From: Deltaproteobacteria bacterium | GTDB lineage: Bacteria > Bdellovibrionota_C > UBA2361 > JAGFJO01 | DNA length: 64,000 nt | Direction: 5' to 3' | Assembly (NCBI GenBank): GCA_024102635.1 | Contig: JAGFJO010000013.1 | Span: 1-64,000, forward strand | Notes under the pieces: generated by a model | Databases searched by the model: none | What the model was told of the DNA's origin: nothing | The model's input: only the letters and a program-made list of their open reading frames with translations | In this document: positions 1 to 64,000 of the stretch, piece after piece | Numbering within the stretch: position 1 is the first letter of the stretch | Layout of the letters: each line of letters begins with the position of its first letter | Position numbers and translations under genes: made by a program

Positions 1-305
1 TAAGATCGTTCCCGCGAATTTATCGCCGAACGGAAAAGCTTTTGAAGAGCTTCTTGGTTAGCTTGAATCTTAAGCGCCTCGGACAGCTCGATCAAATACT
101 GCTCACCACCACCTGAATCAAAGTTCTGAATATACCAATCAACTAACTCAACAAATCGCTCGTTGTCCATCCAGCGTCGAAAAACAAGCATGGTAGCCCG
201 CTCAATTTTTGTCCGGAGTGGATCTAAATTGGGCCCGCAGCCCGCTTCGCCTCCGAGCGATGCAAACTCTTGATCAAATTCCTTCTTAAACTCGGCATAG
301 CTCAT
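1..305 (-). CDS. Hypothetical protein, 3' end outside window; probable first integron cassette gene
   Basis: An open frame runs from ATG at 305 leftwards off the window edge (101 codons visible) with no stop. The product begins MSYAEFKKEF and is acidic and helical-looking, with a Trp/Arg-rich patch (FRRWMDNERF) near residue 50. I do not recognise the family. It is read away from the integron integrase gene at 505 and starts about 30 bases after attI-like GTTAT motifs. This is where the first gene cassette of an integron is expected. An AGGAG sequence lies 17 bases before the ATG, which is too far for an ideal ribosome site, so the start is uncertain. The attC site that would define a cassette would lie beyond the left edge and cannot be seen. 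Confidence 0.55.
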   Translation of the reverse strand, partial: MSYAEFKKEFDQEFASLGGEAGCGPNLDPLRTKIERATMLVFRRWMDNERFVELVDWYIQNFDSGGGEQYLIELSEALKIQANQEALQKLFRSAINSRERS

Positions 306-332
306 CGAGTCGAAATCCAAAACTCCTAAAGG

Positions 333-380
333 GCATAACAAGATCATAACCAAGTCATAGATCAATGGTAGCCGGATAAC
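333..380 (-). other. Candidate attI recombination region (three GTTAT core-like motifs)
   Basis: Read on the minus strand, three motifs of the form GTTATNN lie at 374-380 (GTTATCC), 344-350 (GTTATGA) and 333-339 (GTTATGC), all in the same orientation. They sit between the integrase start and the leftward ORF. Integron attI sites occupy this position and contain GTTRRRY-like integrase-binding cores; GTTAT variants are known from Vibrio-type and attI1 sites. The most likely crossover would be at 333-339, just before the leftward ORF. The call rests on position and short motifs only. Confidence 0.4.
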
Positions 381-422
381 AGCCCCCAATCAATTTTAGA
401 AATTATTTAGCAATTTTCTGTG

Positions 423-451
423 GTTATACTCCAGTGACTGGGTTGATCTAA
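423..451 (-). promoter_or_regulatory. Candidate leftward promoter (Pc-like) for integron cassettes
   Basis: On the minus strand a TATAAC box (423-428) is preceded at 17 bases by TTAGAT (446-451). It points from the integrase towards the leftward ORF, as an integron cassette promoter should. The -35 match is only moderate. Confidence 0.3.
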
Positions 452-503
452 GCACTGAGGATCAACGGGTGGGAGGTGACGGGGTGATCCCACTCAGTTG
501 ATC
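442..503. repeat. Three GTTGATC boxes upstream of the integrase gene
   Basis: GTTGATC occurs at 442-448 and 497-503 on the plus strand and as its exact complement GATCAAC at 460-466. The first two form a perfect 7-bp inverted repeat with an 11-base spacer. The boxes end right at the integrase start. They could be operator sites or accessory integrase-binding sites. No LexA-type CTGT-N8-ACAG box was seen. Confidence 0.45.
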
Positions 504-504
504 C

Positions 505-1749
505 TTGGCTCCGTCGTCGGTGTTGAGAGTTTCAGGGCAACTTATAGTCGATTTGTTCGATAAGTTAGAGGTGAATGGAGAAATAAAGTGCCGCAATGGA
601 GGGGTTGGGGGTGCTCCAACCCTAACGCTATTCGATGCTGTTAGAGCAACGGCTAGAGTTAGGCTTCTTAGCCGTGCGACGGAGAAGAACTATCTACATT
701 GGATTCGGCATTTTTTGCGATTTCACAACAAACGGCATCCAAGAACAATGGGAGAGAAGGAGATCGAGCAGTTTTTGTCTTATCTTTCAATCAGGAGAAA
801 TGTGGCACCGTCCACACAGAGTCAGGCTTTAAATGCCATAGTATTTCTATACCGCGACGTTCTTCGAATAGATCTTGGAAGGTTTCAAAATATTCGCTGG
901 GCTAAACGCACGCAGGCGATCCCCGTCGTATTCACTCGCGAAGAGGTTCGAAATGTTCTTGTGCAGTTTAAGCAAGGTAGTCCACAAAAGCTCATCGCCC
1001 ATCTTCTCTACGGATGCGGATTGCGATTGACCGAAGCGCTCCATTTAAGAGTAAAGGATGTGGACTTTGGACAGGGGATCGTTGTAGTTCGTTCGTCCAA
1101 GGGCGGAAAAGATAGAGTTGTGCCGCTACCAAAACTGTTGGAGAAGCCGCTTCTCCGCCAGATTCAGCGAACTAAAGAAATTCACACTGGGGATCTTAAG
1201 GCCGGATATGGCAAGGCGTCGTTGCCATACGCGCTTGCTACAAAATATCCGAATGCTGGAAGTTCGCTAGCATGGCAATATTTGTTTCCATCTTACAAGT
1301 TGTCAGTAGATCCTCGCTCGGGGGAAACGAAGCGCCATCACCTCTACGATTCCATCATGGAAGGCGCGCTATCAGAGGCAGTGAGAAGATGCGGAATTAA
1401 CAAGAAGGTAAGCTGTCACACTTTTCGTCATAGCTACGCGACCCATTTACTAGAAAGCGGAAAAAACATTCGTGAGATTCAAACCCTGCTTGGACATAGC
1501 AATGTTAAAACCACAATGATCTACACGCATGTTGCGAAGGGGCCCGCTCCGAGGTGTGAGAGTCCGCTTGATTCTCTGTTTGGGTTCTCTGAGGTGCGGT
1601 CGGAACAGGGCCATAAAACGGTAGGAATTGGTGCTTATGACAATAAGAGTAAGGAGGCACTTGCAAGCTCTCTAAGCCAAACGGGGCGTAAGTACCGATG
1701 GGGAAGGAAACTACTCCAACTAATTCGAAGCAAGGTAATTAGGCGGTGA
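505..1749 (+). CDS. intI: Integron integrase (tyrosine recombinase)
   Basis: Site-specific recombinase that inserts and excises gene cassettes at attI/attC. Catalytic residues are visible: R174 in GCGLRLTE, the Lys-bearing SSKGGKDR turn, H305-x-x-R308 in HTFRHSYATHLL, H331 in LLGHS and Tyr340 in TTMIYTHV. The stretch at about residues 214-285, with LPYALATKYPNAG and DPRSGETKRHHLYD, is the extra segment that distinguishes IntI from XerC/D, and SPLDSLF after the Tyr is also IntI-like. The N-terminal core normally begins near residue 40, so the frame carries about 40 extra residues and has no in-frame ATG before residue 82. Translation must start at TTG505, GTG520 or GTG571, and none has a good ribosome site. 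A tail of about 55 residues after the IntI core is unusual. Confidence 0.9.
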   Translation: MAPSSVLRVSGQLIVDLFDKLEVNGEIKCRNGGVGGAPTLTLFDAVRATARVRLLSRATEKNYLHWIRHFLRFHNKRHPRTMGEKEIEQFLSYLSIRRNVAPSTQSQALNAIVFLYRDVLRIDLGRFQNIRWAKRTQAIPVVFTREEVRNVLVQFKQGSPQKLIAHLLYGCGLRLTEALHLRVKDVDFGQGIVVVRSSKGGKDRVVPLPKLLEKPLLRQIQRTKEIHTGDLKAGYGKASLPYALATKYPNAGSSLAWQYLFPSYKLSVDPRSGETKRHHLYDSIMEGALSEAVRRCGINKKVSCHTFRHSYATHLLESGKNIREIQTLLGHSNVKTTMIYTHVAKGPAPRCESPLDSLFGFSEVRSEQGHKTVGIGAYDNKSKEALASSLSQTGRKYRWGRKLLQLIRSKVIRR

Positions 1750-1868
1750 CAATGCTCAGCCGCGCAGTCACGTTACAAGTCAAAAGCAGTTATCGGTCAA
1801 TTGGGAAACTATTGCCCATAATTGCCGATAAGGAGGCGGGCCTTGTAGAAGGGGCGGCTTGGTGATTT

Positions 1869-2162
1869 ATGTTTCCTCATGAAAAATTCGAGGCTTATCA
1901 GCTCTCCATTCAATTTAGCGAATTGGCTTTAGAGCTGATTGACAATCTTCGATCGGGCGGAGCGCCGCTTAAAGATCAGTTGCGAAGGGCTGCTTTCTCA
2001 ATTTCGCTTAATATCGCCGAGGGCACCGGAAAGACTGGAAGGCCCGACCGGAAGCGATTCTATGCCATCGCCAGAGGAACCGCTGTGGAATGTGCTGCCG
2101 TATGCGACCTGGTTGTCATGCTGCAACCGGCACTTACCCATAAAGCGGATGAATCCCCCTAG
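1869..2162 (+). CDS. Four-helix-bundle protein (S23/TIGR02436-type), short
   Basis: Starts FPHEKFEAYQLSIQF and contains the family hallmarks LRRAAFSISLNIAEGTGK and RKRFYAIARGTAVECAA, typical of four-helix-bundle proteins of about 115-125 residues first noted in 23S rRNA intervening sequences. This copy ends at 97 residues after VVMLQPALTHK, so the last helix is probably missing. I saw no convincing continuation in another frame. The function of the family is unknown. It sits alone between the integrase and a minus-strand gene pair, in an accessory region where such genes are common. Confidence 0.7.
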   Translation: MFPHEKFEAYQLSIQFSELALELIDNLRSGGAPLKDQLRRAAFSISLNIAEGTGKTGRPDRKRFYAIARGTAVECAAVCDLVVMLQPALTHKADESP

Positions 2163-2215
2163 TCCTTACTTCACTAGAACTAGAAAACTAATCCCGTAAG
2201 AGGGGGTTTATAATG

Positions 2216-2264
2216 CCGCTCAGAGCACACCGGTCGCACGGTATCCTCAGTCGGCTCTGAGTGG
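2216..2264. repeat. Inverted repeat (11 bp arms) between convergent genes
   Basis: CCGCTCAGAGC (2216-2226) pairs with GCTCTGAGTGG (2254-2264) apart from one G-T wobble. The 27-base loop can form a nested ACCG/CGGT stem. Neither side carries a T-run, so it is not a classical terminator. The arms lack GTTRRRY/RYYYAAC ends, so it is not a recognisable attC site. Confidence 0.6.
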
Positions 2265-2267
2265 GTA

Positions 2268-2732
2268 CTATTGCTTTTGATTCATCGCCAAAGCAGCTTT
2301 TAGGGCCGGAAGCGCCGCGCGATCTTTATCTCGTCCGGCCGCCTCTTTGCTTGCAATGATTCGATCGAGGGGAAGAACTTTAACTGTCGCGCCCCCTATT
2401 AAAATTTCAACAGACCGGGAAAATTCGTCTTCAAAACTCCCAAGCCCGTGCATATGGGTCACCAGGTCGAAGACCTTAAGCTGGTCCGGGCCTATCATAG
2501 GTGGATTCTGCCCGGCCACTCCTGGCGGAATGTAGAATCCGCCAACACTTTGAATGGCCGCTAAAAAATGGCTAGAACCGAGGTCTTTTACCCATAAATC
2601 CACATCATCGGTTACCACATTCGCGCCCTGCAATCCGGCCGCAGTGAGGCCAACGATCATAAACTGGACATTGTGGGCCGTCAGAGCCTCAAGAAGCCGC
2701 TTTTCGTCCCTTACAAGATAATTAGCAGCCAA
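2268..2732 (-). CDS. Nucleotidyltransferase-fold protein (AbiEii/MNT-like)
   Basis: A 154-residue protein with an N-terminal minimal nucleotidyltransferase pattern: IVGLTAAGLQG followed by TDDVDLWV, matching the G-x-x-A ... D-x-D layout of the fold. The C-terminal half (VLPLDRIIASKEAAGRDKDR) is typical of such proteins, where a lysine/arginine helix precedes the end. The preceding small gene overlaps it by 11 bases, so the two are probably translationally coupled. That arrangement resembles toxin-antitoxin pairs of nucleotidyltransferase type, but the partner is not a recognised HEPN protein. Substrate and activity are not determinable here. Confidence 0.6.
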   Translation of the reverse strand: MAANYLVRDEKRLLEALTAHNVQFMIVGLTAAGLQGANVVTDDVDLWVKDLGSSHFLAAIQSVGGFYIPPGVAGQNPPMIGPDQLKVFDLVTHMHGLGSFEDEFSRSVEILIGGATVKVLPLDRIIASKEAAGRDKDRAALPALKAALAMNQKQ

Positions 2733-2943
2733 ATCTCAGCTCTCTTTTTCGTAAAACTGATGCAAATCGCTGCTCAGGTGTGAGTCTTTGAAAGAGGGCG
2801 ATATTAATAAGGTCCTGAATTTCAAATTCGGGATGTTGCTCGTGAACTTTAGCTGCTTTGGCGGTCGCAGCTTCGACAGCGTGAAAGTAGTCGCGCTGCT
2901 CTTCTGTAAGTGCATCTAAGAAACGCTTTCGCCGGTCATCCAT
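2722..2943 (-). CDS. Small hypothetical protein coupled to the nucleotidyltransferase
   Basis: A 73-residue, charged, largely helical protein (MDDRRKRFLDALTEEQRDYF) with no signal peptide or membrane segment. Its stop overlaps the start of the downstream nucleotidyltransferase gene. The size, charge and coupling suggest an antitoxin or partner subunit, but I recognise no DNA-binding motif. Its reading frame continues the leftward transcription unit 2943-2268. Confidence 0.55.
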   Translation of the reverse strand: MDDRRKRFLDALTEEQRDYFHAVEAATAKAAKVHEQHPEFEIQDLINIALFQRLTPEQRFASVLRKRELRFGC

Positions 2944-3049
2944 AGCTTACAGTGTAACCCTAACTGCGAGCCGTGTCGATTTTCAAAAATTAGGTTTTCA
3001 TTCGCTGGGTTATTGTCCGAACTTATCCTTTGCAGCTACGATAGGCATA

Positions 3050-3868
3050 ATGCTCCTCAGTCTCCTAAAATTCGTCCTGGTATCCTTTGCTTTGCTCGCT
3101 GTACTCGTATACTTCGCGCAAACAAGTCTTATTTACTTTCCGCAGTCATACGAGTACCCGCCTGAGCGATACTTCAGGCAGCCGCTTGAAAAACTTGAGT
3201 TTGATACTTCAAGTGGCCGGCAAGTGAGCTTTTATATGCCGCGTGGAACCGGGATGGGAATTCCTCCCACTGTTATCTGGGTCTTCTTTAATGGTAACGC
3301 CGCGCGGGCGCTGGATTGGCCGCAAGAGATCGCTGACCGGGCTCCTGAGGGCACGGCGCTGCTTTTTGTGGATTATCCAGGCTACGGGCTCTCCGAAGGC
3401 AAGGTTTCGCGGGCAGCTATCAGAGAAGTTTTGGAGAAACTGCCGGAAGCGCTGCTTAAAGCGCATCCGGAGGCGAAAGAGGCGTTCGAGCAGCGAATGG
3501 GTGTTGTAGGAAACTCGATAGGGGCCGCAGTCGCCCTTGAGCTTGCGGCGAAGTACCCTGCCCAAAAAATTGTGCTTATCGCCCCTTTCACTTCGATGCG
3601 TGACATGGTGAAGACAACTCAGTATGCGATCTTCCATTGGCTCCTTACAGAGCGGTTTGACAATACAGAGAGACTTAAAGAGATCTTCGCCCGTGCAGAG
3701 CGGCCGCAAGTCTTCATTTACCATGGGACAAGGGATGATGTGATTCCCTACTCGATGTCGAAATCACTCAAGGCTGCTTTTCCCGAGCTTGTTCATGAGG
3801 AAGTCGCAAACGGTACTCATCAGCTCCTTGATAATGTTTCGGCGAAGATTGTATCGGTGATGAAATAG
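3050..3868 (+). CDS. Membrane-anchored alpha/beta hydrolase (Bem46/ABHD13-like)
   Basis: A single N-terminal membrane segment (about residues 4-24) is followed by an alpha/beta-hydrolase domain. FFNGNAARALDW is the oxyanion region, DYPGYGLSEG is a family motif, GNSIGAA holds the nucleophile Ser, YHGTRDDVIPY the acid and NGTHQLL the catalytic His. The length of 272 residues is normal for the family. The N-terminus places the catalytic domain probably on the periplasmic side. The substrate is unknown; family members are esterases or thioesterases. It is a single gene with its own upstream gap. Confidence 0.8.
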   Translation: MLLSLLKFVLVSFALLAVLVYFAQTSLIYFPQSYEYPPERYFRQPLEKLEFDTSSGRQVSFYMPRGTGMGIPPTVIWVFFNGNAARALDWPQEIADRAPEGTALLFVDYPGYGLSEGKVSRAAIREVLEKLPEALLKAHPEAKEAFEQRMGVVGNSIGAAVALELAAKYPAQKIVLIAPFTSMRDMVKTTQYAIFHWLLTERFDNTERLKEIFARAERPQVFIYHGTRDDVIPYSMSKSLKAAFPELVHEEVANGTHQLLDNVSAKIVSVMK

Positions 3869-3892
3869 CACCCTGCCACTCATGATCATAAT

Positions 3893-3917
3893 CATCTTTG
3901 AGCTTCCTCAAATGATG
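3893..3917 (+). terminator. Stem-loop after the hydrolase gene
   Basis: CATC-TTTGAG and CTCAAA-T-GATG form a stem of 10 pairs with one bulge around a CTTC tetraloop. The following sequence is T-rich but interrupted, so termination may be partial. Confidence 0.35.
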
Positions 3918-3931
3918 TATCTCTATTTAAT
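3915..3931 (+). promoter_or_regulatory. 17-base element shared with 5253-5269
   Basis: ATGTATCTCTATTTAAT here and ATGTATCTCTATATAAT at 5253-5269 differ at one base. Both lie just before or at the start of a gene of unclear function, and both end in a -10-like TATNTAAT. They may be a common promoter or operator element, though chance cannot be excluded. Confidence 0.3.
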
Positions 3932-3957
3932 CATTAATTTTTAGGAGAGAGGGCCAT

Positions 3958-5196
3958 ATGATCTCTCATACAGATGTTGTTACGCGGGACGTTTTGAATA
4001 AGCTGGTTGAGTTTGAAGGGGACCCGGCCATCAGCGTCATACTTGGCACCTCCCCTACTGTTACCGAACGTGGCCCGATTAAACTCTCCAATGCCTTAAA
4101 GCAAGTTCAGTCCGAGCTAAAAAAGGCAGGCGTCCGCTTTGGAATTATCGAAAGCGAACTAACAGAGATAAAAAAACTAGAGACCACGCCCCCTTTTTGG
4201 AGCTTTCAGGGAGAGAGCTTGGCGATATATGCAGCGCCGGGTTTTCTCCGGTTTTTTAGGCTCCCCGTTAAGGCAAATGAGCTTGTTGTGGTGAGCAAGC
4301 ACTTTTATCTCCGCCCGCTTTTTAAGATGCTGCAAGGAAACGGCCTTTATTATGTGCTCTCTTTAAGTCAGAACAACAGCGCACTTTATGCGTGTACCAG
4401 AGATACGATCTCTGCTCTTCATTTTGAAGCTCTGCCTACCATGCAGGAGACACAGCGGTTTCTTGACGACGAGCGGCAGTTACAGTTTCACACCGACTCA
4501 GGGGCCGGTGTCGTTTCTCCCGCTACGGGACGGAGGCGCCAGGCAATGTTTTTCGGGCACGGTGCCGGTAGCGAAAGAGAGAACGAGAAGATTCGTGTTG
4601 CCGAGCATCTTCGCGCTTTAGACAAGGTTGTTTGTGAGGTGCTGGCAAACCAGCAAGCGCCACTTGTAGTTGCGGGAGCTGAGTTTCTACATGGGATTTA
4701 CAGAGAGCAGTCCAGTTACCCCAACTTGCTGAAGCCCGGGGTTAGCGGAAATTTCGAATTAGGCGATGAGCGCAGGCTGCATGCCGAGTCATGGACGATA
4801 GTAAGGCCAATCTTCGAGGTCGACCGGAAAAATGCACTGCATCGTTACCGTGAGATCGGTGACAGGCAGCTCATAATCGAAACGCTTCATCCCCTGCTCC
4901 CGGCTGCAGAGTTCGGAGCTGTGGAGACTTTATTTATTGCGGAAGATGCGTCGGCCTGGGCTCATTACAATCCTGAAGATATAGAGGTCGAGATCGCAAA
5001 GGAACCGGTATATGGCTTCGATGAGCTTTATGACGTCGCGGCGCGCGCCGTTTTCACAAATGGCGGCAAGGTTCTAATTGTAGAGCGTGATGCCATGCCG
5101 GCAGCCCGCCCGGCGGCTGCCATTCTGCGTTTCCCGTACAAAGCAGCGACCATTGAGGCGTCAAGCCGCGAGCGGGGTGACTACTCTTCTCCTTGA
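3958..5196 (+). CDS. baeRF-type archaeo-eukaryotic release-factor-like protein
   Basis: A 412-residue cytosolic protein resembling the bacterial archaeo-eukaryotic release factor families (baeRF3/7 type), which are proposed ribosome-associated or hibernation/rescue factors. Supporting features are the N-terminal ISVILGTSP segment with a helical ELKKAG region, the middle FWSFQGESLAIYAAPGF segment where family members carry eRF1-like N/M domains, and the C-terminal pelota/L7Ae-like domain ending in a Gly-containing ERDAMP...AAILRFPY, which matches the family's terminal AAILRY. The ribosome site AGGAGAGAGGG lies correctly before the ATG. It has its own promoter-like element and is followed by two unrecognised proteins. 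The exact subfamily is uncertain. Confidence 0.7.
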   Translation: MISHTDVVTRDVLNKLVEFEGDPAISVILGTSPTVTERGPIKLSNALKQVQSELKKAGVRFGIIESELTEIKKLETTPPFWSFQGESLAIYAAPGFLRFFRLPVKANELVVVSKHFYLRPLFKMLQGNGLYYVLSLSQNNSALYACTRDTISALHFEALPTMQETQRFLDDERQLQFHTDSGAGVVSPATGRRRQAMFFGHGAGSERENEKIRVAEHLRALDKVVCEVLANQQAPLVVAGAEFLHGIYREQSSYPNLLKPGVSGNFELGDERRLHAESWTIVRPIFEVDRKNALHRYREIGDRQLIIETLHPLLPAAEFGAVETLFIAEDASAWAHYNPEDIEVEIAKEPVYGFDELYDVAARAVFTNGGKVLIVERDAMPAARPAAAILRFPYKAATIEASSRERGDYSSP

Positions 5197-5252
5197 CGCC
5201 CCTTCCTGATCGAATACTTATTCTGTTTCAAGGCCGTTATATAGGTTAAGAA

Positions 5253-5269
5253 ATGTATCTCTATATAAT
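5253..5269 (+). promoter_or_regulatory. Second copy of the 17-base shared element
   Basis: See the copy at 3915-3931. Here the element covers the first possible start codon of the following gene and contains TATATAAT at 5262-5269, an excellent -10 match. Confidence 0.3.
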
Positions 5270-6161
5270 TGAGCCTATGGACCCAGTAAAAGATCCAAAG
5301 CCCGAGCCACGTAAAGAATCAGAAGCCATTACGGCAGCACAGATAGATACCGCCCTTATGATTGCGGATCTCGACTATGCATTGATGGAACGGCTTAATA
5401 CCACTTTAAAGCCATTATCCCAAGCGGGAATGATGATCCTGCTCGACAGCCTCGATAAAAAGATAGAAGCACGGATGATGGAGCTGATCAAAGAGATGGA
5501 GAAGCGCGGGTACGAACTCTCGTATCAAGCGCTAATTTCTAATCGAGGAGAGGATCCGGCCGTAGTTGTTACTGCCCGGCATATGGAAACAGGAAGCTAT
5601 GGAATTCCCAATGTTAATTTTTTAGACGAGATCGCCCCTCCCCTTGAGCGCGGAGAGTCGCTTAATCCTCGAGAAAAGCAGCTTATGTCATCGTATGATG
5701 AAGATGAGCCGGGAAAATCTCCGCTCAGCCGATTTCAGGTGGAGCAGTTCTCTCCTGATATGCCTGTAAGATTTATTATTAGACAGCCGAGCATGGTCGA
5801 TAAGTCCTTTGACTTTAATGTGCAGTATAGTCCTCCGGCTTTTGAAAGTGCTTTTAGGAAAGTCGCTCACTGCTTGTCGGGAGAAGAGACCGGGTATTGC
5901 CATCTTTACCATGAAGTAGTGCTGGGTACCGTGCGCTCATCGCTCTATGAGCTTTCAGGTGGGGTGTTCGGTCAACGCGAGTTCCCGGAGATCGATTCGG
6001 AAAAGAGCGGAGTCTCAACAAGAGGCGAGATTCACGTAAAGGCTTTCTGTCCCATCTCCCCCAATAATGAGGGCGAGTCGTGGCCGCTTATCAGGATATC
6101 GGCTATTAGAGATGATGATTTTTCCCCCTATCCTTTTGCATTTCAACATTCTCACGAATAA
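5253..6161 (+). CDS. Hypothetical protein
   Basis: A 302-residue acidic protein without signal peptide or membrane segment; I do not recognise it. Residues about 30-95 are predicted mostly helical (LMIADLDYALMERL...MMELIKEMEKRGYEL). The rest is a beta-rich region with RFIIRQPSMVDKSF. Two starts are possible. ATG5253 lies inside the 17-base element shared with the upstream gene. ATG5277 (MDPVKDPKPEP) would make that element a promoter with an almost leaderless message. Neither has a strong ribosome site. It follows the baeRF-like gene by 56 bases on the same strand. Confidence 0.65.
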   Translation: MYLYIIEPMDPVKDPKPEPRKESEAITAAQIDTALMIADLDYALMERLNTTLKPLSQAGMMILLDSLDKKIEARMMELIKEMEKRGYELSYQALISNRGEDPAVVVTARHMETGSYGIPNVNFLDEIAPPLERGESLNPREKQLMSSYDEDEPGKSPLSRFQVEQFSPDMPVRFIIRQPSMVDKSFDFNVQYSPPAFESAFRKVAHCLSGEETGYCHLYHEVVLGTVRSSLYELSGGVFGQREFPEIDSEKSGVSTRGEIHVKAFCPISPNNEGESWPLIRISAIRDDDFSPYPFAFQHSHE

Positions 6162-6310
6162 GCGTGCATGAGCTGCCTGGGAGTTAAATTCGCAAATAAC
6201 ATCAGCAAGCTACACATTCTCCTGTAAGCGCTAATAAATCCGAAAGAATAAGTAAAATTTCCGTTGAAACCGCAATATCATAAGTGTGGGAGAGTGAAAG
6301 ATTGTGAGCT

Positions 6311-7057
6311 ATGGCTGATCTAACGTCCAAAAGAAGCCCGACCCAGCTTGTCATCAGCTTCGAAGCGAGTACCCTGCCGGCGGCGGATGAGAGAGGATCG
6401 CAACTCAGGGAGTCTGCATGCCGTGATCTGATAAGTCGAGGCGACTCACGAGCGGAGCTCAGCGAGAAGCGGCTAGCGATGGATGAGATGTGGCTTGATG
6501 CGTTCATTTCGCCCGAGCGACTGAGCGATGCGCTTCGAGAATTAGGGCTGCCGACACTAAAGAGTGATGTGGAAACAACTCGGCATAGCTTTGATCGGTG
6601 GTTTTCGCACTATCACATTGACGGCAAAGACGTTTCGCTCATCTCCTCCCTGCTTAAAGCAGTATCGGCTGTGCCCGAGGAGTGCATCTCCGATTATAGG
6701 CAGTCCGGCCCATTGAAAGCCGTGCAGCTAAGCGAGGCCGGTCGCCGAATTCTAATTGCTCTTGATTTCATCGGTTCTGATGCCGTTTTCGATGCAAGGA
6801 GGAGCGCGGATCTGGGTAACTGGAGAGTGAAAAGCGGCGAGGAAACTTGGAATTGGCTTGCTCCAAGAGCAATGGATAAGATTGCGCTAGTGCAGCGCTG
6901 CGTAGCAATCATCGATAGGATGGTTGAACTCGGTATCTGTACTACTGAGAACCGCGATAAAGACATGCTGCATTTCAGCGCGATGGTGGAGACTTCCAAT
7001 AAGAGCCCGGAAGGGCGGCATGAAGAGCCCTCCTTTCCGCTTCGAAAGGCGCGCTAA
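6311..7057 (+). CDS. Hypothetical protein
   Basis: A 248-residue soluble protein of unknown family, mostly helical by composition. It carries many Arg/Glu/Ser residues, a central WFSHYHIDGKDVSL segment, and SEAGRRILIALDFIG around residue 140. There is no signal peptide, membrane segment or recognisable catalytic motif. It is the third plus-strand gene after the hydrolase/baeRF pair, spaced 149 bases from the previous gene, and converges on an acyl-CoA dehydrogenase gene with only one base between their ends. The codon pattern keeps the frame open across the full length, which supports a real gene. Confidence 0.6.
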   Translation: MADLTSKRSPTQLVISFEASTLPAADERGSQLRESACRDLISRGDSRAELSEKRLAMDEMWLDAFISPERLSDALRELGLPTLKSDVETTRHSFDRWFSHYHIDGKDVSLISSLLKAVSAVPEECISDYRQSGPLKAVQLSEAGRRILIALDFIGSDAVFDARRSADLGNWRVKSGEETWNWLAPRAMDKIALVQRCVAIIDRMVELGICTTENRDKDMLHFSAMVETSNKSPEGRHEEPSFPLRKAR

Positions 7058-7058
7058 A

Positions 7059-8807
7059 TTAGATGGTATCCCAGGGGAATCCCCCTCCCTCTACGATAAA
7101 ATCGGAAAGAGCCTTCATCTCTTCGTCCTCATTAATGTCTACCCGGCGCAGTGTCTGATTAACACGTCTTTTGGCAGCCTGCGTATAGATTCGCAGCATC
7201 GAAAGTTCAAACTTACACTTTTCGGCACCACGTTCTTTGAGAAGTGAGTTAACTCGCGAGAGAAGGCAGAGGCCGACAAAGAGGTCGATAACCACATCGG
7301 CGATGCGCTTCATGGCGAACTGTTTCTCTACAACGTTTTTGCCGTGACGCCTCAAGATTACTTCGACCGCCTTGGCAAGTTCAGTGGTATATTGCTCGTA
7401 AACTATCGCATCCGGACGGAGGGATTGGTCCACCGACTCGATCTTATCTCTTCCTAAGGGGGTAAGCTGTGTAAGTCGCTTGGTGGCATACTGCGAGAGA
7501 ACGCCGAACCCTTTGATTGGATCATTGAAGATACCGCCTATCTTTTTAGCTACATCCTTTAGGTGTTCACCAGCATCCTTCATTCCGGAAAGGGCGATAT
7601 AGAGCCTAAGGATCTCATTTGTGCCCTCGAAGATCATGTTGATTCGCGAGTCGCGGACTATCATCTCGTACGGGAACTCTTTCATAAATCCGTTTCCGCC
7701 GGCGATTTGAAGTGCTTCATGAGCCGTATTCCAAAGGCACTCGGTAGCGTAAACCTTGCTGATAGCAGCTTCCACGGAGTAGTCTTCATGACCACTATCT
7801 ATTAGATGTCCAACCATCGCCACTACCGCCTCGGCCGAGAAGCAATTAACAGTCATGCGGGCGATTTTCTCTTTTATAAGGCCAAACTCAGCGATGCTTT
7901 TGCCGAACTGCTTTCTCTCTTTGGCTTGGCGTGCGGCAAGGGCGATGCAGCGCTTCATACCGCCGATACATCCTCCGCCCAGACCTGTCCGTCCGTTGTT
8001 TAGAACCGACATTGCAACCTTGAAACCGTTCCCCTCTCCTCCCAGCACGCACTCTGCCGGCACCTTTACATTGCTAAAGGCAACGCTGGTGGTGCATGAG
8101 GCGCGGATCCCCATCTTGTCCTCTTTAGGGCCGTTGGACACTCCCGTCCAAGAGCGCTCCACAATGAAGGCGGTTAGCTTTCCGTGGTCGCTGCCGGTAC
8201 GGGCAAAAACGGTATAAAACCCGGCAGTGCCCCCGTTGGTAATCCAGATCTTCTCTCCGTTTAAGGTCCAGCTGCCGTCGGAGTTTTTTATAGCGTTGGT
8301 CTTAATGGAGGCGGCATCTGAACCGGAGCCCGGTTCTGTGAGGCAGAAAGCTGCAATCATCTCTCCGGAGGAGAGCTTGGGAAGGTACTTCGCTTTCTGC
8401 GCCTCGGTTCCAAAAAGCAAAAGAGCCTTCATTCCTATTGAGCTATGGGCGCCAATGGTAAGAGAGGTGGATGCGTCGTAGCGGCTGGTTTGCTGTATTA
8501 TCCGGGCATAGCCGGAGTTAGAAAGGCCTAAACCGCCGTACTCTTCAGGGATGATAAGGCCAAAGAGGCCAAGTTCGGCGATGGATGTCAGGTAGTCTTG
8601 CGGCTGTTCCCCTTTGTTGTCGTATTCTCTATAGGTTTGCTCCTTTCCGGACATAAACTTGTCAATTGATTCGACCACCATCTTGAGAGTTTCTCGCTCC
8701 TCCTCCCCAATTTTAGGAAAAGGAAAGATTGTGTCTTCAAGGATATTCCCCAAAAAAAGCGATTTTGCCGGGCTCGCCGAATCTGCAGAGCGGTTCTTTT
8801 CAGCCAT
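7059..8807 (-). CDS. Acyl-CoA dehydrogenase, VLCAD/ACAD9-like long form
   Basis: A flavoprotein catalysing the first step of beta-oxidation. The length of 582 residues exceeds the usual 380. The extra C-terminal domain (about residues 440-582) is characteristic of very-long-chain dehydrogenases that form dimers at the membrane. FAD/acyl motifs are AAFCLTEPGSGSDAAS (about residues 150-165) and WITNGG. The catalytic Glu is in MIFEGTNEILRLY. GAGGAGAATTAG before the ATG is a strong ribosome site. It is divergent from an MFS gene across a 140-base region that must hold both promoters. It is one of three acyl-CoA dehydrogenases in the window, and the only one of this long type. Confidence 0.9.
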   Translation of the reverse strand: MAEKNRSADSASPAKSLFLGNILEDTIFPFPKIGEEERETLKMVVESIDKFMSGKEQTYREYDNKGEQPQDYLTSIAELGLFGLIIPEEYGGLGLSNSGYARIIQQTSRYDASTSLTIGAHSSIGMKALLLFGTEAQKAKYLPKLSSGEMIAAFCLTEPGSGSDAASIKTNAIKNSDGSWTLNGEKIWITNGGTAGFYTVFARTGSDHGKLTAFIVERSWTGVSNGPKEDKMGIRASCTTSVAFSNVKVPAECVLGGEGNGFKVAMSVLNNGRTGLGGGCIGGMKRCIALAARQAKERKQFGKSIAEFGLIKEKIARMTVNCFSAEAVVAMVGHLIDSGHEDYSVEAAISKVYATECLWNTAHEALQIAGGNGFMKEFPYEMIVRDSRINMIFEGTNEILRLYIALSGMKDAGEHLKDVAKKIGGIFNDPIKGFGVLSQYATKRLTQLTPLGRDKIESVDQSLRPDAIVYEQYTTELAKAVEVILRRHGKNVVEKQFAMKRIADVVIDLFVGLCLLSRVNSLLKERGAEKCKFELSMLRIYTQAAKRRVNQTLRRVDINEDEEMKALSDFIVEGGGFPWDTI

Positions 8808-8947
8808 CTAATTCTCCTCAAAGACGTGTTGCAGTATCATTTAAGACTCTATGCATGGTCGATAGAATCAGCAACGTATGATATTATCGGCAGTTTCGGC
8901 GGCCTGGTGAACGGGTGAAGCCCCTATAATTTAGTTCATATTTTAGC

Positions 8948-10192
8948 GTGAGTAATAACCCCTCGGATTCAAACGATAGTAGAGATCCGGAGCGCCAGAT
9001 AACCTTTAAATACGAGAAACTACGGGCTATCGGCTCCGGTATCCTTGAGACGGCCTCCGTCACATTCTTGCTGCTAATCGCCGTAAGGCATTTTGATGCG
9101 GGGCCGACAGCCAAAGCGTTGGTCGCCGCCTCCACCAGCATCGGCTTTCTGTTGTCGCCAATAGCCGTAAACTTAGTTGAGCGGCTTGGGATAAGAACGG
9201 CGCAAGCGGCAGCCGCGCTGGCGCTGCTTTCCGGCCTAGGCTTTCTTGTCACCACTATCTTCCCCTCGCTTGCGCTTTTCGTTGTCGGCGGAGTTCTAGG
9301 CGTATCGGCCAATAGTATTTCGCTTCCGCTGGTGACGCACATGCTCCAGGAAAACTATCCCGGCAGCTTACTCGGAAGGCTTTTTTCTCGCACAGTAATG
9401 ATCCGGATCGCAGTGGCGGCTCTCTTCAGCGAGCTTGCTGGGCGGGCACTTACCGGGCAGCTTGAATACTATCAGTTTCTAATGGCGATTTTTTTCCTGT
9501 CTTCTCTCTACTCGGCATATTGCCTCAGCCGATGTCCGAGTCAAGTGATCGCGCGCGGACCGGCGCGCAACCCCTTTAGCGGCATGCGTTTCATCAGAAC
9601 CGACCGCGTCTTTCGCCGTACACTAATCTGTTGGATGTTGATGGGGTTTGCCAACGTAATGATGGTGCCACTTAGGATCGAGTATATTGCCAATCCGAGT
9701 TATGGCCTTAGTCTTTCCGTGAGCGAGATCGCTCTCCTTACAGGGGTGATTCCCAATATCTCCAGGTTCATATTCAGTCCCTTCTGGGGCGCCCTCTTTG
9801 ATCGCATAAACTTCTTCATGCTTCGAATCTCTATAAACGTCGGGTTTGCGATAGGCATTCTTAGCTTTTTTACCAGTGATAGCTGGCCCGGCCTGATCCT
9901 GGGGGCAGTGCTTTTCGGACTTTCAAATGCGGGCGGCGATATTGCCGGGAACCTTTGGGTGACCAAGTTTGCCCCGCCGGAGAAAGTTGCCGAGTACATG
10001 GGAGTGCATACCTTTTTTATGGGGGTGCGCGGGATAGTGGCCCCCTTTACCGGGTTCTATCTGGCCCAGGAGCTGACCCTTGCCTCTTTGGGACTCATTA
10101 GCGCGGCAATGATTGGGCTTGCCACCCTACTTCTAGTGCCAGAATACTGTACAGAGAAGGAGCGGCGGGCCGCTCAAAATGGAACCGTGTAA
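8948..10192 (+). CDS. MFS-family transporter
   Basis: A 414-residue polytopic protein with about 12 hydrophobic segments. Segment 1 follows a short polar N-terminus, and a central hydrophilic loop (CPSQVIARGPARNPFSG) separates two halves. Basic loops such as LFDRINFF between segments fit major facilitator topology. The substrate cannot be inferred. It starts with GTG without a visible ribosome site. It is transcribed divergently from the long acyl-CoA dehydrogenase, which may hint at shared regulation but gives no functional proof. Confidence 0.8.
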   Translation: MSNNPSDSNDSRDPERQITFKYEKLRAIGSGILETASVTFLLLIAVRHFDAGPTAKALVAASTSIGFLLSPIAVNLVERLGIRTAQAAAALALLSGLGFLVTTIFPSLALFVVGGVLGVSANSISLPLVTHMLQENYPGSLLGRLFSRTVMIRIAVAALFSELAGRALTGQLEYYQFLMAIFFLSSLYSAYCLSRCPSQVIARGPARNPFSGMRFIRTDRVFRRTLICWMLMGFANVMMVPLRIEYIANPSYGLSLSVSEIALLTGVIPNISRFIFSPFWGALFDRINFFMLRISINVGFAIGILSFFTSDSWPGLILGAVLFGLSNAGGDIAGNLWVTKFAPPEKVAEYMGVHTFFMGVRGIVAPFTGFYLAQELTLASLGLISAAMIGLATLLLVPEYCTEKERRAAQNGTV

Positions 10193-10440
10193 CGGATTAT
10201 CACTGAATCCTGCTCTCTTTTTGGGAATCGAAACAGGTAAGGTTTGATATACGTCGATCGGCCCACTTTGCGTATTGGCATTATCACCTAGTGATGCAAA
10301 ATTACTGAATATCCGTTTACGACTGCTCGTGTTCTGATGCCGGACGTTTTGAGCATCGGCTATACCGGTGCGGCCTTTACTTTTGCGCGAGTCGATCTGC
10401 AAATGGTTAGTTAGAACTCATAGTTTTTATACCTGTTGTC

Positions 10441-12216
10441 GTGATGTTTAGCTCCATGAGGCCCCTCTTTCTCCCCTGGCGACCTCTTGCCCTACTGCTC
10501 TTTATTGTTGCTCTAGCCGCTCCGGCCGCCTCTGAGGGCAAGAAAAACCCAATCTATCCTCATCTAAAGGGAAAAACCATTCGCTCGATAAATATCAGGG
10601 TTCGAGATGTCTTCGAGGAGCGAGATCTCGGCTTTCCTTACGACACGGCTAATGCGCTTAAGATCAACACAAAAGATGAAGTAGTGCGAAGGGAGCTGCT
10701 CTTCAAAGAGGGCGACCAGTTCGACGAGTTTGTGCTAGATGAAAGTGAGCGTAATCTCCGTTCGCTCCGTTACCTGCGCCAGATTGCTATCGTCCCGAAA
10801 CAAGACGGCGATATGGTGGACATATTGGTCGATGTTCAGGATACATGGACGCTCATTCCCCAGCTCGGATTCTCCTCGGGGACAGGCCGTAAGAAAACAT
10901 CAGTAGGCGTGCTGGAAAGTAATCTCCTTGGGTATGGCAAACGTCTCGAGCTGGCGTACTCGGAAGACGACAGCCGTGAGCAGGTAGAGGGAGTATGGGA
11001 GGATAATCGGCTCTTCGGAACTAAGACCGACTTTACGGCAGGACTTTTTGACCGCAATGACGGTGAGATTGCGCTCGTCTCTGTCAAAAAACCCTTTCGC
11101 AGCTTGGTAGAAGAGTATGCTTGGGCGGTGGATAATTACTATGGGGATACTATCGGGCGGCTATTTGAGAATGGCGACGAGCGATACATCTACCGGCAAG
11201 AGAAGATTGAATCGGGAGTGCGTTACACGATAAGACGGGGAGATCCGACACACGAAATCCGGCGTTTTACCTTCGGATACGATTATCAATCGGATGACTT
11301 TACTCAGGCAGACCTAGACGATTACGAGGACCTGGACCTCGACCCCTCCGATGTAAGCAACGATATCTCGCAGCTGGCCTCTGATCGCCGTTTTACAGGT
11401 CCGGTTCTAGGACTCCAATATATCCGTCCGGACTTTATCTCCATGAACTATATCGATAGATTCGACCGCGTCGAGGACTACAACCTAGGACGTGAGTATT
11501 CGATTAACTCCTTCATCGCACCAAAGTTTCTGGGGTCACATCGCGATAGTTACATTTTCTCTGCCAATAGAAGCCAAGGATACCGTTTTTCAAGGGACTC
11601 CTTTATTCGGGGCGAGGTTGGTTATGCAACCCGTGCTGATGAGAAGGGTCTTAGCAATTCGCTGGCTAGGGCTGAAGTAAAGTTTTACGACGTTCTTGGA
11701 GACAAGTATTGGGGCGAAAACTTCCTTGGCAAACATACTCTGGCTGCGGGCTTCTTTCTTGATTACGGGGACGACCTCGATAAGGACCGAGAGTTCTTGG
11801 TGGGGGGGGACAATGTCATTAGGGGGTATAAGGCGCGGACCTTTACCGGCGATAAGCGGTTCGGCTTTAATCTCGAGGACCGAATGCACTTCATTGATGA
11901 CCTCTATAAGCTCATAAGTATCGGTGGTGCCGTGTTTTTTGACGCCGGAGGAGCCACAAATGACCCGCTTGGTGAACTGTTTACCGATAACGTCTATTCG
12001 AATGTTGGGTTTGGACTGAGATTTGCATTCCCTAGGTCTTCAGGCGGTCAGGTCCTAAGAATTGATATCGCTTTCCCGTTACGGGACGGTCCTGACGATA
12101 GTGGGCAGTTCGAGCCTCGACTGCTTATTAGCGGCGGGCAGCTTTTCGGATCGCGCCTTAGAAGCGAGTCTTTCGGCACAGAGCGGGCGAGCGTTGACAT
12201 AGGCTTTGATAGATAG
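10441..12216 (+). CDS. Omp85-superfamily outer-membrane beta-barrel protein (BamA/TamA-like)
   Basis: The N-terminal signal peptide (RPLALLLFIVALAAPAAS) is followed by at least one POTRA-like domain at about residues 40-130 (KTIRSINIRV...LLFKEGDQFDEFVLDESERNLRSLRYL). A 16-stranded surface-antigen barrel then contains GGDNVIRGYKARTF, equivalent to the conserved loop-6 VRGF/Y motif. The length of 591 residues, with few POTRA domains, makes it shorter than BamA and nearer to a specialised Omp85 or TamA/patatin-type barrel. It ends RASVDIGFDR rather than with the usual terminal aromatic residue. GTG10441 and ATG10444 are both usable; no strong ribosome site is seen. A zinc-protease gene follows within 55 bases. 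Confidence 0.8.
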   Translation: MMFSSMRPLFLPWRPLALLLFIVALAAPAASEGKKNPIYPHLKGKTIRSINIRVRDVFEERDLGFPYDTANALKINTKDEVVRRELLFKEGDQFDEFVLDESERNLRSLRYLRQIAIVPKQDGDMVDILVDVQDTWTLIPQLGFSSGTGRKKTSVGVLESNLLGYGKRLELAYSEDDSREQVEGVWEDNRLFGTKTDFTAGLFDRNDGEIALVSVKKPFRSLVEEYAWAVDNYYGDTIGRLFENGDERYIYRQEKIESGVRYTIRRGDPTHEIRRFTFGYDYQSDDFTQADLDDYEDLDLDPSDVSNDISQLASDRRFTGPVLGLQYIRPDFISMNYIDRFDRVEDYNLGREYSINSFIAPKFLGSHRDSYIFSANRSQGYRFSRDSFIRGEVGYATRADEKGLSNSLARAEVKFYDVLGDKYWGENFLGKHTLAAGFFLDYGDDLDKDREFLVGGDNVIRGYKARTFTGDKRFGFNLEDRMHFIDDLYKLISIGGAVFFDAGGATNDPLGELFTDNVYSNVGFGLRFAFPRSSGGQVLRIDIAFPLRDGPDDSGQFEPRLLISGGQLFGSRLRSESFGTERASVDIGFDR

Positions 12217-12268
12217 GGCTAATGCAGCTCTTCCGGGGCTGACGTCGCTCTACAGGTTGGGTTTTAGG

Positions 12269-13411
12269 ATGCGTTACTCTCTCATTTTTCAGGCTCTACT
12301 TTTATTCTCTGCCGCGGCGGCGAGCCCAGCAGTGGCTGAAGAGCGATTCTCTCCATTTAGGGGACGGTTTCACGGCCAGGCGGCATTAGTAGTAAGCAGC
12401 AGCAGCCTAAACCGGACTGCAACTCTCCGCTTCCGCATATTTGACGGCTTTCATTCGTACGTCATCAAGGACTCAACCCTTGCCGGGCGTTTAGCCAAAG
12501 AAAATGGTTCGCTGCTATTTGAAGGGGCGCCCAGACAATTCCGCAGCAGATTCTCGGATAAAAGAAGTGTTGCCCTCGATTATTTCGACGGCAAGCTCAG
12601 GCTTATGACGCTCACTCGCCGGCGCTCCAGGCCTCTGCTGATTGAAGCCGATATAAAAGAGCTTGGAAGCGACGGCTCACTGCCATTTAGGGTCCGCATA
12701 GCTCCCCGCAGCTCGGCTCTTGAATGTGCGGAGGGGGCAATAGCAGAGGCTGCCAAAGCGAGTTCGGACAGGGAAGTCTTTCCTCGGGCCGCAACTCGTG
12801 ACCGCCTGGCCCTTCCAAATCTTGCCCTCCCATCCTTCAGAATCTCTGCCGTAGGCGATTATGACTTCTACTTATCAGTCAAAAAAAAGCGTGATAAGAG
12901 AAAGAAGGCATTAAAGCGGGCACAACACGAGATTCTTAGCGCCCTTAATGGCGCTAATACGATTTATGCCGACCAATTGGGTATCCAGTTCCGGCTAGGG
13001 CGTGTGTCGGTCGATACCTCTAAAGCCGACAGGTATGGCAGTACGAGCGCCGAACAGGTTTTATTTACCTTTAGGAGCCGATCGGTTCAGTCGCGTGCGT
13101 TAGAGCAAGGCGATATTCATCACCTTCTTAGCGGAATCAGGTTTTCGGGTTCGGTTGTCGGCCTGGCCTTTGTCGGCACCGTGTGCCGTATAAACCAGTT
13201 CGCCTTTGGTCTCTCGGGTCAGACATCGCTATCTATAAGGACGCTCGTTATGGCGCATGAGATAGCTCACAATATGGGAGCCTCTCATGTAAACCTACCC
13301 AACTCCATCATGTCCACCGTCTTAGGCCCAGGACATGATCATTTTAGTACTGAAAGTATCTCAGAAATTCAGAGGTACCTCTCCCTTTATGGCGCCTGCA
13401 TGGGCGGGTGA
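12269..13411 (+). CDS. Secreted reprolysin-like (M12B) zinc metalloprotease
   Basis: A signal peptide (MRYSLIFQALLLFSAAAASPAVA) precedes a propeptide-like region of about 180 residues and a C-terminal metzincin domain. The zinc motif HEIAHNMGASH is at residues 330-340 (H330, E331, H334, H340), followed by the Met-turn NSIMST. This matches adamalysin/reprolysin HExxHxxGxxH proteases. I chose ATG12269 because it gives a proper signal peptide; the longer frame begins with TTG at 12206 inside the Omp85 gene. The length of 380 residues is normal. Its placement right behind an Omp85-type barrel suggests co-expression. Whether the barrel exports the protease is inference. Confidence 0.82.
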   Translation: MRYSLIFQALLLFSAAAASPAVAEERFSPFRGRFHGQAALVVSSSSLNRTATLRFRIFDGFHSYVIKDSTLAGRLAKENGSLLFEGAPRQFRSRFSDKRSVALDYFDGKLRLMTLTRRRSRPLLIEADIKELGSDGSLPFRVRIAPRSSALECAEGAIAEAAKASSDREVFPRAATRDRLALPNLALPSFRISAVGDYDFYLSVKKKRDKRKKALKRAQHEILSALNGANTIYADQLGIQFRLGRVSVDTSKADRYGSTSAEQVLFTFRSRSVQSRALEQGDIHHLLSGIRFSGSVVGLAFVGTVCRINQFAFGLSGQTSLSIRTLVMAHEIAHNMGASHVNLPNSIMSTVLGPGHDHFSTESISEIQRYLSLYGACMGG

Positions 13412-13413
13412 AC

Positions 13414-13466
13414 AAAAAAAGCCAGCTTGTCGCCTTGTTTTGTTATTGGGGAAAACAGAGCCGGCT
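13414..13466 (-). terminator. Leftward terminator-like stem with T-run
   Basis: On the minus strand AGCCGGCT pairs with AGCTGGCT (one G-T) around a 31-base loop, directly followed by seven T. It lies downstream of the 21-residue peptide gene and just past the converging protease gene. Confidence 0.45.
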
Positions 13467-13547
13467 TTGCCGTAAGGTATCGAAAATCATAGGGAATAAA
13501 TAAGAAGAGATAAGAATAGGAATTGCGTGATTGGTATCGTACAATAC

Positions 13548-13619
13548 AAAAAAAGCCCCCGAACCGTCACCTTTGTCGGCTACCATCCTCGTTAAAGTCG
13601 GTTGCCATGAAGGGCGGCT
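13548..13619 (-). terminator. Terminator-like structure behind the lysine-rich peptide gene
   Basis: On the minus strand AGCCgCCC and GGGGGCT close a long stem, with an inner AACCG/CGGTT pairing, followed by seven T. It begins 34 bases after the peptide stop codon, which supports a short independent transcript. Confidence 0.45.
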
Positions 13620-13652
13620 CGGAGGCCTCACTCAAGAAAAGAAGTAATAAGC

Positions 13653-13718
13653 TTACTTCTTCTTCTTTGGAGCAGCTTTCTTCTTAGTAGCTTTTTTTGC
13701 TTTCTTCTTAGTAGCCAT
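13653..13718 (-). CDS. 21-residue lysine-rich (histone-tail-like) peptide
   Basis: The frame encodes M-A-T-K-K-K-A-K-K-A-T-K-K-K-A-A-P-K-K-K-K: 12 of 21 residues are Lys and the rest are Ala, Thr, Pro and Met. It contains two near-copies of the unit KKA-T-KKKA. A ribosome site GGAG lies 10 bases before the ATG and a terminator-like structure follows the stop. The composition matches the lysine/alanine/proline repeats of bacterial histone-H1-like proteins (Hc1/AlgR3-type), but the chain is only one tail long. A DNA- or RNA-neutralising role is inference. Low-complexity sequence could give such a frame by chance, but the ATG, ribosome site and stop all fit. Confidence 0.6.
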   Translation of the reverse strand: MATKKKAKKATKKKAAPKKKK

Positions 13719-14104
13719 GTTTTCTTTTCTCCGTTAAGTTTGAGCAATACTCCCGCCCGACCAGTTCCGTTTTTACTTCGAAAGCCCGAACATCTTAAGC
13801 TCCCTTACGGTCCCAATAGTGCAAAAAATATTGCAAGAATTAATCGAAAACCGCTTGCGTTGTGTCTTTCAAAACTGCTCACTCACAAGCGAAAAACCAA
13901 TTTTCGTTAACTCGTGTTGAACCTCTCTCAATCGAGCAGCCAACTATTTCTTGTCAACAACAACTGGTTTCGATTCATTCCGGAGTTGCGATCTGAAAAA
14001 TTTTCTTATCGCAACTCTACTACTATTGTTCAGGATGCCATCAACAATGATTAATGGCAAGATATTTTATTTGATGATCGCTTGGGTAAAAACTTTTCAA
14101 GAGA
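13719..14104. other. Intergenic region upstream of the lysine-rich peptide
   Basis: A 386-base AT-rich stretch between the peptide start and the end of the M29 aminopeptidase gene. It must contain the peptide's promoter and the aminopeptidase's terminator. I saw an AT-rich segment on the minus strand around 13,820-13,850 but no clear -35/-10 pair. The short frames inside look non-coding. Confidence 0.5.
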
Positions 14105-15343
14105 TCAGAACTCGACCCATTCGCCTTGTGAGATGATCAGATGACTCTTCCCTTCGTATGTTTCAACGGCAACGTCCACTTGGTCAGAGGAGATCATAAT
14201 GTCGGTGTGCACTGTGCTTTGATTAGCGCCGAGATCAGCAAGCTCACTCTCGCTGAGGCGCGCGCCCTCTCGTAAACAAAATTTGTAAGAAGATCCAACA
14301 GCTATATGACATGCAGCGTTCTCATCGAAGAGGATCTCTTCGAACACTAAGCCGCTCTGATAAACAGGCGAATCAATTCCGACCAGCGCTACTTCTCCTA
14401 ATCTTCTTCCTCCCGCATCGCTCGAGATGTACTCATCGAAAACCTCGCGCCCCTCATCTGCGCTAAATTCGGCTATTTCACCTTTGTGAAATCTCATCTG
14501 GAGCCCCTTAATAAGCTTTCCATTCACCAAAAAAGGTCTGGTTGCACGCACGAAGCCCTCGGTTGCGCGCCAGTCAGGGGTCGTGAAGCACTCTTCTGTA
14601 GGAATATTCGGCTCAAATTCCACTCCGCGCGGGCTCATATCGCCTCCGCCTTTGAAGATCGCCTTGCTTGAAAGCCCTACTCTGAGATCAGTGCCCGGCC
14701 CGGTAAAATGCAGCTGTTTAATACCGAGTTCAGTCAACTTTTTGGCACGGCTTTGAAGCACATGATTATGTTTGCGCCACGCTTGAAGGTAATCTCCGCT
14801 GTCAACGCGGCAGATCTTGAAGATCTCATTCCATAGAGCCTGTTTCGCATCAAGGGCAGTAAGTTTTGGGAATATGCGCTTCGCCCAACGCTCTGTGGCA
14901 CCGGCCGCGATGGTCCAGTGGACTGCGCTCTTCTCGATGCCCTCACGGTAATACTCTTTCATGGCGAGATACTGCCCCATACGCACCGCGTTGACCGCCT
15001 TTGGGTCAAGGTCGGAAAGTATCTCCGGGTCTTCCATGCCCACAATTCGAATGTTAGCAGCTGTATCGGAGACGAACTGTTTGTATTTGGCCGATATGTA
15101 TGGCGGCTGATAGCTCAGATTTTCCGCTCTGGAATATAAAATCCTGCTGCGGGCCAGCCGGGGCTCAATCAGATCAATATTGACGTATGAGGAGCCTGCA
15201 CGATACGCCTCTTCGGCAATTAGCATAGCGAAATCACGGTGGCAGACCTCTGCTGTCACGTTTACAATCTGGCCTTTTTGAACATTCAAGCCGTGCAAAA
15301 CCAAAAGCTTCGCGTAATTTTTCAGAGATGCATCGAACTGCAT
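14105..15343 (-). CDS. M29-family aminopeptidase (AmpS/aminopeptidase T)
   Basis: A cytosolic metallo-aminopeptidase releasing N-terminal amino acids. The expected ligands of the M29 family can be placed at E250 (NIPTEE), E317 (RLGEVAL), H346 (AACHIAVGSSY), H379 and D381 (STVHTDIMI), very close to the numbering of the Thermus enzyme. The length of 412 residues is typical. GTG-free start: ATG at 15343, which begins the canonical N-terminus (LKNYAKLLVLHGLNVQKGQ). It is transcribed leftwards and is separated by 46 bases from the subtilase gene on the same strand, but the two have unrelated targeting. Confidence 0.92.
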   Translation of the reverse strand: MQFDASLKNYAKLLVLHGLNVQKGQIVNVTAEVCHRDFAMLIAEEAYRAGSSYVNIDLIEPRLARSRILYSRAENLSYQPPYISAKYKQFVSDTAANIRIVGMEDPEILSDLDPKAVNAVRMGQYLAMKEYYREGIEKSAVHWTIAAGATERWAKRIFPKLTALDAKQALWNEIFKICRVDSGDYLQAWRKHNHVLQSRAKKLTELGIKQLHFTGPGTDLRVGLSSKAIFKGGGDMSPRGVEFEPNIPTEECFTTPDWRATEGFVRATRPFLVNGKLIKGLQMRFHKGEIAEFSADEGREVFDEYISSDAGGRRLGEVALVGIDSPVYQSGLVFEEILFDENAACHIAVGSSYKFCLREGARLSESELADLGANQSTVHTDIMISSDQVDVAVETYEGKSHLIISQGEWVEF

Positions 15344-15389
15344 AAGCTATCCTTAAGGGGTACGGTTTGAACTTAATTACCGTACGCTA

Positions 15390-17789
15390 TCAGATTGACG
15401 ACAGCGAGGAGAAGAGCTTTTCACAGAGCGTCTGCAGCCGCTTTGAGCTTATGCGCTTGCTTCGGTGTCTGCTGCGGGCCTTGTTGTGAGCGATCGATAT
15501 AGACTTCTTTGCTGCTCCAGACCGTACCTTAAAAGAGGAGAACTGATCCGGCACCCTAGGTAGTACGGCTTCGAGCTGCGCACTGCCATTCTGAAGGCTA
15601 GCAGCACCTGAGGTTGGACAGGTTCGGTTATTGAAGGCAGCCGAGACTTCGACCGTGCCGTTTCCGGTGCCGTTTAGAGAGATCTGCACCTTCTTGCCCG
15701 ACGATGCCCTTCTGGACAACCGGCCCTTTGAATTCTTGCCGTAGAGTTCAATTTTGGAGACCGCACCTGAATCTCCGCCGTTGTTTGGGTCTCCAGTACA
15801 AAGTGGTGTATATCGGATGGCGAAACCGTTCTGAAGCTTGGATGCGTTATATGCATAGGTGTAGGTATGGCTGCTCTGTTGTCCAGTAATTCCGATTGTC
15901 GAGCGGCTCTGTAGGTAATCCATGGTGGCGGAGGTTTCGAAGCTAATGAAGTCGTCGATAGTGCCGTCGGAGTTGATGGTCAGCCATACTAAGGCGGCCC
16001 CCTGCCCCTTTATTCCATAAGCGTCCGCCTGCCAAAAGATAGTTACTCTATTGGTTTCCAGTTTTACCCTTACGGCGTTCGGGGAGTCCTGAGTAGTTAG
16101 ATCCGCATGCAGCGCGGCGATCGAGTTAAGTGGAGCATTCGCCCCGTTAAGATAGTCCATCCCGCTAGGGGCTCCATTGGTATATACTACTCCGTTTGGA
16201 GAGACGAAGATCTGTGATACATCACGGCCAAAGTACGGGAAGGTAAAGGGCAGATCGACCTGATAATAGCTGAGCTCATCAGCATTGATAACCGCTGTGC
16301 TACTCGGAGCCGTCGAGTCAGGAGTGAACGGTACTGCGCTAATTGCATAGTTACACGGCGTTGGGGCCGGAGTCGGAGCCGGCAGCGGGTTTGACTCATT
16401 TCGCAACAGTCTGCCTGCGTTCAGCATACGGCCGGTACGCACCACACCGGTTAAAGTGCTAAGTGGTAAGCCGGTAGCATACAGCCGCTCCATAGCCTGA
16501 TCGGCGGTTAGTCCGGCTTCGCTGGCTAGTAGGAGCGCCAATGCTCCCGAGACGTGCGGCGTTGCCATGGATGTCCCTGAGAGGCTAGCGTAGCGGTTCC
16601 CGGGATAGGTGCTTAGGATCCCTACTCCAGGGGCCGCTATATCGACCGTATTCGCCCCGTAATTTGAAAAGCTGGCTGCGTTCCTCTGCTGATCCAGGGC
16701 TGCAACTGATACTACATTAGAGAGCTCATATCCTGCCGGATACGACGGACTGGCGTCGTTGTCGTTCGATTCATTGCCGGCAGCCGCTACAAATATAATT
16801 CCCAAGTCGCGAGCCTTGGCTATTGCGTTATAAAGACTTTGAGAGAATCCGCCGCCGCCCCATGAGTTGCTTGACACGCGGATGTTCACACCGCGCTGTT
16901 TCATCGTGTTCATGTAGTTGAGCACGCTAACCGCCCCTGAGAGGCTGCCTGAGCCGTTAGCATTGAGAAACTTAAGCGCCATGATCTTTACACTCCAATT
17001 GACGCCCGCTACCCCTATTCCGTTATTCCCTCGGCCTCCGATAGTTCCGGCACAGTGCGTGCCATGGCCGTTGTCATCCATCGGGTTGCCGTTATTGCTG
17101 ACCGCGTTCCACCCGTAAACGTCGTCGATATAGCCGTTTCCGTCGTCATCAATACCATTCCCGGATACCTCTCCTGTGTTGAACCACATGTTATCTGCCA
17201 GGTCTGGATGAGAGTAATCGACCCCTGTGTCAACTACAGCCACTATGACTTCTTGTGAACCGGTTGAAATATCCCATGCACTTGGGGCATCGATTCCGCT
17301 TGTTGCGTTCATACCCCACAGTGACGGGTACGATGGGTCGTTTGGGGTAGCAAGCGCTCTTATCTCAAAGTCGGGCGAGCAACTGCTGGCTTCGCCGCTT
17401 GCCAGCAATTTGGCGCAGAAGTCATCATTCGGGTCGTACTCAACAACTACTTCTTCTGCGTTCAGCGCTCCAGCGCTGTCGGCAGCCACATGCGCTCCCG
17501 ATTCGATGAGCTGCATCTTGCCGTGTCTTCCGTTGCCTAAATGCCGCTTAACTCGGGCACCCAGCCTCTCAAGATTGCGGGACCGCCGTGAGTGGCCGGC
17601 AGCTGAAACGGCTCCGTCATACGAGGCAGTCTCATTGACTTCAATGACATACCGATTCTTAAAAACTTTGAGTGGTTCTTGAGCTGATGCGGCAGCGGAT
17701 GAGAAAAGGAGTATGAGGGGGAAAGCTATCGCTAAGGCGCGTATGTAAGATTTTGGAAGGCTCGTAAAAACACCACCAATAAACGACAT
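15390..17789 (-). CDS. Secreted subtilisin-like serine protease (S8) with C-terminal extension
   Basis: A signal peptide (IRALAIAFPLILLFSSAAASA) is followed by an inhibitor-like propeptide and an S8 catalytic domain. With the chosen start the catalytic residues are D187 (AVVDTGVDYSHPDL), H242 (DDNGHGTHCAG) and S407 (LSGTSMATPHVSG), with oxyanion Asn339. The insert DDDGNGYIDD at about residues 213-224 is a calcium-binding-type loop. After a Pro-rich linker (PAPTPAPTP) comes a beta-rich domain of about 200 residues and a basic, Ser-rich tail. ATG17789 was chosen over the TTG six codons upstream because GGGGAG lies five bases before it. The total of 799 residues is long for the family because of the C-terminal part. 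Confidence 0.92.
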   Translation of the reverse strand: MSFIGGVFTSLPKSYIRALAIAFPLILLFSSAAASAQEPLKVFKNRYVIEVNETASYDGAVSAAGHSRRSRNLERLGARVKRHLGNGRHGKMQLIESGAHVAADSAGALNAEEVVVEYDPNDDFCAKLLASGEASSCSPDFEIRALATPNDPSYPSLWGMNATSGIDAPSAWDISTGSQEVIVAVVDTGVDYSHPDLADNMWFNTGEVSGNGIDDDGNGYIDDVYGWNAVSNNGNPMDDNGHGTHCAGTIGGRGNNGIGVAGVNWSVKIMALKFLNANGSGSLSGAVSVLNYMNTMKQRGVNIRVSSNSWGGGGFSQSLYNAIAKARDLGIIFVAAAGNESNDNDASPSYPAGYELSNVVSVAALDQQRNAASFSNYGANTVDIAAPGVGILSTYPGNRYASLSGTSMATPHVSGALALLLASEAGLTADQAMERLYATGLPLSTLTGVVRTGRMLNAGRLLRNESNPLPAPTPAPTPCNYAISAVPFTPDSTAPSSTAVINADELSYYQVDLPFTFPYFGRDVSQIFVSPNGVVYTNGAPSGMDYLNGANAPLNSIAALHADLTTQDSPNAVRVKLETNRVTIFWQADAYGIKGQGAALVWLTINSDGTIDDFISFETSATMDYLQSRSTIGITGQQSSHTYTYAYNASKLQNGFAIRYTPLCTGDPNNGGDSGAVSKIELYGKNSKGRLSRRASSGKKVQISLNGTGNGTVEVSAAFNNRTCPTSGAASLQNGSAQLEAVLPRVPDQFSSFKVRSGAAKKSISIAHNKARSRHRSKRISSKRLQTLCEKLFSSLSSI

Positions 17790-18055
17790 AAAAACTCCCC
17801 TATACAACCTCTGTGAGCCGGGTCCCTCCGACTATGAAGAGAAGTCGAGTGCTTTAGGGAGAAAGGTTAGAATTGGTGGCTAATTTCTCGGCTTGTTTCA
17901 TCGCACTAAAACAGCAGAACCACTGATTTTAGTGTAAAAATACGAAGCGCCGACTTGGGTTGGCGAACGCGGTATTAAGGGGTTAGGGATAAACGATTTG
18001 GACTAGAAAAGGGCAAAGCGGCACCAAAGCCCGAGTCTTTAGGACGGGCAAAGGC

Positions 18056-18595
18056 TTACTGGTCCAGAAACGAAAGCTCTAGAGTTCCTTCACGGATAAA
18101 GCGCGCTAGGTTTCGGGCATTTCGCTCCGCATTTTGGGCGCTAGTACCAGCAGCACTTGGTAAACAGGTTACAAGAAAGCGTGTTTCACCGCTTTTCAGG
18201 GTCTCTCGCATCACTTGGTATGCAAATCTGGAATCTTTTCTCCCCTCATTCGAAAGTAGAGATTGTTTCGGTGAAAGGACGCTTTCAGCCTCTGAAATAT
18301 TGCTCACGCCGAGATACTGCATGAAAAATAGACGGGCTCTAGCCCACGCGTCGGCAGCTTCGGGAGCCGGAACGGTAAATTGAGTGGGAGTCGCAAGTAC
18401 CTCGTTAAGTGCTTGCTGCGAAACAGTCTCAATACCGACAATCTTGGCACTGGCGCGAGAGCCTCTCTGACCATTTGTCCCTGCCGTACAGCCGTTGAGA
18501 AAAAGAGCCGCAAGAGCTGTCGCTATTAAACTAACGATTAAAGATTGTGCGGAGATTTGATATATCAACCTGGTTTTGACACCGGACAATTGCAT
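18056..18595 (-). CDS. Hypothetical lipoprotein
   Basis: A 179-residue protein with a hydrophobic N-terminal segment and a lipobox, LFLNGC (Cys at about residue 36), giving a lipid-anchored periplasmic or outer-membrane protein. The mature part is helical, with FAYQVMRETLKSGETRFLVTCLP and a final NARNLARFIREG, and shows no family I recognise. The N-terminal extension before the hydrophobic stretch is long for a lipoprotein signal, so a downstream start is possible. Two GCCCG/CGGGC arms after the stop are a weak terminator candidate. Confidence 0.6.
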   Translation of the reverse strand: MQLSGVKTRLIYQISAQSLIVSLIATALAALFLNGCTAGTNGQRGSRASAKIVGIETVSQQALNEVLATPTQFTVPAPEAADAWARARLFFMQYLGVSNISEAESVLSPKQSLLSNEGRKDSRFAYQVMRETLKSGETRFLVTCLPSAAGTSAQNAERNARNLARFIREGTLELSFLDQ

Positions 18596-18665
18596 TGCAG
18601 AGCTTTACCATGCACTCTACCCCTCTGCAAGCTGAAAGCGCTTGACCTCCTGGACTAATAGCGAT

Positions 18666-18690
18666 GCAGGTATCCTGGTTGGATACCTGC
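18666..18690. repeat. Perfect 10-bp inverted repeat downstream of erpA
   Basis: GCAGGTATCC and GGATACCTGC flank a five-base loop. No T-run follows on either strand, so this is a stable transcript end-structure or protein site rather than a classical terminator. Confidence 0.6.
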
Positions 18691-18711
18691 TAATGAGTGT
18701 GGAAATAGTGA

Positions 18712-19095
18712 TTAACTAAAAGAACTTCCGCAGCCGCAAGTTCGCTTGGCATTGGGGTTATTGAACTTAAACCCTGTGCCGCTAAGGCCAGAAACATAAT
18801 CGATTACGGTACCCTTCAGGTAGCCTGCACTGATAGGGTCAACATAAATTGTAACCCCGTCTAAGCTAAGGGTGAGATCTCCCATCCTGCTCTCTTTCTC
18901 GAAATCCAAATTATACTGATACCCCGAGCAGCCGCCGCCTACAACGGAAACTCTCAAACCATCACCTGCTTCGCCCTCAGCCTGAATGGCTGCCTTGATT
19001 GCCTCAACCGCCTTATCCGTAATGAGGATCGGCTGCTCTTCCGATGGAACGAATGTAGAGCTCTGGGTCTGTCCTTCGCCTGAAGCGTTTTCCAT
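18712..19095 (-). CDS. erpA: Iron-sulfur cluster insertion protein (A-type carrier)
   Basis: An A-type Fe-S carrier that delivers clusters to apo-enzymes. The three ligand cysteines are present: C56 in GGGCSGYQY, and C120 and C122 in TCGCGSSFS at the C-terminus. ILITDKAVEAIKAAI matches the family N-terminus. The length of 127 residues is slightly longer than E. coli ErpA because of a Ser/Gly-rich leader of about 20 residues. IscA, ErpA and SufA are hard to separate by motif; a lone gene without isc/suf neighbours favours an ErpA-type role. It is divergent from the aldolase gene. Confidence 0.88.
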   Translation of the reverse strand: MENASGEGQTQSSTFVPSEEQPILITDKAVEAIKAAIQAEGEAGDGLRVSVVGGGCSGYQYNLDFEKESRMGDLTLSLDGVTIYVDPISAGYLKGTVIDYVSGLSGTGFKFNNPNAKRTCGCGSSFS

Positions 19096-19357
19096 TGTAC
19101 TATCCTATGGGTGAAAAAAATTAGTGATTACAATTTATTACTATGATAATCAATAATTAACCATCTGTCAAAGCGCGAATACCTAGATAAACGTAGCTGA
19201 AAGCCACCCCGGGAACTGTTTTCAATCGCTTGAGTGGAGGCGTATTTAAGCCTGCCGTTACTGCGTTTCCAGGGGGAAACTACGATATTGTGTAAGCGCT
19301 ATCTATTAGGTAAGTCTGACAAAGAGAAATTTCAAGAACTTAATTAAGGAGCCACCC

Positions 19358-20398
19358 ATGCCACTAGTCCCAATGAGAATTCTGCTTGATCACGCTGCTG
19401 AGAACGGCTACGGGCTTGCAGCTTTTAACGTTAACAACATGGAGCAGATTCAGGCCATTATGGAGGCCGCCGAGAAGACCGACTCCCCGGTCATTGTGCA
19501 GGCGAGCCGAGGCGCCCGAAAGTACTCACAAGACAATTATCTGCGCCATCTTATGCTGGCCGCATCAGAGCTTTACCCGAAGATCCCTATCGCTATGCAC
19601 CAGGACCACGGAAACAGCCCCGACACCTGCCGAAGCGCAATTGATATGGGCTTCACCTCCGTAATGATGGACGGTTCACTGCGTGACGATGGAAAAACGC
19701 CTGCCGACTACGAATACAACGCCAGAGTAACCAGGGAAGTCGTAAAGATAGCCCATGAACGAGGCGTCACTGTGGAAGGTGAGCTCGGATGCCTCGGTTC
19801 GCTTGAAACAGGGATGGGAGAAAAAGAGGACGGCCACGGGGCAGAGGGAGTCCTCTCTCATGACCAGCTGCTGACCGATCCGGAGGAGGCTGAGAGGTTC
19901 GTTGCAGAGACCGGCGTTGATGCGTTGGCCGTGGCGATCGGCACCAGTCACGGGGCCTATAAGTTTTCCAAAAAGCCGACAGGAGAAACGCTCGCTATCG
20001 GCCGCATTGAGGAGATCCACCGCCGTATCCCCAATTGTCACCTAGTGATGCACGGTTCCTCCTCGGTCCCGCAAGAGCTGCAAGACATTATTAACGAGAA
20101 TGGCGGTGAGATTAAGCCAACCTGGGGTGTACCGGTAGAGGAGATTCAGCGGGGGATTAAGCACGGGGTGCGTAAGATTAATGTCGACACTGATTGCCGT
20201 CTGGCCATTACCGGGGCGATCCGTAAAGTTTTCAAGCAATCGCCTGAGAAATTCGACCCACGGGATTACCTTAAGCCGGCGCGCGAGGCTATGCGAGAGG
20301 TGTGTACAGCCCGCATGATCTCGTTCGGCCAGGCCGGACAAGCCGGTAAAATAAAGATCGTGTCGCTGGATGACATGGCGAAGCGTTACTATATGTAA
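19358..20398 (+). CDS. fba: Class II fructose-bisphosphate aldolase (CbbA type)
   Basis: A zinc-dependent aldolase cleaving fructose 1,6-bisphosphate in glycolysis and forming it in gluconeogenesis. AMHQDHG at residues 79-85 holds the proton donor and first metal His. EGELGCLG and [11 protein letters not shown] supply further metal and phosphate contacts, and [10 protein letters not shown] is the C-terminal phosphate-binding motif. The length of 346 residues and the N-terminus [18 protein letters not shown] fit the Calvin-cycle-type (CbbA) subgroup. AAGGAG seven bases before the ATG is an excellent ribosome site. It is a monocistronic gene with no glycolytic neighbours. Confidence 0.93.
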
Positions 20399-20407
20399 CG
20401 CCTCCTC

Positions 20408-20452
20408 AGTGGCACCTGCTCCACTGGCACCTGCTCCACTGGCACGTGCTCC
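20408..20452. repeat. Three tandem 15-bp repeats after the aldolase gene
   Basis: Three direct copies of a 15-base unit, close to ACTGGCACCTGCTCC, lie 10 bases after the fba stop codon. The first and third copies differ by one base each. This is a short tandem array without an obvious hairpin, possibly variable between strains. Confidence 0.75.
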
Positions 20453-20558
20453 GTAGTTGGAGGCATTGGTCGCCAATTGTAATATTTTTGTGCAATGTTA
20501 AGAACGTATCTTGTTCTTGATCGATCTCTTGTGTAAGTTCAGAAATTAGCAAGTTCAG

Positions 20559-20762
20559 CGGAAATATTTCAGAGAACAAGAAGGAGGATTTACTGTTTGA
20601 GCTTTTGCTCAGAATGGTAATTCTAGATCGGTAAGACCGAGTAACGAACTAGCCGCACCTTCTTTTCGGTGCGCTCGACGGTCCTACAGTGGAGGTCCGT
20701 GCGGGGGCTATGCCCCAGCTACACACCTCCAATGTAATATTGACGGCGCTCAAATATTTCCG
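20559..20762 (+). ncRNA. Candidate structured RNA (about 204 nt)
   Basis: Terminal segments CGGAAATATTT (20559-20569) and AAATATTTCCG (20752-20762) are exact complements and are extended inwards by GAG/CTC. Inside are three local hairpins: TTTGAGC-tttt-GCTCAGA at 20596-20613; GACCGAG...CTC...GGTC, with an inner CGCACC/GGTGCG, at 20635-20683; and TGGAGGT...ACCTCCA, with an inner GGGGC-TAT-GCCCC, at 20690-20731. Together they would give a closed multi-branch junction, as in riboswitches or stable small RNAs. No signature of RNase P, tmRNA, SRP RNA or a common riboswitch was found; a 6S-like role is not supported by a recognisable central bubble. The strand is uncertain. No frame of note lies within it. 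Confidence 0.45.
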
Positions 20763-20768
20763 TTCGTA

Positions 20769-20814
20769 ACTCCCTGAAACAGTGCCATAATGGGAGTATG
20801 TTTTGACCTTTTTT
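20769..20814 (+). terminator. Possible terminator after the structured RNA
   Basis: ACTCCC (20769-20774) pairs with GGGAGT (20792-20797) around a 17-base loop. A T-rich stretch follows, ending in six T at 20809-20814. The gap between stem and T-run makes it weak. Confidence 0.35.
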
Positions 20815-20933
20815 AAGCTGCTTAATCGTCGTCAGTTCGCATTAAGAATTTGCTCATGTTTCTTATGCTGTAACCCGACCGTTTTAGTAGGCATTTCGGT
20901 AACAAGGCCGGAATTTGTAAGGTCGGATGCTCT

Positions 20934-21893
20934 ATGAAGGTTAGTAAGAGTTTTGGTTTTCTGTCAGTGCAGGGAGTGTTTAAAACGGGGTTGATAAAGA
21001 GCAGCGCTGTACTCTCGCTTCTTGCCTTAAGTTGTGCTGTATCAATTCAGCCTTCCTGGGCTGAGAACGATGAGGCAAACCTCGGTAGTCTCTACAGAGA
21101 CGAGTTCGTTAATACAACCATTCGGCTCCCTCGCCCCGAGCCCCGCCAGGGTGACTCGCAAATTAGCATCTCAATCCTTGAATTAGACGGGGGAACGCAA
21201 GTTACCTTGCATGCCCCTAACCGCTGGAAGCAGCTGGCAGGCAAGCTTCTGAAGTCTCTAAAGAGTACGCACGAGGGGTATGCATCTTCATTCGGCGAGA
21301 TTCCGCAGTTCAAGACCGCTTTGAAGCTGATGGATGAGGACACGTTCTACCGCAGCACCGGTGCTCCCAGCTGGACCAACGCCTTATACTATAAGGGGCA
21401 GATTTTGATACCGCTCGGGGAAAAGAGCGCCTCCGACTTCGATAACATTTCGCGCTCGATTAGGCATGAATACACTCATGCAGTTGTGAACGCACTCTCT
21501 AATGGCAGATGCCCGGGATGGCTGGATGAGGGCTTGGCACAGTGGGCTGAGGGGGATGAGAATCCTGCTCTCAAACCTGCATTGGTGCACTATCTAAGAA
21601 AGAATCCTCCGGTATCTTTGAGCATGCTACAGAACGGGTTCACCCGTCTTGAGACCAGAATTGTGCCTGCAGCGTACGCGCAGTCGCTTTACGCGACAAA
21701 CGGGCTGATAGAAACTCACGGCTTCAATCCTATAGGTGCATACCTGAGGGGCCTGGGAAGCGGTTTATCGAAAAATGACGCTTTCAAAGAAGCTTTCCAG
21801 ATAGATGAATCTGCATTTGAAAAGGATCTCTCTTCGCGGCTTACAAAGTGGGTGCGGCATGCTCACCGCCACGAAGAGCACGCGGATTCTTAG
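20934..21893 (+). CDS. Periplasmic gluzincin-type metalloprotease (peptidase MA-like)
   Basis: A signal peptide with a late hydrophobic core (SSAVLSLLALSCAVSIQPSWA, cleavage about residue 43) precedes a domain with the zinc motif H178-E179-Y-T-H182 and the third ligand E199 in GWLDEGLAQWAEG, 17 residues later. This spacing is that of the peptidase-MA-like gluzincins. RHEYTH plus WLDEGLAQ is the family signature. The length of 319 residues fits a secreted single-domain enzyme. It begins 171 bases after the candidate RNA, so a leader role for that RNA is possible but not shown. The substrate is unknown. Confidence 0.75.
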   Translation: MKVSKSFGFLSVQGVFKTGLIKSSAVLSLLALSCAVSIQPSWAENDEANLGSLYRDEFVNTTIRLPRPEPRQGDSQISISILELDGGTQVTLHAPNRWKQLAGKLLKSLKSTHEGYASSFGEIPQFKTALKLMDEDTFYRSTGAPSWTNALYYKGQILIPLGEKSASDFDNISRSIRHEYTHAVVNALSNGRCPGWLDEGLAQWAEGDENPALKPALVHYLRKNPPVSLSMLQNGFTRLETRIVPAAYAQSLYATNGLIETHGFNPIGAYLRGLGSGLSKNDAFKEAFQIDESAFEKDLSSRLTKWVRHAHRHEEHADS

Positions 21894-22050
21894 ATTCTTA
21901 TCAGCCCTGCTTCCCCTTTCTACCATCCGATTGCGCGCTAGAGCTTGCTCTTGCCTGCTTTTTCTATAGCTCTCGCGGTGATACTCTTCTCTGCAGGCAA
22001 GAGAGTTCGACCATATTTCATAGCAAGCTTCACTAGTATAGACCCAACAG

Positions 22051-22944
22051 ATGATGACCTCCGAAGAGCTGCTATATTCCGGTGATAAACTTCTAGGCAC
22101 CGGTTATTCACTTGTGGATAGCGGTGATTTTATGAAGCTAGAGAGGCTCGGCGAAAAGCTCATTGCAAGGCCTAGTTCACTATGCATTTGGCGCAAAAGC
22201 GCGGCCGAGGCCGAGTGGCGTAAAGCCGACGCGACCTATCTCCCCAAGCAAGGTTGGACCTTCAAGGGCCAAAAGTTCGAGAAGTGGGAAGTCGCCTTCG
22301 ATTCATTCTCCCTTCGGCTGCGGTTGCAGGATAACGGTCAGGTGGGGTTGTTCCCCGAGCACGCCAACTCCCTCGTTCTTTTGGCGCACCTTATCTCTTC
22401 CAGGCCGGCAAATGATAAGAGTCCTTTGAACGTACTAAATCTTTTTGCTTTTACCGGCATGGCGAGCATTGTGCTGGCCGGATTAGGCTGCAAAGTATGC
22501 CATGTCGATCTCTCAAAAAAGGCGCTCAGCTGGGCGCGCGAGAACTTTGAGCTAAACAAGATTCCCCCCGAGCAGTGCCGTCTCATTCCCGAGGATTCGC
22601 TGACGTTTTTGCAGAAGGAGATTCGCCGCAAGAACGGTTATAACGCCATAATTATCGATCCCCCCAGCTTCTCTCGCACCTCATCGGCGGCGTGGAAACT
22701 CGAGGATGTCATTCATCAGATGATCGATGCTTGCAGTAAACTGTTGATTGATAAAGGGCTGCTCGTTTTTAGCTGCCACCACTCAGCCATTAATGCCGCA
22801 GTCCTTAGAAATCTCTTATTGGACAATCCGGATAACCACCTTTCAATTATAAGCTCGAAAGATCTTGCTATTCCGGAAACGGATGGAAAACGTAGCCTGC
22901 CGGCAGGGTGTTATGTGCTGTGCCGCAAAGAGCTGCCGCTATAG
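22051..22944 (+). CDS. Class I SAM-dependent methyltransferase (RlmI/RlmK-like)
   Basis: A Rossmann-fold methyltransferase whose catalytic half resembles the 23S rRNA m5C/m7G enzymes RlmI and RlmK. The motif VLNLFAFTGMASIVLAGLG binds SAM, CHVDLSKKALSWAREN is motif II, and IIDPPSFSRT is the DPPxF catalytic motif. At 297 residues it is shorter than RlmI (about 396) because the N-terminal PUA domain is absent. QVGLFPEH matches the conserved GLFPEH entry. The substrate is therefore probably rRNA but is not proven. It is convergent with the sulfatase-like gene, overlapping it by 6 bases at the 3' ends. Confidence 0.82.
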   Translation: MMTSEELLYSGDKLLGTGYSLVDSGDFMKLERLGEKLIARPSSLCIWRKSAAEAEWRKADATYLPKQGWTFKGQKFEKWEVAFDSFSLRLRLQDNGQVGLFPEHANSLVLLAHLISSRPANDKSPLNVLNLFAFTGMASIVLAGLGCKVCHVDLSKKALSWARENFELNKIPPEQCRLIPEDSLTFLQKEIRRKNGYNAIIIDPPSFSRTSSAAWKLEDVIHQMIDACSKLLIDKGLLVFSCHHSAINAAVLRNLLLDNPDNHLSIISSKDLAIPETDGKRSLPAGCYVLCRKELPL

Positions 22945-24273
22945 GTAACCTAGAGTCTTAAGCTGCTTTAATGTCTTATCGTCGAGCTCGGTCTCTCCAA
23001 CTGTGTAGCCTTCTTTTGACCTCAAGATCTCTGAATACTCCGCCTCATATTCGGAGCGAAGTTTCTCAAGAACTGCGGCGTCCGGCAGCGGAGCGAGTTC
23101 GAACGGGTCCTTATTCAGGTCAAAGTATTGCTCGCTTATGGGGCCGGGAGAGTGGCCGGTAAGGCCGCGTTCCATGGGATAGAGCGTTATAAGCTTCTCC
23201 CCGTTTGGCCGAAGATACCCCTTTTCATTGTGATGGCGGATGATCTCAGCCAGCACACCTTTCCCTTTACGAGCCTGCAGCTGACTAATCAGTGATAAGC
23301 CGTGAACGGTATGGGTGAACTGAGCGCCGCTAAGTTCACTCAAAGTTGGATATACATCGATCAGGCTCACCACCTCTGCTATGCGCCCCTTGAGTCCCGG
23401 GGCCTTTATAATCAGTGGGACGTGAATCTCCTCAGAGTATACCCTATCGGCGTGTCCCTGATAGCCGCGCTCCATGAACTGCTCCCCGTGGTCAGAGAAG
23501 ATAACTATAATGGTATCCTCGTATAATCCCTCTGATTTCAACCAATCGAAAAGCTCCCCTATTTTTGCATCGACGTATTTTATCTCTCCATCGTAGGCGC
23601 CTATCAAGGCTAGCTCCTTCTCATCGTACTCCCTGGCAGCCAGCGGGCCGCTAAATTCAGCGTCATACGGAGCCGGTGCCTCGTAAGGATCGTGCGGATC
23701 CATATATTGCAGGTAGAGAAAAAAAGGTTTCTCTCTTGGCCAAAGGTCGGAGAGATACTTCATGGCGCGGCGATTTACTTTCGCCCCGCGTTCACGGCCG
23801 GGAGAGATGAAGGTATCGAAGCCCTGTGCGAATCCAAAGCGGCGATTGATGAGCGGATTTGCCGATATGAGAGCCGTTGCGTATCCGGCTCCCTTGAACA
23901 GCTCTCCTAAAGTGTGAAAGCTGTCATCAAGTTTGGTGTTGCGCTTGCCGTAGCTTGTTTCACTGCGCAAAGGCATGTGACCGTGCACAGAGGCGTACAT
24001 GCCGGTGAAGATAGAGGCCACTGACGGCGGCGTCCACGCAGCGGCGGACATGGCGCGCTCGAATACTAAGTTCTCCTCTCCGAATAGGTCTAGATTGGGA
24101 GTTGTCTTCCTCTCATAGCCGTAGAGACTCATATGATCTGCGCGCAAGGTGTCTATAAGAATCACAAGCACATTGGGCGGGCCGGCCTTGCCGCCTGATG
24201 CGGTCCAAAACAGCACCGCCGCAACAGCAAAAGTTGCAGCTAAAAGAATTGTGACGATAGCTTTTCTTGCCAT
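22939..24273 (-). CDS. Sulfatase-family membrane-anchored hydrolase/transferase, Thr at nucleophile position
   Basis: One N-terminal membrane segment anchors an alkaline-phosphatase-superfamily domain. Metal-binding motifs are ILIDTLRADHMSLYGY (Asp41, Asp46 region) and IIVIFSDHGEQF. In true sulfatases the nucleophile lies in C/S-x-P-S-R. Here the aligned site reads TPPSVASIFTG with Thr81, so formylglycine cannot form and a Thr nucleophile is likely, as in phosphoethanolamine/phosphoglycerol transferases. The C-terminal LKTLGYL ending is common in sulfatase-like proteins. The length of 444 residues is normal. The substrate is unknown; an envelope glycan or lipid is plausible from topology. Confidence 0.8.
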   Translation of the reverse strand: MARKAIVTILLAATFAVAAVLFWTASGGKAGPPNVLVILIDTLRADHMSLYGYERKTTPNLDLFGEENLVFERAMSAAAWTPPSVASIFTGMYASVHGHMPLRSETSYGKRNTKLDDSFHTLGELFKGAGYATALISANPLINRRFGFAQGFDTFISPGRERGAKVNRRAMKYLSDLWPREKPFFLYLQYMDPHDPYEAPAPYDAEFSGPLAAREYDEKELALIGAYDGEIKYVDAKIGELFDWLKSEGLYEDTIIVIFSDHGEQFMERGYQGHADRVYSEEIHVPLIIKAPGLKGRIAEVVSLIDVYPTLSELSGAQFTHTVHGLSLISQLQARKGKGVLAEIIRHHNEKGYLRPNGEKLITLYPMERGLTGHSPGPISEQYFDLNKDPFELAPLPDAAVLEKLRSEYEAEYSEILRSKEGYTVGETELDDKTLKQLKTLGYL

Positions 24274-24352
24274 TGAGCGCGTCTAATTTGCCAGATCGGG
24301 ATAACAGCCCCGTGCTATTGCTGATTTAACATTACTTTACTTGATTTGCCTC

Positions 24353-25486
24353 TTAGCTCAAGATCTCTCGGGCAATTACGATTCGCTGAATTTGGCTGGT
24401 TCCCTCATAGATCTGCATAAGTTTGGCGTCGCGCATCAACTTTTCGACCGGATATTCTTTGGTGTATCCGTATCCTCCGAAGATCTGCACGGCATCCACG
24501 GTAACCTCCATCGCCATATCTGCCGCAAATCTTTTTGCCATACTGGACTGCAGAGTAGCCCTCTCTTTCTTGTCCAGCATCTGTGCCGATTGCATCGTCA
24601 GGAGCCTTGCTGCTTCTATCTTGGTTATCATGTCGGCAAGCATAAACTGGATAGCTTGAAACGACGAGAGAGTCTGGGAAAACTGCTTTCTCTCTTTGGA
24701 GTAGCGCAACGCGTGCTGATACGCGCTGCGCGCTATTCCAACTGCTATAATCGCGGTCAAAGGACGGCTGGCGTCGAGCGTTTTCATGGCTATGGCAAAG
24801 CCGCCGCCCTCTTCACCTATCATATTTTCGGCGGGCACTCGCACATTCTCGAAGGTTATTTGGACGGTGTTTGAACAGCGCTGACCAAGTTTGTTTTCGT
24901 GATGTCCCGTAGAGATTCCTTTTGAGTCAGCCGGGACAACGAGGCAGCAGATCCCTTTATGCTTCTTGCTCCTATCGATAGTGGCAAATACCGTGTATTG
25001 AGAGGCGAACTGCCCGTTGGTAATCCACTGCTTGGTGCCGGAGATTACGTACTCATCCCCTTCTCTCTTCACCGCGCAGCTGATTCCTGCGGCATCGGAA
25101 CCGGCATTGGGTTCGCTGAGACAGAAGGAGGCCAGCTTTCCGCCTTCAGCAATCGGCTTAATAAACTTCTCTTTTTGCTCTTTGCTGCCGCCCAATAGAA
25201 TGGGGGTTAGCGCAAGATCATTTGCAACCATGGATGTTGCGAATCCCGAGCAAGCGGCGGCGATCTCCTCGATAATCAGGCAGGCTTCAAAGATGCCCAG
25301 CCCAGTTCCGCTCAGCTCGGCATCTTGAATCAAATTTATTAGTCCAAGGGAGTGAGCCTTCTTGATGATTTCTAGTGGAAACTCGCTGCTTTCATCGTAC
25401 TTGGCAGCGACAGGAAGGATCTCCTTTTCGGCGAAACGGCGCGCTTCTTCTTGAAGTGCACGCTGTTCATCACTCAAGCCGTACAA
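24353..25486 (-). CDS. Acyl-CoA dehydrogenase, short-chain/butyryl type
   Basis: A flavin-dependent acyl-CoA dehydrogenase of 377 residues. [16 protein letters not shown] and WITNG form the FAD/substrate motif. [19 protein letters not shown] at the C-terminus carries the catalytic Glu of the short/medium-chain class. It starts with TTG at 25486, preceded by AAGGAG at good spacing; no ATG fits the conserved N-terminus ([22 protein letters not shown]). An IclR-type regulator gene lies 84 bases upstream on the same strand, so the two may be co-transcribed and functionally linked. Confidence 0.9.
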
Positions 25487-25570
25487 AGGTATGTCTCCTT
25501 AAGCGAAGTGAAAAAAACCAGAGCAAGCCGGCGTCAACTTCCCGCCGGCGCTAGAATAAGCAGCGAGATG

Positions 25571-26401
25571 CTACTTTCCGCTTTGCTGGGGCTGCTGAGA
25601 TGTTGCCTGAGTGGCTGGCTGCTGCGCAGAAACTTCCCGCTCAATGGCTGCTCCCAGACCCTTGACACTCGCTCCGAGCGAGCTTGAGAGCGCGCTTGCC
25701 GCCTGCTCAATAAGCGGCAGCATGGTCTCGGTCTTAGCGCGGTATTGAGGGGATAGCACCTCGATCGCTCCAACGACCAGGTTGTTATTGCCTCTTACAA
25801 TCTTAGTTACGGCTACCACATCCGCCTCGACTATCCCTCTGTCGATTAGCTGCCCTGTGTTGCGTAGCTCGTTGAGCTGATTCTTTATTGCTGCATCCTG
25901 AGGAGTGTTAGTTGCAAGAACCTCTCCCAATACTGCATCTGATAGATGAGCAGTCAAAAGTCGGCCTGCGGCATTCTGCTTTGCCGGGAACGAAACAGCC
26001 TCTCTCGCATGCGCTCTCACCGGACGCTTAGATTCTACCGATACGGGGAATTGGACCTGACCGTTCTGAAGAACAGCCAAGCTCACAGTCTCTCCTGTCT
26101 GTTCGGAAAGTGCCTTGAGTATAGGAGTTGCCCGCGCAACCAGGGCGCTTTGAGCGAGATAGGCCTGGCCAAGTTGCAGAGCCTTGACACCCAATCGATA
26201 GTCCTCGGTGTCCTTATTCTGTTCCGCGTAGCCTCGCAGCTCGAGAGTAGCGAGTAGGCGAAAGACGTTATTCTTATGAAGCTTTAGGCGCTTTGAGAGT
26301 TCGGTTACGCCGATCTCCGTCTGCACTTTTGCCAGCTCCTCCAATACGTCAAGTGCATGCGATACCGACTGAATTAGGTAGTTTGCCTTTTCTCTCTTCA
26401 T
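25571..26401 (-). CDS. IclR-family transcriptional regulator
   Basis: A winged-helix N-terminus (ALDVLEELAKVQTEIGVTELSKRLKLHKNNVFRLLATLELRGYAEQ, about residues 16-62, listed in parts by motif) is followed by an IclR effector-binding domain with GETVSLAVLQNGQVQ and the basic EAVSFPAKQNAAGRLL region. The length of 276 residues includes a Gln/Ala/Ser-rich tail of about 25 residues not needed for the fold. It is located directly upstream of an acyl-CoA dehydrogenase gene, which suggests control of acyl-CoA or related acid catabolism. No operator palindrome was clear. TTTATAATC just before the ATG hints at a very short leader. Confidence 0.86.
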   Translation of the reverse strand: MKREKANYLIQSVSHALDVLEELAKVQTEIGVTELSKRLKLHKNNVFRLLATLELRGYAEQNKDTEDYRLGVKALQLGQAYLAQSALVARATPILKALSEQTGETVSLAVLQNGQVQFPVSVESKRPVRAHAREAVSFPAKQNAAGRLLTAHLSDAVLGEVLATNTPQDAAIKNQLNELRNTGQLIDRGIVEADVVAVTKIVRGNNNLVVGAIEVLSPQYRAKTETMLPLIEQAASALSSSLGASVKGLGAAIEREVSAQQPATQATSQQPQQSGK

Positions 26402-26689
26402 GATTATAAAGCCCCGAAAATTATAATATGCAGTTATGCCGGCCTTCTGGTCGACCCCGTTAAGCAGACTCTTGCGCCTCTGGTCGAAGAAACTATGCCA
26501 AAGATATCGCTCTACTAAAACCCGCGAGTATCTCAGAAAGTCTCAAAAGTCCAAAAAACACTTTTATATCCGGTATATACCAACAGCCCCTCCAAAACGC
26601 AATGTAGTTTTAGGACGGGGAGTAAATCGCCGAAATTGCTGTCTAAACTGAATATTCCCACATTGAAATAGCGGTCCGATATGACGCCG

Positions 26690-27586
26690 TTAAGCTAGAA
26701 GTCTAGATAAAGTGTCCTCGGTGCTTTTAAGTGCAGCTGTCAGGGGAAGCCTGACAGAGCTATGAGCAACTAATCCCTTAATTTTCAAGGCAGCCTTCAC
26801 CGGGATTGGATTAGTTTCAGCGAACATGGCCCTGATAATCGGAAGCAATGCACACTGTTCATTGAGTGAATCCCTCCAGCGGCCCTCCGAAGCAGCGTTT
26901 GTCAATCTTACAAAACGCTCAGGAACTACATTGGCTGTTGCCGAGATCACTCCCCTTCCCCCTGTCGCCATGATTGAGTGAACCAAAGTGTCTTCGCCGG
27001 AAAGTATTGAAAGTTTATCTCCGCAGCGCGAATAAAGATCAATAATATTATCAAGCGAAGCGGTTGAGTCTTTCACTCCACATATTGTCCCTTCCTGCGC
27101 TAAGGTGGCGAGCGTGTCGTTGCTTATCGCGATCGCGGTGCGTCCTGGAATGTTATAAGCAACAATCGGTAATCGCGAAGCCCGTGACACGGCTCTAAAA
27201 TGTTCAGAAATACCTGATTGAGGTGGCTTAACGTACGGCGGCGCAACCAGCAAAATTCCGTCTACCTTGGCCTGTATAAGAAAGGCGGCGATCTCTTCAG
27301 CACGCTTCGTACTGCTAGCACCGATTCCGGAAATTACAGGGACTCTCCCTTTGACTATCTGAACACAGAGGGTCACCGCTTGGCGGTACTCATCATCGCT
27401 CAAGCACTGAGCTTCTCCGGTTGAGCCGCACACAACTACTCCGTGCACTCCCGACTTAAGCTGATGCTCAATCAGGTTTTCAAAAGAGCTTATATCTATT
27501 TGAGAGCCATCACCCGTGAACGGCGTGGCAAGCGCGGGCCAGGTACCAGTGAGATTGTTAGCATTAATTGACATGTGTACGGCCAT
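26690..27586 (-). CDS. dapA: 4-hydroxy-tetrahydrodipicolinate synthase
   Basis: Condenses pyruvate with aspartate semialdehyde in lysine/diaminopimelate synthesis. Class I aldolase features: GVVVCGSTGEAQCLSDDEY (substrate-binding Ser/Thr), PIVAYNIPGRTAIA with the catalytic Tyr, and ICGVKDSTASL with the Schiff-base Lys. The length of 298 residues is normal. The gene begins inside the end of dapF; ATG27586 or ATG27574 may be used, and neither has an obvious ribosome site, consistent with translational coupling. dapF-dapA adjacency supports the assignment. Confidence 0.93.
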   Translation of the reverse strand: MAVHMSINANNLTGTWPALATPFTGDGSQIDISSFENLIEHQLKSGVHGVVVCGSTGEAQCLSDDEYRQAVTLCVQIVKGRVPVISGIGASSTKRAEEIAAFLIQAKVDGILLVAPPYVKPPQSGISEHFRAVSRASRLPIVAYNIPGRTAIAISNDTLATLAQEGTICGVKDSTASLDNIIDLYSRCGDKLSILSGEDTLVHSIMATGGRGVISATANVVPERFVRLTNAASEGRWRDSLNEQCALLPIIRAMFAETNPIPVKAALKIKGLVAHSSVRLPLTAALKSTEDTLSRLLA

Positions 27587-28478
27587 TTAAAAACGAGTCG
27601 ATTCTCAACCTGCCGAAAAACACCTCTTTAGCAGGTCCGGTCAAATATACCGTATTTCGCCCCTGATCCCACTCTACCTCCACACTGCCACCCGGAAGGA
27701 TAACAGTGGCGCTGCTATCCGTTCGCCCGGTTTTGCTTGCAGCAACAATTACAGCGCAAGCTGCCGTGCCGCATGCGAGTGTAGCACCAGCCCCTCGCTC
27801 CCATACTCTAACTACCAGCTCCTTGGGTGATCGCACCTGCACAAACTCTACATTTGTGCGTTTCGGGAAAAAGGGATCATTCTCAATCTTGGGCCCGAGC
27901 GCCAAAAGATCGACTTTTTCGACATCGGGCACGAATATTACGCAGTGAGGATTTCCCATAGAGACGCAGCTAACAGTAAAGTCCTGCCCAGCCAGACTTA
28001 TTTTCTCGTTAACAACCGGCTGATCACTTCTTACAGGAATTGCTTCGGGCTCGAAAGCAGGCGGACCCATATCGACCATCACGCTATTACCCCCATCGCG
28101 AAGAGCACAGGCAATGTCTCGCCCCTCCACTAAGAAGTGGATAACCTCTCGTCCGGGAGGAATCAGCTCATTAAGCATCGCGAACCGCGCGACACACCTT
28201 ATGCCGTTGCCGCACATCCCCATCGGTGAGCCGTCCGGGTTGTACATCAGAACTTCGAAATCGTACTTGGATGAATTGGCGGGGCGTAAAACCATCACTC
28301 CATCGCCACCAATCCCGAAGTTGCGGTCCATTAGTCCGATAGTAAGCCGGTCCCAAGGCAGTGCAGGAGTTCGAAAGTCGCTGGTCACAACGAAGTTGTT
28401 GCCACAGCCTTGCATTTTGATGAACTCAAGATCGTTTTCAGAGCGTGCCTCAGAGAACGAAGAGCTACGGTTCGACAT
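27564..28478 (-). CDS. dapF: Diaminopimelate epimerase
   Basis: Interconverts LL- and meso-diaminopimelate for peptidoglycan and lysine. Both catalytic cysteines are in place: MCGNGIRCVARF in the first domain and GATLACGTAACA in the second. KMQGCGNNFVV is the typical start, preceded here by about 18 extra residues. The length of 304 residues is slightly long for that reason. It overlaps dapA by 23 bases downstream and the LptM-like lipoprotein gene by 14 bases upstream, so all three belong to one transcription unit. Confidence 0.94.
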   Translation of the reverse strand: MSNRSSSFSEARSENDLEFIKMQGCGNNFVVTSDFRTPALPWDRLTIGLMDRNFGIGGDGVMVLRPANSSKYDFEVLMYNPDGSPMGMCGNGIRCVARFAMLNELIPPGREVIHFLVEGRDIACALRDGGNSVMVDMGPPAFEPEAIPVRSDQPVVNEKISLAGQDFTVSCVSMGNPHCVIFVPDVEKVDLLALGPKIENDPFFPKRTNVEFVQVRSPKELVVRVWERGAGATLACGTAACAVIVAASKTGRTDSSATVILPGGSVEVEWDQGRNTVYLTGPAKEVFFGRLRIDSFLNGRTHVN

Positions 28479-29034
28479 CTAAGAAGATCTCCTCTTCAAA
28501 ATCCGATTCTTGTATAAACGTTATTTCACTCGCGTCTCCACGGAAATTCACCCGTATGATATTCTCCACCTCACCTTCCACCCCGCCCTGATTGACCGGA
28601 ATAATTTTGTAGGCATAAAGTTTGCCGGGCTGGACATTCTTGTCGGAATATTGAAACTGTTTCATCTCCGCCGGAACACTCACTCGTCTGGTGGGACGGT
28701 TTTCCGCTATCGCCACCTCCTTGAGCTTATCGAGTTCCACTAAATGCGTATCATCAATGCTGGCGATCTTCTGGTACTCGATATCATCATCCAGGAGCTG
28801 CTCCTTTCTCTCCATCTCCTTACGGACAATCTGGTATCCGTCGATGAACCGGAGCGGTTTACCTTGAACTTCCAGATCAGGGGCCTGCCATGAGAAGTTG
28901 ACGCCATTAACATCGGTAGCCACCTGTAGCTCCTTGACGGCGCGGGGAGCCACATATTCCGGTGGTATGGGAGGGGCGAACTTCCCGCATGCCGTCACCC
29001 ACGGGCAAATAACAAATAATAATAAGGATCTCAT
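28465..29034 (-). CDS. Lipoprotein with LptM-like N-terminus and Fn3-like domain
   Basis: A signal peptide ends in lipobox VTAC, and the mature protein begins CGKFAPPIPPE, similar to the CG-x-x-GPL-x-x-P start of E. coli LptM (YifL), a helper of the LptDE LPS translocon. The remaining 160 residues look like a fibronectin-III-type beta domain (LQVATDVNGVNFSWQAPD, FIDGYQIVRKEME, YAYKIIPVNQGGVEGE). In E. coli the lptM gene also lies directly upstream of dapF. The shared motif and position support an envelope role, but function in LPS export is inference. Confidence 0.65.
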   Translation of the reverse strand: MRSLLLFVICPWVTACGKFAPPIPPEYVAPRAVKELQVATDVNGVNFSWQAPDLEVQGKPLRFIDGYQIVRKEMERKEQLLDDDIEYQKIASIDDTHLVELDKLKEVAIAENRPTRRVSVPAEMKQFQYSDKNVQPGKLYAYKIIPVNQGGVEGEVENIIRVNFRGDASEITFIQESDFEEEIFLDVEP

Positions 29035-29309
29035 TGCATTGACCTCACTTGGGAACCCAAACGCCGTTTAAAGTAGCTCAGCGGCAGACCCAACCGGATG
29101 GATTGAGGCGTCGTGGTCAAGAGCCGCTAAAGACTAAAGGCGAGGATGCCGTTTATCAGTAATGTACACTTTTTGTGATAGACCTCAAGGTTACACTGAC
29201 TTTTTGAGAGTTCCCTGAGAATCGGAACAATGCTCCGATATTACGGGCTGTTCGGTGCTTGGGGGCTGGTCTCAGACCGTTCGAACTGAAAGATGGCGTC
29301 AGAGCATAA

Positions 29310-30269
29310 ATGATCACACGCATTCTCCATGTATCCGGGTATCGACCGGTCATCGATACTGTGATTGAGCATCAAAAGCGGCGCGGCCTTCAGGCCGCAG
29401 AGACCGCTTCTCGAGAGATGCATTCTTCCTCGCGGCTGTCGCTGGACGCTTTTGCGGAGGCGTTGGCACAAAGGAATGTAGATATATTTCACATACATGA
29501 TCCAACACCGCTTTTTTCGATAGCTGACATCGATTTTACGCAGTCAAAGCTAAGAGACGTACGGGAGCGAGGAAGCAAGGTAGTCGTTTCATTAGATGGC
29601 GATGTCCCCCTCCCGGCAATTCAGGACCAGGAGGAAAGGCAAAAACTTCTTGATATGCTACAGGAACAGCTGGCGTGCATATTCATCTGTTCCGCCGAGT
29701 GGCATTCGCTTTTAAACGGAGTGGATAACTGGTCCTGGCTGCCAAATCCTATTGATGTCAAGAAGGTGCAGGCTCCCGAAGTTTATGAGACGCCGAAAGA
29801 GTACTCCCGGGTATTGCACCTCACCTTTGGTTCGAGCGCCGACGAAAGCGCCAGAATAGTCCCCCTTCTCGAAGAGCTTGCACGCAAGGATAAAAGATTC
29901 GTTCTAACGGTAAAGCCGGTGGAAGATCTCCGTTCGATAACCGAATTGAGAGAGTTGGTATCTCGTCACGACGTTGTAGTAGAGAGAGTGAGCCGGCCAA
30001 TGTACGGTTGGGTTGCTCTCGAAGGGATGGCGGCGGGTAAGACAGTTCTTTCAGGAATTCATCCGCAGCACCGCCAGGAGTGGCAGCAACTGGAGTTTTC
30101 GCCTGTCCTGGATTGCAACGAGCAGACGCTGGTGCGCCGGCTTCTTTCTCTAGCATACGAGCCGCGCTCAATGCGTGATATCGGCAAGCGGTCGCGCAGC
30201 TTTGTTGAGACCTACCACGACGCCGACCAGATCGTTGCTATGATGATCGAGATATATAACCAACTTTAG
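29310..30269 (+). CDS. GT-B fold glycosyltransferase (GT4-like)
   Basis: A 319-residue protein with the two-Rossmann GT-B layout. The N-terminal half has ILHVSGYRP and DIFHIHDPTP, the C-terminal half MYGWVALEGMAAGKTVLSG, matching the EX7E-type donor-binding helix of GT4 enzymes in degenerate form. The usual first Glu is replaced by surrounding GWVALEG, with only one Glu clear. A C-terminal helix with SRSFVETYHDADQIVAMM is normal. It has no neighbours of LPS or capsule type, so the acceptor is unknown. No ribosome site is obvious before the ATG. Confidence 0.65.
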   Translation: MITRILHVSGYRPVIDTVIEHQKRRGLQAAETASREMHSSSRLSLDAFAEALAQRNVDIFHIHDPTPLFSIADIDFTQSKLRDVRERGSKVVVSLDGDVPLPAIQDQEERQKLLDMLQEQLACIFICSAEWHSLLNGVDNWSWLPNPIDVKKVQAPEVYETPKEYSRVLHLTFGSSADESARIVPLLEELARKDKRFVLTVKPVEDLRSITELRELVSRHDVVVERVSRPMYGWVALEGMAAGKTVLSGIHPQHRQEWQQLEFSPVLDCNEQTLVRRLLSLAYEPRSMRDIGKRSRSFVETYHDADQIVAMMIEIYNQL

Positions 30270-30287
30270 AAGAAGTTTCAGGGCTAA

Positions 30288-32534
30288 CTACTTGTCGACG
30301 AAACTCCTTAGCCTTTTACTCCGGCTGGGGTGACGTAACTTGCGCAGAGCTTTGGCTTCTATCTGACGGATTCTCTCTCTCGTAACGTCGAAGTTCTGGC
30401 CTACCTCTTCCAAGGTATGGTCGCTCTTCTCGCCGATTCCGAAACGCATGCGCAGAACCTTCTCTTCGCGCGGAGTAAGAGTGGAGAGCACTTTGCGTGT
30501 CTGCTCTTGTAGATTCATGTTTACAACCGCATTCGCCGGCGAAATGACTCTCTTGTCTTCGATAAAGTCCCCAAGATGAGAGTCGTCTTCCTCGCCGATC
30601 GGTGTTTCCAGTGAAATCGGCTCTTTCGCAATCTTAAGAACCTTGCGCACCTTATCCAGTGGGATCTCCATCTTCTCTGCGATCTCTTCAGGTGTAGGTT
30701 CACGCCCCAGCTCCTGCACCAGATAACGCGATGTGCGCACCAGCTTATTGATGGTTTCGATCATGTGCACGGGGATTCGGATGATCCTTGCTTGATCGGC
30801 GATCGCTCTGGTAATAGCCTGCCTAATCCACCAGGTGGCGTAAGTGGAAAACTTATAGCCGCGCTGATACTCGAACTTGTCTACCGCCTTCATAAGGCCG
30901 ATATTGCCTTCCTGAATCAGATCAAGAAACTGCAAGCCGCGATTGGTGTATTTCTTGGCGATTGAAACGACGAGACGAAGATTGGCTTCTACTAACTCGC
31001 GCTTTGCGTCGTAGGCGCGTACTTCGCCATCTTTCAGAACTCGCACTGAAGCCAAGCTTTCCTGTGGATCCATCAAGATACGCTCTTCAACCTTGGAAAC
31101 CTCCTGCAGAAGCTGCTCCAAGCTGGCTCCCAATTCCCTGGCGTCAGCCGCCTTAAGCTTGAGCTTGCGGCAGGCTCGTTTGAACGGGAGCTGGTTTTGC
31201 GATGTGAGATCCGGAATGCACTGCGTTAACTCATCAGTAGTCTTGCCATACCGTTTGGCAAGGCCCTCTAGCGCGCGGTTCGATTCCTGTAGTTTCTCGC
31301 CGACCTCCTTGATGGTAGCCGCCATGCGCGCAAGCTGCCGCTGATTTAGATTGAGAGACTCGATACGAGCCGCATTCTTGTCCAATATGCGGCGGTACTT
31401 ACGCTCGATCTCTGGAAGGTTTCGTTTGCGGTGCTGCCTCGCGAAGCGCAAATCATGGAACAGTTTACCTGTGTCTTTGAGCGCCTTTTTGAAGGCAGTC
31501 CCTTTCTTGAGAAACTTCTTCTTGGCAGCCTCTTCTTCTTCATTTACCTTCTGCAGCTTAGCCTTACTGTCCTCCTCCACGAACTCGCCATCATCGGATT
31601 CAGTGGCGGCCTCGGCCTTTTCGTCGTCCTCTTCCTCCTCGCTCTCCTCCTCTGTTTCCTCTTCCTGAAACAGGTCGCGTAAACGCACTTCGTTCGCTTT
31701 GACCTTCTCGAAGATGTCAACAACATAGGAAAGCGATAGGGGTTGGCGTAAAACTTCAGTTTTTACAGCCTTGAGTCCCGACTCAATCTTTTTGGCGATC
31801 TCAACCTCGCCTTCGCGGGTAAGTAGACTTACATTCCCCATCTCCCTGAGGTACATGCGCACCGGATCCGAGCTCTTGCCGAGGGTAGATGTATCGATTT
31901 CGTCGGCCACAGGAGCAGGTTCCATCGCCCCGTCCATATCATCGGTGAATTTCGCCGCGCCGGGATCGATGATGTCGATATCGTGCTCACCGAACATCGA
32001 GATAACGTCTTCGAGCTGCTCCTCCGATACGAAATCTCCGGAGAGAGCCTCGCTGAGGTCCTCCATGGTGAGGTAGCCTTTTTCTTTGCCAAGATCCAGC
32101 AAGCGGTTGACCTCTATCTCGCCCCCGCCCTCTTTATCTCCTTTAGCGGCGCCGGTGCCGTTTGCAGCCTGGCTTCGCGCAGAGAGGGCCGAACGTACGA
32201 GCGCAGCTCTAGCAACACCTGGTATCGAGATGCTTCCGCCCTCATCTTCGGCCGGGCGCTTGCGTGGGCGGCCGACCCGCCGAATGCCGGGACGCAAAAA
32301 TGCTGGTTTCTTAGAAGCTTGCTGTGGCGCAGCGGCAGGAGCTTTCTCCCGTTTAGTCTCTTTTACGGCTTTCTCTTGCTTAGGATGCAGAGCTTTTTTC
32401 TCTTTGCCTTCCTTCTTGCCGCCGGAGAGCTGCTTAGCTTTCATCAACTTGCGCGCTTTCGCGCCTCTTAGAAGCTTAATCTTTGCTTTCGCACTGCTTC
32501 TGCGCCTTGACGGACTTGATATCCTTTTCGCCAC
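30288..32534 (-). CDS. rpoD: Primary sigma factor RpoD (sigma-70) with lysine-rich N-terminal extension
   Basis: The housekeeping sigma factor. Regions are recognisable: 1.1 ([20 protein letters not shown]), 1.2 ([21 protein letters not shown]), an acidic non-conserved segment, 2 ([20 protein letters not shown] and [14 protein letters not shown]), 3 and 4.2 ([17 protein letters not shown]). At 748 residues it is long. The first 100 residues are Lys/Arg/Ala/Ser-rich and contain GRPRKRP (residues 88-94), an AT-hook core. Such a basic tail is not part of canonical RpoD. GTG start. A promoter lies upstream at 32913-32941, after dnaG. Confidence 0.95.
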
Positions 32535-32992
32535 CTTAGTTTTAACTCCCCGCTTAGTTTCTAGCTTGATCAGACCAAATGCCTGGAATTTTTACCTGTG
32601 CCGCAAAACGTCATTGGATAAGCCGAATCCTCCTAATCGATCAGCCTCCTATCGATCAACTCAGCGTGCCGCATTCCGACGTGCCGCGGCATACTTAGCC
32701 GAAGTATTCGACGCCGTTATGCGGGTTAAGTTCAGGAGCAGTAAGCAATAGCTGGCCGAAGGGTAACGAGCAAACTGCTTCTCGTCACACCCTGCGGTGT
32801 TTTCTGTTGCCTTACGATATAGGATTAGGAGCGAAGTGCCCCATACCATCTCTCATGCCTTTATGAGAGCCTGAAAATTTTAAGTGATTCCGCTTTACGT
32901 ACACTACCCGTTGTTATAGCCATTCCGCCGTTAATTGTCACCTTTCGCACCTCAATAACTTCAAGCTCCCGGATGCTTTAGCTCACGTAGGG
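32535..32992. other. dnaG-rpoD intergenic region (rpoD leader)
   Basis: A 458-base region without a convincing gene. It contains the rpoD promoter (32913-32941) and a 7-bp hairpin CTCTCAT/ATGAGAG at 32850-32869. On the plus strand the hairpin is followed by AAAATTTT, giving partial terminator character. The predicted rpoD leader is therefore nearly 380 bases, long enough for leader regulation. Short frames inside look non-coding. Confidence 0.6.
32913..32941 (-). promoter_or_regulatory. Candidate rpoD promoter
   Basis: On the minus strand GTGACA (32936-32941) and TATAAC (32913-32918) are separated by 17 bases, a good sigma-70 pattern. It sits 52 bases after the dnaG stop and allows rpoD to be expressed apart from the upstream pyr-greA-dnaG genes. 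Confidence 0.55.
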
Positions 32993-34825
32993 CTAAAGTT
33001 GACCCATTTTTTTTGTAAGCGCGACTTTCTCGTTGACCAATATAAGCTTTTGAGCCTCGTCCCGGGTCTGCGAGATCTGCTTGTTGATCTCCGTAATTGC
33101 CTGATTTAATTTACCTTTTCTGGCCTGGCGGGCACATTCGCTATATACTCTATGCAAGTTAACGCGTGGGTCCTGCGACATCTCGTGCGCCTTGCGCCAG
33201 TGCCCAAACCAGCTCTCTCCGAAAAGCCCAAGCAGCTCTTTGGTGCGAATTTTTTTCTCCTCACGGCCCAGCCCAGCATCGCTTATTATCTGATGCAAGC
33301 CCTCTACGAAATTTCTAGACGCGCCGTCTAGCGCGTCCATCAGGACCGAATCCTTCAGAATCGAACCGGTAAGATCATCGTGGCACCCCATACAAGCCAA
33401 TAAAAGCTCTTGGTCCAGCCGGGGGAGATCCGCAATACGCTTGCGGCGCGGCTGCTCCGCGGCAGGGTGTGATGCTGCTTTATCGGTCGTTCTCTCCTCC
33501 AGCCGGTGGCGCTCTCTCCCCATAACTTCGAAGAATCGATCGGGTTCCACCAGCAGTTTGAAAGAGGCCTGCCTAGCCAGCTCATCCCGCTCAACGGCGT
33601 TTTTTACCTTTGCCAGTGCCGCCGCTACTTCATCGCAAAGTTGACCCTTAAGTGCGGCGCCCAGCTCTTGAACCGAATCAGCACATAAACGGGAGAGTAA
33701 TGAATCAATAAAACAGTCAAGCGGAGTGTGTGAAGGAAGCGCGGCGAGAGTCGCTCCCAGTTCTTGCTTAAACTGCTGCGCCAGACTATCGGGATCGTCT
33801 CCTTGGGGAAGAAATAAAATAGTGGCATCCACCCCGGAGTTCAAAAAAACCGAAAACGACTTGGCGGCTGCATTGCGCCCCGCCGTATCACCATCAAACA
33901 ATATGTGGACCCGCTTACAGAGAAACGAAAGCCTTTTCACATGTGCCTCCGTAAGGGCGGTACCACATGTGGCCGCTACATTAAGCACTCCATAACGCGC
34001 CAAGCTGACTACATCCATATATCCCTCGACGATATAGGCCGAACCGGCGCTTTTAATCGCTTGAAATGCTTGCGGAAGTCCGTACAAGGTTTTGCTTTTG
34101 TGATAGATGACGCTTTCGGGCGAGTTGATGTATTTCGGGGTCTGATCTCGATTTTGCTCTTCAACTAGGGCGGGAATCGAGCGGCCTCCAAAGCCCACGA
34201 TGTTTCTGCTGTCGCTGTAGATCGGAAAGATTAACCTAGAGCGGAAGGCATCATATAGCTCTCCTCGCTGGTTTCGGCGCGCTAAGCCAAGGCTGAGAAC
34301 CAGCTCATCGGGCACTTTTTTGGATTTCAAAAATGAAGTTAATCCATGCCATTGCGCGGGCGAGAAACCGATACCGTAATTCTCGAGCGTAGTCCTATCA
34401 AGCCCTCGCTTCTCTACATATGCAAGCACCTCTCGCGGCGCCTTGGAGAGCGAATTCACGAAGAACTCTTGCGCCAAACGATTGCAGTTATAATAGATGC
34501 TTTTGTCGATCTGCTTTTCAGCCGATCTACCGGACTCGTACCGCACCGTGATTCCGAACCGCGAAGCCAGCTCTTCGATGGCCTCGGGGAAGGAGAGGCC
34601 CTTAGTCTCCATGACGTATGAGATTGCAGTGCCGGAGGCTCCGCATCCGAAGCAGTGGTAAAATTTCCCTGCATCCCTGATATGAAATGAAGGGGTCTTC
34701 TCCTGATGAAAAGGACACAGCCCCGTGTAGCTCGACCCTTGCCGCCGCAGCTGCACGCTTTCGCCAATCAGTTCGACTAGATTAGCGCGGTCCTTTATCT
34801 CTTCTATGGTGGACTGCGAGATCAT
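32993..34825 (-). CDS. dnaG: DNA primase
   Basis: Synthesises RNA primers at the replication fork. The N-terminal zinc-binding domain is seen in CPFHQEKTPSFHI and FYHCFGCGASG. The RNA-polymerase core contains SIPALVEEQ and the TOPRIM acidic motifs EGYMDVV (about residue 268) and FDGDTAGRNAA. The C-terminal helicase-interaction domain occupies roughly residues 450-610. The length of 610 residues is normal. Its start overlaps the greA stop by four bases (ATGA), and rpoD follows downstream, giving the macromolecular-synthesis order greA-dnaG-rpoD. Confidence 0.95.
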   Translation of the reverse strand: MISQSTIEEIKDRANLVELIGESVQLRRQGSSYTGLCPFHQEKTPSFHIRDAGKFYHCFGCGASGTAISYVMETKGLSFPEAIEELASRFGITVRYESGRSAEKQIDKSIYYNCNRLAQEFFVNSLSKAPREVLAYVEKRGLDRTTLENYGIGFSPAQWHGLTSFLKSKKVPDELVLSLGLARRNQRGELYDAFRSRLIFPIYSDSRNIVGFGGRSIPALVEEQNRDQTPKYINSPESVIYHKSKTLYGLPQAFQAIKSAGSAYIVEGYMDVVSLARYGVLNVAATCGTALTEAHVKRLSFLCKRVHILFDGDTAGRNAAAKSFSVFLNSGVDATILFLPQGDDPDSLAQQFKQELGATLAALPSHTPLDCFIDSLLSRLCADSVQELGAALKGQLCDEVAAALAKVKNAVERDELARQASFKLLVEPDRFFEVMGRERHRLEERTTDKAASHPAAEQPRRKRIADLPRLDQELLLACMGCHDDLTGSILKDSVLMDALDGASRNFVEGLHQIISDAGLGREEKKIRTKELLGLFGESWFGHWRKAHEMSQDPRVNLHRVYSECARQARKGKLNQAITEINKQISQTRDEAQKLILVNEKVALTKKMGQL

Positions 34826-35322
34826 GCCGCGCCATCGCTCTCCGCTTCCTCGTATTCCACCGATATTTCGACTATCTCATATTCGCGAGTGCCGCCGGGA
34901 AGATTGACTTTGGCCACCTCGCCTAAACTTTTGCCTATCAAAGACCGGCCGAGTGGAGATTCTAAGGAGATCCATCCGCGATCCACATCCGACTCGTCCG
35001 CCCCTACGATGCTTAGCTTGCGGCTCTCTCCAGAATCGACGTCCTCGATTTTAACGGTTACGCCGAATACCACCTTCTCGCAGCCGTTCAGTTTGCGCGG
35101 ATCAATGATTTCAGCCATAGCAAGCTTGGCTTCGATGTCGCGAATTTGGGCCTCCACCATTCCAGATTTCTCTTTGGCAGCATCATAATCGCCGTTTTCG
35201 GATAGATCTCCATGGCCGCGCGCTACTTCAATGGCGTGCGCCAGCTCAGGCCGCATGGCTTTAAGTTTCTGCAGTTCGCTGCGCAGGGCGTTATATCCCC
35301 GTGGTGTGATTGGGCGCTTCAT
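34822..35322 (-). CDS. greA: Transcript cleavage factor GreA
   Basis: Rescues backtracked RNA polymerase by stimulating transcript cleavage. The N-terminal coiled coil (GYNALRSELQKLKAMRPELAHAIEVARGHGDLSENGDYDAAKEK, given by its parts) carries the acidic tip DLSENGDYDAAKE. The C-terminal FKBP-like domain has GESRKLSIVGADESD and ISLESPLGRSLIGKSLGE. The length of 166 residues is usual. It lies 49 bases downstream of carB and overlaps dnaG, linking the pyrimidine genes to the macromolecular-synthesis genes on one strand. Confidence 0.95.
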   Translation of the reverse strand: MKRPITPRGYNALRSELQKLKAMRPELAHAIEVARGHGDLSENGDYDAAKEKSGMVEAQIRDIEAKLAMAEIIDPRKLNGCEKVVFGVTVKIEDVDSGESRKLSIVGADESDVDRGWISLESPLGRSLIGKSLGEVAKVNLPGGTREYEIVEISVEYEEAESDGAA

Positions 35323-35371
35323 GTTTCGAGAGTAATCGATCCTACCCTAAAATTCAATGAAGATAAGCCGC

Positions 35372-38300
35372 TTAAGCGGCAAAGTCCTGTAGCGCGCTCA
35401 CTTCCAGCACACTCTTCTCTTTTACGCTGCGGATTGCGTGAGCAGCCGCAGACGCGGCGGCCATGGTGGTAAATGTAGGTATCTTCAGCTCGTTCGACAC
35501 GAGCCTGATGGAGCGGGAATCCAGAAAGGTGCCCTCACCCTCAGGTGTATTAATCACCATCTGAACTTCGCCCTCTCCCAGCATATCAACTATGTGAGGA
35601 GAACCTTCTCTAACCTTTCTAACGGCGGTAGCTTGAATGCCTAACTTTGAAAGATAGTCAGCGGTACCTTTAGTGGCGACCAGTTCGAATCCGAGCTCTA
35701 TTAGTGTACGGCAAAGTTCCTCCAACTCGGGCTTATCGTCATTCTTGACGCTTAAAAACACACGGCCGCTCGAAGGGAGGGTCACCCCTGCTGCAAACTG
35801 CGCCTTAGCAAATGCCCCTTCAAAGTTTCGGTGAATTCCCATAACTTCACCGGTCGATTTCATCTCAGGTCCAAGGATCGTATCCACTCCCTGAAACTTA
35901 CTGAATGGAAATACAACCGCCTTGATGCATTTATAAGGAAGGTCGGAAGGCTCCTTGACTCCAAGTTCGGACAACGTTTTGCCCGCCATGATGCGCGACG
36001 CAATTTTGGCCCACGGGATGCCAGTAGCTTTGCTGACGAAGGGTACAGTACGCGAGGCTCGAGGATTAACTTCGAGCAGGTACACTTCGTCTTTTAACAC
36101 CGCAAACTGAATGTTTACCAGGCCGATAACGTCAAGGCTCCTTGCAAGCAAAATAGCCTGGCGTTTAAGCTCTGCGACTATCGCCGGTTTCAGAGTTTGT
36201 GGCGGCAGGCAGCAAGAGCTGTCACCGGAATGCACTCCCGCCCGCTCTATATGCTCCATTACTCCCGCTATCAGAATCTGATTGCCGTCCGACACCGCAT
36301 CGACGTCGACTTCAATGGCATTTGCCAAGAAGTGGTCCATAAGCACCGGGCGCTCATTAGAGACGACAACGCTCTCTTCAAGGTAGTTAATCAGCTCCTC
36401 TTCAGAGTAGATTACCCTCATTGCACGGCCGCCCAGAACGAAGGATGGCCGTATCATGAATGGAAAGCCGAGCTTTTTAGCGGCGGCCCGCGCTTCATCG
36501 ATTGACATGACAGTGGAATTTGCGGGTTGCTTAAGGCCAAGCTCTTCAACCAAAGCACTGAATCTGCGCCTATCTTCGGCGATATCAATGGACTCAACGG
36601 AGGTGCCTATAATCGGAACTCCAAGGCGTACCAGGTCTCCGGCCAGCTTTAGAGGTGTTTGCCCTCCGAACTGAACGATTACACCTTGCGGCTTCTCCCT
36701 CTCTACTATCGCCATTACAGACTCAAGGGTAAGCGGCTCGAAATACAGACGGTCACTGATATCGTAGTCTGTGGAGACAGTCTCCGGATTACAGTTAACC
36801 ATTATGGTCTCGAAACCGTCGCTTTTAAGAGCCAGGGCGGCGTGAACGCAGCAGTAGTCAAACTCAATTCCCTGCCCGATACGGTTAGGGCCCGAGCCTA
36901 GAATCATTATCTTGGGTCTGTTTGTGGGCGGCGCATCATTAGCAAGATCGTAGGTGGAGTAGAGGTAGGGAGTGAACGCGACAAACTCAGCGGCACAGGT
37001 ATCAACCGCCTTGAATGATGGAATTACGCCATGCTTTTGGCGAGCTGATCGAACACTATCCTCTGTTGATTTTAGAATCGCAGCCAGGCGGCGATCGGAG
37101 AATCCTTCTCTTTTTAGTTCCCGCCAATCATCGGACTTGAGCTTATCGACATTCTTGCCCTGCAGCGCCTTCTCGGAATCTATGAGTTGCGAGATCTCGG
37201 TTAAAAACCAAAGGTCAATTCCGGTTGACTGTGAGAGTGCCTTGGCTGAATGACCGGCTCTCAGCGCCTCTCCAAGTAACCAGAGGCGGTGAGGTGTGGG
37301 CTGTTTGCAGCTTTCAAAGATCTCTCCCTTGCCCAGATCGCGCACAAGCGAGTGGCGATCGAATCCAAATGTGTCGAGCTCCATCGAGCAGATCGCCTTA
37401 TTCAAGGCCTCCCTAAAATTACGGCCGAATGAGAGCACCTCGCCCACCGATTTCATCTGCGTGCCGAGCGTAGGATCGGCAAGCGGAAACTTTTCGAAGT
37501 TAAAGCGTGGGATTTTTACTACTACGTAATCTATCGACGGCTCGAAGCAGGCTGGGGTTTCCTTTGTTATATCATTCGCAATCTCATCAAGGGTGTAGCC
37601 CACCGCCAGTTTTGCCGCGATTTTAGCTATCGGGAAACCGGTCGCCTTAGAAGCCAGAGCAGAACTTCGCGATACGCGCGGATTCATCTCGATAATTATT
37701 ATGCGGCCGTTTTTCGGGTTCAGCGCAAACTGCACATTAGAGCCGCCGGTCTCCACTCCAATCCGCCTAATGACCTTTATGGCGTCATCGCGGAGAAGTT
37801 GATACTCCTTATCCGTTAAGGTCTGAATCGGGGCAACGGTGATGGAGTCGCCGGTGTGAACCCCCATTGGATCGAAGTTCTCGATGCCGCAGACGATTAC
37901 CACGTTATCCTTGAGATCCCGCATTACCTCGAGCTCGATCTCTTTCCAGCCCAGCAGACTCTCCTCAATCAGCACCTCATGATTTGGGCTAGAAGAGAGA
38001 GCTAAGGAGACCTTGCGGTGCAACTCCGAATAGTCATTGACTATTCCTCCTCCGGTGCCCCCCAGTGTGCGCGAGGGGCGCAGAATTAGCGGATACCCTA
38101 TCGCTTCGGCGATTGCTTCAGCTTCGCTTATCGAACGTGCAAGGCCGCTGCGGGCCGATTCGATCCCGATCTCGTCCATCGCAGCCCTGAAAAGTTCGCG
38201 ATCTTCGGCTGTCTTTATAGATTCTATGTTGGCGCCGATAAGCTCGCAGTTGTAACGTTTGAAAACATCACGTGCTTCTAGCTCCAGGGCGATATTCAGC

Positions 38301-38584
38301 GCAGTTTGACCTCCCATGGTCGGCAGAACTGCATCCGGACGCTCCTTTTTGATAACTTCCTCAACAAAGTCAGCGGTGATCGGTTCTATATAGGTGCGGT
38401 CGGCGAACTCCGGGTCCGTCATGATGGTGGCAGGGTTTGAGTTAACAAGAATTACCTTGTAGCCCTCTTCCTTCAGAGCCTTTATCGCTTGTGTTCCGGA
38501 ATAGTCAAACTCGCAGGCCTGTCCGATTACTATCGGCCCTGACCCTATCAGCAGAATTGATTTGATGTCCTCTCTTTTCGGCAT
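35372..38584 (-). CDS. carB: Carbamoyl-phosphate synthase large subunit
   Basis: Makes carbamoyl phosphate from bicarbonate, ammonia and two ATP. The two ATP-grasp halves are seen at [20 protein letters not shown] and [20 protein letters not shown]. An oligomerisation domain lies near residues 400-550, and a C-terminal MGS-like regulatory domain starts around residue 935 ([14 protein letters not shown]), where UMP/ornithine-type effectors bind in other species. The length of 1070 residues is standard. It starts one base after the carA stop codon and is part of the pyrR-pyrB-pyrC-carA-carB unit. Confidence 0.96.
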
Positions 38585-38585
38585 A

Positions 38586-39767
38586 TTACGCTACCACGCT
38601 GGCAAAGAACCGCTTAAACAGATAGAGCGAGTCGTGCGGCCCGGGAGATGCTTCCGGGTGATACTGGATGCAAAAGATCCGGTATTCAGGCAGGTCCAAA
38701 CCTTCTACGGTATTATCGTTGAGATTCAGGTGACTGACTCTTACATCGGACCCTAAGCTTCCGGCATCCACGGCGAAGCCGTGGTTCTGCACGGTAATCT
38801 CGACCTTCCCCGTAGTAAGGTCCTTAACCGGATGATTGCCGCCCCTGTGGCCGAACTTTAGCTTATAGGTCTTACCGCCGAAGACCTGCGCTAAAATCTG
38901 ATGACCGAGGCATATTCCGAACACCGGGAATTTACCGACAAGACCCTTTACGGAATTTACTACATAGCCGAGTGTCGCCGGATCTCCCGGTCCATTGGAG
39001 ATAAAGAGGGCGTCCGGGCGTAGGTTCAGGATCTGCTCCGAGCTGTGTGTAGCGGGAACCACCGTCACTCTGAACCCGGCCTCAAGAAGGAGGCGGAGAA
39101 TGTTGTTCTTGATGCCGCAATCTATAGCGACTACATGCGGGCGCGCCGCTAGATCATTTTCGCTCAGGAGGCGGCGGTCGCGCTTGAGGCTGCCCTTGAG
39201 CGCCTCATACTCTAAAGACCACGGCAGCTCGTTCCAGCTATAGGCTTCGGCGCAGGTGACTGCCTTCACATAATCCTTGCCCTCCATGGAACCCGCTTTG
39301 CGCGCCGCCTCAACCAGTTCGTCTACGTTAACATCGGGGCCGCAAGCCATGGCTCCCATCTGAGATCCATTGTCCCTTAAGTGAGCGACTATAGCGCGGG
39401 TATCTAGGCCATATATTCCCATCTTGCCCGCGTCTTCAAGATACTGTGAAAGAGATTTGGTGGCGCGAAAATTACTTACAACCGGGCTCAGGTCCCGCAG
39501 AATAACTCCTTCCACATGTACTTTACTGCTCTCGTTGTCCTCCTCATTACAGCCGACATTTCCGATGTGAGGATAAGTAAACGTTATGATCTGGCCCGCG
39601 TAACTGGGGTCGGTAAGGATCTCTTGATAGCCGTACATAGATGTATTAAACACCACCTCGCCTACCGCAGGATCAGAGGAGCTTTTCTCGGCTCCTAAAT
39701 GCCAAGCTTTAAAGTGTGTTCCATCTGCAAGTGCCAGTACTGCTGGTCTTTTACTTTTCTTCGGCAT
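38586..39767 (-). CDS. carA: Carbamoyl-phosphate synthase small subunit
   Basis: The glutamine amidotransferase subunit that feeds ammonia to CarB. The class I GATase triad is present: Cys in [12 protein letters not shown], and His and Glu in [13 protein letters not shown]. The N-terminal half carries [25 protein letters not shown], the CarA-specific domain. The length of 393 residues is normal. It lies between pyrC and carB, with 45 bases to pyrC and one base to carB, fitting a pyrimidine rather than arginine-only role. Confidence 0.96.
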
Positions 39768-39812
39768 TGCTTCTCTCTATAAGAGTGTATGCTCCTAAAT
39801 CGCCAATCATCG

Positions 39813-41114
39813 CTATTTCGGGGATTGCTCCAACTTTCGCCCCTCAACAACCACCCTGCCGTTCACGAGCACCGCGTCAGCGATACCACATAACTGACGG
39901 CCAAGAAAAGGGCTGTTGAGACTTAAGGACCTGTTGCAATCACGGTCAAAGGTCCACTTCCAACTTGGATCAATGATAGCCAAGTCGGCGCGCGCCCCTT
40001 TTCGCAGATTGCCCCCTTCGATCCTCAAGATTCTGGCCGCGGCGCTGCTAAGCGCTTCTACAGCCCGCCTTCTTGATATCTCACCTTTTGCGGCAAATTC
40101 GAGTATTAGAGGGAGGCTGGTTTGAAGACCGAGTATTCCGAAGGACGCCTTGGCGAACTCAACGTCTTTGCTGTCCGATTCGTGCGGAGCATGGTCGCTG
40201 GCGATGCAATCAATGGTTCCATCCTTAAGTCCGGCCAGAAGAGCGGCGCTCTCCTCTACCTCTCGGAGCGGCGGACTCATCTTGGCGTTAGTGTCAAAGT
40301 TTCTGACGGCCTCTTCAGTCAGCACCAGATGGTGCGGAGTCACCTCACAGGTGACCTTGATCCCGTCGTTTTTGGCGCGTCTCACTAGCTCAACTCCCCT
40401 GCCCGATGAGATATGGCAGATATGAATCGCCGCGCCGGTAGTTCTAGCCAGCTCAATATCCCGAGCTATCATCACCTCCTCGGCCACCTTGTGCATGCCT
40501 TTGAGCCCGAGGCGCGAGGAAAGCGCAGATTCGTTCATTGAGCCGCCGCATGAAAGCGATTTGTCTTCTTCATGGCAGCAGATAGGCACATCGAGCATGC
40601 TTGCCCATTCGAGGGCGCGCCTCATGATGCCGGAGTCGTAGACCGGCTCTCCGTCGTCTGAAAAAGCGGCGCATCCGGCCTTGCGAAGCTCGGATAGAGG
40701 CGCCATCTGTTTGCCCTGAAGGTTTACGGTGACTGCTCCTATCGGCAATACGCGCGCTGCTTTTGCCCCTTGGGCTTTTTCGAGTATAAACCGGGTAATT
40801 TCGGCGTTGTCGTTCACCGGCCGGGTATTCGGCATGCAAAGAATGGTGGTAAAGCCGCCCAGAATGGCCGCCTCGCTTCCTGATTGAATCGTTTCCTTCC
40901 ACTCGAATCCTGGTTCCCTCAGGTGGACGTGCATATCAATAAGGCCCGGCACGATCCATTTCCCCGTGGCATCAATATCACGCTGCACCGTTGCGGAGGC
41001 AAACGAGCCAGGCCGGCCTAAATCGGCTATCCCTGCACCATCTATTAGCAGGTCAAACTCCCCTTCTACATTGCTATCAGGATCTATTACGGTTCCGTTT
41101 TTAATTAAAATCAT
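39813..41114 (-). CDS. pyrC: Dihydroorotase (type I)
   Basis: Cyclises carbamoyl aspartate to dihydroorotate. The metal-binding DMHVHLREPG and FTTILCMPNTRPVND motifs, CHICHISSGRG and the ASDHAPHE segment identify a class I dihydroorotase of 433 residues. The expected Asp ligand in SDHAPH is intact, so this is probably the active enzyme, not the inactive partner that accompanies PyrB in some bacteria. The gap to pyrB is nine bases. It is transcribed with pyrR and pyrB. Confidence 0.94.
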   Translation of the reverse strand: MILIKNGTVIDPDSNVEGEFDLLIDGAGIADLGRPGSFASATVQRDIDATGKWIVPGLIDMHVHLREPGFEWKETIQSGSEAAILGGFTTILCMPNTRPVNDNAEITRFILEKAQGAKAARVLPIGAVTVNLQGKQMAPLSELRKAGCAAFSDDGEPVYDSGIMRRALEWASMLDVPICCHEEDKSLSCGGSMNESALSSRLGLKGMHKVAEEVMIARDIELARTTGAAIHICHISSGRGVELVRRAKNDGIKVTCEVTPHHLVLTEEAVRNFDTNAKMSPPLREVEESAALLAGLKDGTIDCIASDHAPHESDSKDVEFAKASFGILGLQTSLPLILEFAAKGEISRRRAVEALSSAAARILRIEGGNLRKGARADLAIIDPSWKWTFDRDCNRSLSLNSPFLGRQLCGIADAVLVNGRVVVEGRKLEQSPK

Positions 41115-41123
41115 AGCTCCTCA

Positions 41124-42092
41124 TCAGGCACTCTCTTGCTCAGAAATTGCGCTTTCTCCTGTCGCTAAGGCAAAAAGAACTGCCATTCGCACCGCTACCC
41201 CATTAGTAACCTGGTTGCCAATTAGTGCTCTTGGCCCGTCGGCCACTTCACTTGAAAGCTCGACTCCGCGGTTTATCGGTCCCGGATGCAGTACAACGGC
41301 GCCGGGCGCATAGCGCCGCAAAATATGCTCATTGATTCCGTATTCGGCGATGTACTCTTCGATGGTAGGAACAAAGTGTTCACTTTGACGTTCAAGCTGC
41401 ATCCGCAGCACCATCACGACATCGGCTCCCTCCAGCCCCTCGGCCAGTGAGTGAAATATCTGCACTCCCCCTTCAAACGCTCCGGCCCCGCCTGCATATG
41501 GTGGCATGAGGGTCGGCGGCGCAATTAACCGGACCTCATTACCGAGCAGTTTGTGAGCCCAGATATTGCTGCGCGCGACTCGCGAGTGTCTTATATCGCC
41601 GACAATTGCTACCTTGAGCCCTTCCAGCGGGCGGTCTTGCGCCGCAAAGTGTTGCTTTAGTGTCAAACAATCGAGCAGCGCTTGGGTCGGATGCTCATGA
41701 AGTCCATCTCCGGCATTTATAATCGAAGCGCGGCTGATATGGTTAACAAGCAGATTTGGCACTCCGCTTTCCTTGTGACGCACCACGATAACATCCGGCG
41801 CCATAGCCTGCAGGGTTCGGGCAGTGTCAATTAACGTCTCGCCCTTGGTGACGGAAGATTCAGAGCCGGTCATATTAACGGTATCTGCAGAGAGCCGTTT
41901 GGCTGCAATTTCAAAGCTGGCTCGAGTGCGTGTGCTGGGCTCTAGGAAGAGATTTATTACGGTCTTGCCGCGCAGCGCCGGAACCTTTTTTAGCTCGCGT
42001 TGAGATACCTCCACAAAAGCCTCGGCATTGCTCAAATAGTTCTCGAGCTCGCTCTTCTTAAGGTATTCTATCCCGAGCAGATGCTGGCGCAT
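41124..42092 (-). CDS. pyrB: Aspartate carbamoyltransferase catalytic chain
   Basis: Forms carbamoyl aspartate, the committed pyrimidine step. Carbamoyl-phosphate contacts are in EPSTRTRASFEIAAKRL and SVTKGETLIDTARTLQ, the HEHPTQALLDCL-type motif appears as LHEHPTQALLDC, and HPGPINRGVELSSEV closes the aspartate domain. The length of 322 residues fits the class without a regulatory PyrI chain, and no pyrI is nearby. It follows pyrR by eight bases and precedes pyrC by nine. Confidence 0.95.
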   Translation of the reverse strand: MRQHLLGIEYLKKSELENYLSNAEAFVEVSQRELKKVPALRGKTVINLFLEPSTRTRASFEIAAKRLSADTVNMTGSESSVTKGETLIDTARTLQAMAPDVIVVRHKESGVPNLLVNHISRASIINAGDGLHEHPTQALLDCLTLKQHFAAQDRPLEGLKVAIVGDIRHSRVARSNIWAHKLLGNEVRLIAPPTLMPPYAGGAGAFEGGVQIFHSLAEGLEGADVVMVLRMQLERQSEHFVPTIEEYIAEYGINEHILRRYAPGAVVLHPGPINRGVELSSEVADGPRALIGNQVTNGVAVRMAVLFALATGESAISEQESA

Positions 42093-42100
42093 TGTTTTTA

Positions 42101-42679
42101 TTACCTTTTCCCCTCGTTCTCACTTATGAGATAAACGCCATCAGTGCTGTAATCCATCTCGGTGAGCCTGACACGAACAAACTCCTGCCTGTTGGTGGGG
42201 AGATTTTTCCCGACATAATCAGGCCTAATCGGAACTTCACGATGCCCCCGATCAACTAGGCAAGCAAGCTCCACCCGGCTTGGGCGGCCGAAATCGATAA
42301 TAGCATCCAGAGCAGCCCGGATGGTGCGGCCGGTATACAAAACGTCGTCGACTAGAACTATGCGGGTTCCCGAAATCGAGAAAGGGAGATCGGTTCCGCG
42401 TAGAGTCGGTTGAGCGCTTTGGTGAGAGAGATCGTCGCGGTAGAGAGTGATGTCTATTACGCCGAAAGCGATCTTGGCCTTTTCGATCTCTTCAATGCGC
42501 TGCTGCAGCCGCTTTGCTATAAACTCTCCTCCGGTGCGGATCCCGACGATGGCAAGATTCGAAACGTCGCGGTCCTTCTCGACAATTTCGTAGCTGATAC
42601 GAGAGATGCAGCGGGAGATAGTCTCCGCATCAAGCACCTGCTTCCAGCTTGACGGGACGGTTTTTGGTTTTCCAGACAT
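42101..42679 (-). CDS. pyrR: Bifunctional pyrimidine operon regulator / uracil phosphoribosyltransferase PyrR
   Basis: PyrR senses UMP and binds pyr mRNA in many bacteria, and may also act as a weak uracil phosphoribosyltransferase. The PRPP loop IVLVDDVLYTGRTIRAALDAI (given by its core VDDVLYTGRT) is intact. The C-terminal DRGHREVPIRPDYVGKNLPT is a PyrR hallmark. I chose ATG42679 because a GGGGGAGG ribosome site lies before it; a longer frame starts at 42718. The result is 192 residues, close to the usual 180. Its position as first gene of the pyr cluster after a leader of about 240 bases suggests it regulates this operon. Confidence 0.93.
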   Translation of the reverse strand: MSGKPKTVPSSWKQVLDAETISRCISRISYEIVEKDRDVSNLAIVGIRTGGEFIAKRLQQRIEEIEKAKIAFGVIDITLYRDDLSHQSAQPTLRGTDLPFSISGTRIVLVDDVLYTGRTIRAALDAIIDFGRPSRVELACLVDRGHREVPIRPDYVGKNLPTNRQEFVRVRLTEMDYSTDGVYLISENEGKR

Positions 42680-42922
42680 AACTTTTCCTCCCCCAATATA
42701 GGGATCGAGATTAAACAAGCTTTATGCTGGAGTCGCAGGTTAGAGTGCAGGCGCAGGCGGGCAGTCGTGCCTCCTTCAATGGAACCCTATGGCAGGTTCT
42801 TTAGGAAGCTTTGCGGGGCTCGAGGCAACCGCAGAACAGATGCCGATAACTCTTACCTTTGCGAACTCACAGTTTCGCTTTTAAAGGCTTCTTCGCCGGA
42901 AGATTTACCTTCGGCGACATTA
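42680..42922 (-). other. pyr operon leader region
   Basis: From the predicted transcription start (about 42,922) to pyrR is about 240 bases. Hairpins such as GCGAA/TTCGC, TGCGG/CCGCA and GAACC/GGTTC can form. I saw no clear PyrR anti-antiterminator consensus and no hairpin with a T-run, so classical attenuation is not evident. A Rho-dependent or translational mechanism is possible. Confidence 0.45.
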
Positions 42923-42928
42923 TGAAAG

Positions 42929-42956
42929 AGTATAGCATAAGTCAATTACTAATCAA
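42929..42956 (-). promoter_or_regulatory. Candidate pyrR-pyrB-pyrC-carA-carB promoter
   Basis: On the minus strand TTGATT (42951-42956) and TATACT (42929-42934) are spaced by 16 bases, a strong sigma-70-like match, pointing into the pyr cluster. Confidence 0.6.
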
Positions 42957-42995
42957 AGCAGGCAGCAATTGACGCGGAACGGAATTTCAGTCGAG

Positions 42996-43397
42996 CTATA
43001 AACGCTTTGGTTCCTCAATCGGAGCAGAGGCGCGCGCATGGAAATCGAAAGTATGAATGTCATAATCCTGGCCCTGATAAGTGAGATAAAAGATCTCCTT
43101 ATAACTAAGGCTGATATTGATAAAGCCGTTGTTTCGTTCGATTTTCAGATCTTCAGGATTACACGGGATGTTCATGTATTTAATTAGATTCCAAAGCTTA
43201 TAGCGAAGCTCTTTATCAGTGAAAGTTTGAGCAACTCGAGCATGTGATTCGAACTGGTTCACAAGTTCATAATAGTAATAATAAAAGGGAAGAATATGGT
43301 ACGCGCAGTAGAGCGCTACGAAGGTGATGGTGCCGAAGACCAGAAAGGTAAGCTTCCCAATACCCCTTTGAAGGCGTAAAAGGCTCATTGACTTCAC
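42996..43397 (-). CDS. Small membrane protein, hypothetical (pilin-like/DUF4845-like layout)
   Basis: A 133-residue protein with one N-terminal membrane segment (LTFLVFGTITFVALYCAYHILPFYYYYY) and an extracytoplasmic C-terminal domain that carries NPEDLKIERNNGFINISLSYKE. This layout resembles small DUF4845-like proteins found in deltaproteobacteria, but I am not certain of the family. It starts with GTG, preceded by GAGGAG at six bases, so the start is well supported. A Tyr-rich cluster follows the membrane segment. It is divergent from the neighbouring small gene at 43474. Confidence 0.55.
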   Translation of the reverse strand: MKSMSLLRLQRGIGKLTFLVFGTITFVALYCAYHILPFYYYYYELVNQFESHARVAQTFTDKELRYKLWNLIKYMNIPCNPEDLKIERNNGFINISLSYKEIFYLTYQGQDYDIHTFDFHARASAPIEEPKRL

Positions 43398-43473
43398 ACA
43401 CTACTCCTCGTCAAATAGACAGTTTCATAGGAAGTTTCGGCAGTTTATATCTGAGATCTTAATTAAAAATTCG

Positions 43474-43818
43474 ATGCAGAGTAAGTCCCAATCTCGTAAG
43501 CTACGAGCATTACTAGCAATCTCTGTCCTATTGATCGTTCTTGGAAGCGGAAATGTGATATTCGGAAATTACAGAGCTGAAGTTTACGAGGAGCTGCTTG
43601 TAGAGGCACTGGAGAGCGATGCGGCCCCATCTTTGGGGATAGAGGGGGTACCCTCAGAAGGTCCCTCTGAAGAACGCGATAAAACGATACGCCTATTGAA
43701 AGGCAGGCTTGATTTCTACCGCACAGTAGTAATTGGAGGAAAATGCTTTTTGGCCATGTCCGGTTTTATCCTGCTATATATGTTAATTTTGACAAGAGAG
43801 GCCACTCCAGAAGAGTAA
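43474..43818 (+). CDS. Small two-helix membrane protein, hypothetical
   Basis: A 114-residue protein with two hydrophobic segments (about residues 10-30 and 88-106) enclosing an acidic, Glu/Ser-rich loop (LVEALESDAAPSLGIEG). No motif is recognised. No clear ribosome site precedes the ATG, so expression is uncertain, but the two-helix layout and a stable frame support a real gene. It converges on the gene at 43845. Confidence 0.5.
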   Translation: MQSKSQSRKLRALLAISVLLIVLGSGNVIFGNYRAEVYEELLVEALESDAAPSLGIEGVPSEGPSEERDKTIRLLKGRLDFYRTVVIGGKCFLAMSGFILLYMLILTREATPEE

Positions 43819-43844
43819 GATTGAGCTGCGTAGGAAGCCTGACT

Positions 43845-44255
43845 TTACTTTTTGAGTAACGCCCAAAGTTCACCACCTTGCTGGTAGTTGGCGGTAAGGC
43901 GAGATAGGTCTAGCTGAACTATTCCCGGAAAAGCGCGCTCTCCAACTATTATGCAGACAATGGCCCATAACCCGATAATAAGGCCCGCTTTTAAGAATCG
44001 TAGAAAAGAAATTAGTAGCACGAGAAGCGAGACGGCTAGCACGGCAACAGCTGCTTTCTGGTCCCAGGCACCCATAAACGTGCCTAAAGCCTCCGGTGCG
44101 TAGACTGCGCCCACCGTATAAGCACTACATGCAAGTAAAACCCCTTTTATTATTAATGGGATACGTGAAAAAACGATGATCAATGTGACTGTAACGCCGG
44201 CCAGCAGTACTAACAGCGTCGGATCGGAAGGCACCACCCAGAGTTCTTGAACCAC
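43845..44255 (-). CDS. Polytopic small membrane protein, hypothetical
   Basis: A 136-residue protein with about four hydrophobic segments and very few charged residues inside them; a hydrophilic C-terminus (LSRLTANYQQGGELWALLKK) ends the chain. It starts with GTG behind an AGAGG ribosome site. No family is recognised. It sits behind the degenerate-receiver/NtrC pair on the same strand after a 102-base gap, and may be a separate unit. Confidence 0.55.
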   Translation of the reverse strand: MVQELWVVPSDPTLLVLLAGVTVTLIIVFSRIPLIIKGVLLACSAYTVGAVYAPEALGTFMGAWDQKAAVAVLAVSLLVLLISFLRFLKAGLIIGLWAIVCIIVGERAFPGIVQLDLSRLTANYQQGGELWALLKK

Positions 44256-44357
44256 TTTACCTCTAACTAATACATCATGAGGGCAAAGTAGAAAGTCGGT
44301 TGAGAAATTCCCTAACTTAAGAAAAACCTTGTTTTATTTTAAGAAAAAGAGTCTGAG

Positions 44358-44711
44358 CTACACAAAAAGCTGCTCTAGAATTTGAGAGAGCCGTTTTGTG
44401 AACGCCGAACGGGGTAGGATTAAAGAGGCCCCACTAGCTGCAGCGGCCTCTGCAAGCTCCTGGTCCACGTGAGAGTAAAAACATACTAGATTAATCCCAC
44501 CCTTGCCGCATTCCCTTATAACCTCCTCTGGGCGTAAACGGGTGGAGTTAAGATCCAGGACAACAGCGGCCTCTCCTTCGCATGTTGCAGCCGCTGAGCG
44601 AAAGGAGTCGAGATCTTTAAATGAAAGTGTGGCAAGCCCCTGCTGCTGCGCGCATTCTTTAACCTTAGCTGAAAACATCAGATCAGTGTGCAGCAGAAGA
44701 GTTCTCATCAT
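44358..44711 (-). CDS. Degenerate receiver-domain protein coupled to the NtrC-type regulator
   Basis: A 117-residue protein with a CheY-like alternation of strands and helices (MMRTLLLHTDLMFSAKVKEC, AAVVLDLNSTRLRPEEVI, GINLVCFYSHVDQELAEAAAASGASLILPRSAF). VVLDLN could hold a phosphate-accepting Asp, but the usual acidic pair near the N-terminus is absent, which suggests a pseudo-receiver. Its start overlaps the end of the NtrC-type gene by four bases (ATGA), so the two are translationally coupled. The function is unknown. Confidence 0.6.
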   Translation of the reverse strand: MMRTLLLHTDLMFSAKVKECAQQQGLATLSFKDLDSFRSAAATCEGEAAVVLDLNSTRLRPEEVIRECGKGGINLVCFYSHVDQELAEAAAASGASLILPRSAFTKRLSQILEQLFV

Positions 44712-46129
44712 TTCGCTCCGTTTCGGGGCTCTAAACCGTAACTTTGCACTTTTGCTATTAAACTTGAGCGGGAGACACCCAGCTCCTTAGCCGCTTCGCT
44801 TTTGTTCCAATTCAGCCGCTTTAGGGTCTTAAGGATCATCTCTCGCTCGACCTGTTCGACGGCGTCTTTTAGTGTTGCCGGATCTTCTTGATTCTTTTCC
44901 ACACCGCCGCCTTGCGCCTGGATCTGAGTAGACAGTAGAGCTGCAGGGATCACTTCATCCGCTCCGCTCATCAGCACCAGCCTTTCAATCTCGTTTTGCA
45001 GTTGCCGAATATTGCCGGGCCAGCTGTAACGCATGATAGCTTCTATCGCCTCGGGCTCGAGCCGTTTGCGGCGAGTGCCCTTGCGTTCAGCTTGAACGCG
45101 TAGAAAATGTTCGGCTAAAAGAGGGATGTCAGAGGCTCGCTCCCGAAGCGGAGGAATTTTAAGATTTACCACGTTCAGGCGATAGTAAAGATCCTCACGG
45201 AAAGTGCCCTCTTGGACCATTTTAAGAAGGTCGCGGTTTGTCGCCGCCACCACCCGCACATCAACCTGTTTAGCTTTTGTGCCTCCCACCGGAATGAAAG
45301 TTCCCTCTTGCAGTACTCGTAACAGCTTAACCTGCAAGGCAGGGCTCATCTCTCCCAGTTCATCCAGAAAGAAAGTTCCCTTATCGGCAATTTCAAAAAG
45401 CCCCTGCTTATCGCGAATTGCGCCGGTGAACGCGCCGCGCACATGACCAAATAACTCTGACTCAAGTAGGTTCTCATTGAAGGCAGAGCAGTTTTGTGCC
45501 ACGAAGGGCATCTCTCTGCGTGAGCTGCGATAGTGTAGAGCAGTGGCAACCAATTCCTTGCCGGTGCCGGATTCCCCGCTGATTAGAATAGAGGCGTCTG
45601 AATCGGCTACCTTCTCGATTAACGAATAAAGCTCGCGCATCGGCTGGCTGGCGCCAACTATATTATCAAACGAAGCCCTTTTAGCGTCGTTCCTAGCGAG
45701 TTCGCGTAGCTGCAGATCTTTGCTCTGTAGCTCGCGATAGGTCTCTTTTAGCCGCAGTGCAGCCTTTACCCGCGCCAGAAGCTCTTCGCTTTTGAAAGGC
45801 TTCTTGATGTAATCGTCTGCGCCCTGTTCCAGGCCGGCAACCACATCCTCAAGCGAATCCTTGGCCGTCAGAAGCACCACTACCGAATAGCGCAGCTGAG
45901 GGTCGGCCTTCAGACGCCGGGTTACTTCCAGGCCGTCGGGGCCAGGCATTTGAACATCGAGAAGAATTAATTCCGGGGTGTTCACTCGCGCCTGTTCAAG
46001 CGCTTGATCGCCAGTTGAAGCCGTAACGACGTGATAGCCATTAGAGGAAAGAAGCTGCTCCAGAGCGAAAAGGGCCTCTTGATTATCATCAACGGCTAGA
46101 ATGGTGGCGGGCCCCTTTAATGATTGCAT
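44708..46129 (-). CDS. Sigma-54-dependent response regulator (NtrC family)
   Basis: The N-terminal receiver has phospho-acceptor Asp58 in LILLDVQMPGPDG and Lys in VVLLTAKDS. The central AAA+ domain carries Walker A GESGTGKE, the sigma-54-contacting GAFTGAI and FLDELGEM. The C-terminal Fis-type helix-turn-helix is LNWNKSEAAKELGVSRSSLIAK. The length of 473 residues is normal. It lies 12 bases downstream of rho on the minus strand. No cognate histidine kinase is nearby. The downstream pseudo-receiver is coupled to it. Target genes are unknown. Confidence 0.92.
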   Translation of the reverse strand: MQSLKGPATILAVDDNQEALFALEQLLSSNGYHVVTASTGDQALEQARVNTPELILLDVQMPGPDGLEVTRRLKADPQLRYSVVVLLTAKDSLEDVVAGLEQGADDYIKKPFKSEELLARVKAALRLKETYRELQSKDLQLRELARNDAKRASFDNIVGASQPMRELYSLIEKVADSDASILISGESGTGKELVATALHYRSSRREMPFVAQNCSAFNENLLESELFGHVRGAFTGAIRDKQGLFEIADKGTFFLDELGEMSPALQVKLLRVLQEGTFIPVGGTKAKQVDVRVVAATNRDLLKMVQEGTFREDLYYRLNVVNLKIPPLRERASDIPLLAEHFLRVQAERKGTRRKRLEPEAIEAIMRYSWPGNIRQLQNEIERLVLMSGADEVIPAALLSTQIQAQGGGVEKNQEDPATLKDAVEQVEREMILKTLKRLNWNKSEAAKELGVSRSSLIAKVQSYGLEPRNGAK

Positions 46130-46141
46130 GGATTAGCAGCT

Positions 46142-47398
46142 TTAACTGCCCTTCATCATCTCCAAAAACTCTTTGTTGCTCTTTGTACCGTCCATCTTGC
46201 TCTGCAGCCACTCCATTGCTTCCACCGGGCTAAGAGGGCTTAGTACTTTGCGCAACAGCCATACCTTTTGAAGAATTTCATTCTTGATTAAAAGCTCTTC
46301 TTTACGGGTGCCGGATTTGTTGATATCCACGGCAGGATAGATGCGCCGCTCAACAAGTTTTCGGTCCAAGTGTAGCTCCATATTGCCGGTTCCTTTGAAC
46401 TCCTCGAAGATAACCTCATCCATGCGGGAGCCCGTGTCTACCAGGGCAGTTCCGATAATCGTTAAGCTGCCACCCTCTTCCACATTTCGAGCTGCTCCGA
46501 AAAAGCGCTTCGGTTTATGCAGTGCATTTGAATCTACACCTCCGGAAAGAATCTTACCGCTGGGAGGAACAACTGCATTATAGGCGCGAGCAAGCCGGGT
46601 AATTGAATCAAGCAAGATAACCACATCCCGCTTGTGTTCTACCAGCCTCTTAGCCTTTTCAATCACCATCTCGGCAACCTGCACGTGACGTTGCGCAGGC
46701 TCGTCGAAGGTGGAGCTAATAACCTCGCCGTTGACGGAACGAAGCATATCAGTCACCTCCTCAGGCCTTTCGTCGATCAAAAGAACTATGAGAATAACCT
46801 CCTTATGATTCTCTGTGATGGCATTGGCGATATTCTGAAGCAGCATGGTTTTGCCGGTCTTCGGCGGCGCAACGATAAGCGCGCGCTGCCCTTTCCCGAT
46901 CGGAGCAAACAAATCGATTATGCGGGTAGATAAGCCGCCCTTCTTTCCTTCAAGATTGATCTTTTGTTCAGGATAGAGCGGGGTAAGATTGTCGAAATGA
47001 ATTTTCGACTTAAGCACCTCTAAGCTGTCGTGATTAACCGAGTTGACCTTAAGGAGCGCGAAATATCTCTCGCCTTCCTTCTCTCTCGGGGGGCGAATCT
47101 GGCCCTCTACCGTATCGCCTGTCTTCAAGCCGAAGCGCCGGATCTGAGCCGGGGAAACGTAAATGTCATCCGAACCGGGAAGGTAGTTGAAGTCAGGAGC
47201 CCGTAAGAATCCAAATCCATCCGGGAGACATTCCAGCACACCTTCGGCGTAAATGTTTCCATTAGATTCCGATTGAGCTGTCAGGATTGAGAAGATCAGC
47301 TCCTGACGGCGCATCGTGTTGGCACCTTCGATCTCAAAATCGGTTGCCAATTTCATTAATTCTTCGTTCTTAAGGCGCTTTAGTTCATTTAGGTTCAT
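46142..47398 (-). CDS. rho: Transcription termination factor Rho
   Basis: An RNA-dependent ATPase that ends transcription. The N-terminal OB-fold RNA-binding domain contains [23 protein letters not shown] sequence followed by [15 protein letters not shown]. The ATPase has Walker [11 protein letters not shown], Walker [16 protein letters not shown] and the Q-loop/R-loop region. The length of 418 residues equals E. coli Rho (419). ATG47398 was chosen over TTG47413 since [13 protein letters not shown] is the conserved start. The upstream leader (47399-47808) carries a tandem repeat array. Confidence 0.95.
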
Positions 47399-47808
47399 GA
47401 TAGTTCCAAACAAATAGAAAAACTGTGTGAGTGATGACTTAGATCTTTATTGAGCAATCAGTTCAAACCAACAACATCACTAAAGACTTACTATGAATAT
47501 GAGCTTATTAATCTTTTAGGAGTACGAACGAACCGGACCGTTAACCGCATGCACTTTCACAATGCTATGCACTTTCATAATGCTTATGCATTTTCATAAT
47601 GCTTATGCATTTTCATAATGCTACTGTCACAATTCTTTAAGCGATACTCCGCAACTTGAAACCTAACTAGCCCGAAACTGATTCCCATGTATGAAGTTAT
47701 TAATGGGGCAGATAGGAGGAATTGCAAGGTAAGAGATAACTCTCGATTACACTGTCAATTTTAGCCTCTACCCTTTCAAGTAGTCAATACCTATCCTCCT
47801 GTCAAGGC
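47399..47808. other. rho leader / tsaB downstream region
   Basis: A 410-base gene-free stretch, AT-rich in its rho-proximal part. On the minus strand a TTGACA-like -35 near 47,750 lacks a convincing -10. The repeat array at 47549-47622 is the main structure. Long leaders before rho are common because Rho controls its own termination in several species. Confidence 0.5.
47549..47622. repeat. Four tandem 18-19 bp repeats in the rho leader
   Basis: Units at 47549-47566, 47567-47585, 47586-47604 and 47605-47622 share ATGCAYTTTCAYAATGCTT (Y for C/T), with one or two changes between neighbours. On the minus strand each contains GCATT-ATGAA-AATGC, a five-bp hairpin, so the rho transcript would carry four small stem-loops in a row. 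Confidence 0.75.
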
Positions 47809-48543
47809 CTAACGTGAAGATCTCATTCGTTCTGTGATGGTTCGTGCCGCTACGGGCCGAACGTATGTGGGCTCCTGACACGCCAAGGCAGCCAGATCAT
47901 AGGGCTGCGGGTTAGGCTGCTGTTCACAGTAAATTCCGGCCAGTTGCGCCGCAAGCGCTGCGGTCCGCTGTATCGTCCAACCATGCACTGCTTCAAAATG
48001 CCCAGCTGTCTGATCTGAATCACAAACAACCGCCACCTGCGGCGCAGGTACCAAATAATCAGCTTGCATTCTCTTAAGTTTTTCCTGCGCTTCGGGATAT
48101 CCCAATATTGCTGCGACAGGTTCTCGCACTAATCTTCCCTCGTTATTGCGGCGAAAGAAGGCAGTAAATAGCTCTCCCCTCCGTGCATCACTGGCACACG
48201 CAATGAGTGCCGCATTGGCCGGAGCTTCACGCGCCATTCCCTCCAGCGAACAGACTGAGCAAAGGGGAATCTGAAGAGCAAAGCTGACACCCTTTAAGAA
48301 GGAGTATCCGATTCTTAGCCCCGTAAAAGAGCCGGGACCGCTTCCGATGACCAATGCGCGAAGACCAGCCGCTGCCCCACCGCCGATGGCCTGCTGTACA
48401 AGTTCCGCAAGCTCTTCACTGTGGCTTGTGGTGCCGGAGGAGCTTCTCTCAACCAGCGTGCCGGAATCTGTATAAAAGGCCACAAAGGTCCGCGGTGTGC
48501 TGGTATCTATCGCCAAGATATTTTTTATCAAAGCCGCTCCCAT
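47809..48543 (-). CDS. tsaB: tRNA threonylcarbamoyladenosine biosynthesis protein TsaB
   Basis: An ASKHA-fold partner of TsaD for t6A37 tRNA modification. ILAIDTSTPRTFVAFY at the start and VIGSGPGSFTGLRIG are TsaB hallmarks. I chose ATG48543, which places the conserved start near residue 8. The longer frame starting with GTG48627 is also possible, but its ribosome signal is poor. With 244 residues it matches the usual length. It lies at the end of the rpsB-to-rseP series. Confidence 0.88.
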   Translation of the reverse strand: MGAALIKNILAIDTSTPRTFVAFYTDSGTLVERSSSGTTSHSEELAELVQQAIGGGAAAGLRALVIGSGPGSFTGLRIGYSFLKGVSFALQIPLCSVCSLEGMAREAPANAALIACASDARRGELFTAFFRRNNEGRLVREPVAAILGYPEAQEKLKRMQADYLVPAPQVAVVCDSDQTAGHFEAVHGWTIQRTAALAAQLAGIYCEQQPNPQPYDLAALACQEPTYVRPVAARTITERMRSSR

Positions 48544-48645
48544 TTCAATACCGATCCCCCGGATCGAGGTCGTCTCGCAGCGAAAATTTATGCTCAAGTG
48601 CGGCAGTCGCGGCTTCAGTTGAGCCACCTTCTTGACGCTCTCTAG

Positions 48646-49836
48646 TTAGAACAACCTTAGAAGATCATTTCTTAACGCCACTACCATAAGCAGCAGCAAT
48701 ATGAACATCCCCACCTGATTGGCGCGCTCTATTACTCGAAGACTGACCGGACTCCCCTTAATCCCTTCGATGGTGAAAAACATTAGGTGTCCGCCGTCAA
48801 GGATCGGAATCGGCATGAGGTTGATTATGGCAAGGCTGATATTGAGCAATACAATCAAGCCCAAAATATACTCTATTCCCCGTTTGGTGCTGTGAGCTGT
48901 GGCTTGAAAAATAGATATCGGTCCGCCCAAATTCTCGGTGGAAACGTTCCCCTTGACCATGCCCCAGATCGAAAGCGCCATAAAGGTGCTCGCATCAGCC
49001 ACGTTTCTAGTTCCGAGATAAATGGCTTCGCCGAGCCCGGAGACCGGCTCTCTTGGGATGTAAACTTGAATGCCGACCTTGTAGCTGGGCTCGATCTCCC
49101 TCCCCTCCCAGATCTCCTGCTCCTCCGACTTCATTTTTTTGGGGGTGACCGTTATCATTCTTACTTCGGTACTCTCAACGCCGTTCTTTTCAACCGTCCG
49201 TTCGACCTTAAGATGAAGCGGTGCACCATTGGAGGAGGCAATGCGTGAGGAGAGTTCGGTCCAGGTATTTATCTTCTCACCGTTTATTTCGGTAACGAGG
49301 TCCTTGGCCTGCAGCCCCGATTGCTCACCCGGGGAATCAGGAAGAGTGGTGCCGATGATTGGTCGATCGGGCGCCTGGCGTACCGGCCTCCCGAGAATGT
49401 AAAAGGTACCGATAGACACGAGTATTGCAAAAAGCACATTAAAACCGGGGCCGGCGAGGACAATGGCAGTTTTGGCCAAATAGCCCTTCTCGATGAACCA
49501 TCGGCTGCGATCATTTAGAAGATTTATCTCTTCAGGCGATAGTTCCATCTCCTGCTGTGCCTGGACTGCTTCAGCTTCGCTCTCCTCGAGAGGCTCCGGA
49601 TCGGCACGCATTCGCGGATCCTCTCCGACCATCTTTACAAAGCCGCCCAACGGGATCCAACGGATCGAGTAGGTAGTCTCTCCAATCCTTTTCTTGAAGA
49701 TCTGCCGGCCAAAGCCGATTGCGAACTCCAGTACCCCTACGCGGCACATTTTTGCCACTAAAAAGTGACCGAGTTCATGAACAAAAATTAGCACCCCGAG
49801 CAGGGCGATGAATATGAAAACTGTAGTCAGTGCCAT
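48646..49836 (-). CDS. rseP: Site-2 intramembrane zinc protease RseP
   Basis: Cleaves membrane anti-sigma factors and remnant signal peptides. The zinc motif HELGH is at residues 20-24 (FVHELGHFLVAKM) and the second motif NLMPIPILDGGH at about residues 336-347. A PDZ domain with SPGEQSGLQAKDLVTEING is in between. The length of 396 residues fits single-PDZ members (E. coli has two). A charged insert of about 35 residues (PLEESEAEAVQAQQEM) follows the first membrane segment. It abuts dxr without a gap (stop at 49837) and is co-transcribed in the usual envelope order. Confidence 0.94.
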   Translation of the reverse strand: MALTTVFIFIALLGVLIFVHELGHFLVAKMCRVGVLEFAIGFGRQIFKKRIGETTYSIRWIPLGGFVKMVGEDPRMRADPEPLEESEAEAVQAQQEMELSPEEINLLNDRSRWFIEKGYLAKTAIVLAGPGFNVLFAILVSIGTFYILGRPVRQAPDRPIIGTTLPDSPGEQSGLQAKDLVTEINGEKINTWTELSSRIASSNGAPLHLKVERTVEKNGVESTEVRMITVTPKKMKSEEQEIWEGREIEPSYKVGIQVYIPREPVSGLGEAIYLGTRNVADASTFMALSIWGMVKGNVSTENLGGPISIFQATAHSTKRGIEYILGLIVLLNISLAIINLMPIPILDGGHLMFFTIEGIKGSPVSLRVIERANQVGMFILLLLMVVALRNDLLRLF

Positions 49837-51069
49837 TTAATCTTTCGCGATAAACCCAGGCTGAAGCTCTCTTCTTAATTGCGCTTCAATCTGTTCAAGC
49901 TCTTCAATACTAGCATAGTTTAGCGTGCCGAACTCCTCAAGTGCCGCTGCAACAAATGCGTCAATTTGATCAAAAGTCAAACTTCCTTGAAAAAAATAAG
50001 AGACCGCCAGCTCGTTGGCCAGATTAAGCACCGCTGGAGCGGCCCCGCCGCTCGTTAGAGCCGAGCGCGCCATCGCTATTGCAGGGAATCGTAGCGGGTC
50101 CAGGGGGATAAAAGTAAGAGATCCCAGCGCGCAAAGGTCCATCGGCGGCATTATCGCGCTTAAGCGGCTGTCTGGATATGTCAACGCGTATGCAATAGGG
50201 CCTTTCATGTCGGGCAAGGAGAGCTGGGCGAACTGACTTCCATCGGTAAGCTTGATAAGCGAATGCACTATACTCTGTGGGTGTATAACCACTTCAATTG
50301 CATCCGACCCCAAGCTGAACAGCCAGTGCGCCTCGATGAGCTCCAGACCCTTGTTGAACATAGTCGCCGAATCAACCGAGATCTTTGCACCCATGCGCCA
50401 GCGAGGATGCTTTACGGCATCTTCGGGTCTAATACTCTTCAGCTGCTGCCGGGATCTCGATAAAAACGGCCCTCCCGACGCTGTCAGTGTTATTCCCGAG
50501 AGATTAACCATTCGCTCTCCCTGGAGCACCTGAAATATCGCTGAATGTTCACTATCGACTGGAATGAGCTCTCCTTTTCCCTCCTTGAGAGCCCCCTCAA
50601 CCAGCTTTCCTCCAGCAACCAAGCTCTCCTTGTTTGCCAATGCCACACGTTTCCCGGCATGTAGTGCGGCTAAAACGCCGCGCAGCCCAACCATCCCCAC
50701 CATCGCGGCTACTACGATATGAGACGCGTCACCGCCCGCCAGAGCCTCTATTTCCACTGCTCCTGCGCCAATCTGTGGCAACGGCAGATTCCGCGATTTG
50801 AGAAGTTCAGTGAGCTCACCGACGCGATCGGGGTCACGAATTGCTACGGCTTGCGGATTGAATTCGGCGATCTGATTGACGAGTAGCTCTAAGTTGTCCC
50901 CTGCCACCAGGCTTTCCACCTGAAATGACTTCGGCTCCATTCTCAACACTTCGAGCGTGGATGTGCCGATCGAGCCGGTGGACCCGAGCACCGAAACCTT
51001 CTTCGGCTTCACGCTTGATGAGCTTTGTTGTTGCGCTTTTATAGGTACCAGCATGAGGTGGGCCTGCAA
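49837..51069 (-). CDS. dxr: 1-deoxy-D-xylulose 5-phosphate reductoisomerase
   Basis: The second step of the MEP isoprenoid pathway. The NADPH-binding VLGSTGSIGTSTLEVL is near the N-terminus. SEHSAIFQ and HPRWRMGAKISVDSATMFNKGLE are catalytic and metal motifs, and ALEEFGTLNYASIEELEQIE belongs to the C-terminal helix bundle. The length of 410 residues is slightly above the usual 398 because of an N-terminal extension (MLVPIKAQQQSS). It is positioned between cdsA and rseP, the common order. Confidence 0.95.
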   Translation of the reverse strand: MQAHLMLVPIKAQQQSSSSVKPKKVSVLGSTGSIGTSTLEVLRMEPKSFQVESLVAGDNLELLVNQIAEFNPQAVAIRDPDRVGELTELLKSRNLPLPQIGAGAVEIEALAGGDASHIVVAAMVGMVGLRGVLAALHAGKRVALANKESLVAGGKLVEGALKEGKGELIPVDSEHSAIFQVLQGERMVNLSGITLTASGGPFLSRSRQQLKSIRPEDAVKHPRWRMGAKISVDSATMFNKGLELIEAHWLFSLGSDAIEVVIHPQSIVHSLIKLTDGSQFAQLSLPDMKGPIAYALTYPDSRLSAIMPPMDLCALGSLTFIPLDPLRFPAIAMARSALTSGGAAPAVLNLANELAVSYFFQGSLTFDQIDAFVAAALEEFGTLNYASIEELEQIEAQLRRELQPGFIAKD

Positions 51070-51079
51070 ATAGCTTGCA

Positions 51080-51970
51080 TTAAAGTATTAGGGTGACGAG
51101 GTAGTAAAAGAGGACGGGAGGGGCAGCCGCCAGGATCCCATCTGCTCTGTCCAGCACCCCTCCATGTCCAGGCAGAAGCGTGCCGCTGTCTTTTACACCG
51201 TTCATACGCTTGATGAATGACTTGCTTAGATCTCCGAGCTGAGCCGCAACCACAACGAAGAGAGAAACAATTATGATTTCGAGAGCTGGCCGCTGTATCG
51301 GAAGAAGGAAGGCCAGAAGCTGCCCGGCCGCCACTCCGCAAATAAGCCCCGCCGCCGACCCGCTTATCGTTTTGTTAGGTGATATTAGAGGCGCTAAGCG
51401 AGGGCCCCCTACCTTAGAGCCGAAAAGATAAGCGCAGGTATCGTTGATTGATACCACTGCTACCAGCCAGGCAACCAGCCGTACCAGATCTTCGAAGAGC
51501 AAGAGAGATAGAAGTGAAGCACCCCCTAATGAGATAAGAACAATTCCGACAAAGATCTCACGCGCGATTTCAATCGAGTGCTCCAGTTCTCGCGCGCCGG
51601 CAGCAATCACATAAAGTACAGCACCTAAAAGCGAGATTAAAACCGTACCGTTTACTACACAACTCAACATGGCAGCCTTTACCTTCGGCACATCGCACAG
51701 CCCGGTAACAGAAACCAGAGACAAAAATGCGGCGGCAGGCACCATTAGAATAAGAAAATACGTTAGCCGCTTAGTAACATTCTTGCTTTGAGCGGTGCAG
51801 ACGCAGGCAAATTCAAATGCCGACATTCCTACAATAACTACCGCGCAAGCCAGCGCTAACCATCTTCCAAAACAGAAGATCGAAGAGAGAAGTAAGACGG
51901 CGCTCAAAATAGAGATAAGCGCCACTGCGGTGATCGTGCGGGTGCTCAGATTGCTAAGGTTAGTCTGCAT
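51080..51970 (-). CDS. cdsA: Phosphatidate cytidylyltransferase
   Basis: Makes CDP-diacylglycerol at the inner membrane. The signature at the end is intact: SFIKRMNGVKDSGTLLPGHGGVLDRAD (given here as key parts SFIKRMN, KDSG, PGHGG and DRAD). About eight hydrophobic segments precede it. The length of 296 residues is normal. Its start overlaps the uppS stop by one base (TAATG). Confidence 0.92.
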   Translation of the reverse strand: MQTNLSNLSTRTITAVALISILSAVLLLSSIFCFGRWLALACAVVIVGMSAFEFACVCTAQSKNVTKRLTYFLILMVPAAAFLSLVSVTGLCDVPKVKAAMLSCVVNGTVLISLLGAVLYVIAAGARELEHSIEIAREIFVGIVLISLGGASLLSLLLFEDLVRLVAWLVAVVSINDTCAYLFGSKVGGPRLAPLISPNKTISGSAAGLICGVAAGQLLAFLLPIQRPALEIIIVSLFVVVAAQLGDLSKSFIKRMNGVKDSGTLLPGHGGVLDRADGILAAAPPVLFYYLVTLIL

Positions 51971-52755
51971 TAAGCGCTACGTTCCAGCGTTCGCAGTTCC
52001 AGCATTTGCTCTCTTGTAAGCCCAAACCTACGTTCACGGCGGGCGTACTCCTCGAGGCAACGCATGTATTCCTCTTTCGAAAAGTCGGGCCAAAGGACTG
52101 GGCTTAGCACGATCTCCGAATAAGCGAGTTGCCACAACAGGAAGTTTGATATTCTATTCTCATCGCTAGTGCGGATAAGTAGGTCCGGATCCGGAATATC
52201 GGGGGCGTATAGTTTCGTAGAGAAAGCCACTTCATCGATTGATTGAATATCTAGAGCACCGCTTTTTACCTCGGCTGCTATCCGGCGCGCCGCTGAAACT
52301 ATCTCTTCCCTGCCACCGTATGAGATGGCAAGCACCAGATCCATCGCCGTGCCCTCCTGCGTGGCAGTCATACAGCGCTCGAGGGCGCTCGCGACCGGGG
52401 CCGGTAATCTTTCAAGATCGCCGATGGCTCTCAGTCTTATGCTGTGCTCTTTAAGAAGATCCACCTCGCTCTCCAAGTGCATTAGAAAGAGTTTCATAAG
52501 CGAGGAGACTTCGTCGCTGGGCCTGCGCCAATTCTCTGTTGAGAAAGCAAATAAAGTTAGATATCGAATACCAAGCCGCACGCTCTCCTCAACAACGCGA
52601 CGCACCGCCTTCGCTCCTTGCCTGTGGCCTTCAACTCGCGGCAAAAAGCGGCGCTTGGCCCATCGGCCATTGCCGTCCATGATAATTGCGATGTGTCGCG
52701 GAAGCGCCGGAGACGATCCGTTGGTGCTTGAATGGTTGCCGTTGGATTCGCTCAT
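51970..52755 (-). CDS. uppS: Undecaprenyl diphosphate synthase
   Basis: The cis-prenyltransferase that makes the carrier lipid for cell-wall synthesis. IAIIMDGNGRWAKRRFLPRVEGH contains the catalytic Asp and phosphate-binding motif (DGNGRWAK). YLTLFAFSTENWRRP and DPDLLIRTSDENRISNFLLWQ are the other conserved parts. The length of 261 residues includes a short Asn/Ser-rich leader. It lies between frr and cdsA in the classic cluster. Confidence 0.95.
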   Translation of the reverse strand: MSESNGNHSSTNGSSPALPRHIAIIMDGNGRWAKRRFLPRVEGHRQGAKAVRRVVEESVRLGIRYLTLFAFSTENWRRPSDEVSSLMKLFLMHLESEVDLLKEHSIRLRAIGDLERLPAPVASALERCMTATQEGTAMDLVLAISYGGREEIVSAARRIAAEVKSGALDIQSIDEVAFSTKLYAPDIPDPDLLIRTSDENRISNFLLWQLAYSEIVLSPVLWPDFSKEEYMRCLEEYARRERRFGLTREQMLELRTLERSA

Positions 52756-52797
52756 CTGACTTCACTGTTAAAAGCGCCTTGCTTTGGACAGGCAAAG

Positions 52798-53352
52798 CTA
52801 TACTTCCAGCATCTCCTTTTCTTTCTGCCCCATTATGCTGTCAACATCGCTGGTATGACGATCGGTGATCTTCTGTATCTCGTCCTGGCCGCGCCGTAGA
52901 TCGTCGGAGGACATCTCCTTGGCCTTCTCTTTTTTCTTGAGTTCATCTATCGCATCGCGGCGATGATTGCGCAGAGAAATCTTGCACTCCTCACCAAGTT
53001 TATGCAGCTTCTTTATCAATTCTTTGCGGCGCTCTTCCGTGAGCGCGGGAATGGAGATTCGAATAAGATTTCCGTCTCGAGCCGGATTCAACCCAAGATC
53101 AGCCTGTCTTATGGCCTTCTCCACTGCTTCGACGGCACCGCCGTCATAAACCTGCACTGTTATTAGCCGAGGCTCTGGGGTGGCAATCATTCCGAGCTGG
53201 ATGAGCGGTACCTGGCTGCCGTAATATTCTACGGTGATTCCCTCTAGTAGAGCGCTGCTCGCACGGCCGGTTCTAAGCCGCCCAATCTCCTTTTTAAGAT
53301 GCTCGATGGCTGTCTTACACTGGGATTCGAACTGCTTATATTGATCGGGCAT
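52798..53352 (-). CDS. frr: Ribosome recycling factor
   Basis: Splits post-termination ribosomes with EF-G. The length of 184 residues is normal. RTGRASSALLEGITVEYYGSQVPL and DGNLIRISIPALTEERRKELIKKL are the hallmark segments. AGGGAGAG precedes the ATG at good spacing. It lies between pyrH and uppS with short gaps. Confidence 0.96.
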   Translation of the reverse strand: MPDQYKQFESQCKTAIEHLKKEIGRLRTGRASSALLEGITVEYYGSQVPLIQLGMIATPEPRLITVQVYDGGAVEAVEKAIRQADLGLNPARDGNLIRISIPALTEERRKELIKKLHKLGEECKISLRNHRRDAIDELKKKEKAKEMSSDDLRRGQDEIQKITDRHTSDVDSIMGQKEKEMLEV

Positions 53353-53381
53353 GAGGTCTCTCCCTAAGAAGCAAATTTATG

Positions 53382-54128
53382 CTAGCTCTCTTGTGTAGAG
53401 CGGACATCTTCAGAACAAATTAGTGTGCCTATTTGATCTCCGGTCACCACTCTGCGCAGGTTCCCGTCGATTCCTATGTTGAAAACAATAATAGGAAGGT
53501 TGTTATCCATGCACAAGGAAATTGCGGCAGCATCCATTACCCGCAAATCCTTCCTCAAGACGTCCATAAAATTGAGCTGAACGTAAGGTTTGGCATTGGC
53601 ATTTTTAACCGGGTCGGAATCGTACACGGCATCGACTTTGGTGCCTTTTAACAGGATATCGGCATGCACTTCCATGGCACGCAGGCTGGCGGCGGTATCG
53701 GTAGTAAAGTAAGGGTTCCCCGTTCCGCATGCGAAGATTACTACCCGGCCCTTTTCCAAGTGACGGGTTGCCCGGCGGCGAATGTGCGATTCCGCTATTT
53801 CACGCATCTCGATGGCTGATAAGACCCGCGTTTCGATTCCGCGCTGCTCCAGCATGTTTTGAAGGGCGAGGGCGTTTATGGCTGTTGCAAGCATTCCCAT
53901 GTAATCGCCCGATGCGCGATCGAACCCCTGCGCCGTTGATTGGACGCCGCGGAATATGTTGCCGCCTCCAATTACGATCGCAAGTTCAATTCCGAGTTCA
54001 TGCACGTCATATATCTGGGAAACAAGCTGGCCGATGATTTGTGGATCTATACCGTAGCCTCGATCTCCGGCTAGTATTTCGCCGCTCAACTTGAGCAATA
54101 CTCGTCTATATTTGATGGGCTGAAACAT
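53382..54128 (-). CDS. pyrH: UMP kinase
   Basis: Phosphorylates UMP to UDP; amino-acid-kinase fold. [31 protein letters not shown] and the Asp-rich [29 protein letters not shown] region (shown by [13 protein letters not shown]) mark UMP kinase. The length of 248 residues is usual. The ATG has no clear ribosome site. Upstream lies a 205-base gap with an inverted repeat. Confidence 0.95.
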
Positions 54129-54184
54129 ATATTAATGCAGCGAGGAGTGCGCGTCTAAACACGGTTACGACTCTTGCCGGGATT

Positions 54185-54240
54185 TCTAAATCGGCCTGCA
54201 ACTGAACAGCCAAACCGATGCCCTCAAAGTCCGATTTAGA
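54185..54240. repeat. Perfect 10-bp inverted repeat upstream of pyrH
   Basis: TCTAAATCGG (54185-54194) and CCGATTTAGA (54231-54240) are exact complements 36 bases apart. The repeat lies in the tsf-pyrH gap, where neighbouring genes of this series are otherwise tightly packed. On the minus strand TATAGT at 54,241-54,250 lies just upstream, so a hairpin could form at the start of a pyrH transcript. Confidence 0.6.
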
Positions 54241-54333
54241 CACTATAGTATTAAAAACCGATAACTTAACCGCGGTGCACCGGCCCCCTATGGCGTGATA
54301 GGTGTTCCGAGCGACGCGCTATAGTGTGTAGCA

Positions 54334-54999
54334 CTACGAGAGGGTGGCCGCAACCTCTTCGGCTAGGTTACTCTTGCTTTTCTCAATGCCTTCGCCGACC
54401 TCGAAGCGCTCAAATCGCCTAACTTGAATCTTCTCCCCTACCTTTACGCTAAGCTCATTGACAAGATCGGCTACTGATTTCTTGCCGCTGTCGTCCTTCA
54501 CGTAGCTTTGCTTAAGGAGCACGGTGTCCTGGTAAAAGCTCTCCAGCTTGCCGGGGATAATCATGTCAGCCTTCGCCTTTTGAGCTTCATTAAGCTGCTC
54601 GAGAACTATCTCTTTCTCTTTATCGATAACGTTCGCGGGGATATCGTCAACCGACACATACTTCGGGCGCATGGCCGCTACGTGCATTGCAATATCTCTG
54701 GCGAGAGTTTTAAAGTCATCTCCACGCGCCACAAAGTCCGTTTCACAATTCAGTTCAACGATCGAGACGATTTGGTCGCCGGGGTGAACATAAACACCGA
54801 TTGCACCCTCAGCGGCTACCTTCCCGGCGCGCTTGCTAAGGTCCTTGAGACCCTTTTTGCGCAGCACTTCGATAGCCAGCTCCATGGAGCCGCCCGCTTC
54901 CTGCAGCGCTTGCTTGCAGTCCATCATTCCTGCTCCGGTTTTTTGCCGAAGCTCCTTAACCATAGTAGGAGATATTGCTGTGCCGTTGCTTGCGCTCAT
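54334..54999 (-). CDS. tsf: Translation elongation factor Ts (short form)
   Basis: A nucleotide-exchange factor for EF-Tu. VKELRQKTGAGMMDCKQALQEAGG and the KGLKDLSKRAGKVAAEG signature are in the N-terminal part; CETDFVARGDDFK is the EF-Tu-contact region. At 221 residues it is the short EF-Ts (E. coli 283), missing most of the coiled-coil/second core subdomain, as seen in several deltaproteobacteria and Thermus. It follows rpsB by three bases. Confidence 0.94.
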   Translation of the reverse strand: MSASNGTAISPTMVKELRQKTGAGMMDCKQALQEAGGSMELAIEVLRKKGLKDLSKRAGKVAAEGAIGVYVHPGDQIVSIVELNCETDFVARGDDFKTLARDIAMHVAAMRPKYVSVDDIPANVIDKEKEIVLEQLNEAQKAKADMIIPGKLESFYQDTVLLKQSYVKDDSGKKSVADLVNELSVKVGEKIQVRRFERFEVGEGIEKSKSNLAEEVAATLS

Positions 55000-55002
55000 T
55001 GA

Positions 55003-55920
55003 TTACACCTCTGCAGATAAAAGCAAGTCCTTGGATGACTCGTCATGTACTCCATTCTCGCCGCCTATATCCTTGCTCCCATTAGAAGGAGGCTCTTCCT
55101 CCTTTTCCTTCTGCCCCGTGGTAGTCATACGGGAGTTGTAGGCGGTCTGTCCCTCGATTACCGCATCAGCTACCGCGGTGACAAACAATTTTATAGTGCG
55201 TGTGGCATCGTCATTCGATGGAATCGGATACTCGATTGTATTCGGATCGCAGTTAGAATCGACCAAGGCCACGACAGGGATATGAAGGCGGCGCGCTTCT
55301 GCCACGGCGATTGCTTCTTTAGCTACATCGACTATGAAGAGCACATCCGGCACTTTTCTCATGGTGCGGATTCCTCCCAAGTTGTCGGAAAGCTTTTCAA
55401 GTTCGCGCCGGATCATCAGCCGCTCCTTCTTGCTAAGCTTTATGTCCGTGTCAGCTTCTTCGGCCTTGGCCAAAAGATCCTCGAGCTTTCTCATCCGTTC
55501 TACCGAACGTTTGATCGTCTCAAAATTGCTAAGGGTGCCACCGAGCCATCGATTCGTGATGTAGTAGCTCTTGGCTCTGGCAGCCTGCTCTTCGATAATT
55601 GAACGGGCCTGATTCTTCGTTCCAACGAAAAGAATCGACCCTCCGCGGGCGGCCACATCGTAAACGAATTTTCTGGCTGCTTCCCAAGCCTTGAGAGTGA
55701 GGTCGAGATTGATGATGTGGATACCGTTGCGCTGCCCGTATATAAAAGGCAGCATCTTCGGATTCCACTTCGTGGTTTGATGTCCGAAGTGAGCGCCAGC
55801 TTCGACCAGTCCTTTAATGGTGATCGGCTCTGATTGCTTCTTGTTTAGGGTTTCAGCAAAAGAGGCGCTCTTCTCAGCACCCTTATCATCGGCAACAGCC
55901 GTGTCTTCTGTTCGATTCAT
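55003..55920 (-). CDS. rpsB: 30S ribosomal protein S2 with N- and C-terminal extensions
   Basis: The core contains [33 protein letters not shown] and [23 protein letters not shown], all diagnostic. At 305 residues it exceeds the usual 240 because of about 30 residues in front and about 45 acidic, Ser/Asp-rich residues behind ([17 protein letters not shown]). The tail may be disordered. The leader has a GACGAGGA ribosome site. It starts the rpsB-tsf-pyrH-frr series. Confidence 0.94.
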
Positions 55921-56297
55921 GCATCCTCGTCTTAGTTAAGCCTCCCCAGGTCTCAAAAGCAAAAAGGCTCATTACCGCCAGCCTGTAAAGCCACGATAAA
56001 ACCAACCGTACATCGTGTGACGATTGGAGATCAAAATAGCGATATGATCTCCGACGAGTTGGACGAGGCGGCCGAACCAATTAAGCCAACAAGCAAAACG
56101 AAGAGGCCTGCCTCACTGAGCCCTCACCAAGACTATAATGACCCGGGTGTGGAATTCTTTTCGATGTGCGAGAACGGCCTTAATCCGCCTTCTCACACGC
56201 AACCTTTCTAGTCTAGCATGCGAAGCCCATGCTTTCAAGTCTCGGAGCCGCCACCGAACGGCGCTAAATTACAGGAAATCTCCACCCAACGTTAGTG
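55921..56297. other. rpsB upstream/leader region
   Basis: A 377-base gene-free stretch. An imperfect hairpin lies at 56166-56198 (GTGCGAGAACGGC with GCCTTCTCACAC). On the minus strand a TATAGT box near 56,135 lacks a good -35. S2 commonly autoregulates its leader in other bacteria, so the hairpin may matter, but I cannot match a known rpsB leader motif. Confidence 0.45.
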
Positions 56298-56867
56298 CTA
56301 TGCTTCGCCGTCTCTGAAGGCAGCGTAAAGCGCCATATCGACGGGTCGGGAGGAGAAATTAGGATGGATCTGAGAACGTTTGACAATGCACTCTCTCCGC
56401 ATTCCGATCTTTTCAAGTACAGCGCAGCACGCCACATTCTCGGGTTGTACCCAAGCCGAAACTCTAAAGACATCGGCTATTTCTAAGGCCACTCTTAGAA
56501 GTTCCGAAGAGAGCTCCGTGCCGTAACCTTGTCTCCAAAATTTCGGCGAGATGCAAAAACCGATCTCCATATGGTTCCGGAACAGAGGATGGAAGGCGGC
56601 AATCTTACCGCTCCCGATTATGCGTTCCTTCTCTCCGGGTGTGTCTTTCAGGCATGCAACGAAAACGAACTCCTCTCCGGCATCCCAGCGGCTTGCCGCG
56701 AGGCGAGAGAAGGCCAAAGTTTCGGAAGGCCTTTGATTGGTGCGCCACGGAAGGTAGCGGGTAGCATCTGGATCTCCGGCATACGCTTCAAATAAAGCCA
56801 CCCCGTCGTCAGGCTTTATTCGCCGCGCCTTTAAGCGCGCTCCTTCGAAAGAGCTGGGCACAATCAC
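56298..56867 (-). CDS. GNAT acetyltransferase (RimJ/RimL-type)
   Basis: A 189-residue acetyl-CoA-dependent N-acyltransferase. IGFCISPKFWRQGYGTELSSELLRVAL contains the acetyl-CoA-binding Q/R-x-x-G-x-G/A motif (RQGYGTE), and AWVQPENVACCAVLEKIGMRREC is the typical end, with the Asn-x-x-S/C motif of RimJ-like enzymes. The target could be a protein N-terminus or a small molecule. It starts with GTG, overlapping the purQ stop by four bases. Confidence 0.82.
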   Translation of the reverse strand: MIVPSSFEGARLKARRIKPDDGVALFEAYAGDPDATRYLPWRTNQRPSETLAFSRLAASRWDAGEEFVFVACLKDTPGEKERIIGSGKIAAFHPLFRNHMEIGFCISPKFWRQGYGTELSSELLRVALEIADVFRVSAWVQPENVACCAVLEKIGMRRECIVKRSQIHPNFSSRPVDMALYAAFRDGEA

Positions 56868-57550
56868 TGAAAGACCTTAACCCCGCTTTGCTCTCCCACA
56901 AAACCGACGATCTTTTCGGATGACCGCTCAGGATGAGGCATTAATCCGACGACGTTGCCTTTAGCGCTGCAAATTCCTGCGATGGAGTTGATGGAGCCAT
57001 TGGGGTTCCAATTCAAGTTGGAGCTATCAACCTCGCCGGAGGGGGAACAATACCTGAAAACGACCCTCCCCTCGTCTTCCAGCTGCTGTATGATCTCGCG
57101 GTCGGCGAAGTAGTTCCCCTCCCCGTGCGCAATGGGACAGGTCAGAACCTCGCCTACTACATAGTTTCTGCTAAAAGTCGTACTGTTGTTCTCCACTCGC
57201 AAACTTACAAAGCGAGATAAAAACTGCATGCCTATGTTTTGCAGTAAGACCCCCGGAAGAAGGCCGCATTCACATAGAATCTGGAAGCCGTTGCATATTC
57301 CAAGCACTGAACCGCCCTGCTCTGCGAACTTGGCGACCTCAGACATGACGGGAGAGAGCTTGGCCATTGCGCCTGTACGTAGATAGTCACCATAAGAAAA
57401 GCCTCCCGGTATAATGACAATGTCGGGCTTCTTAAGATCGCGATCGCGATGCCATATACTGCTGACGGTCGATCCCAGCACCTTTTGATAGAGGTGAATA
57501 ACGTCGTGGTCGCAATTTGAGCCGGGAAATACTACTACGCTAACTCTCAT
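56864..57550 (-). CDS. purQ: Phosphoribosylformylglycinamidine synthase subunit PurQ
   Basis: The glutaminase subunit of FGAM synthase in purine synthesis. VVVFPGSNCDHD is the family start, the catalytic Cys is in VLGICNGFQILCE, and His and Glu are in LMPHPERSSEK. ATG57550 was chosen, since MRVSVVV is the conserved start; a longer frame begins with TTG57592 inside purS. The length of 228 residues is normal. It works with PurS (next upstream) and PurL, which is not in the window. Confidence 0.94.
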   Translation of the reverse strand: MRVSVVVFPGSNCDHDVIHLYQKVLGSTVSSIWHRDRDLKKPDIVIIPGGFSYGDYLRTGAMAKLSPVMSEVAKFAEQGGSVLGICNGFQILCECGLLPGVLLQNIGMQFLSRFVSLRVENNSTTFSRNYVVGEVLTCPIAHGEGNYFADREIIQQLEDEGRVVFRYCSPSGEVDSSNLNWNPNGSINSIAGICSAKGNVVGLMPHPERSSEKIVGFVGEQSGVKVFQ

Positions 57551-57560
57551 CTTCTCACTT

Positions 57561-57803
57561 TTATGATATGGTTCTGATCTCGTAGTTCTCAATTATCGGG
57601 TTTACCAATAGCTTCTGGCACATCTCCTCGGCTTTACTGCGGGCTTCCTCCTCGCCACCGGCAGAGATCTCAAGTTCGACCAACTTTCCCACCCTTACGT
57701 TGGCGATCTCGTTGAAACCTATTCCTTGTAGTCCGTGCTCAACGGCTTTGCCCTGGACGTCTAAAACCCCGGCTTTCAGCCGAACCAACACCTGTACCTT
57801 CAT
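57561..57803 (-). CDS. purS: Phosphoribosylformylglycinamidine synthase subunit PurS
   Basis: The small bridging subunit of the three-part FGAM synthase. At 80 residues it is normal. VRLKAGVLDVQGKAVEHGLQGIG and RVGKLVELEISAG match the family well. Its presence shows the purQ-purS-purL type of enzyme rather than the fused PurL of gammaproteobacteria. It sits six bases after purB and before purQ. Confidence 0.94.
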   Translation of the reverse strand: MKVQVLVRLKAGVLDVQGKAVEHGLQGIGFNEIANVRVGKLVELEISAGGEEEARSKAEEMCQKLLVNPIIENYEIRTIS

Positions 57804-57809
57804 ATACAG

Positions 57810-59105
57810 TTACTCCTTAAATGCTCTCTCAAATATATAATCTATGTGCTGCAAATGGCGGCGCAGATCGAAGATCTCCTGAAGCTCTTCGGCGCTCAAA
57901 ACCTTCCCCACCTTTGAATCGCTTTTCACTCGCTCGTATAAGTTGGCTCCCCCGTCCCAGGCCTCCAGCGCATGACGCTGAACGATTTTGTATGCCTCCT
58001 CACGCACTACTCCTTTATCAACTAGAGCGTTAAGGAGCGTGCCGGAAAATACCAGCCCTCGAGTAGCTTCAAGATTTTCGAGCATGCGCTCAGGATAGAC
58101 CTGAAGGTTAGAAACCAGATAATCAAAGCGCGCAATCATAAAATCAATTAATATGCAGGCGTCGGGGCCGGCCACCCGTTCTACTGAGCTGTGGCTTATG
58201 TCCCGCTCATGCCATAGCGCTACATTCTCCATGGCCGCGATGGAATAGCTTCTTACCAGACGAGCAAGCCCAGTGAGATTCTCGGATAACACCGGATTGC
58301 GTTTATGAGGCATTGCTGAGGAGCCTTTCTGACCGGCAGTGAAAGGCTCTTCTGCCTCTCGCACCTCAGTGCGCTGCAAGTGACGAATCTCGACACTGAA
58401 TTTTTCAATGGATGAAGCCAGCAGAGCAAGGGCGCTAAAAAAACCTGCGTGCCGGTCACGGCTGACCACTTGGGTAGCCACAGCTTCGGCTTGCAGCCCC
58501 AGTTTCGACATCACGTGCTGTTCGACCTGCGGTGGGACGGAAGCGAAAGTGCCTACCGCTCCAGAGATTTTTCCGGCCGCGGCATACGTTATCTCGTGTT
58601 GCAAGCGAGCCTGATGACGCTTGATTTCGGTGTACCACGACGCAAGCTTAGTGCCGAAGGTAGTCGGCTCGGCATGAATGCCGTGGCTTCGCCCTATGCA
58701 CGGGGTAAGTTTATATTTTTGTGCCTGCTGCTTTAGGGACTCAAGCAGTGAGGAGAGGCCGGAAAGAATAAGCTCCCCGGATCTCTTGATTTGCACGGCA
58801 AGTGCGGTGTCCAGGACATCACTAGATGTCATGCCGCGGTGCAAAAAACGCGCCTCGGGTCCGGCATTCTCTGCAACATTGGTTAGAAATGCGATGACGT
58901 CATGCTTAACTTCTTTTTCAATCGCAAGCACCCGCTCGACATCGAAGGCGGCCTTCTCCTTTACGGCTTTCAGCGCCGATTGAGGAGCTATTCCAAGCTC
59001 GACCATTTTCTCCAGGGCCAGTGTTTCTATCTCCAGCCAGATCTTAAAGCGTTCCTGATCGCTCCAAATGGAGGCCATCTGCGGACGAGTATATCGAGGG
59101 ATCAT
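57810..59105 (-). CDS. purB: Adenylosuccinate lyase
   Basis: Releases fumarate in two purine steps. The signature GSSAMPHKRNPVLSE and the HRGMTSSDVLDTALA motif are present, with a catalytic His in RSHGIHAEPTTFG. The length of 431 residues fits the bacterial form. It starts the purB-purS-purQ run on the minus strand. Confidence 0.95.
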   Translation of the reverse strand: MIPRYTRPQMASIWSDQERFKIWLEIETLALEKMVELGIAPQSALKAVKEKAAFDVERVLAIEKEVKHDVIAFLTNVAENAGPEARFLHRGMTSSDVLDTALAVQIKRSGELILSGLSSLLESLKQQAQKYKLTPCIGRSHGIHAEPTTFGTKLASWYTEIKRHQARLQHEITYAAAGKISGAVGTFASVPPQVEQHVMSKLGLQAEAVATQVVSRDRHAGFFSALALLASSIEKFSVEIRHLQRTEVREAEEPFTAGQKGSSAMPHKRNPVLSENLTGLARLVRSYSIAAMENVALWHERDISHSSVERVAGPDACILIDFMIARFDYLVSNLQVYPERMLENLEATRGLVFSGTLLNALVDKGVVREEAYKIVQRHALEAWDGGANLYERVKSDSKVGKVLSAEELQEIFDLRRHLQHIDYIFERAFKE

Positions 59106-59215
59106 TGTAAGGTGAAAAAATTACCGTTAGCAAAATTTCCTTGCGCAGCCTTACTTTACACTGCTGAGCGGTAGTTTACAAGAAACGCAAGGTAAGCGCC
59201 TGTTCGGCCTGGCGC

Positions 59216-59998
59216 TCAAGCTGACACTCTAATCTCGCTTTCTCCCACGGTAAAAAGCGGTGTCTCGTGCGTCACGGCCGCAGCAATCAGATGAAAGACC
59301 GGGCGCCTTTCAAGATAGCGCCCGACGGTCTTAAGGGCTAGGTCAGGTGTATTGCTGTTCTCGCTGAGATGAGCCAGGGTGACATGTAAAAGGTCACTAT
59401 GCCAGCTCTCCTTTAGCAAAGCCCCCGCGCAATCATTGCTAAGATGGCCGTGAGAAGACGAAATCCGCTGCTTCAGTTGCCAGGGATAAGCACAATCGCG
59501 CAGCATCTCCTGGTCGTGGTTGGATTCTAGTACCATGGCGTGCGCCCCTTTAACCATCTCCCTCACTAGCGGAGTTACTCGGCCGAGATCGGTTGCAAGT
59601 ACAAACTTCAACCCTTCAGCGTGCACCGCAAATCCCACAGGATCGCTTGCGTCATGCACGACGCTGAAGGGGTGAATATCCAAGTTCTTTATCCAAAACC
59701 GTTCTCCGGTGCTAAACCGATCAATGGCATAAGCTTTGTCGATGAATTTTGAGGTTGCCCTGTTGGCGTATACCGGAATCTTATGTCGGCGGCTAAGGAC
59801 TCTTACCCCCATAATGTGATCGCTATGTTCATGGGTGATGATGATAGCGTCCAAAGATGCTGGATCGACCCCGATGCGGGTCAGACGGCGTTCGGTTTCG
59901 CGGGCCGAGAGGCCGCAATCTATCAGTATCCGGCTGCAGCCGGTCTCTAAGTAGGTTGAATTTGCTTTTGAACCGCTGGATAGAACAGAGAACCGCAT
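59216..59998 (-). CDS. MBL-fold metallo-hydrolase (WalJ/YycJ-like)
   Basis: A metallo-beta-lactamase fold protein of 260 residues. THEHSDH gives the zinc motif HxHxDH, SVLSSGSKANSTYLETG is the typical YycJ/WalJ start, LATDLGRVTP carries the bridging Asp, and ISSSHGHLSN and THETPLF the later His ligands. WalJ-like enzymes act as 5'-3' exonucleases in DNA repair in Gram-positives; the exact role here is unknown. It is 110 bases upstream of purB on the same strand. Confidence 0.85.
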   Translation of the reverse strand: MRFSVLSSGSKANSTYLETGCSRILIDCGLSARETERRLTRIGVDPASLDAIIITHEHSDHIMGVRVLSRRHKIPVYANRATSKFIDKAYAIDRFSTGERFWIKNLDIHPFSVVHDASDPVGFAVHAEGLKFVLATDLGRVTPLVREMVKGAHAMVLESNHDQEMLRDCAYPWQLKQRISSSHGHLSNDCAGALLKESWHSDLLHVTLAHLSENSNTPDLALKTVGRYLERRPVFHLIAAAVTHETPLFTVGESEIRVSA

Positions 59999-60074
59999 AT
60001 GCTTGACCTAAACTGCCTTCACCGCACGATATCTCGATTTTTTATTGTCAGCAATTGCTAATCGTTTTTCTTCT

Positions 60075-60395
60075 CTACTTTGCCGAACCTGAGGGACTAA
60101 CGCAGGTTGCCTCGAGTGTAGCCGATGAGCTAAGCCCGGCGGAAAACATTGCGGAGAAAAAGTTTAGTGGAGTCACCTCACTCTCTGCCGCAATCAAGTT
60201 GCCTCCGTGACACAGCTCGGAAAATTTATGTACATTATTAGCCGGTGCGATTCCCCAAAAGAAATACTGGTTCCAATATGAATGCTTATACGTGCTGCCC
60301 GCCTGATTCTTAACTCTATATTGGACTGTGTAACACCCGCATAATTGCGCCAGGATAATCAGCGCGGATACCAGCTTTAGCGCGCCTTTGCTCAT
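60075..60395 (-). CDS. Bor-like lipoprotein, second copy
   Basis: A lipoprotein of 106 residues with lipobox LCGC and a Bor-family layout: HSYWNQYFFWGIAPANNVHKFSELCHGG, then TPLNFFSAMFSAGL and a terminal LEATC. It shares this layout with the upstream copy and with phage lambda Bor. ATG60395 was chosen because it overlaps the previous stop (ATGA) and begins a proper signal peptide. The two copies are in tandem and probably co-transcribed. Confidence 0.72.
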   Translation of the reverse strand: MSKGALKLVSALIILAQLCGCYTVQYRVKNQAGSTYKHSYWNQYFFWGIAPANNVHKFSELCHGGNLIAAESEVTPLNFFSAMFSAGLSSSATLEATCVSPSGSAK

Positions 60396-60691
60396 GTTTC
60401 GCACCGCACAAAAACGCTTTTGGGGGAATAAATTCCGAGAGTAAGTAGCGTGTAGCCTATATCTCCTAGAGTGAACCGATCTGCAAAGGCGGCGGCTCCA
60501 CGCGGGCACTCCTGCCCCAAGTCCACCTGAGCCTCTCCCAAAAGACCTAGCAGATAAAAATGCTGTCGCCTCTGGGCTGCATCAAGCGCACTTACGCTAT
60601 TTTCAACGCGAGTGCTAAAGCACCCCGCCGCTCCGAAAAGAGTGAGAGCGCAAAAGGCGATAAATATGATTTTCCTCTTTTTGCTGCGCAC
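60392..60691 (-). CDS. Bor-like lipoprotein, first copy
   Basis: A 99-residue lipoprotein with signal peptide IIFIAFCALTLFGAAG and lipobox Cys in GAAGC. Mature segments QHFYLLGLLGEAQVDLGQEC and LLTLGIYSPKSVFVRC align with lambda Bor (HHFFVSGIGQ...C and GFITLGIYTPLEARVYC). In lambda and E. coli (Iss) these are surface lipoproteins linked to serum resistance, but in a free-living genome the role is unknown. It overlaps the second Bor-like gene by four bases. Confidence 0.75.
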   Translation of the reverse strand: MRSKKRKIIFIAFCALTLFGAAGCFSTRVENSVSALDAAQRRQHFYLLGLLGEAQVDLGQECPRGAAAFADRFTLGDIGYTLLTLGIYSPKSVFVRCET

Positions 60692-60700
60692 CCATGTAGT

Positions 60701-61858
60701 TTAAATGGTGAGCTTTCCTCTTGGCAATCCAAGAACTCGCTCAGCTATAATGCTTCGTTGTATTTCAGAGGTGCCCGCGGCGATAGTTCGACCCCTTGAG
60801 TATAGGTAACGGTGGATGTCCACTCCGTGAGCCGGATCAGATTCCGAGGCGAGCGCATTTTCGCCTAACAGATCCAGCGCCAGCCTACAAAGCCGCTGAA
60901 ACGATTCGCTCCATAACAATTTATCAAGCGAACCCTCCGGGCCGGGAGCCTTGCCGGAGGCATACTCCACCAAATGGCGGTACGAAAGCGCTCTCACAGC
61001 GCAAGCAGCAACTACTTCATTAGCAAGGGAGAATCGGCCGCGATCGTCCACCTTCTTGCCGAACCGTTCAATTAATCCGCGCAATGCCACTTCGGATTGC
61101 AGCTGGCGCGCGAATGTAAGGACTACCCTTTCATACATTAAGGTAGAAATTGCAATCTTCCATCCTTCCCCTACATTCCCTACAACATTTTCTTTTGGAA
61201 CAAAGACGTTGTCGAAAAACACTTCATTGAATTCTTCATCACCCGAGATTTGCTTGAGCGGCCTTACTGTTATGCCCTTGGACTTCATCGGGACAAGAAG
61301 ATACGAGAGGCCGGCATGCTTACTGGGTTCATCGGATGTGCGGGCCAGAAGAAAACACCAATCGGCTATCTGAGCAAAACTGGTCCACACCTTTTGGCCC
61401 GAAACATGAAATCCGTTGTCAGCCACCACCGCTCTTGTCTTAATGGCGGCTAAATCGCTTCCGGCGCCGGGTTCCGAAAACCCCTGACACCATATCTCCT
61501 CGGCTCTTAAGATTTTAGATAAATAACGGTTTTTCTGTTCCTTCGAGCCGTGCTTGATAAGCACTGGTCCCACCATGGTAAGCCCGAATAAACCCAGAAG
61601 CTGCGGAGCCCCAATTCGCGTTAGCTCCTCCTGCACGATGGCCTCTTCCACCAGCGAAAGTCCCTTACCACCGTACTCCTCCGGCCAATGCACACCGATC
61701 CAGCCGCCTGAAGCAAGGCTTTGTTGCCATTTACGGCCTAGCTCTATGAATTCCTTAAGCGAACTGTCTGATGGTTTAGGCGGGCTGTGAGTTGCCAACC
61801 ACTCTTTAAACGTTCGGCGAAATTCCTCTGTCGAGCCTGGAAGTGAAAGTTTCAACAC
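60701..61858 (-). CDS. Acyl-CoA dehydrogenase-like protein lacking the usual catalytic Glu
   Basis: 385 residues with ACAD folds: CQGFSEPGAGSDLAA and WTSFAQIADWCFLLART in the FAD/substrate part. The C-terminal motif reads TIAAGTSEIQRSIIAERVL, where the normal EGT is AGT. The catalytic Glu of the MCAD position is therefore Ala, as in the partner chains of some heteromeric dehydrogenases. GTG61858 was chosen because GGAGG lies eight bases before it; the longer frame begins with TTG61873. The substrate is unknown, perhaps steroid or branched-chain CoA. Confidence 0.82.
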   Translation of the reverse strand: MLKLSLPGSTEEFRRTFKEWLATHSPPKPSDSSLKEFIELGRKWQQSLASGGWIGVHWPEEYGGKGLSLVEEAIVQEELTRIGAPQLLGLFGLTMVGPVLIKHGSKEQKNRYLSKILRAEEIWCQGFSEPGAGSDLAAIKTRAVVADNGFHVSGQKVWTSFAQIADWCFLLARTSDEPSKHAGLSYLLVPMKSKGITVRPLKQISGDEEFNEVFFDNVFVPKENVVGNVGEGWKIAISTLMYERVVLTFARQLQSEVALRGLIERFGKKVDDRGRFSLANEVVAACAVRALSYRHLVEYASGKAPGPEGSLDKLLWSESFQRLCRLALDLLGENALASESDPAHGVDIHRYLYSRGRTIAAGTSEIQRSIIAERVLGLPRGKLTI

Positions 61859-61936
61859 GCCAGATACCTCCAATTAGTGCTGTCAAGATTACGCGCAGAT
61901 GTATTCTTAAGACTGCGGTCGCATCCCATTATCACA

Positions 61937-62665
61937 CTACTGCTTCGATAGCCGCAGAGCCGCCCCCGAATCGAGGAAAAAACTAACCGGGCGGGCGGAC
62001 TGAAGGTACAATCGTGCTGGGATAGTTTCTACAGCCTCGCTGCCGTCAATTACTCTGGAGATAATATCCGCTTTAGATTCACCTTTGACGATAAACATTA
62101 TCTTCCTTGCATTAAAAAGGCACTTAGGCGAAAGAGTAATACGGAACCCTCCTTCCGGATGCTCAACAGCTGCACAAATGTCCGGACAGTCAGAGATTAT
62201 CGATGCATTTGGGAATATTGATGCCGTATGCCCATCCTCTCCGATACCTAAGAGAACAAGGTCAAAGCAGGGATCTTGACCTTCAAGATCTTTAATGGTG
62301 CGGGCATAATCAGCGGCGCCTTCCTCCGCTGTCGCAAGCGATGTGTTGACTGGATGAACCCTAGGGTGGGGCTGCGGAATATGCGAGAGCAGAGTTTCCT
62401 TAGTCATCCTGAAGTTGCTGTTCGTATGATCAAGCGGGACCCAACGCTCATCTCCCCAATATATGTCTATCTTCTCCCACTCGATCTCCCCCACTCGCGG
62501 AGGCCTGGCTAGGAGCCTGTATATGGAACCTGGAGTGCTACCGCCGGCAAGCACCAGTGAGCAGCGCTGGCGTTCCGAGACCGTATCTCTGAGGGTTGCG
62601 ACGATTTCGTCGGCTACCACACCAGTGAAAAGTTTTGGCTCGATAACTTCGACGTTAGGTTTCAT
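61937..62665 (-). CDS. pgl: 6-phosphogluconolactonase
   Basis: Hydrolyses 6-phosphogluconolactone in the oxidative pentose-phosphate pathway. LVLAGGSTPGSIYRLLA is the sugar-phosphate-binding start, IDIYWGDERWVPLDHTNSNF and LLGIGEDGHTASIFP are DevB/NagB-family hallmarks. The length of 242 residues is normal. It lies behind opcA and zwf on the same strand, completing zwf-opcA-pgl. Confidence 0.93.
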   Translation of the reverse strand: MKPNVEVIEPKLFTGVVADEIVATLRDTVSERQRCSLVLAGGSTPGSIYRLLARPPRVGEIEWEKIDIYWGDERWVPLDHTNSNFRMTKETLLSHIPQPHPRVHPVNTSLATAEEGAADYARTIKDLEGQDPCFDLVLLGIGEDGHTASIFPNASIISDCPDICAAVEHPEGGFRITLSPKCLFNARKIMFIVKGESKADIISRVIDGSEAVETIPARLYLQSARPVSFFLDSGAALRLSKQ

Positions 62666-62708
62666 ATTTCCTCTTTTAGCTATTCCTTACTGAGGTATTT
62701 CTTTCCGT

Positions 62709-63785
62709 CTAGACTTCGACACCCGAGAAAGCTAATGCAATTCTAAGACTCTTCGGATAGTTTAGGGTGGACTCCCCAATAAAAAAGTACCGCATGATCA
62801 GATCGTTACGATCTTCATCGTCAAACAGCTTAGAAAACCGGAATTCCTCGCCAAGATTAACGGCAGTTTCGAGCCTCCCGCTCCCATTACCGCACCGTCG
62901 CATATTGACCACTCCTGCCGGTGCCCCGTGCGCCGCAGAGAACTCTAAGGTCACCAATTTAACTTTGGATGAATCACCGCAGTCGCCGCCCGTCAAGACA
63001 AGGCTAATGCGTTTTCCGGACGTGGCCTCCAGGGTGAAGACTGAGCCTTTTCCCGAAACGATCTTGTAATCCATTTGGTTTGCAAGCCAGCCACCCAGCA
63101 GAAGTGCGCCTATCGGGATGCTCCCTTTGTGGGGAGATTCCCCGCGAATCTCAATTCGTTCTATATCTGCAAGGCGCGCGGCCCATGCCGGCCTATCGAA
63201 CACTTCGCGGATCTGGTCGCGCCAGATACCGAGTTTGACCCAGTCGAGGTCTACCAATAAATGATTTTCTTGCAAAAATGGCACCAGTGCACTAAGGCTG
63301 TTTTCAAAATCTGATGAGCTGAAGAGAACTTGCTCGGCGAGCTGGGCCATTTGGTGAACGAGCGACAACTCTTTAGGAGGGCGATAAACGCAGAGTTCCG
63401 AGGGCATGCCCGTAAGCAGATTGGCGCGTACGATACTTGCAACCGCTTCCTTACTCGAAGAAGGAGCTGAGAGGCGGATAACTTCCGAGCACACATGCTC
63501 TTTGGGTCCGATGGCATGACAGCGTGCGGAGTACTCGATTCCTATCTCTGCGCGGCTCTGATCTATTACTATCACGAAGGAGCGATTAGGGTGAACTTGA
63601 GAGAGAGTTAGAAGATAGCTTTCTAGGTCGTCAGAATCATATCCGGCGTCCACCACCATCAAGGTGTTCACGTTTGCGGCGCGAACATAGTGTTGCTCAT
63701 CGCCTTCCGGAACCGGCATGTTGTCGGATAGCGCTTTGGCGATCGCTCCTACCGGGATGGGGGTGTAAGCAAACACCTCATTCAT
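62709..63785 (-). CDS. opcA: Glucose-6-phosphate dehydrogenase assembly protein OpcA
   Basis: OpcA activates or assembles the Zwf enzyme, best known in cyanobacteria and actinobacteria. The 358-residue protein contains RAANVNTLMVVDAG, AHAIG-like CHAIGPKEHVCSEV, WWRD-type VKLGIWRDQIREVFDRPAW and GALLLGGWLANQM, all OpcA-like. It lies 47 bases after zwf and before pgl. Its presence outside cyanobacteria and actinobacteria is known but less common. Confidence 0.88.
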   Translation of the reverse strand: MNEVFAYTPIPVGAIAKALSDNMPVPEGDEQHYVRAANVNTLMVVDAGYDSDDLESYLLTLSQVHPNRSFVIVIDQSRAEIGIEYSARCHAIGPKEHVCSEVIRLSAPSSSKEAVASIVRANLLTGMPSELCVYRPPKELSLVHQMAQLAEQVLFSSSDFENSLSALVPFLQENHLLVDLDWVKLGIWRDQIREVFDRPAWAARLADIERIEIRGESPHKGSIPIGALLLGGWLANQMDYKIVSGKGSVFTLEATSGKRISLVLTGGDCGDSSKVKLVTLEFSAAHGAPAGVVNMRRCGNGSGRLETAVNLGEEFRFSKLFDDEDRNDLIMRYFFIGESTLNYPKSLRIALAFSGVEV

Positions 63786-63832
63786 AAAGTATCCTTGCTT
63801 GGTTTTCGGCTTTCATGGATACGCTTTCCGGT

Positions 63833-64000
63833 TTAAAGTCTCCGCCAACGGTGGCCATGAGGCCGGAGAAGGTCAGCCGCGGCCGACGGCCCCCATGTTC
63901 CTGCTTTGTAAGTGTATATTGGCGGAGGCTTGCTGCCCTGCCATGAATTGAAGACGGGGGCCAAAAGGTCCCACGACTCCTCAATCTCGTCATTGCGTGT
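63833..64000 (-). CDS. zwf: Glucose-6-phosphate dehydrogenase, C-terminal 55 residues only
   Basis: The C-terminal end of Zwf, running in from the right window edge. The visible frame contains the segments DEIEESWDLLAPVF, IYTYKAGTWGPSAAADLL and RPHGHRWRRL, where YKAGTWGP-x-AAD is the hallmark of the enzyme's end. The stop TAA is at 63835-63833. A short alternative frame on this strand (63778-63993) is a shadow. The catalytic domain lies beyond the window. Linkage to opcA and pgl supports the call. Confidence 0.93.
   Translation of the reverse strand, partial: TRNDEIEESWDLLAPVFNSWQGSKPPPIYTYKAGTWGPSAAADLLRPHGHRWRRL

Follow-up and report, generated by a model that had tools for sequence, protein, structure and literature searches.

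The putative attI module of an integron at the start of contig C80 was found to recur without an integrase gene in the same draft genome, and most of the related genomes of the class that were tested have such extra copies of their own attI. Because attI recurs in places that lack an integrase, one IntI likely loads cassettes at several chromosomal places, and we consider it likely that a single integrase serves several attI sites, probably by inserting cassettes in trans. As judged from its contigs, this genome has several cassette arrays instead of a single one, and at least one of them, on contigs C7 and C64, has an integrase-free head of attI type. The window, meaning the whole stretch of DNA analysed (64,000 nucleotides), comprises bases 1-64000 of C80, and its base 1 is the contig start. 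The genome is a draft of 3.88 Mb in 154 contigs. All evidence presented here is sequence comparison of draft genomes.

The integrase gene

The first-pass annotation had described the gene at 505-1749 (plus strand) as a tyrosine recombinase with the IntI-specific extra segment and a full catalytic set, and both features were recovered. The 414-aa product scored 413.2 bits (E 7.4e-124) with TIGR02249 (NCBIfam), the curated cut-off of which is 265, and 141-145 bits with the XerC and XerD models, below their own cut-offs. The Pfam domains observed were Phage_integrase and Phage_int_SAM_4. The best solved relative was 2a3v, the integron integrase IntI4 of Vibrio cholerae (E 6.8e-84), and the alignment to 2a3v spans the IntI-specific insert. 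This insert lies between the catalytic motifs at 1243-1350 (plus strand) and contains KYPNAG at residue 247, DPRSGE at residue 269 and RHHLYD at residue 277. The complete R-H-R-H-Y catalytic set (R174, H305, R308, H331 and Y340) was located by the same alignment and is encoded from R174 to Y340 by the codon stretch 1024-1524 (plus strand). Since similarity to the family starts only at residue 42 or 43, the true start of intI is probably located downstream of 505, between 505 and about 571, and GTG at 571 is one candidate.

The best 16 other matches to the window IntI in a collection of 5.8 billion proteins were 64-75% identical to it. An IntI tree had been suggested as a check on the assignment. 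When 104 rows were arranged in a tree, the protein of the window was placed among IntI and away from the sole Xer-like row, a protein of the same genome that fell far outside IntI. Fifteen of the 16 IntI rows of the class, the window's own included, formed one group with weak support (87/77), and the sixteenth is a partial sequence on a long branch.

The attI module and the first cassette

The arrangement of integrase, attI and cassette had been proposed from GTTAT core-like motifs and a leftward ORF on the 5' side of the integrase gene, and each of its three parts was supported. The motifs are present on the minus strand, where the cassette junction reads GATCTTGTTATGCCC. The recombination core GTTATGC (333-339, minus strand) is located by its sequence and by the point up to which the copies are homologous. 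The core G lies at base 339, and crossover would be expected after this base. The stretch 339-506 (minus strand), lying between the core and intI, is the putative attI of the window integron, and contigs C25 and C75 each hold a further copy of it with no intI. At its intI end an inverted repeat (455-508) gave a z of about -4.5 on either strand when folded as single-stranded DNA. A search of the attI module for a sigma-70-like promoter that could act as the cassette promoter Pc, covering the sigma-70 type only, found none. An exact 20-mer of the attI core had no match in viral contigs, and a scan of the window against Rfam at gathering thresholds gave no match; Rfam is not known to include an attC family.

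The leftward ORF begins with ATG at 305 and runs off at base 3 (3-305, minus strand), so that 101 aa are seen before it is cut by the contig start. It is read as the putative gene of a cassette because a paralogue on another contig of this genome, C64, is 45% identical to it over 100 aa and has an attC site on either side. This paralogue matched only itself when searched against the protein collection. The first gene cassette would occupy 1-338 (minus strand) and is incomplete, and its attC would fall beyond the contig start. The attC model R1, described below, found nothing in the window up to E 10. The predicted array to the left of base 1 is absent from the assembly, because C80 begins at that base. 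Neither of the two outcomes named beforehand as speaking against an integron was observed, with the 10-20 kb to the left of base 1 lying outside the assembly.

Cassette arrays in the same genome

A looser attC script, which gave 57 matches in the loci examined compared to 4 in shuffled sequence, pointed to C64. At the end of this contig six attC sites follow one another, all on the same strand (79298-79359, 79994-80093, 80874-80933, 81372-81436, 82147-82212 and 82742-82838). Common to the six sites are R boxes, spacers of 4 nt and 5 nt and an L stem modelled with 12 pairs, and they show the paired R and L boxes, the two unpaired bases at fixed positions and the variable loop that define attC. 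In their alignment 96.5% of the cells were paired, and in 11 of the 19 pairs both partners had changed. A shift of the partners by 1-3 columns lowered the pairing to 25-43%, a control that is biased in favour of the structure, as this was read from the same sequences; the compensating changes are independent of that bias.

R1, a covariance model built from the six C64 sites, gave at least 14 rows corresponding to 13 distinct attC sites over the whole genome (150 of 662 candidates scored). Applied directly to five fetched contig stretches, it gave 17 rows and 16 distinct sites, six of the latter being the training sites. The attC-bearing contigs were C64, C7, C2, C28 and C126, and none of them had a match to the window IntI in a whole-genome search. 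The weakest site, at 1827-1891 of C2 (24 bits), is doubtful.

The end of C64 overlaps the start of C7 by exactly 127 nt, and the two contigs therefore form one intI-less array of eight attC sites. An IntI profile run on C64:65000-82868 and on C7 found no intI. With eight attC sites and no IntI match on either contig, the array is a CALIN, a class defined by at least two attC sites without a nearby intI. It is flanked on both sides by non-cassette genes, one of which, on C7, is read as a putative argininosuccinate synthase gene. C2 and C28 begin inside arrays that run off the contig starts, with no intI in view; their first 127 nt are common and they diverge just behind an R''-like box. The cassette genes between their attC sites encode BrnT with a BrnA or CopG-like partner, HigB with a helix-turn-helix partner and a ParE/RelB-like pair, and the attC arrays of this genome hold unknown genes as well as toxin-antitoxin genes. 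On C126 one attC was observed beside an infA-like ORF. C28 matches the surrounding 141 bp at 96% identity, and one cassette end is thus present in two places.

Integrase-free attI copies in the same genome

A search of the genome with the stretch before intI revealed two more copies (E 7.1e-15 and 2.5e-14), one on each of C25 and C75. The copies of this module, attI-A, on C80, C25 and C75 can be aligned along about 170 nt, and their similarity ends at the core. Those on C25 and C75 are 87% identical to each other and each is 72% identical to the one on C80. No intI was found on C25 or C75. The C25 copy was also considered as an attI beside an integrase of its own; this was rejected, the neighbouring tyrosine recombinase being Xer-like. 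Behind the C25 core lies a unit with one 150-aa ORF, which begins with GTTATACCGCAT and ends with ATGCGGTATAAC and resembles the cassette ends of C64. R1 detected no attC on this unit, and the contig ends 122 nt later. Behind the C75 core no cassette unit was found.

A second attI type precedes a second intI on C118, which is truncated and has no C-terminal catalytic part. The same type heads the C7-C64 array, where no intI is present, and the two are 93% identical over 108 nt, the comparison being limited to this length because C118 ends before its core. The junction at the head of the C7-C64 array has GAT instead of GTT, and the R'' of the first cassette is ATC, matching the change. A 72-bp piece of the second type without a core is present on C86, so part of an attI module can exist alone. 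A transposon or MITE reading of the attI repeat was considered and dropped, because one end of the repeat is the recombination core and a cassette lies behind it in many copies.

It seems highly improbable that the genome has a single-array chromosomal integron, of which C80, C64/C7, C2 and C28 would be assembler-broken pieces, and that the attI-like repeats are unrelated regulatory repeats. Such breakage would account for C80 and C25 ending, and C2 and C28 beginning, inside apparent arrays. It does not account for C7-C64, which is without intI and has non-cassette genes on both sides, nor for a module homology that stops where the recombination core lies and is followed by the start of a cassette. 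Moreover, the related genome G036 has two separate attC clusters on one contig, one of them 33-37 kb from intI and with attI copies of its own.

The attI-A module was absent, at E 0.001, from all 27 other genomes of the order. As lineages differ in attI sequence, the proper test is to search each genome with its own attI.

attI copies in related genomes

An IntI above the cut-off was found in 14 of the 45 genomes of the class, this genome included. Eleven of the 13 intI-bearing relatives were tested; G023 and G041 were left out, their intI lying at a contig edge. The 200 nt before intI were used as query against the same genome (first eight relatives), and the genome's own intI site was recovered at 100% in each. 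Extra attI copies were found in eight of the eleven relatives, 31 in total, several of them short (34-104 nt) and almost all without an adjoining intI. The first set consisted of 18 copies (six in G018, four in G043, three each in G017 and G024 and two in G036), and the second set comprised six in G032, four in G003, besides its two intI sites, and three in G027. No extra copy was found in G008, G009 or G011. Despite this, G008 has attC clusters on its contigs C139 and C295; in the cluster search 150 candidates were scored per genome.

Homology starts at the recombination core in 26 of the 28 copies with a placeable core, a count that leaves out the three G027 copies, as the intI contig of that genome ends before the core. 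The two exceptions, G032 C1 and G003 C9, have no recognisable GTT core. The far end of the copies varies. It is located before the intI start in G024, at the same place in all three copies, and in G043, and at or just inside intI in G017 and G018. Many copies are 170-260 bp long. A six-frame IntI search at the solo loci found no intI apart from two short 5' remnants (G018 C126 and G017 C209); at G027 C173 and G003 C9 an intI may lie beyond the contig end.

R1 attC matches were observed at eight of the 14 solo loci in the first five genomes: G036 C60, G043 C386, G018 C147, G024 C22 and G024 C60, and, as weak matches, G043 C113, G018 C200 and G017 C209. All 27 R1 matches of this search, those at intI loci included, were on the cassette side and on the cassette strand.

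Copies inside arrays allow a different explanation, namely that they are cassettes of the delta-attI type, in which a piece of attI replaces attC behind a gene. The copies on G043 C386 and G036 C60, mostly partial, lie between genes of one array, and in being inside arrays and away from intI they are like the delta-attI cassettes of class 1 and 2 integrons. In the part of PMC12901181 consulted, such pieces come after a gene and replace its attC, and the ORF-delta-attI arrangement given there resembles the one observed here. Unlike delta-attI cassettes, most of the present copies lie ahead of a cassette, and many are almost complete: lengths of 170-260 bp are frequent, and in G017 and G018 the copies reach or enter the intI start. 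Nor does the explanation suit the array-head copies beside non-cassette genes (C7 and C25, G024 C60 and G018 C147). The in-array copies of G043 and G036 may be delta-attI-type cassettes instead, an explanation that we regard as rather unlikely.

Binning errors or strain mixture could also have brought attI copies of other organisms or strains into the drafts. Every genome used is a draft, and the contamination estimate of our own genome is 3.6%. Tetranucleotide composition matched the window with r 0.92-0.96 for C75, C25, C118, C7, C28 and C126, and less well for C2, which is short (r 0.89), C64 (r 0.82) and C86 (r 0.80), C64 and C86 thus being somewhat different; four other genomes gave r 0.19-0.71 against the window. 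The bin looks coherent for the first six contigs and less so for the last three. The agreement of those six with the window argues against mixture, as does the comparison of copies within a genome, the extra ones showing 71-95% identity to the copy beside intI and differing in first cassettes and flanks. In G036, intI and both extra copies share one 294-kb contig. Mixture is therefore a very unlikely source of the copies.

Cassette ends, core conservation and controls

An own-end test was used to see whether cassettes lie behind the solo sites. In this test a unit behind the core had to end, within 4.5 kb, in a sequence reverse-complementary to at least its first 9 nt. This was the case at 13 of 33 solo and five of 11 intI-linked sites, compared to 60 of 2200 GTTs picked at random. 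For each site as many as three candidate GTTs were allowed and the best was taken, so the chance level per site is a few percent. The 20 solo sites that failed include sites with little remaining contig or without a recognisable GTT. The C25 unit has matching ends and C75 failed. The test covers G032 completely and leaves out the fourth C386 copy of G043, all G027 copies and the copies of G046 and G048.

The part of the module 7-27 nt from the core was 82-95% identical to that of the intI-linked copy in all eight genomes compared (G000, G036, G043, G018, G017, G024, G003 and G032). It was the best conserved part in G000, G017, G018 and G043 only, where much of the module is about 50-70% identical. 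One far window equals the core-near one in G024, and in G036, G003 and G032 others are as high or higher. The comparison leaves out G003 C9 and C61, G032 C1 and C33, the fourth C386 copy of G043 and all of G027, and the G003 set includes the second intI-linked attI. The conservation supports selection on the core and does not prove it, because a search by similarity, through which the copies were found, is biased towards conserved sequence.

These results bear on the possibility that the extra copies are only products of decay, that is, dead and now inactive remains of integrons that have lost intI, like ordinary CALINs. The short 5' piece of intI kept at two solo copies (G018 C126 and G017 C209) and the truncated intI on C118 fit such a history, and these remnants make it probable that the copies arose from whole integrons, by loss of intI or separation from it. 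Continued inactivity would not lead one to expect the conservation near the core in G000, G017, G018 and G043, with the reservation on similarity searches just given, nor that the three shortest matches in G017 and G018 consist of only the 34-39 nt adjoining the core. In addition, units with matching ends are about equally frequent at solo and intI-linked sites. Decay alone is for these reasons an unlikely explanation, and a single integrase serving several attI sites continues to be preferred.

Five genomes outside the class were used as controls. No extra attI was found in Luteimonas, and the other four each had an extra match, mostly short or weak: 54 bp in Stenotrophomonas sp. YIM B06876, 83 bp at 95% identity in a Cycloclasticus MAG, 110 bp at 71% in a Planctomycetaceae MAG and two of about 310 bp at 88% in a Verrucomicrobiia MAG. 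The last has three IntI above the cut-off, none of them on the contigs of the two extra copies. None of the three control copies subjected to the own-end test (one of G047 and two of G049) passed. As the controls were not clean, the feature is not claimed to be confined to the class, and extra attI copies probably occur beyond it.

Proposed mechanism and relation to known systems

In integrons, IntI recombines the attC of circular cassettes with attI. IntI from the window gene would in this way recombine the attC of a circular cassette with the window attI, and it would recognise the solo attI sites in trans. With attI copies present elsewhere, cassettes would enter there too through IntI acting in trans, and the solo sites would be kept as working landing sites, perhaps also as promoters. 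A further step is to regard the integron in this class of bacteria as distributed, with one integrase and many attI platforms that each found their own cassette array, in which case many CALINs would be working attI-born satellites and not leftovers of decay. This wider proposal is tentative, and we place its probability somewhat short of even.

Sedentary chromosomal integrons are known from Vibrio, Xanthomonas and others. The present integron is like them, as they are described in the parts of PMC9024848 and PMC12444791 consulted, in having an intI divergent from the cassettes, an attI and attC arrays, and in the predominance of unknown genes together with toxin-antitoxin cassettes. Integrons typically have one attI, close to the integrase, according to the same part of PMC9024848; unlike this, attI here is present in several copies. 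The recurrence of the attI module without intI, heading arrays, is a variant within the known kind of integron.

In complete genomes, the frequency of CALINs is about that of complete integrons, as stated in the section of PMC9024848 available, and their cassettes can be used by IntI in trans (PMC12444791 and PMC9668308, each in excerpt). C7-C64 is like a CALIN in having attC sites and no intI, and on C2 and C28 none is in view. Unlike plain CALINs, C7-C64 and several arrays of the relatives start with a recognisable attI. The excerpt of PMC9024848 also states that IntegronFinder does not detect attI outside class 1, and integrase-less arrays headed by attI would therefore be filed as plain CALINs. 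As attI has hardly been sought outside class 1, such arrays would be missed. In the titles and abstracts searched, an incomplete set with most subscription journals outside it, no report of solo attI sites heading arrays was found. If the solo sites work, one integrase would let a cell load, and perhaps express, cassettes at several loci simultaneously, and the counting of integron capacity and the view of CALIN origin would change.

Cassettes outside an integron are also a feature of attG sites, which have a short consensus, whereas in the copies described here a module of about 170-260 bp is conserved. An attG is a genomic insertion site for cassettes that is neither attI nor attC, as given in the available part of PMC12444791. 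The lone attC on C126, beside the infA-like gene, resembles the attG case.

Genes behind intI and within cassettes

Behind the integrase gene intI (505-1749, plus strand), a gene for a 23S rRNA-intervening-sequence (four-helix bundle) protein was identified at 1869-2162, the match covering profile positions 1-83 of 106. It was followed on the minus strand by a small two-gene unit (2268-2943) that could be a toxin-antitoxin-like pair. One of its genes is nucleotidyltransferase-like (DUF2204); the other encodes 73 aa and has no family assignment. Toxin-antitoxin pairs were found between attC sites on contigs C2 and C28 of the same draft genome (fetched stretches L125:199-1731 and L126:802-2051), namely BrnT with a BrnA or CopG-like partner, HigB with an HTH partner, and ParE/RelB-like genes. 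Window positions 3-305 and L109:17226-17726 on contig C64 belong to one cassette gene family. When the C64 member was used as query against 5.8 billion proteins, it matched only itself.

Cassette ends and recombination boxes

C2 and C28 were identical over their first 127 nt (L125:1-130, L126:1-130) and split just past an R''-like box, as if two different attC sites had been joined to one cassette gene. A single attC adjoining an infA-like gene was observed on contig C126 (L127:4424-4484), and the 141 bp around it matched a cassette end on C28 at 96% identity. This lone attC looks like an insertion at a non-attI site. The first cassette junction of the C7 array in the same genome was GAT and not GTT (L124:1396 and 980-1077), with a matching ATC in the R'' box; the two are read from the sequence as a compensated recombination-box change. 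GAT was also present at this position in the intI-linked attI of G032, a relative in the same class.

Further integrases and attI copies

A second integron integrase of the same genome (L006:1297-2223; C118:50830-51489) showed 64% identity to the window protein across 220 residues. Its frame departs from the family near window-protein residue 260, and the C-terminal catalytic residues are therefore absent. The relative G003 carried two full integron integrases (contigs with IntI matches: C114, C115 and C132) and several partial matches below the cut-off, one of them 1.3 kb from an intact intI on C115. The second attI type, which precedes the C118 integrase, recurred at C86:35747-35818 (L134:1501-1572) as a 72-bp piece without core, flanked by chromosomal genes. 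In one array of the relative G043 (C386, L187:1205-6371), attI was present in four copies, spaced about every two or three genes, and two of these copies were short. Three integron integrases above the cut-off were found in the outside-class Verrucomicrobiia MAG G049 (C33, C8, C37), together with two additional copies of attI, which lay on contigs other than those of its integrases.
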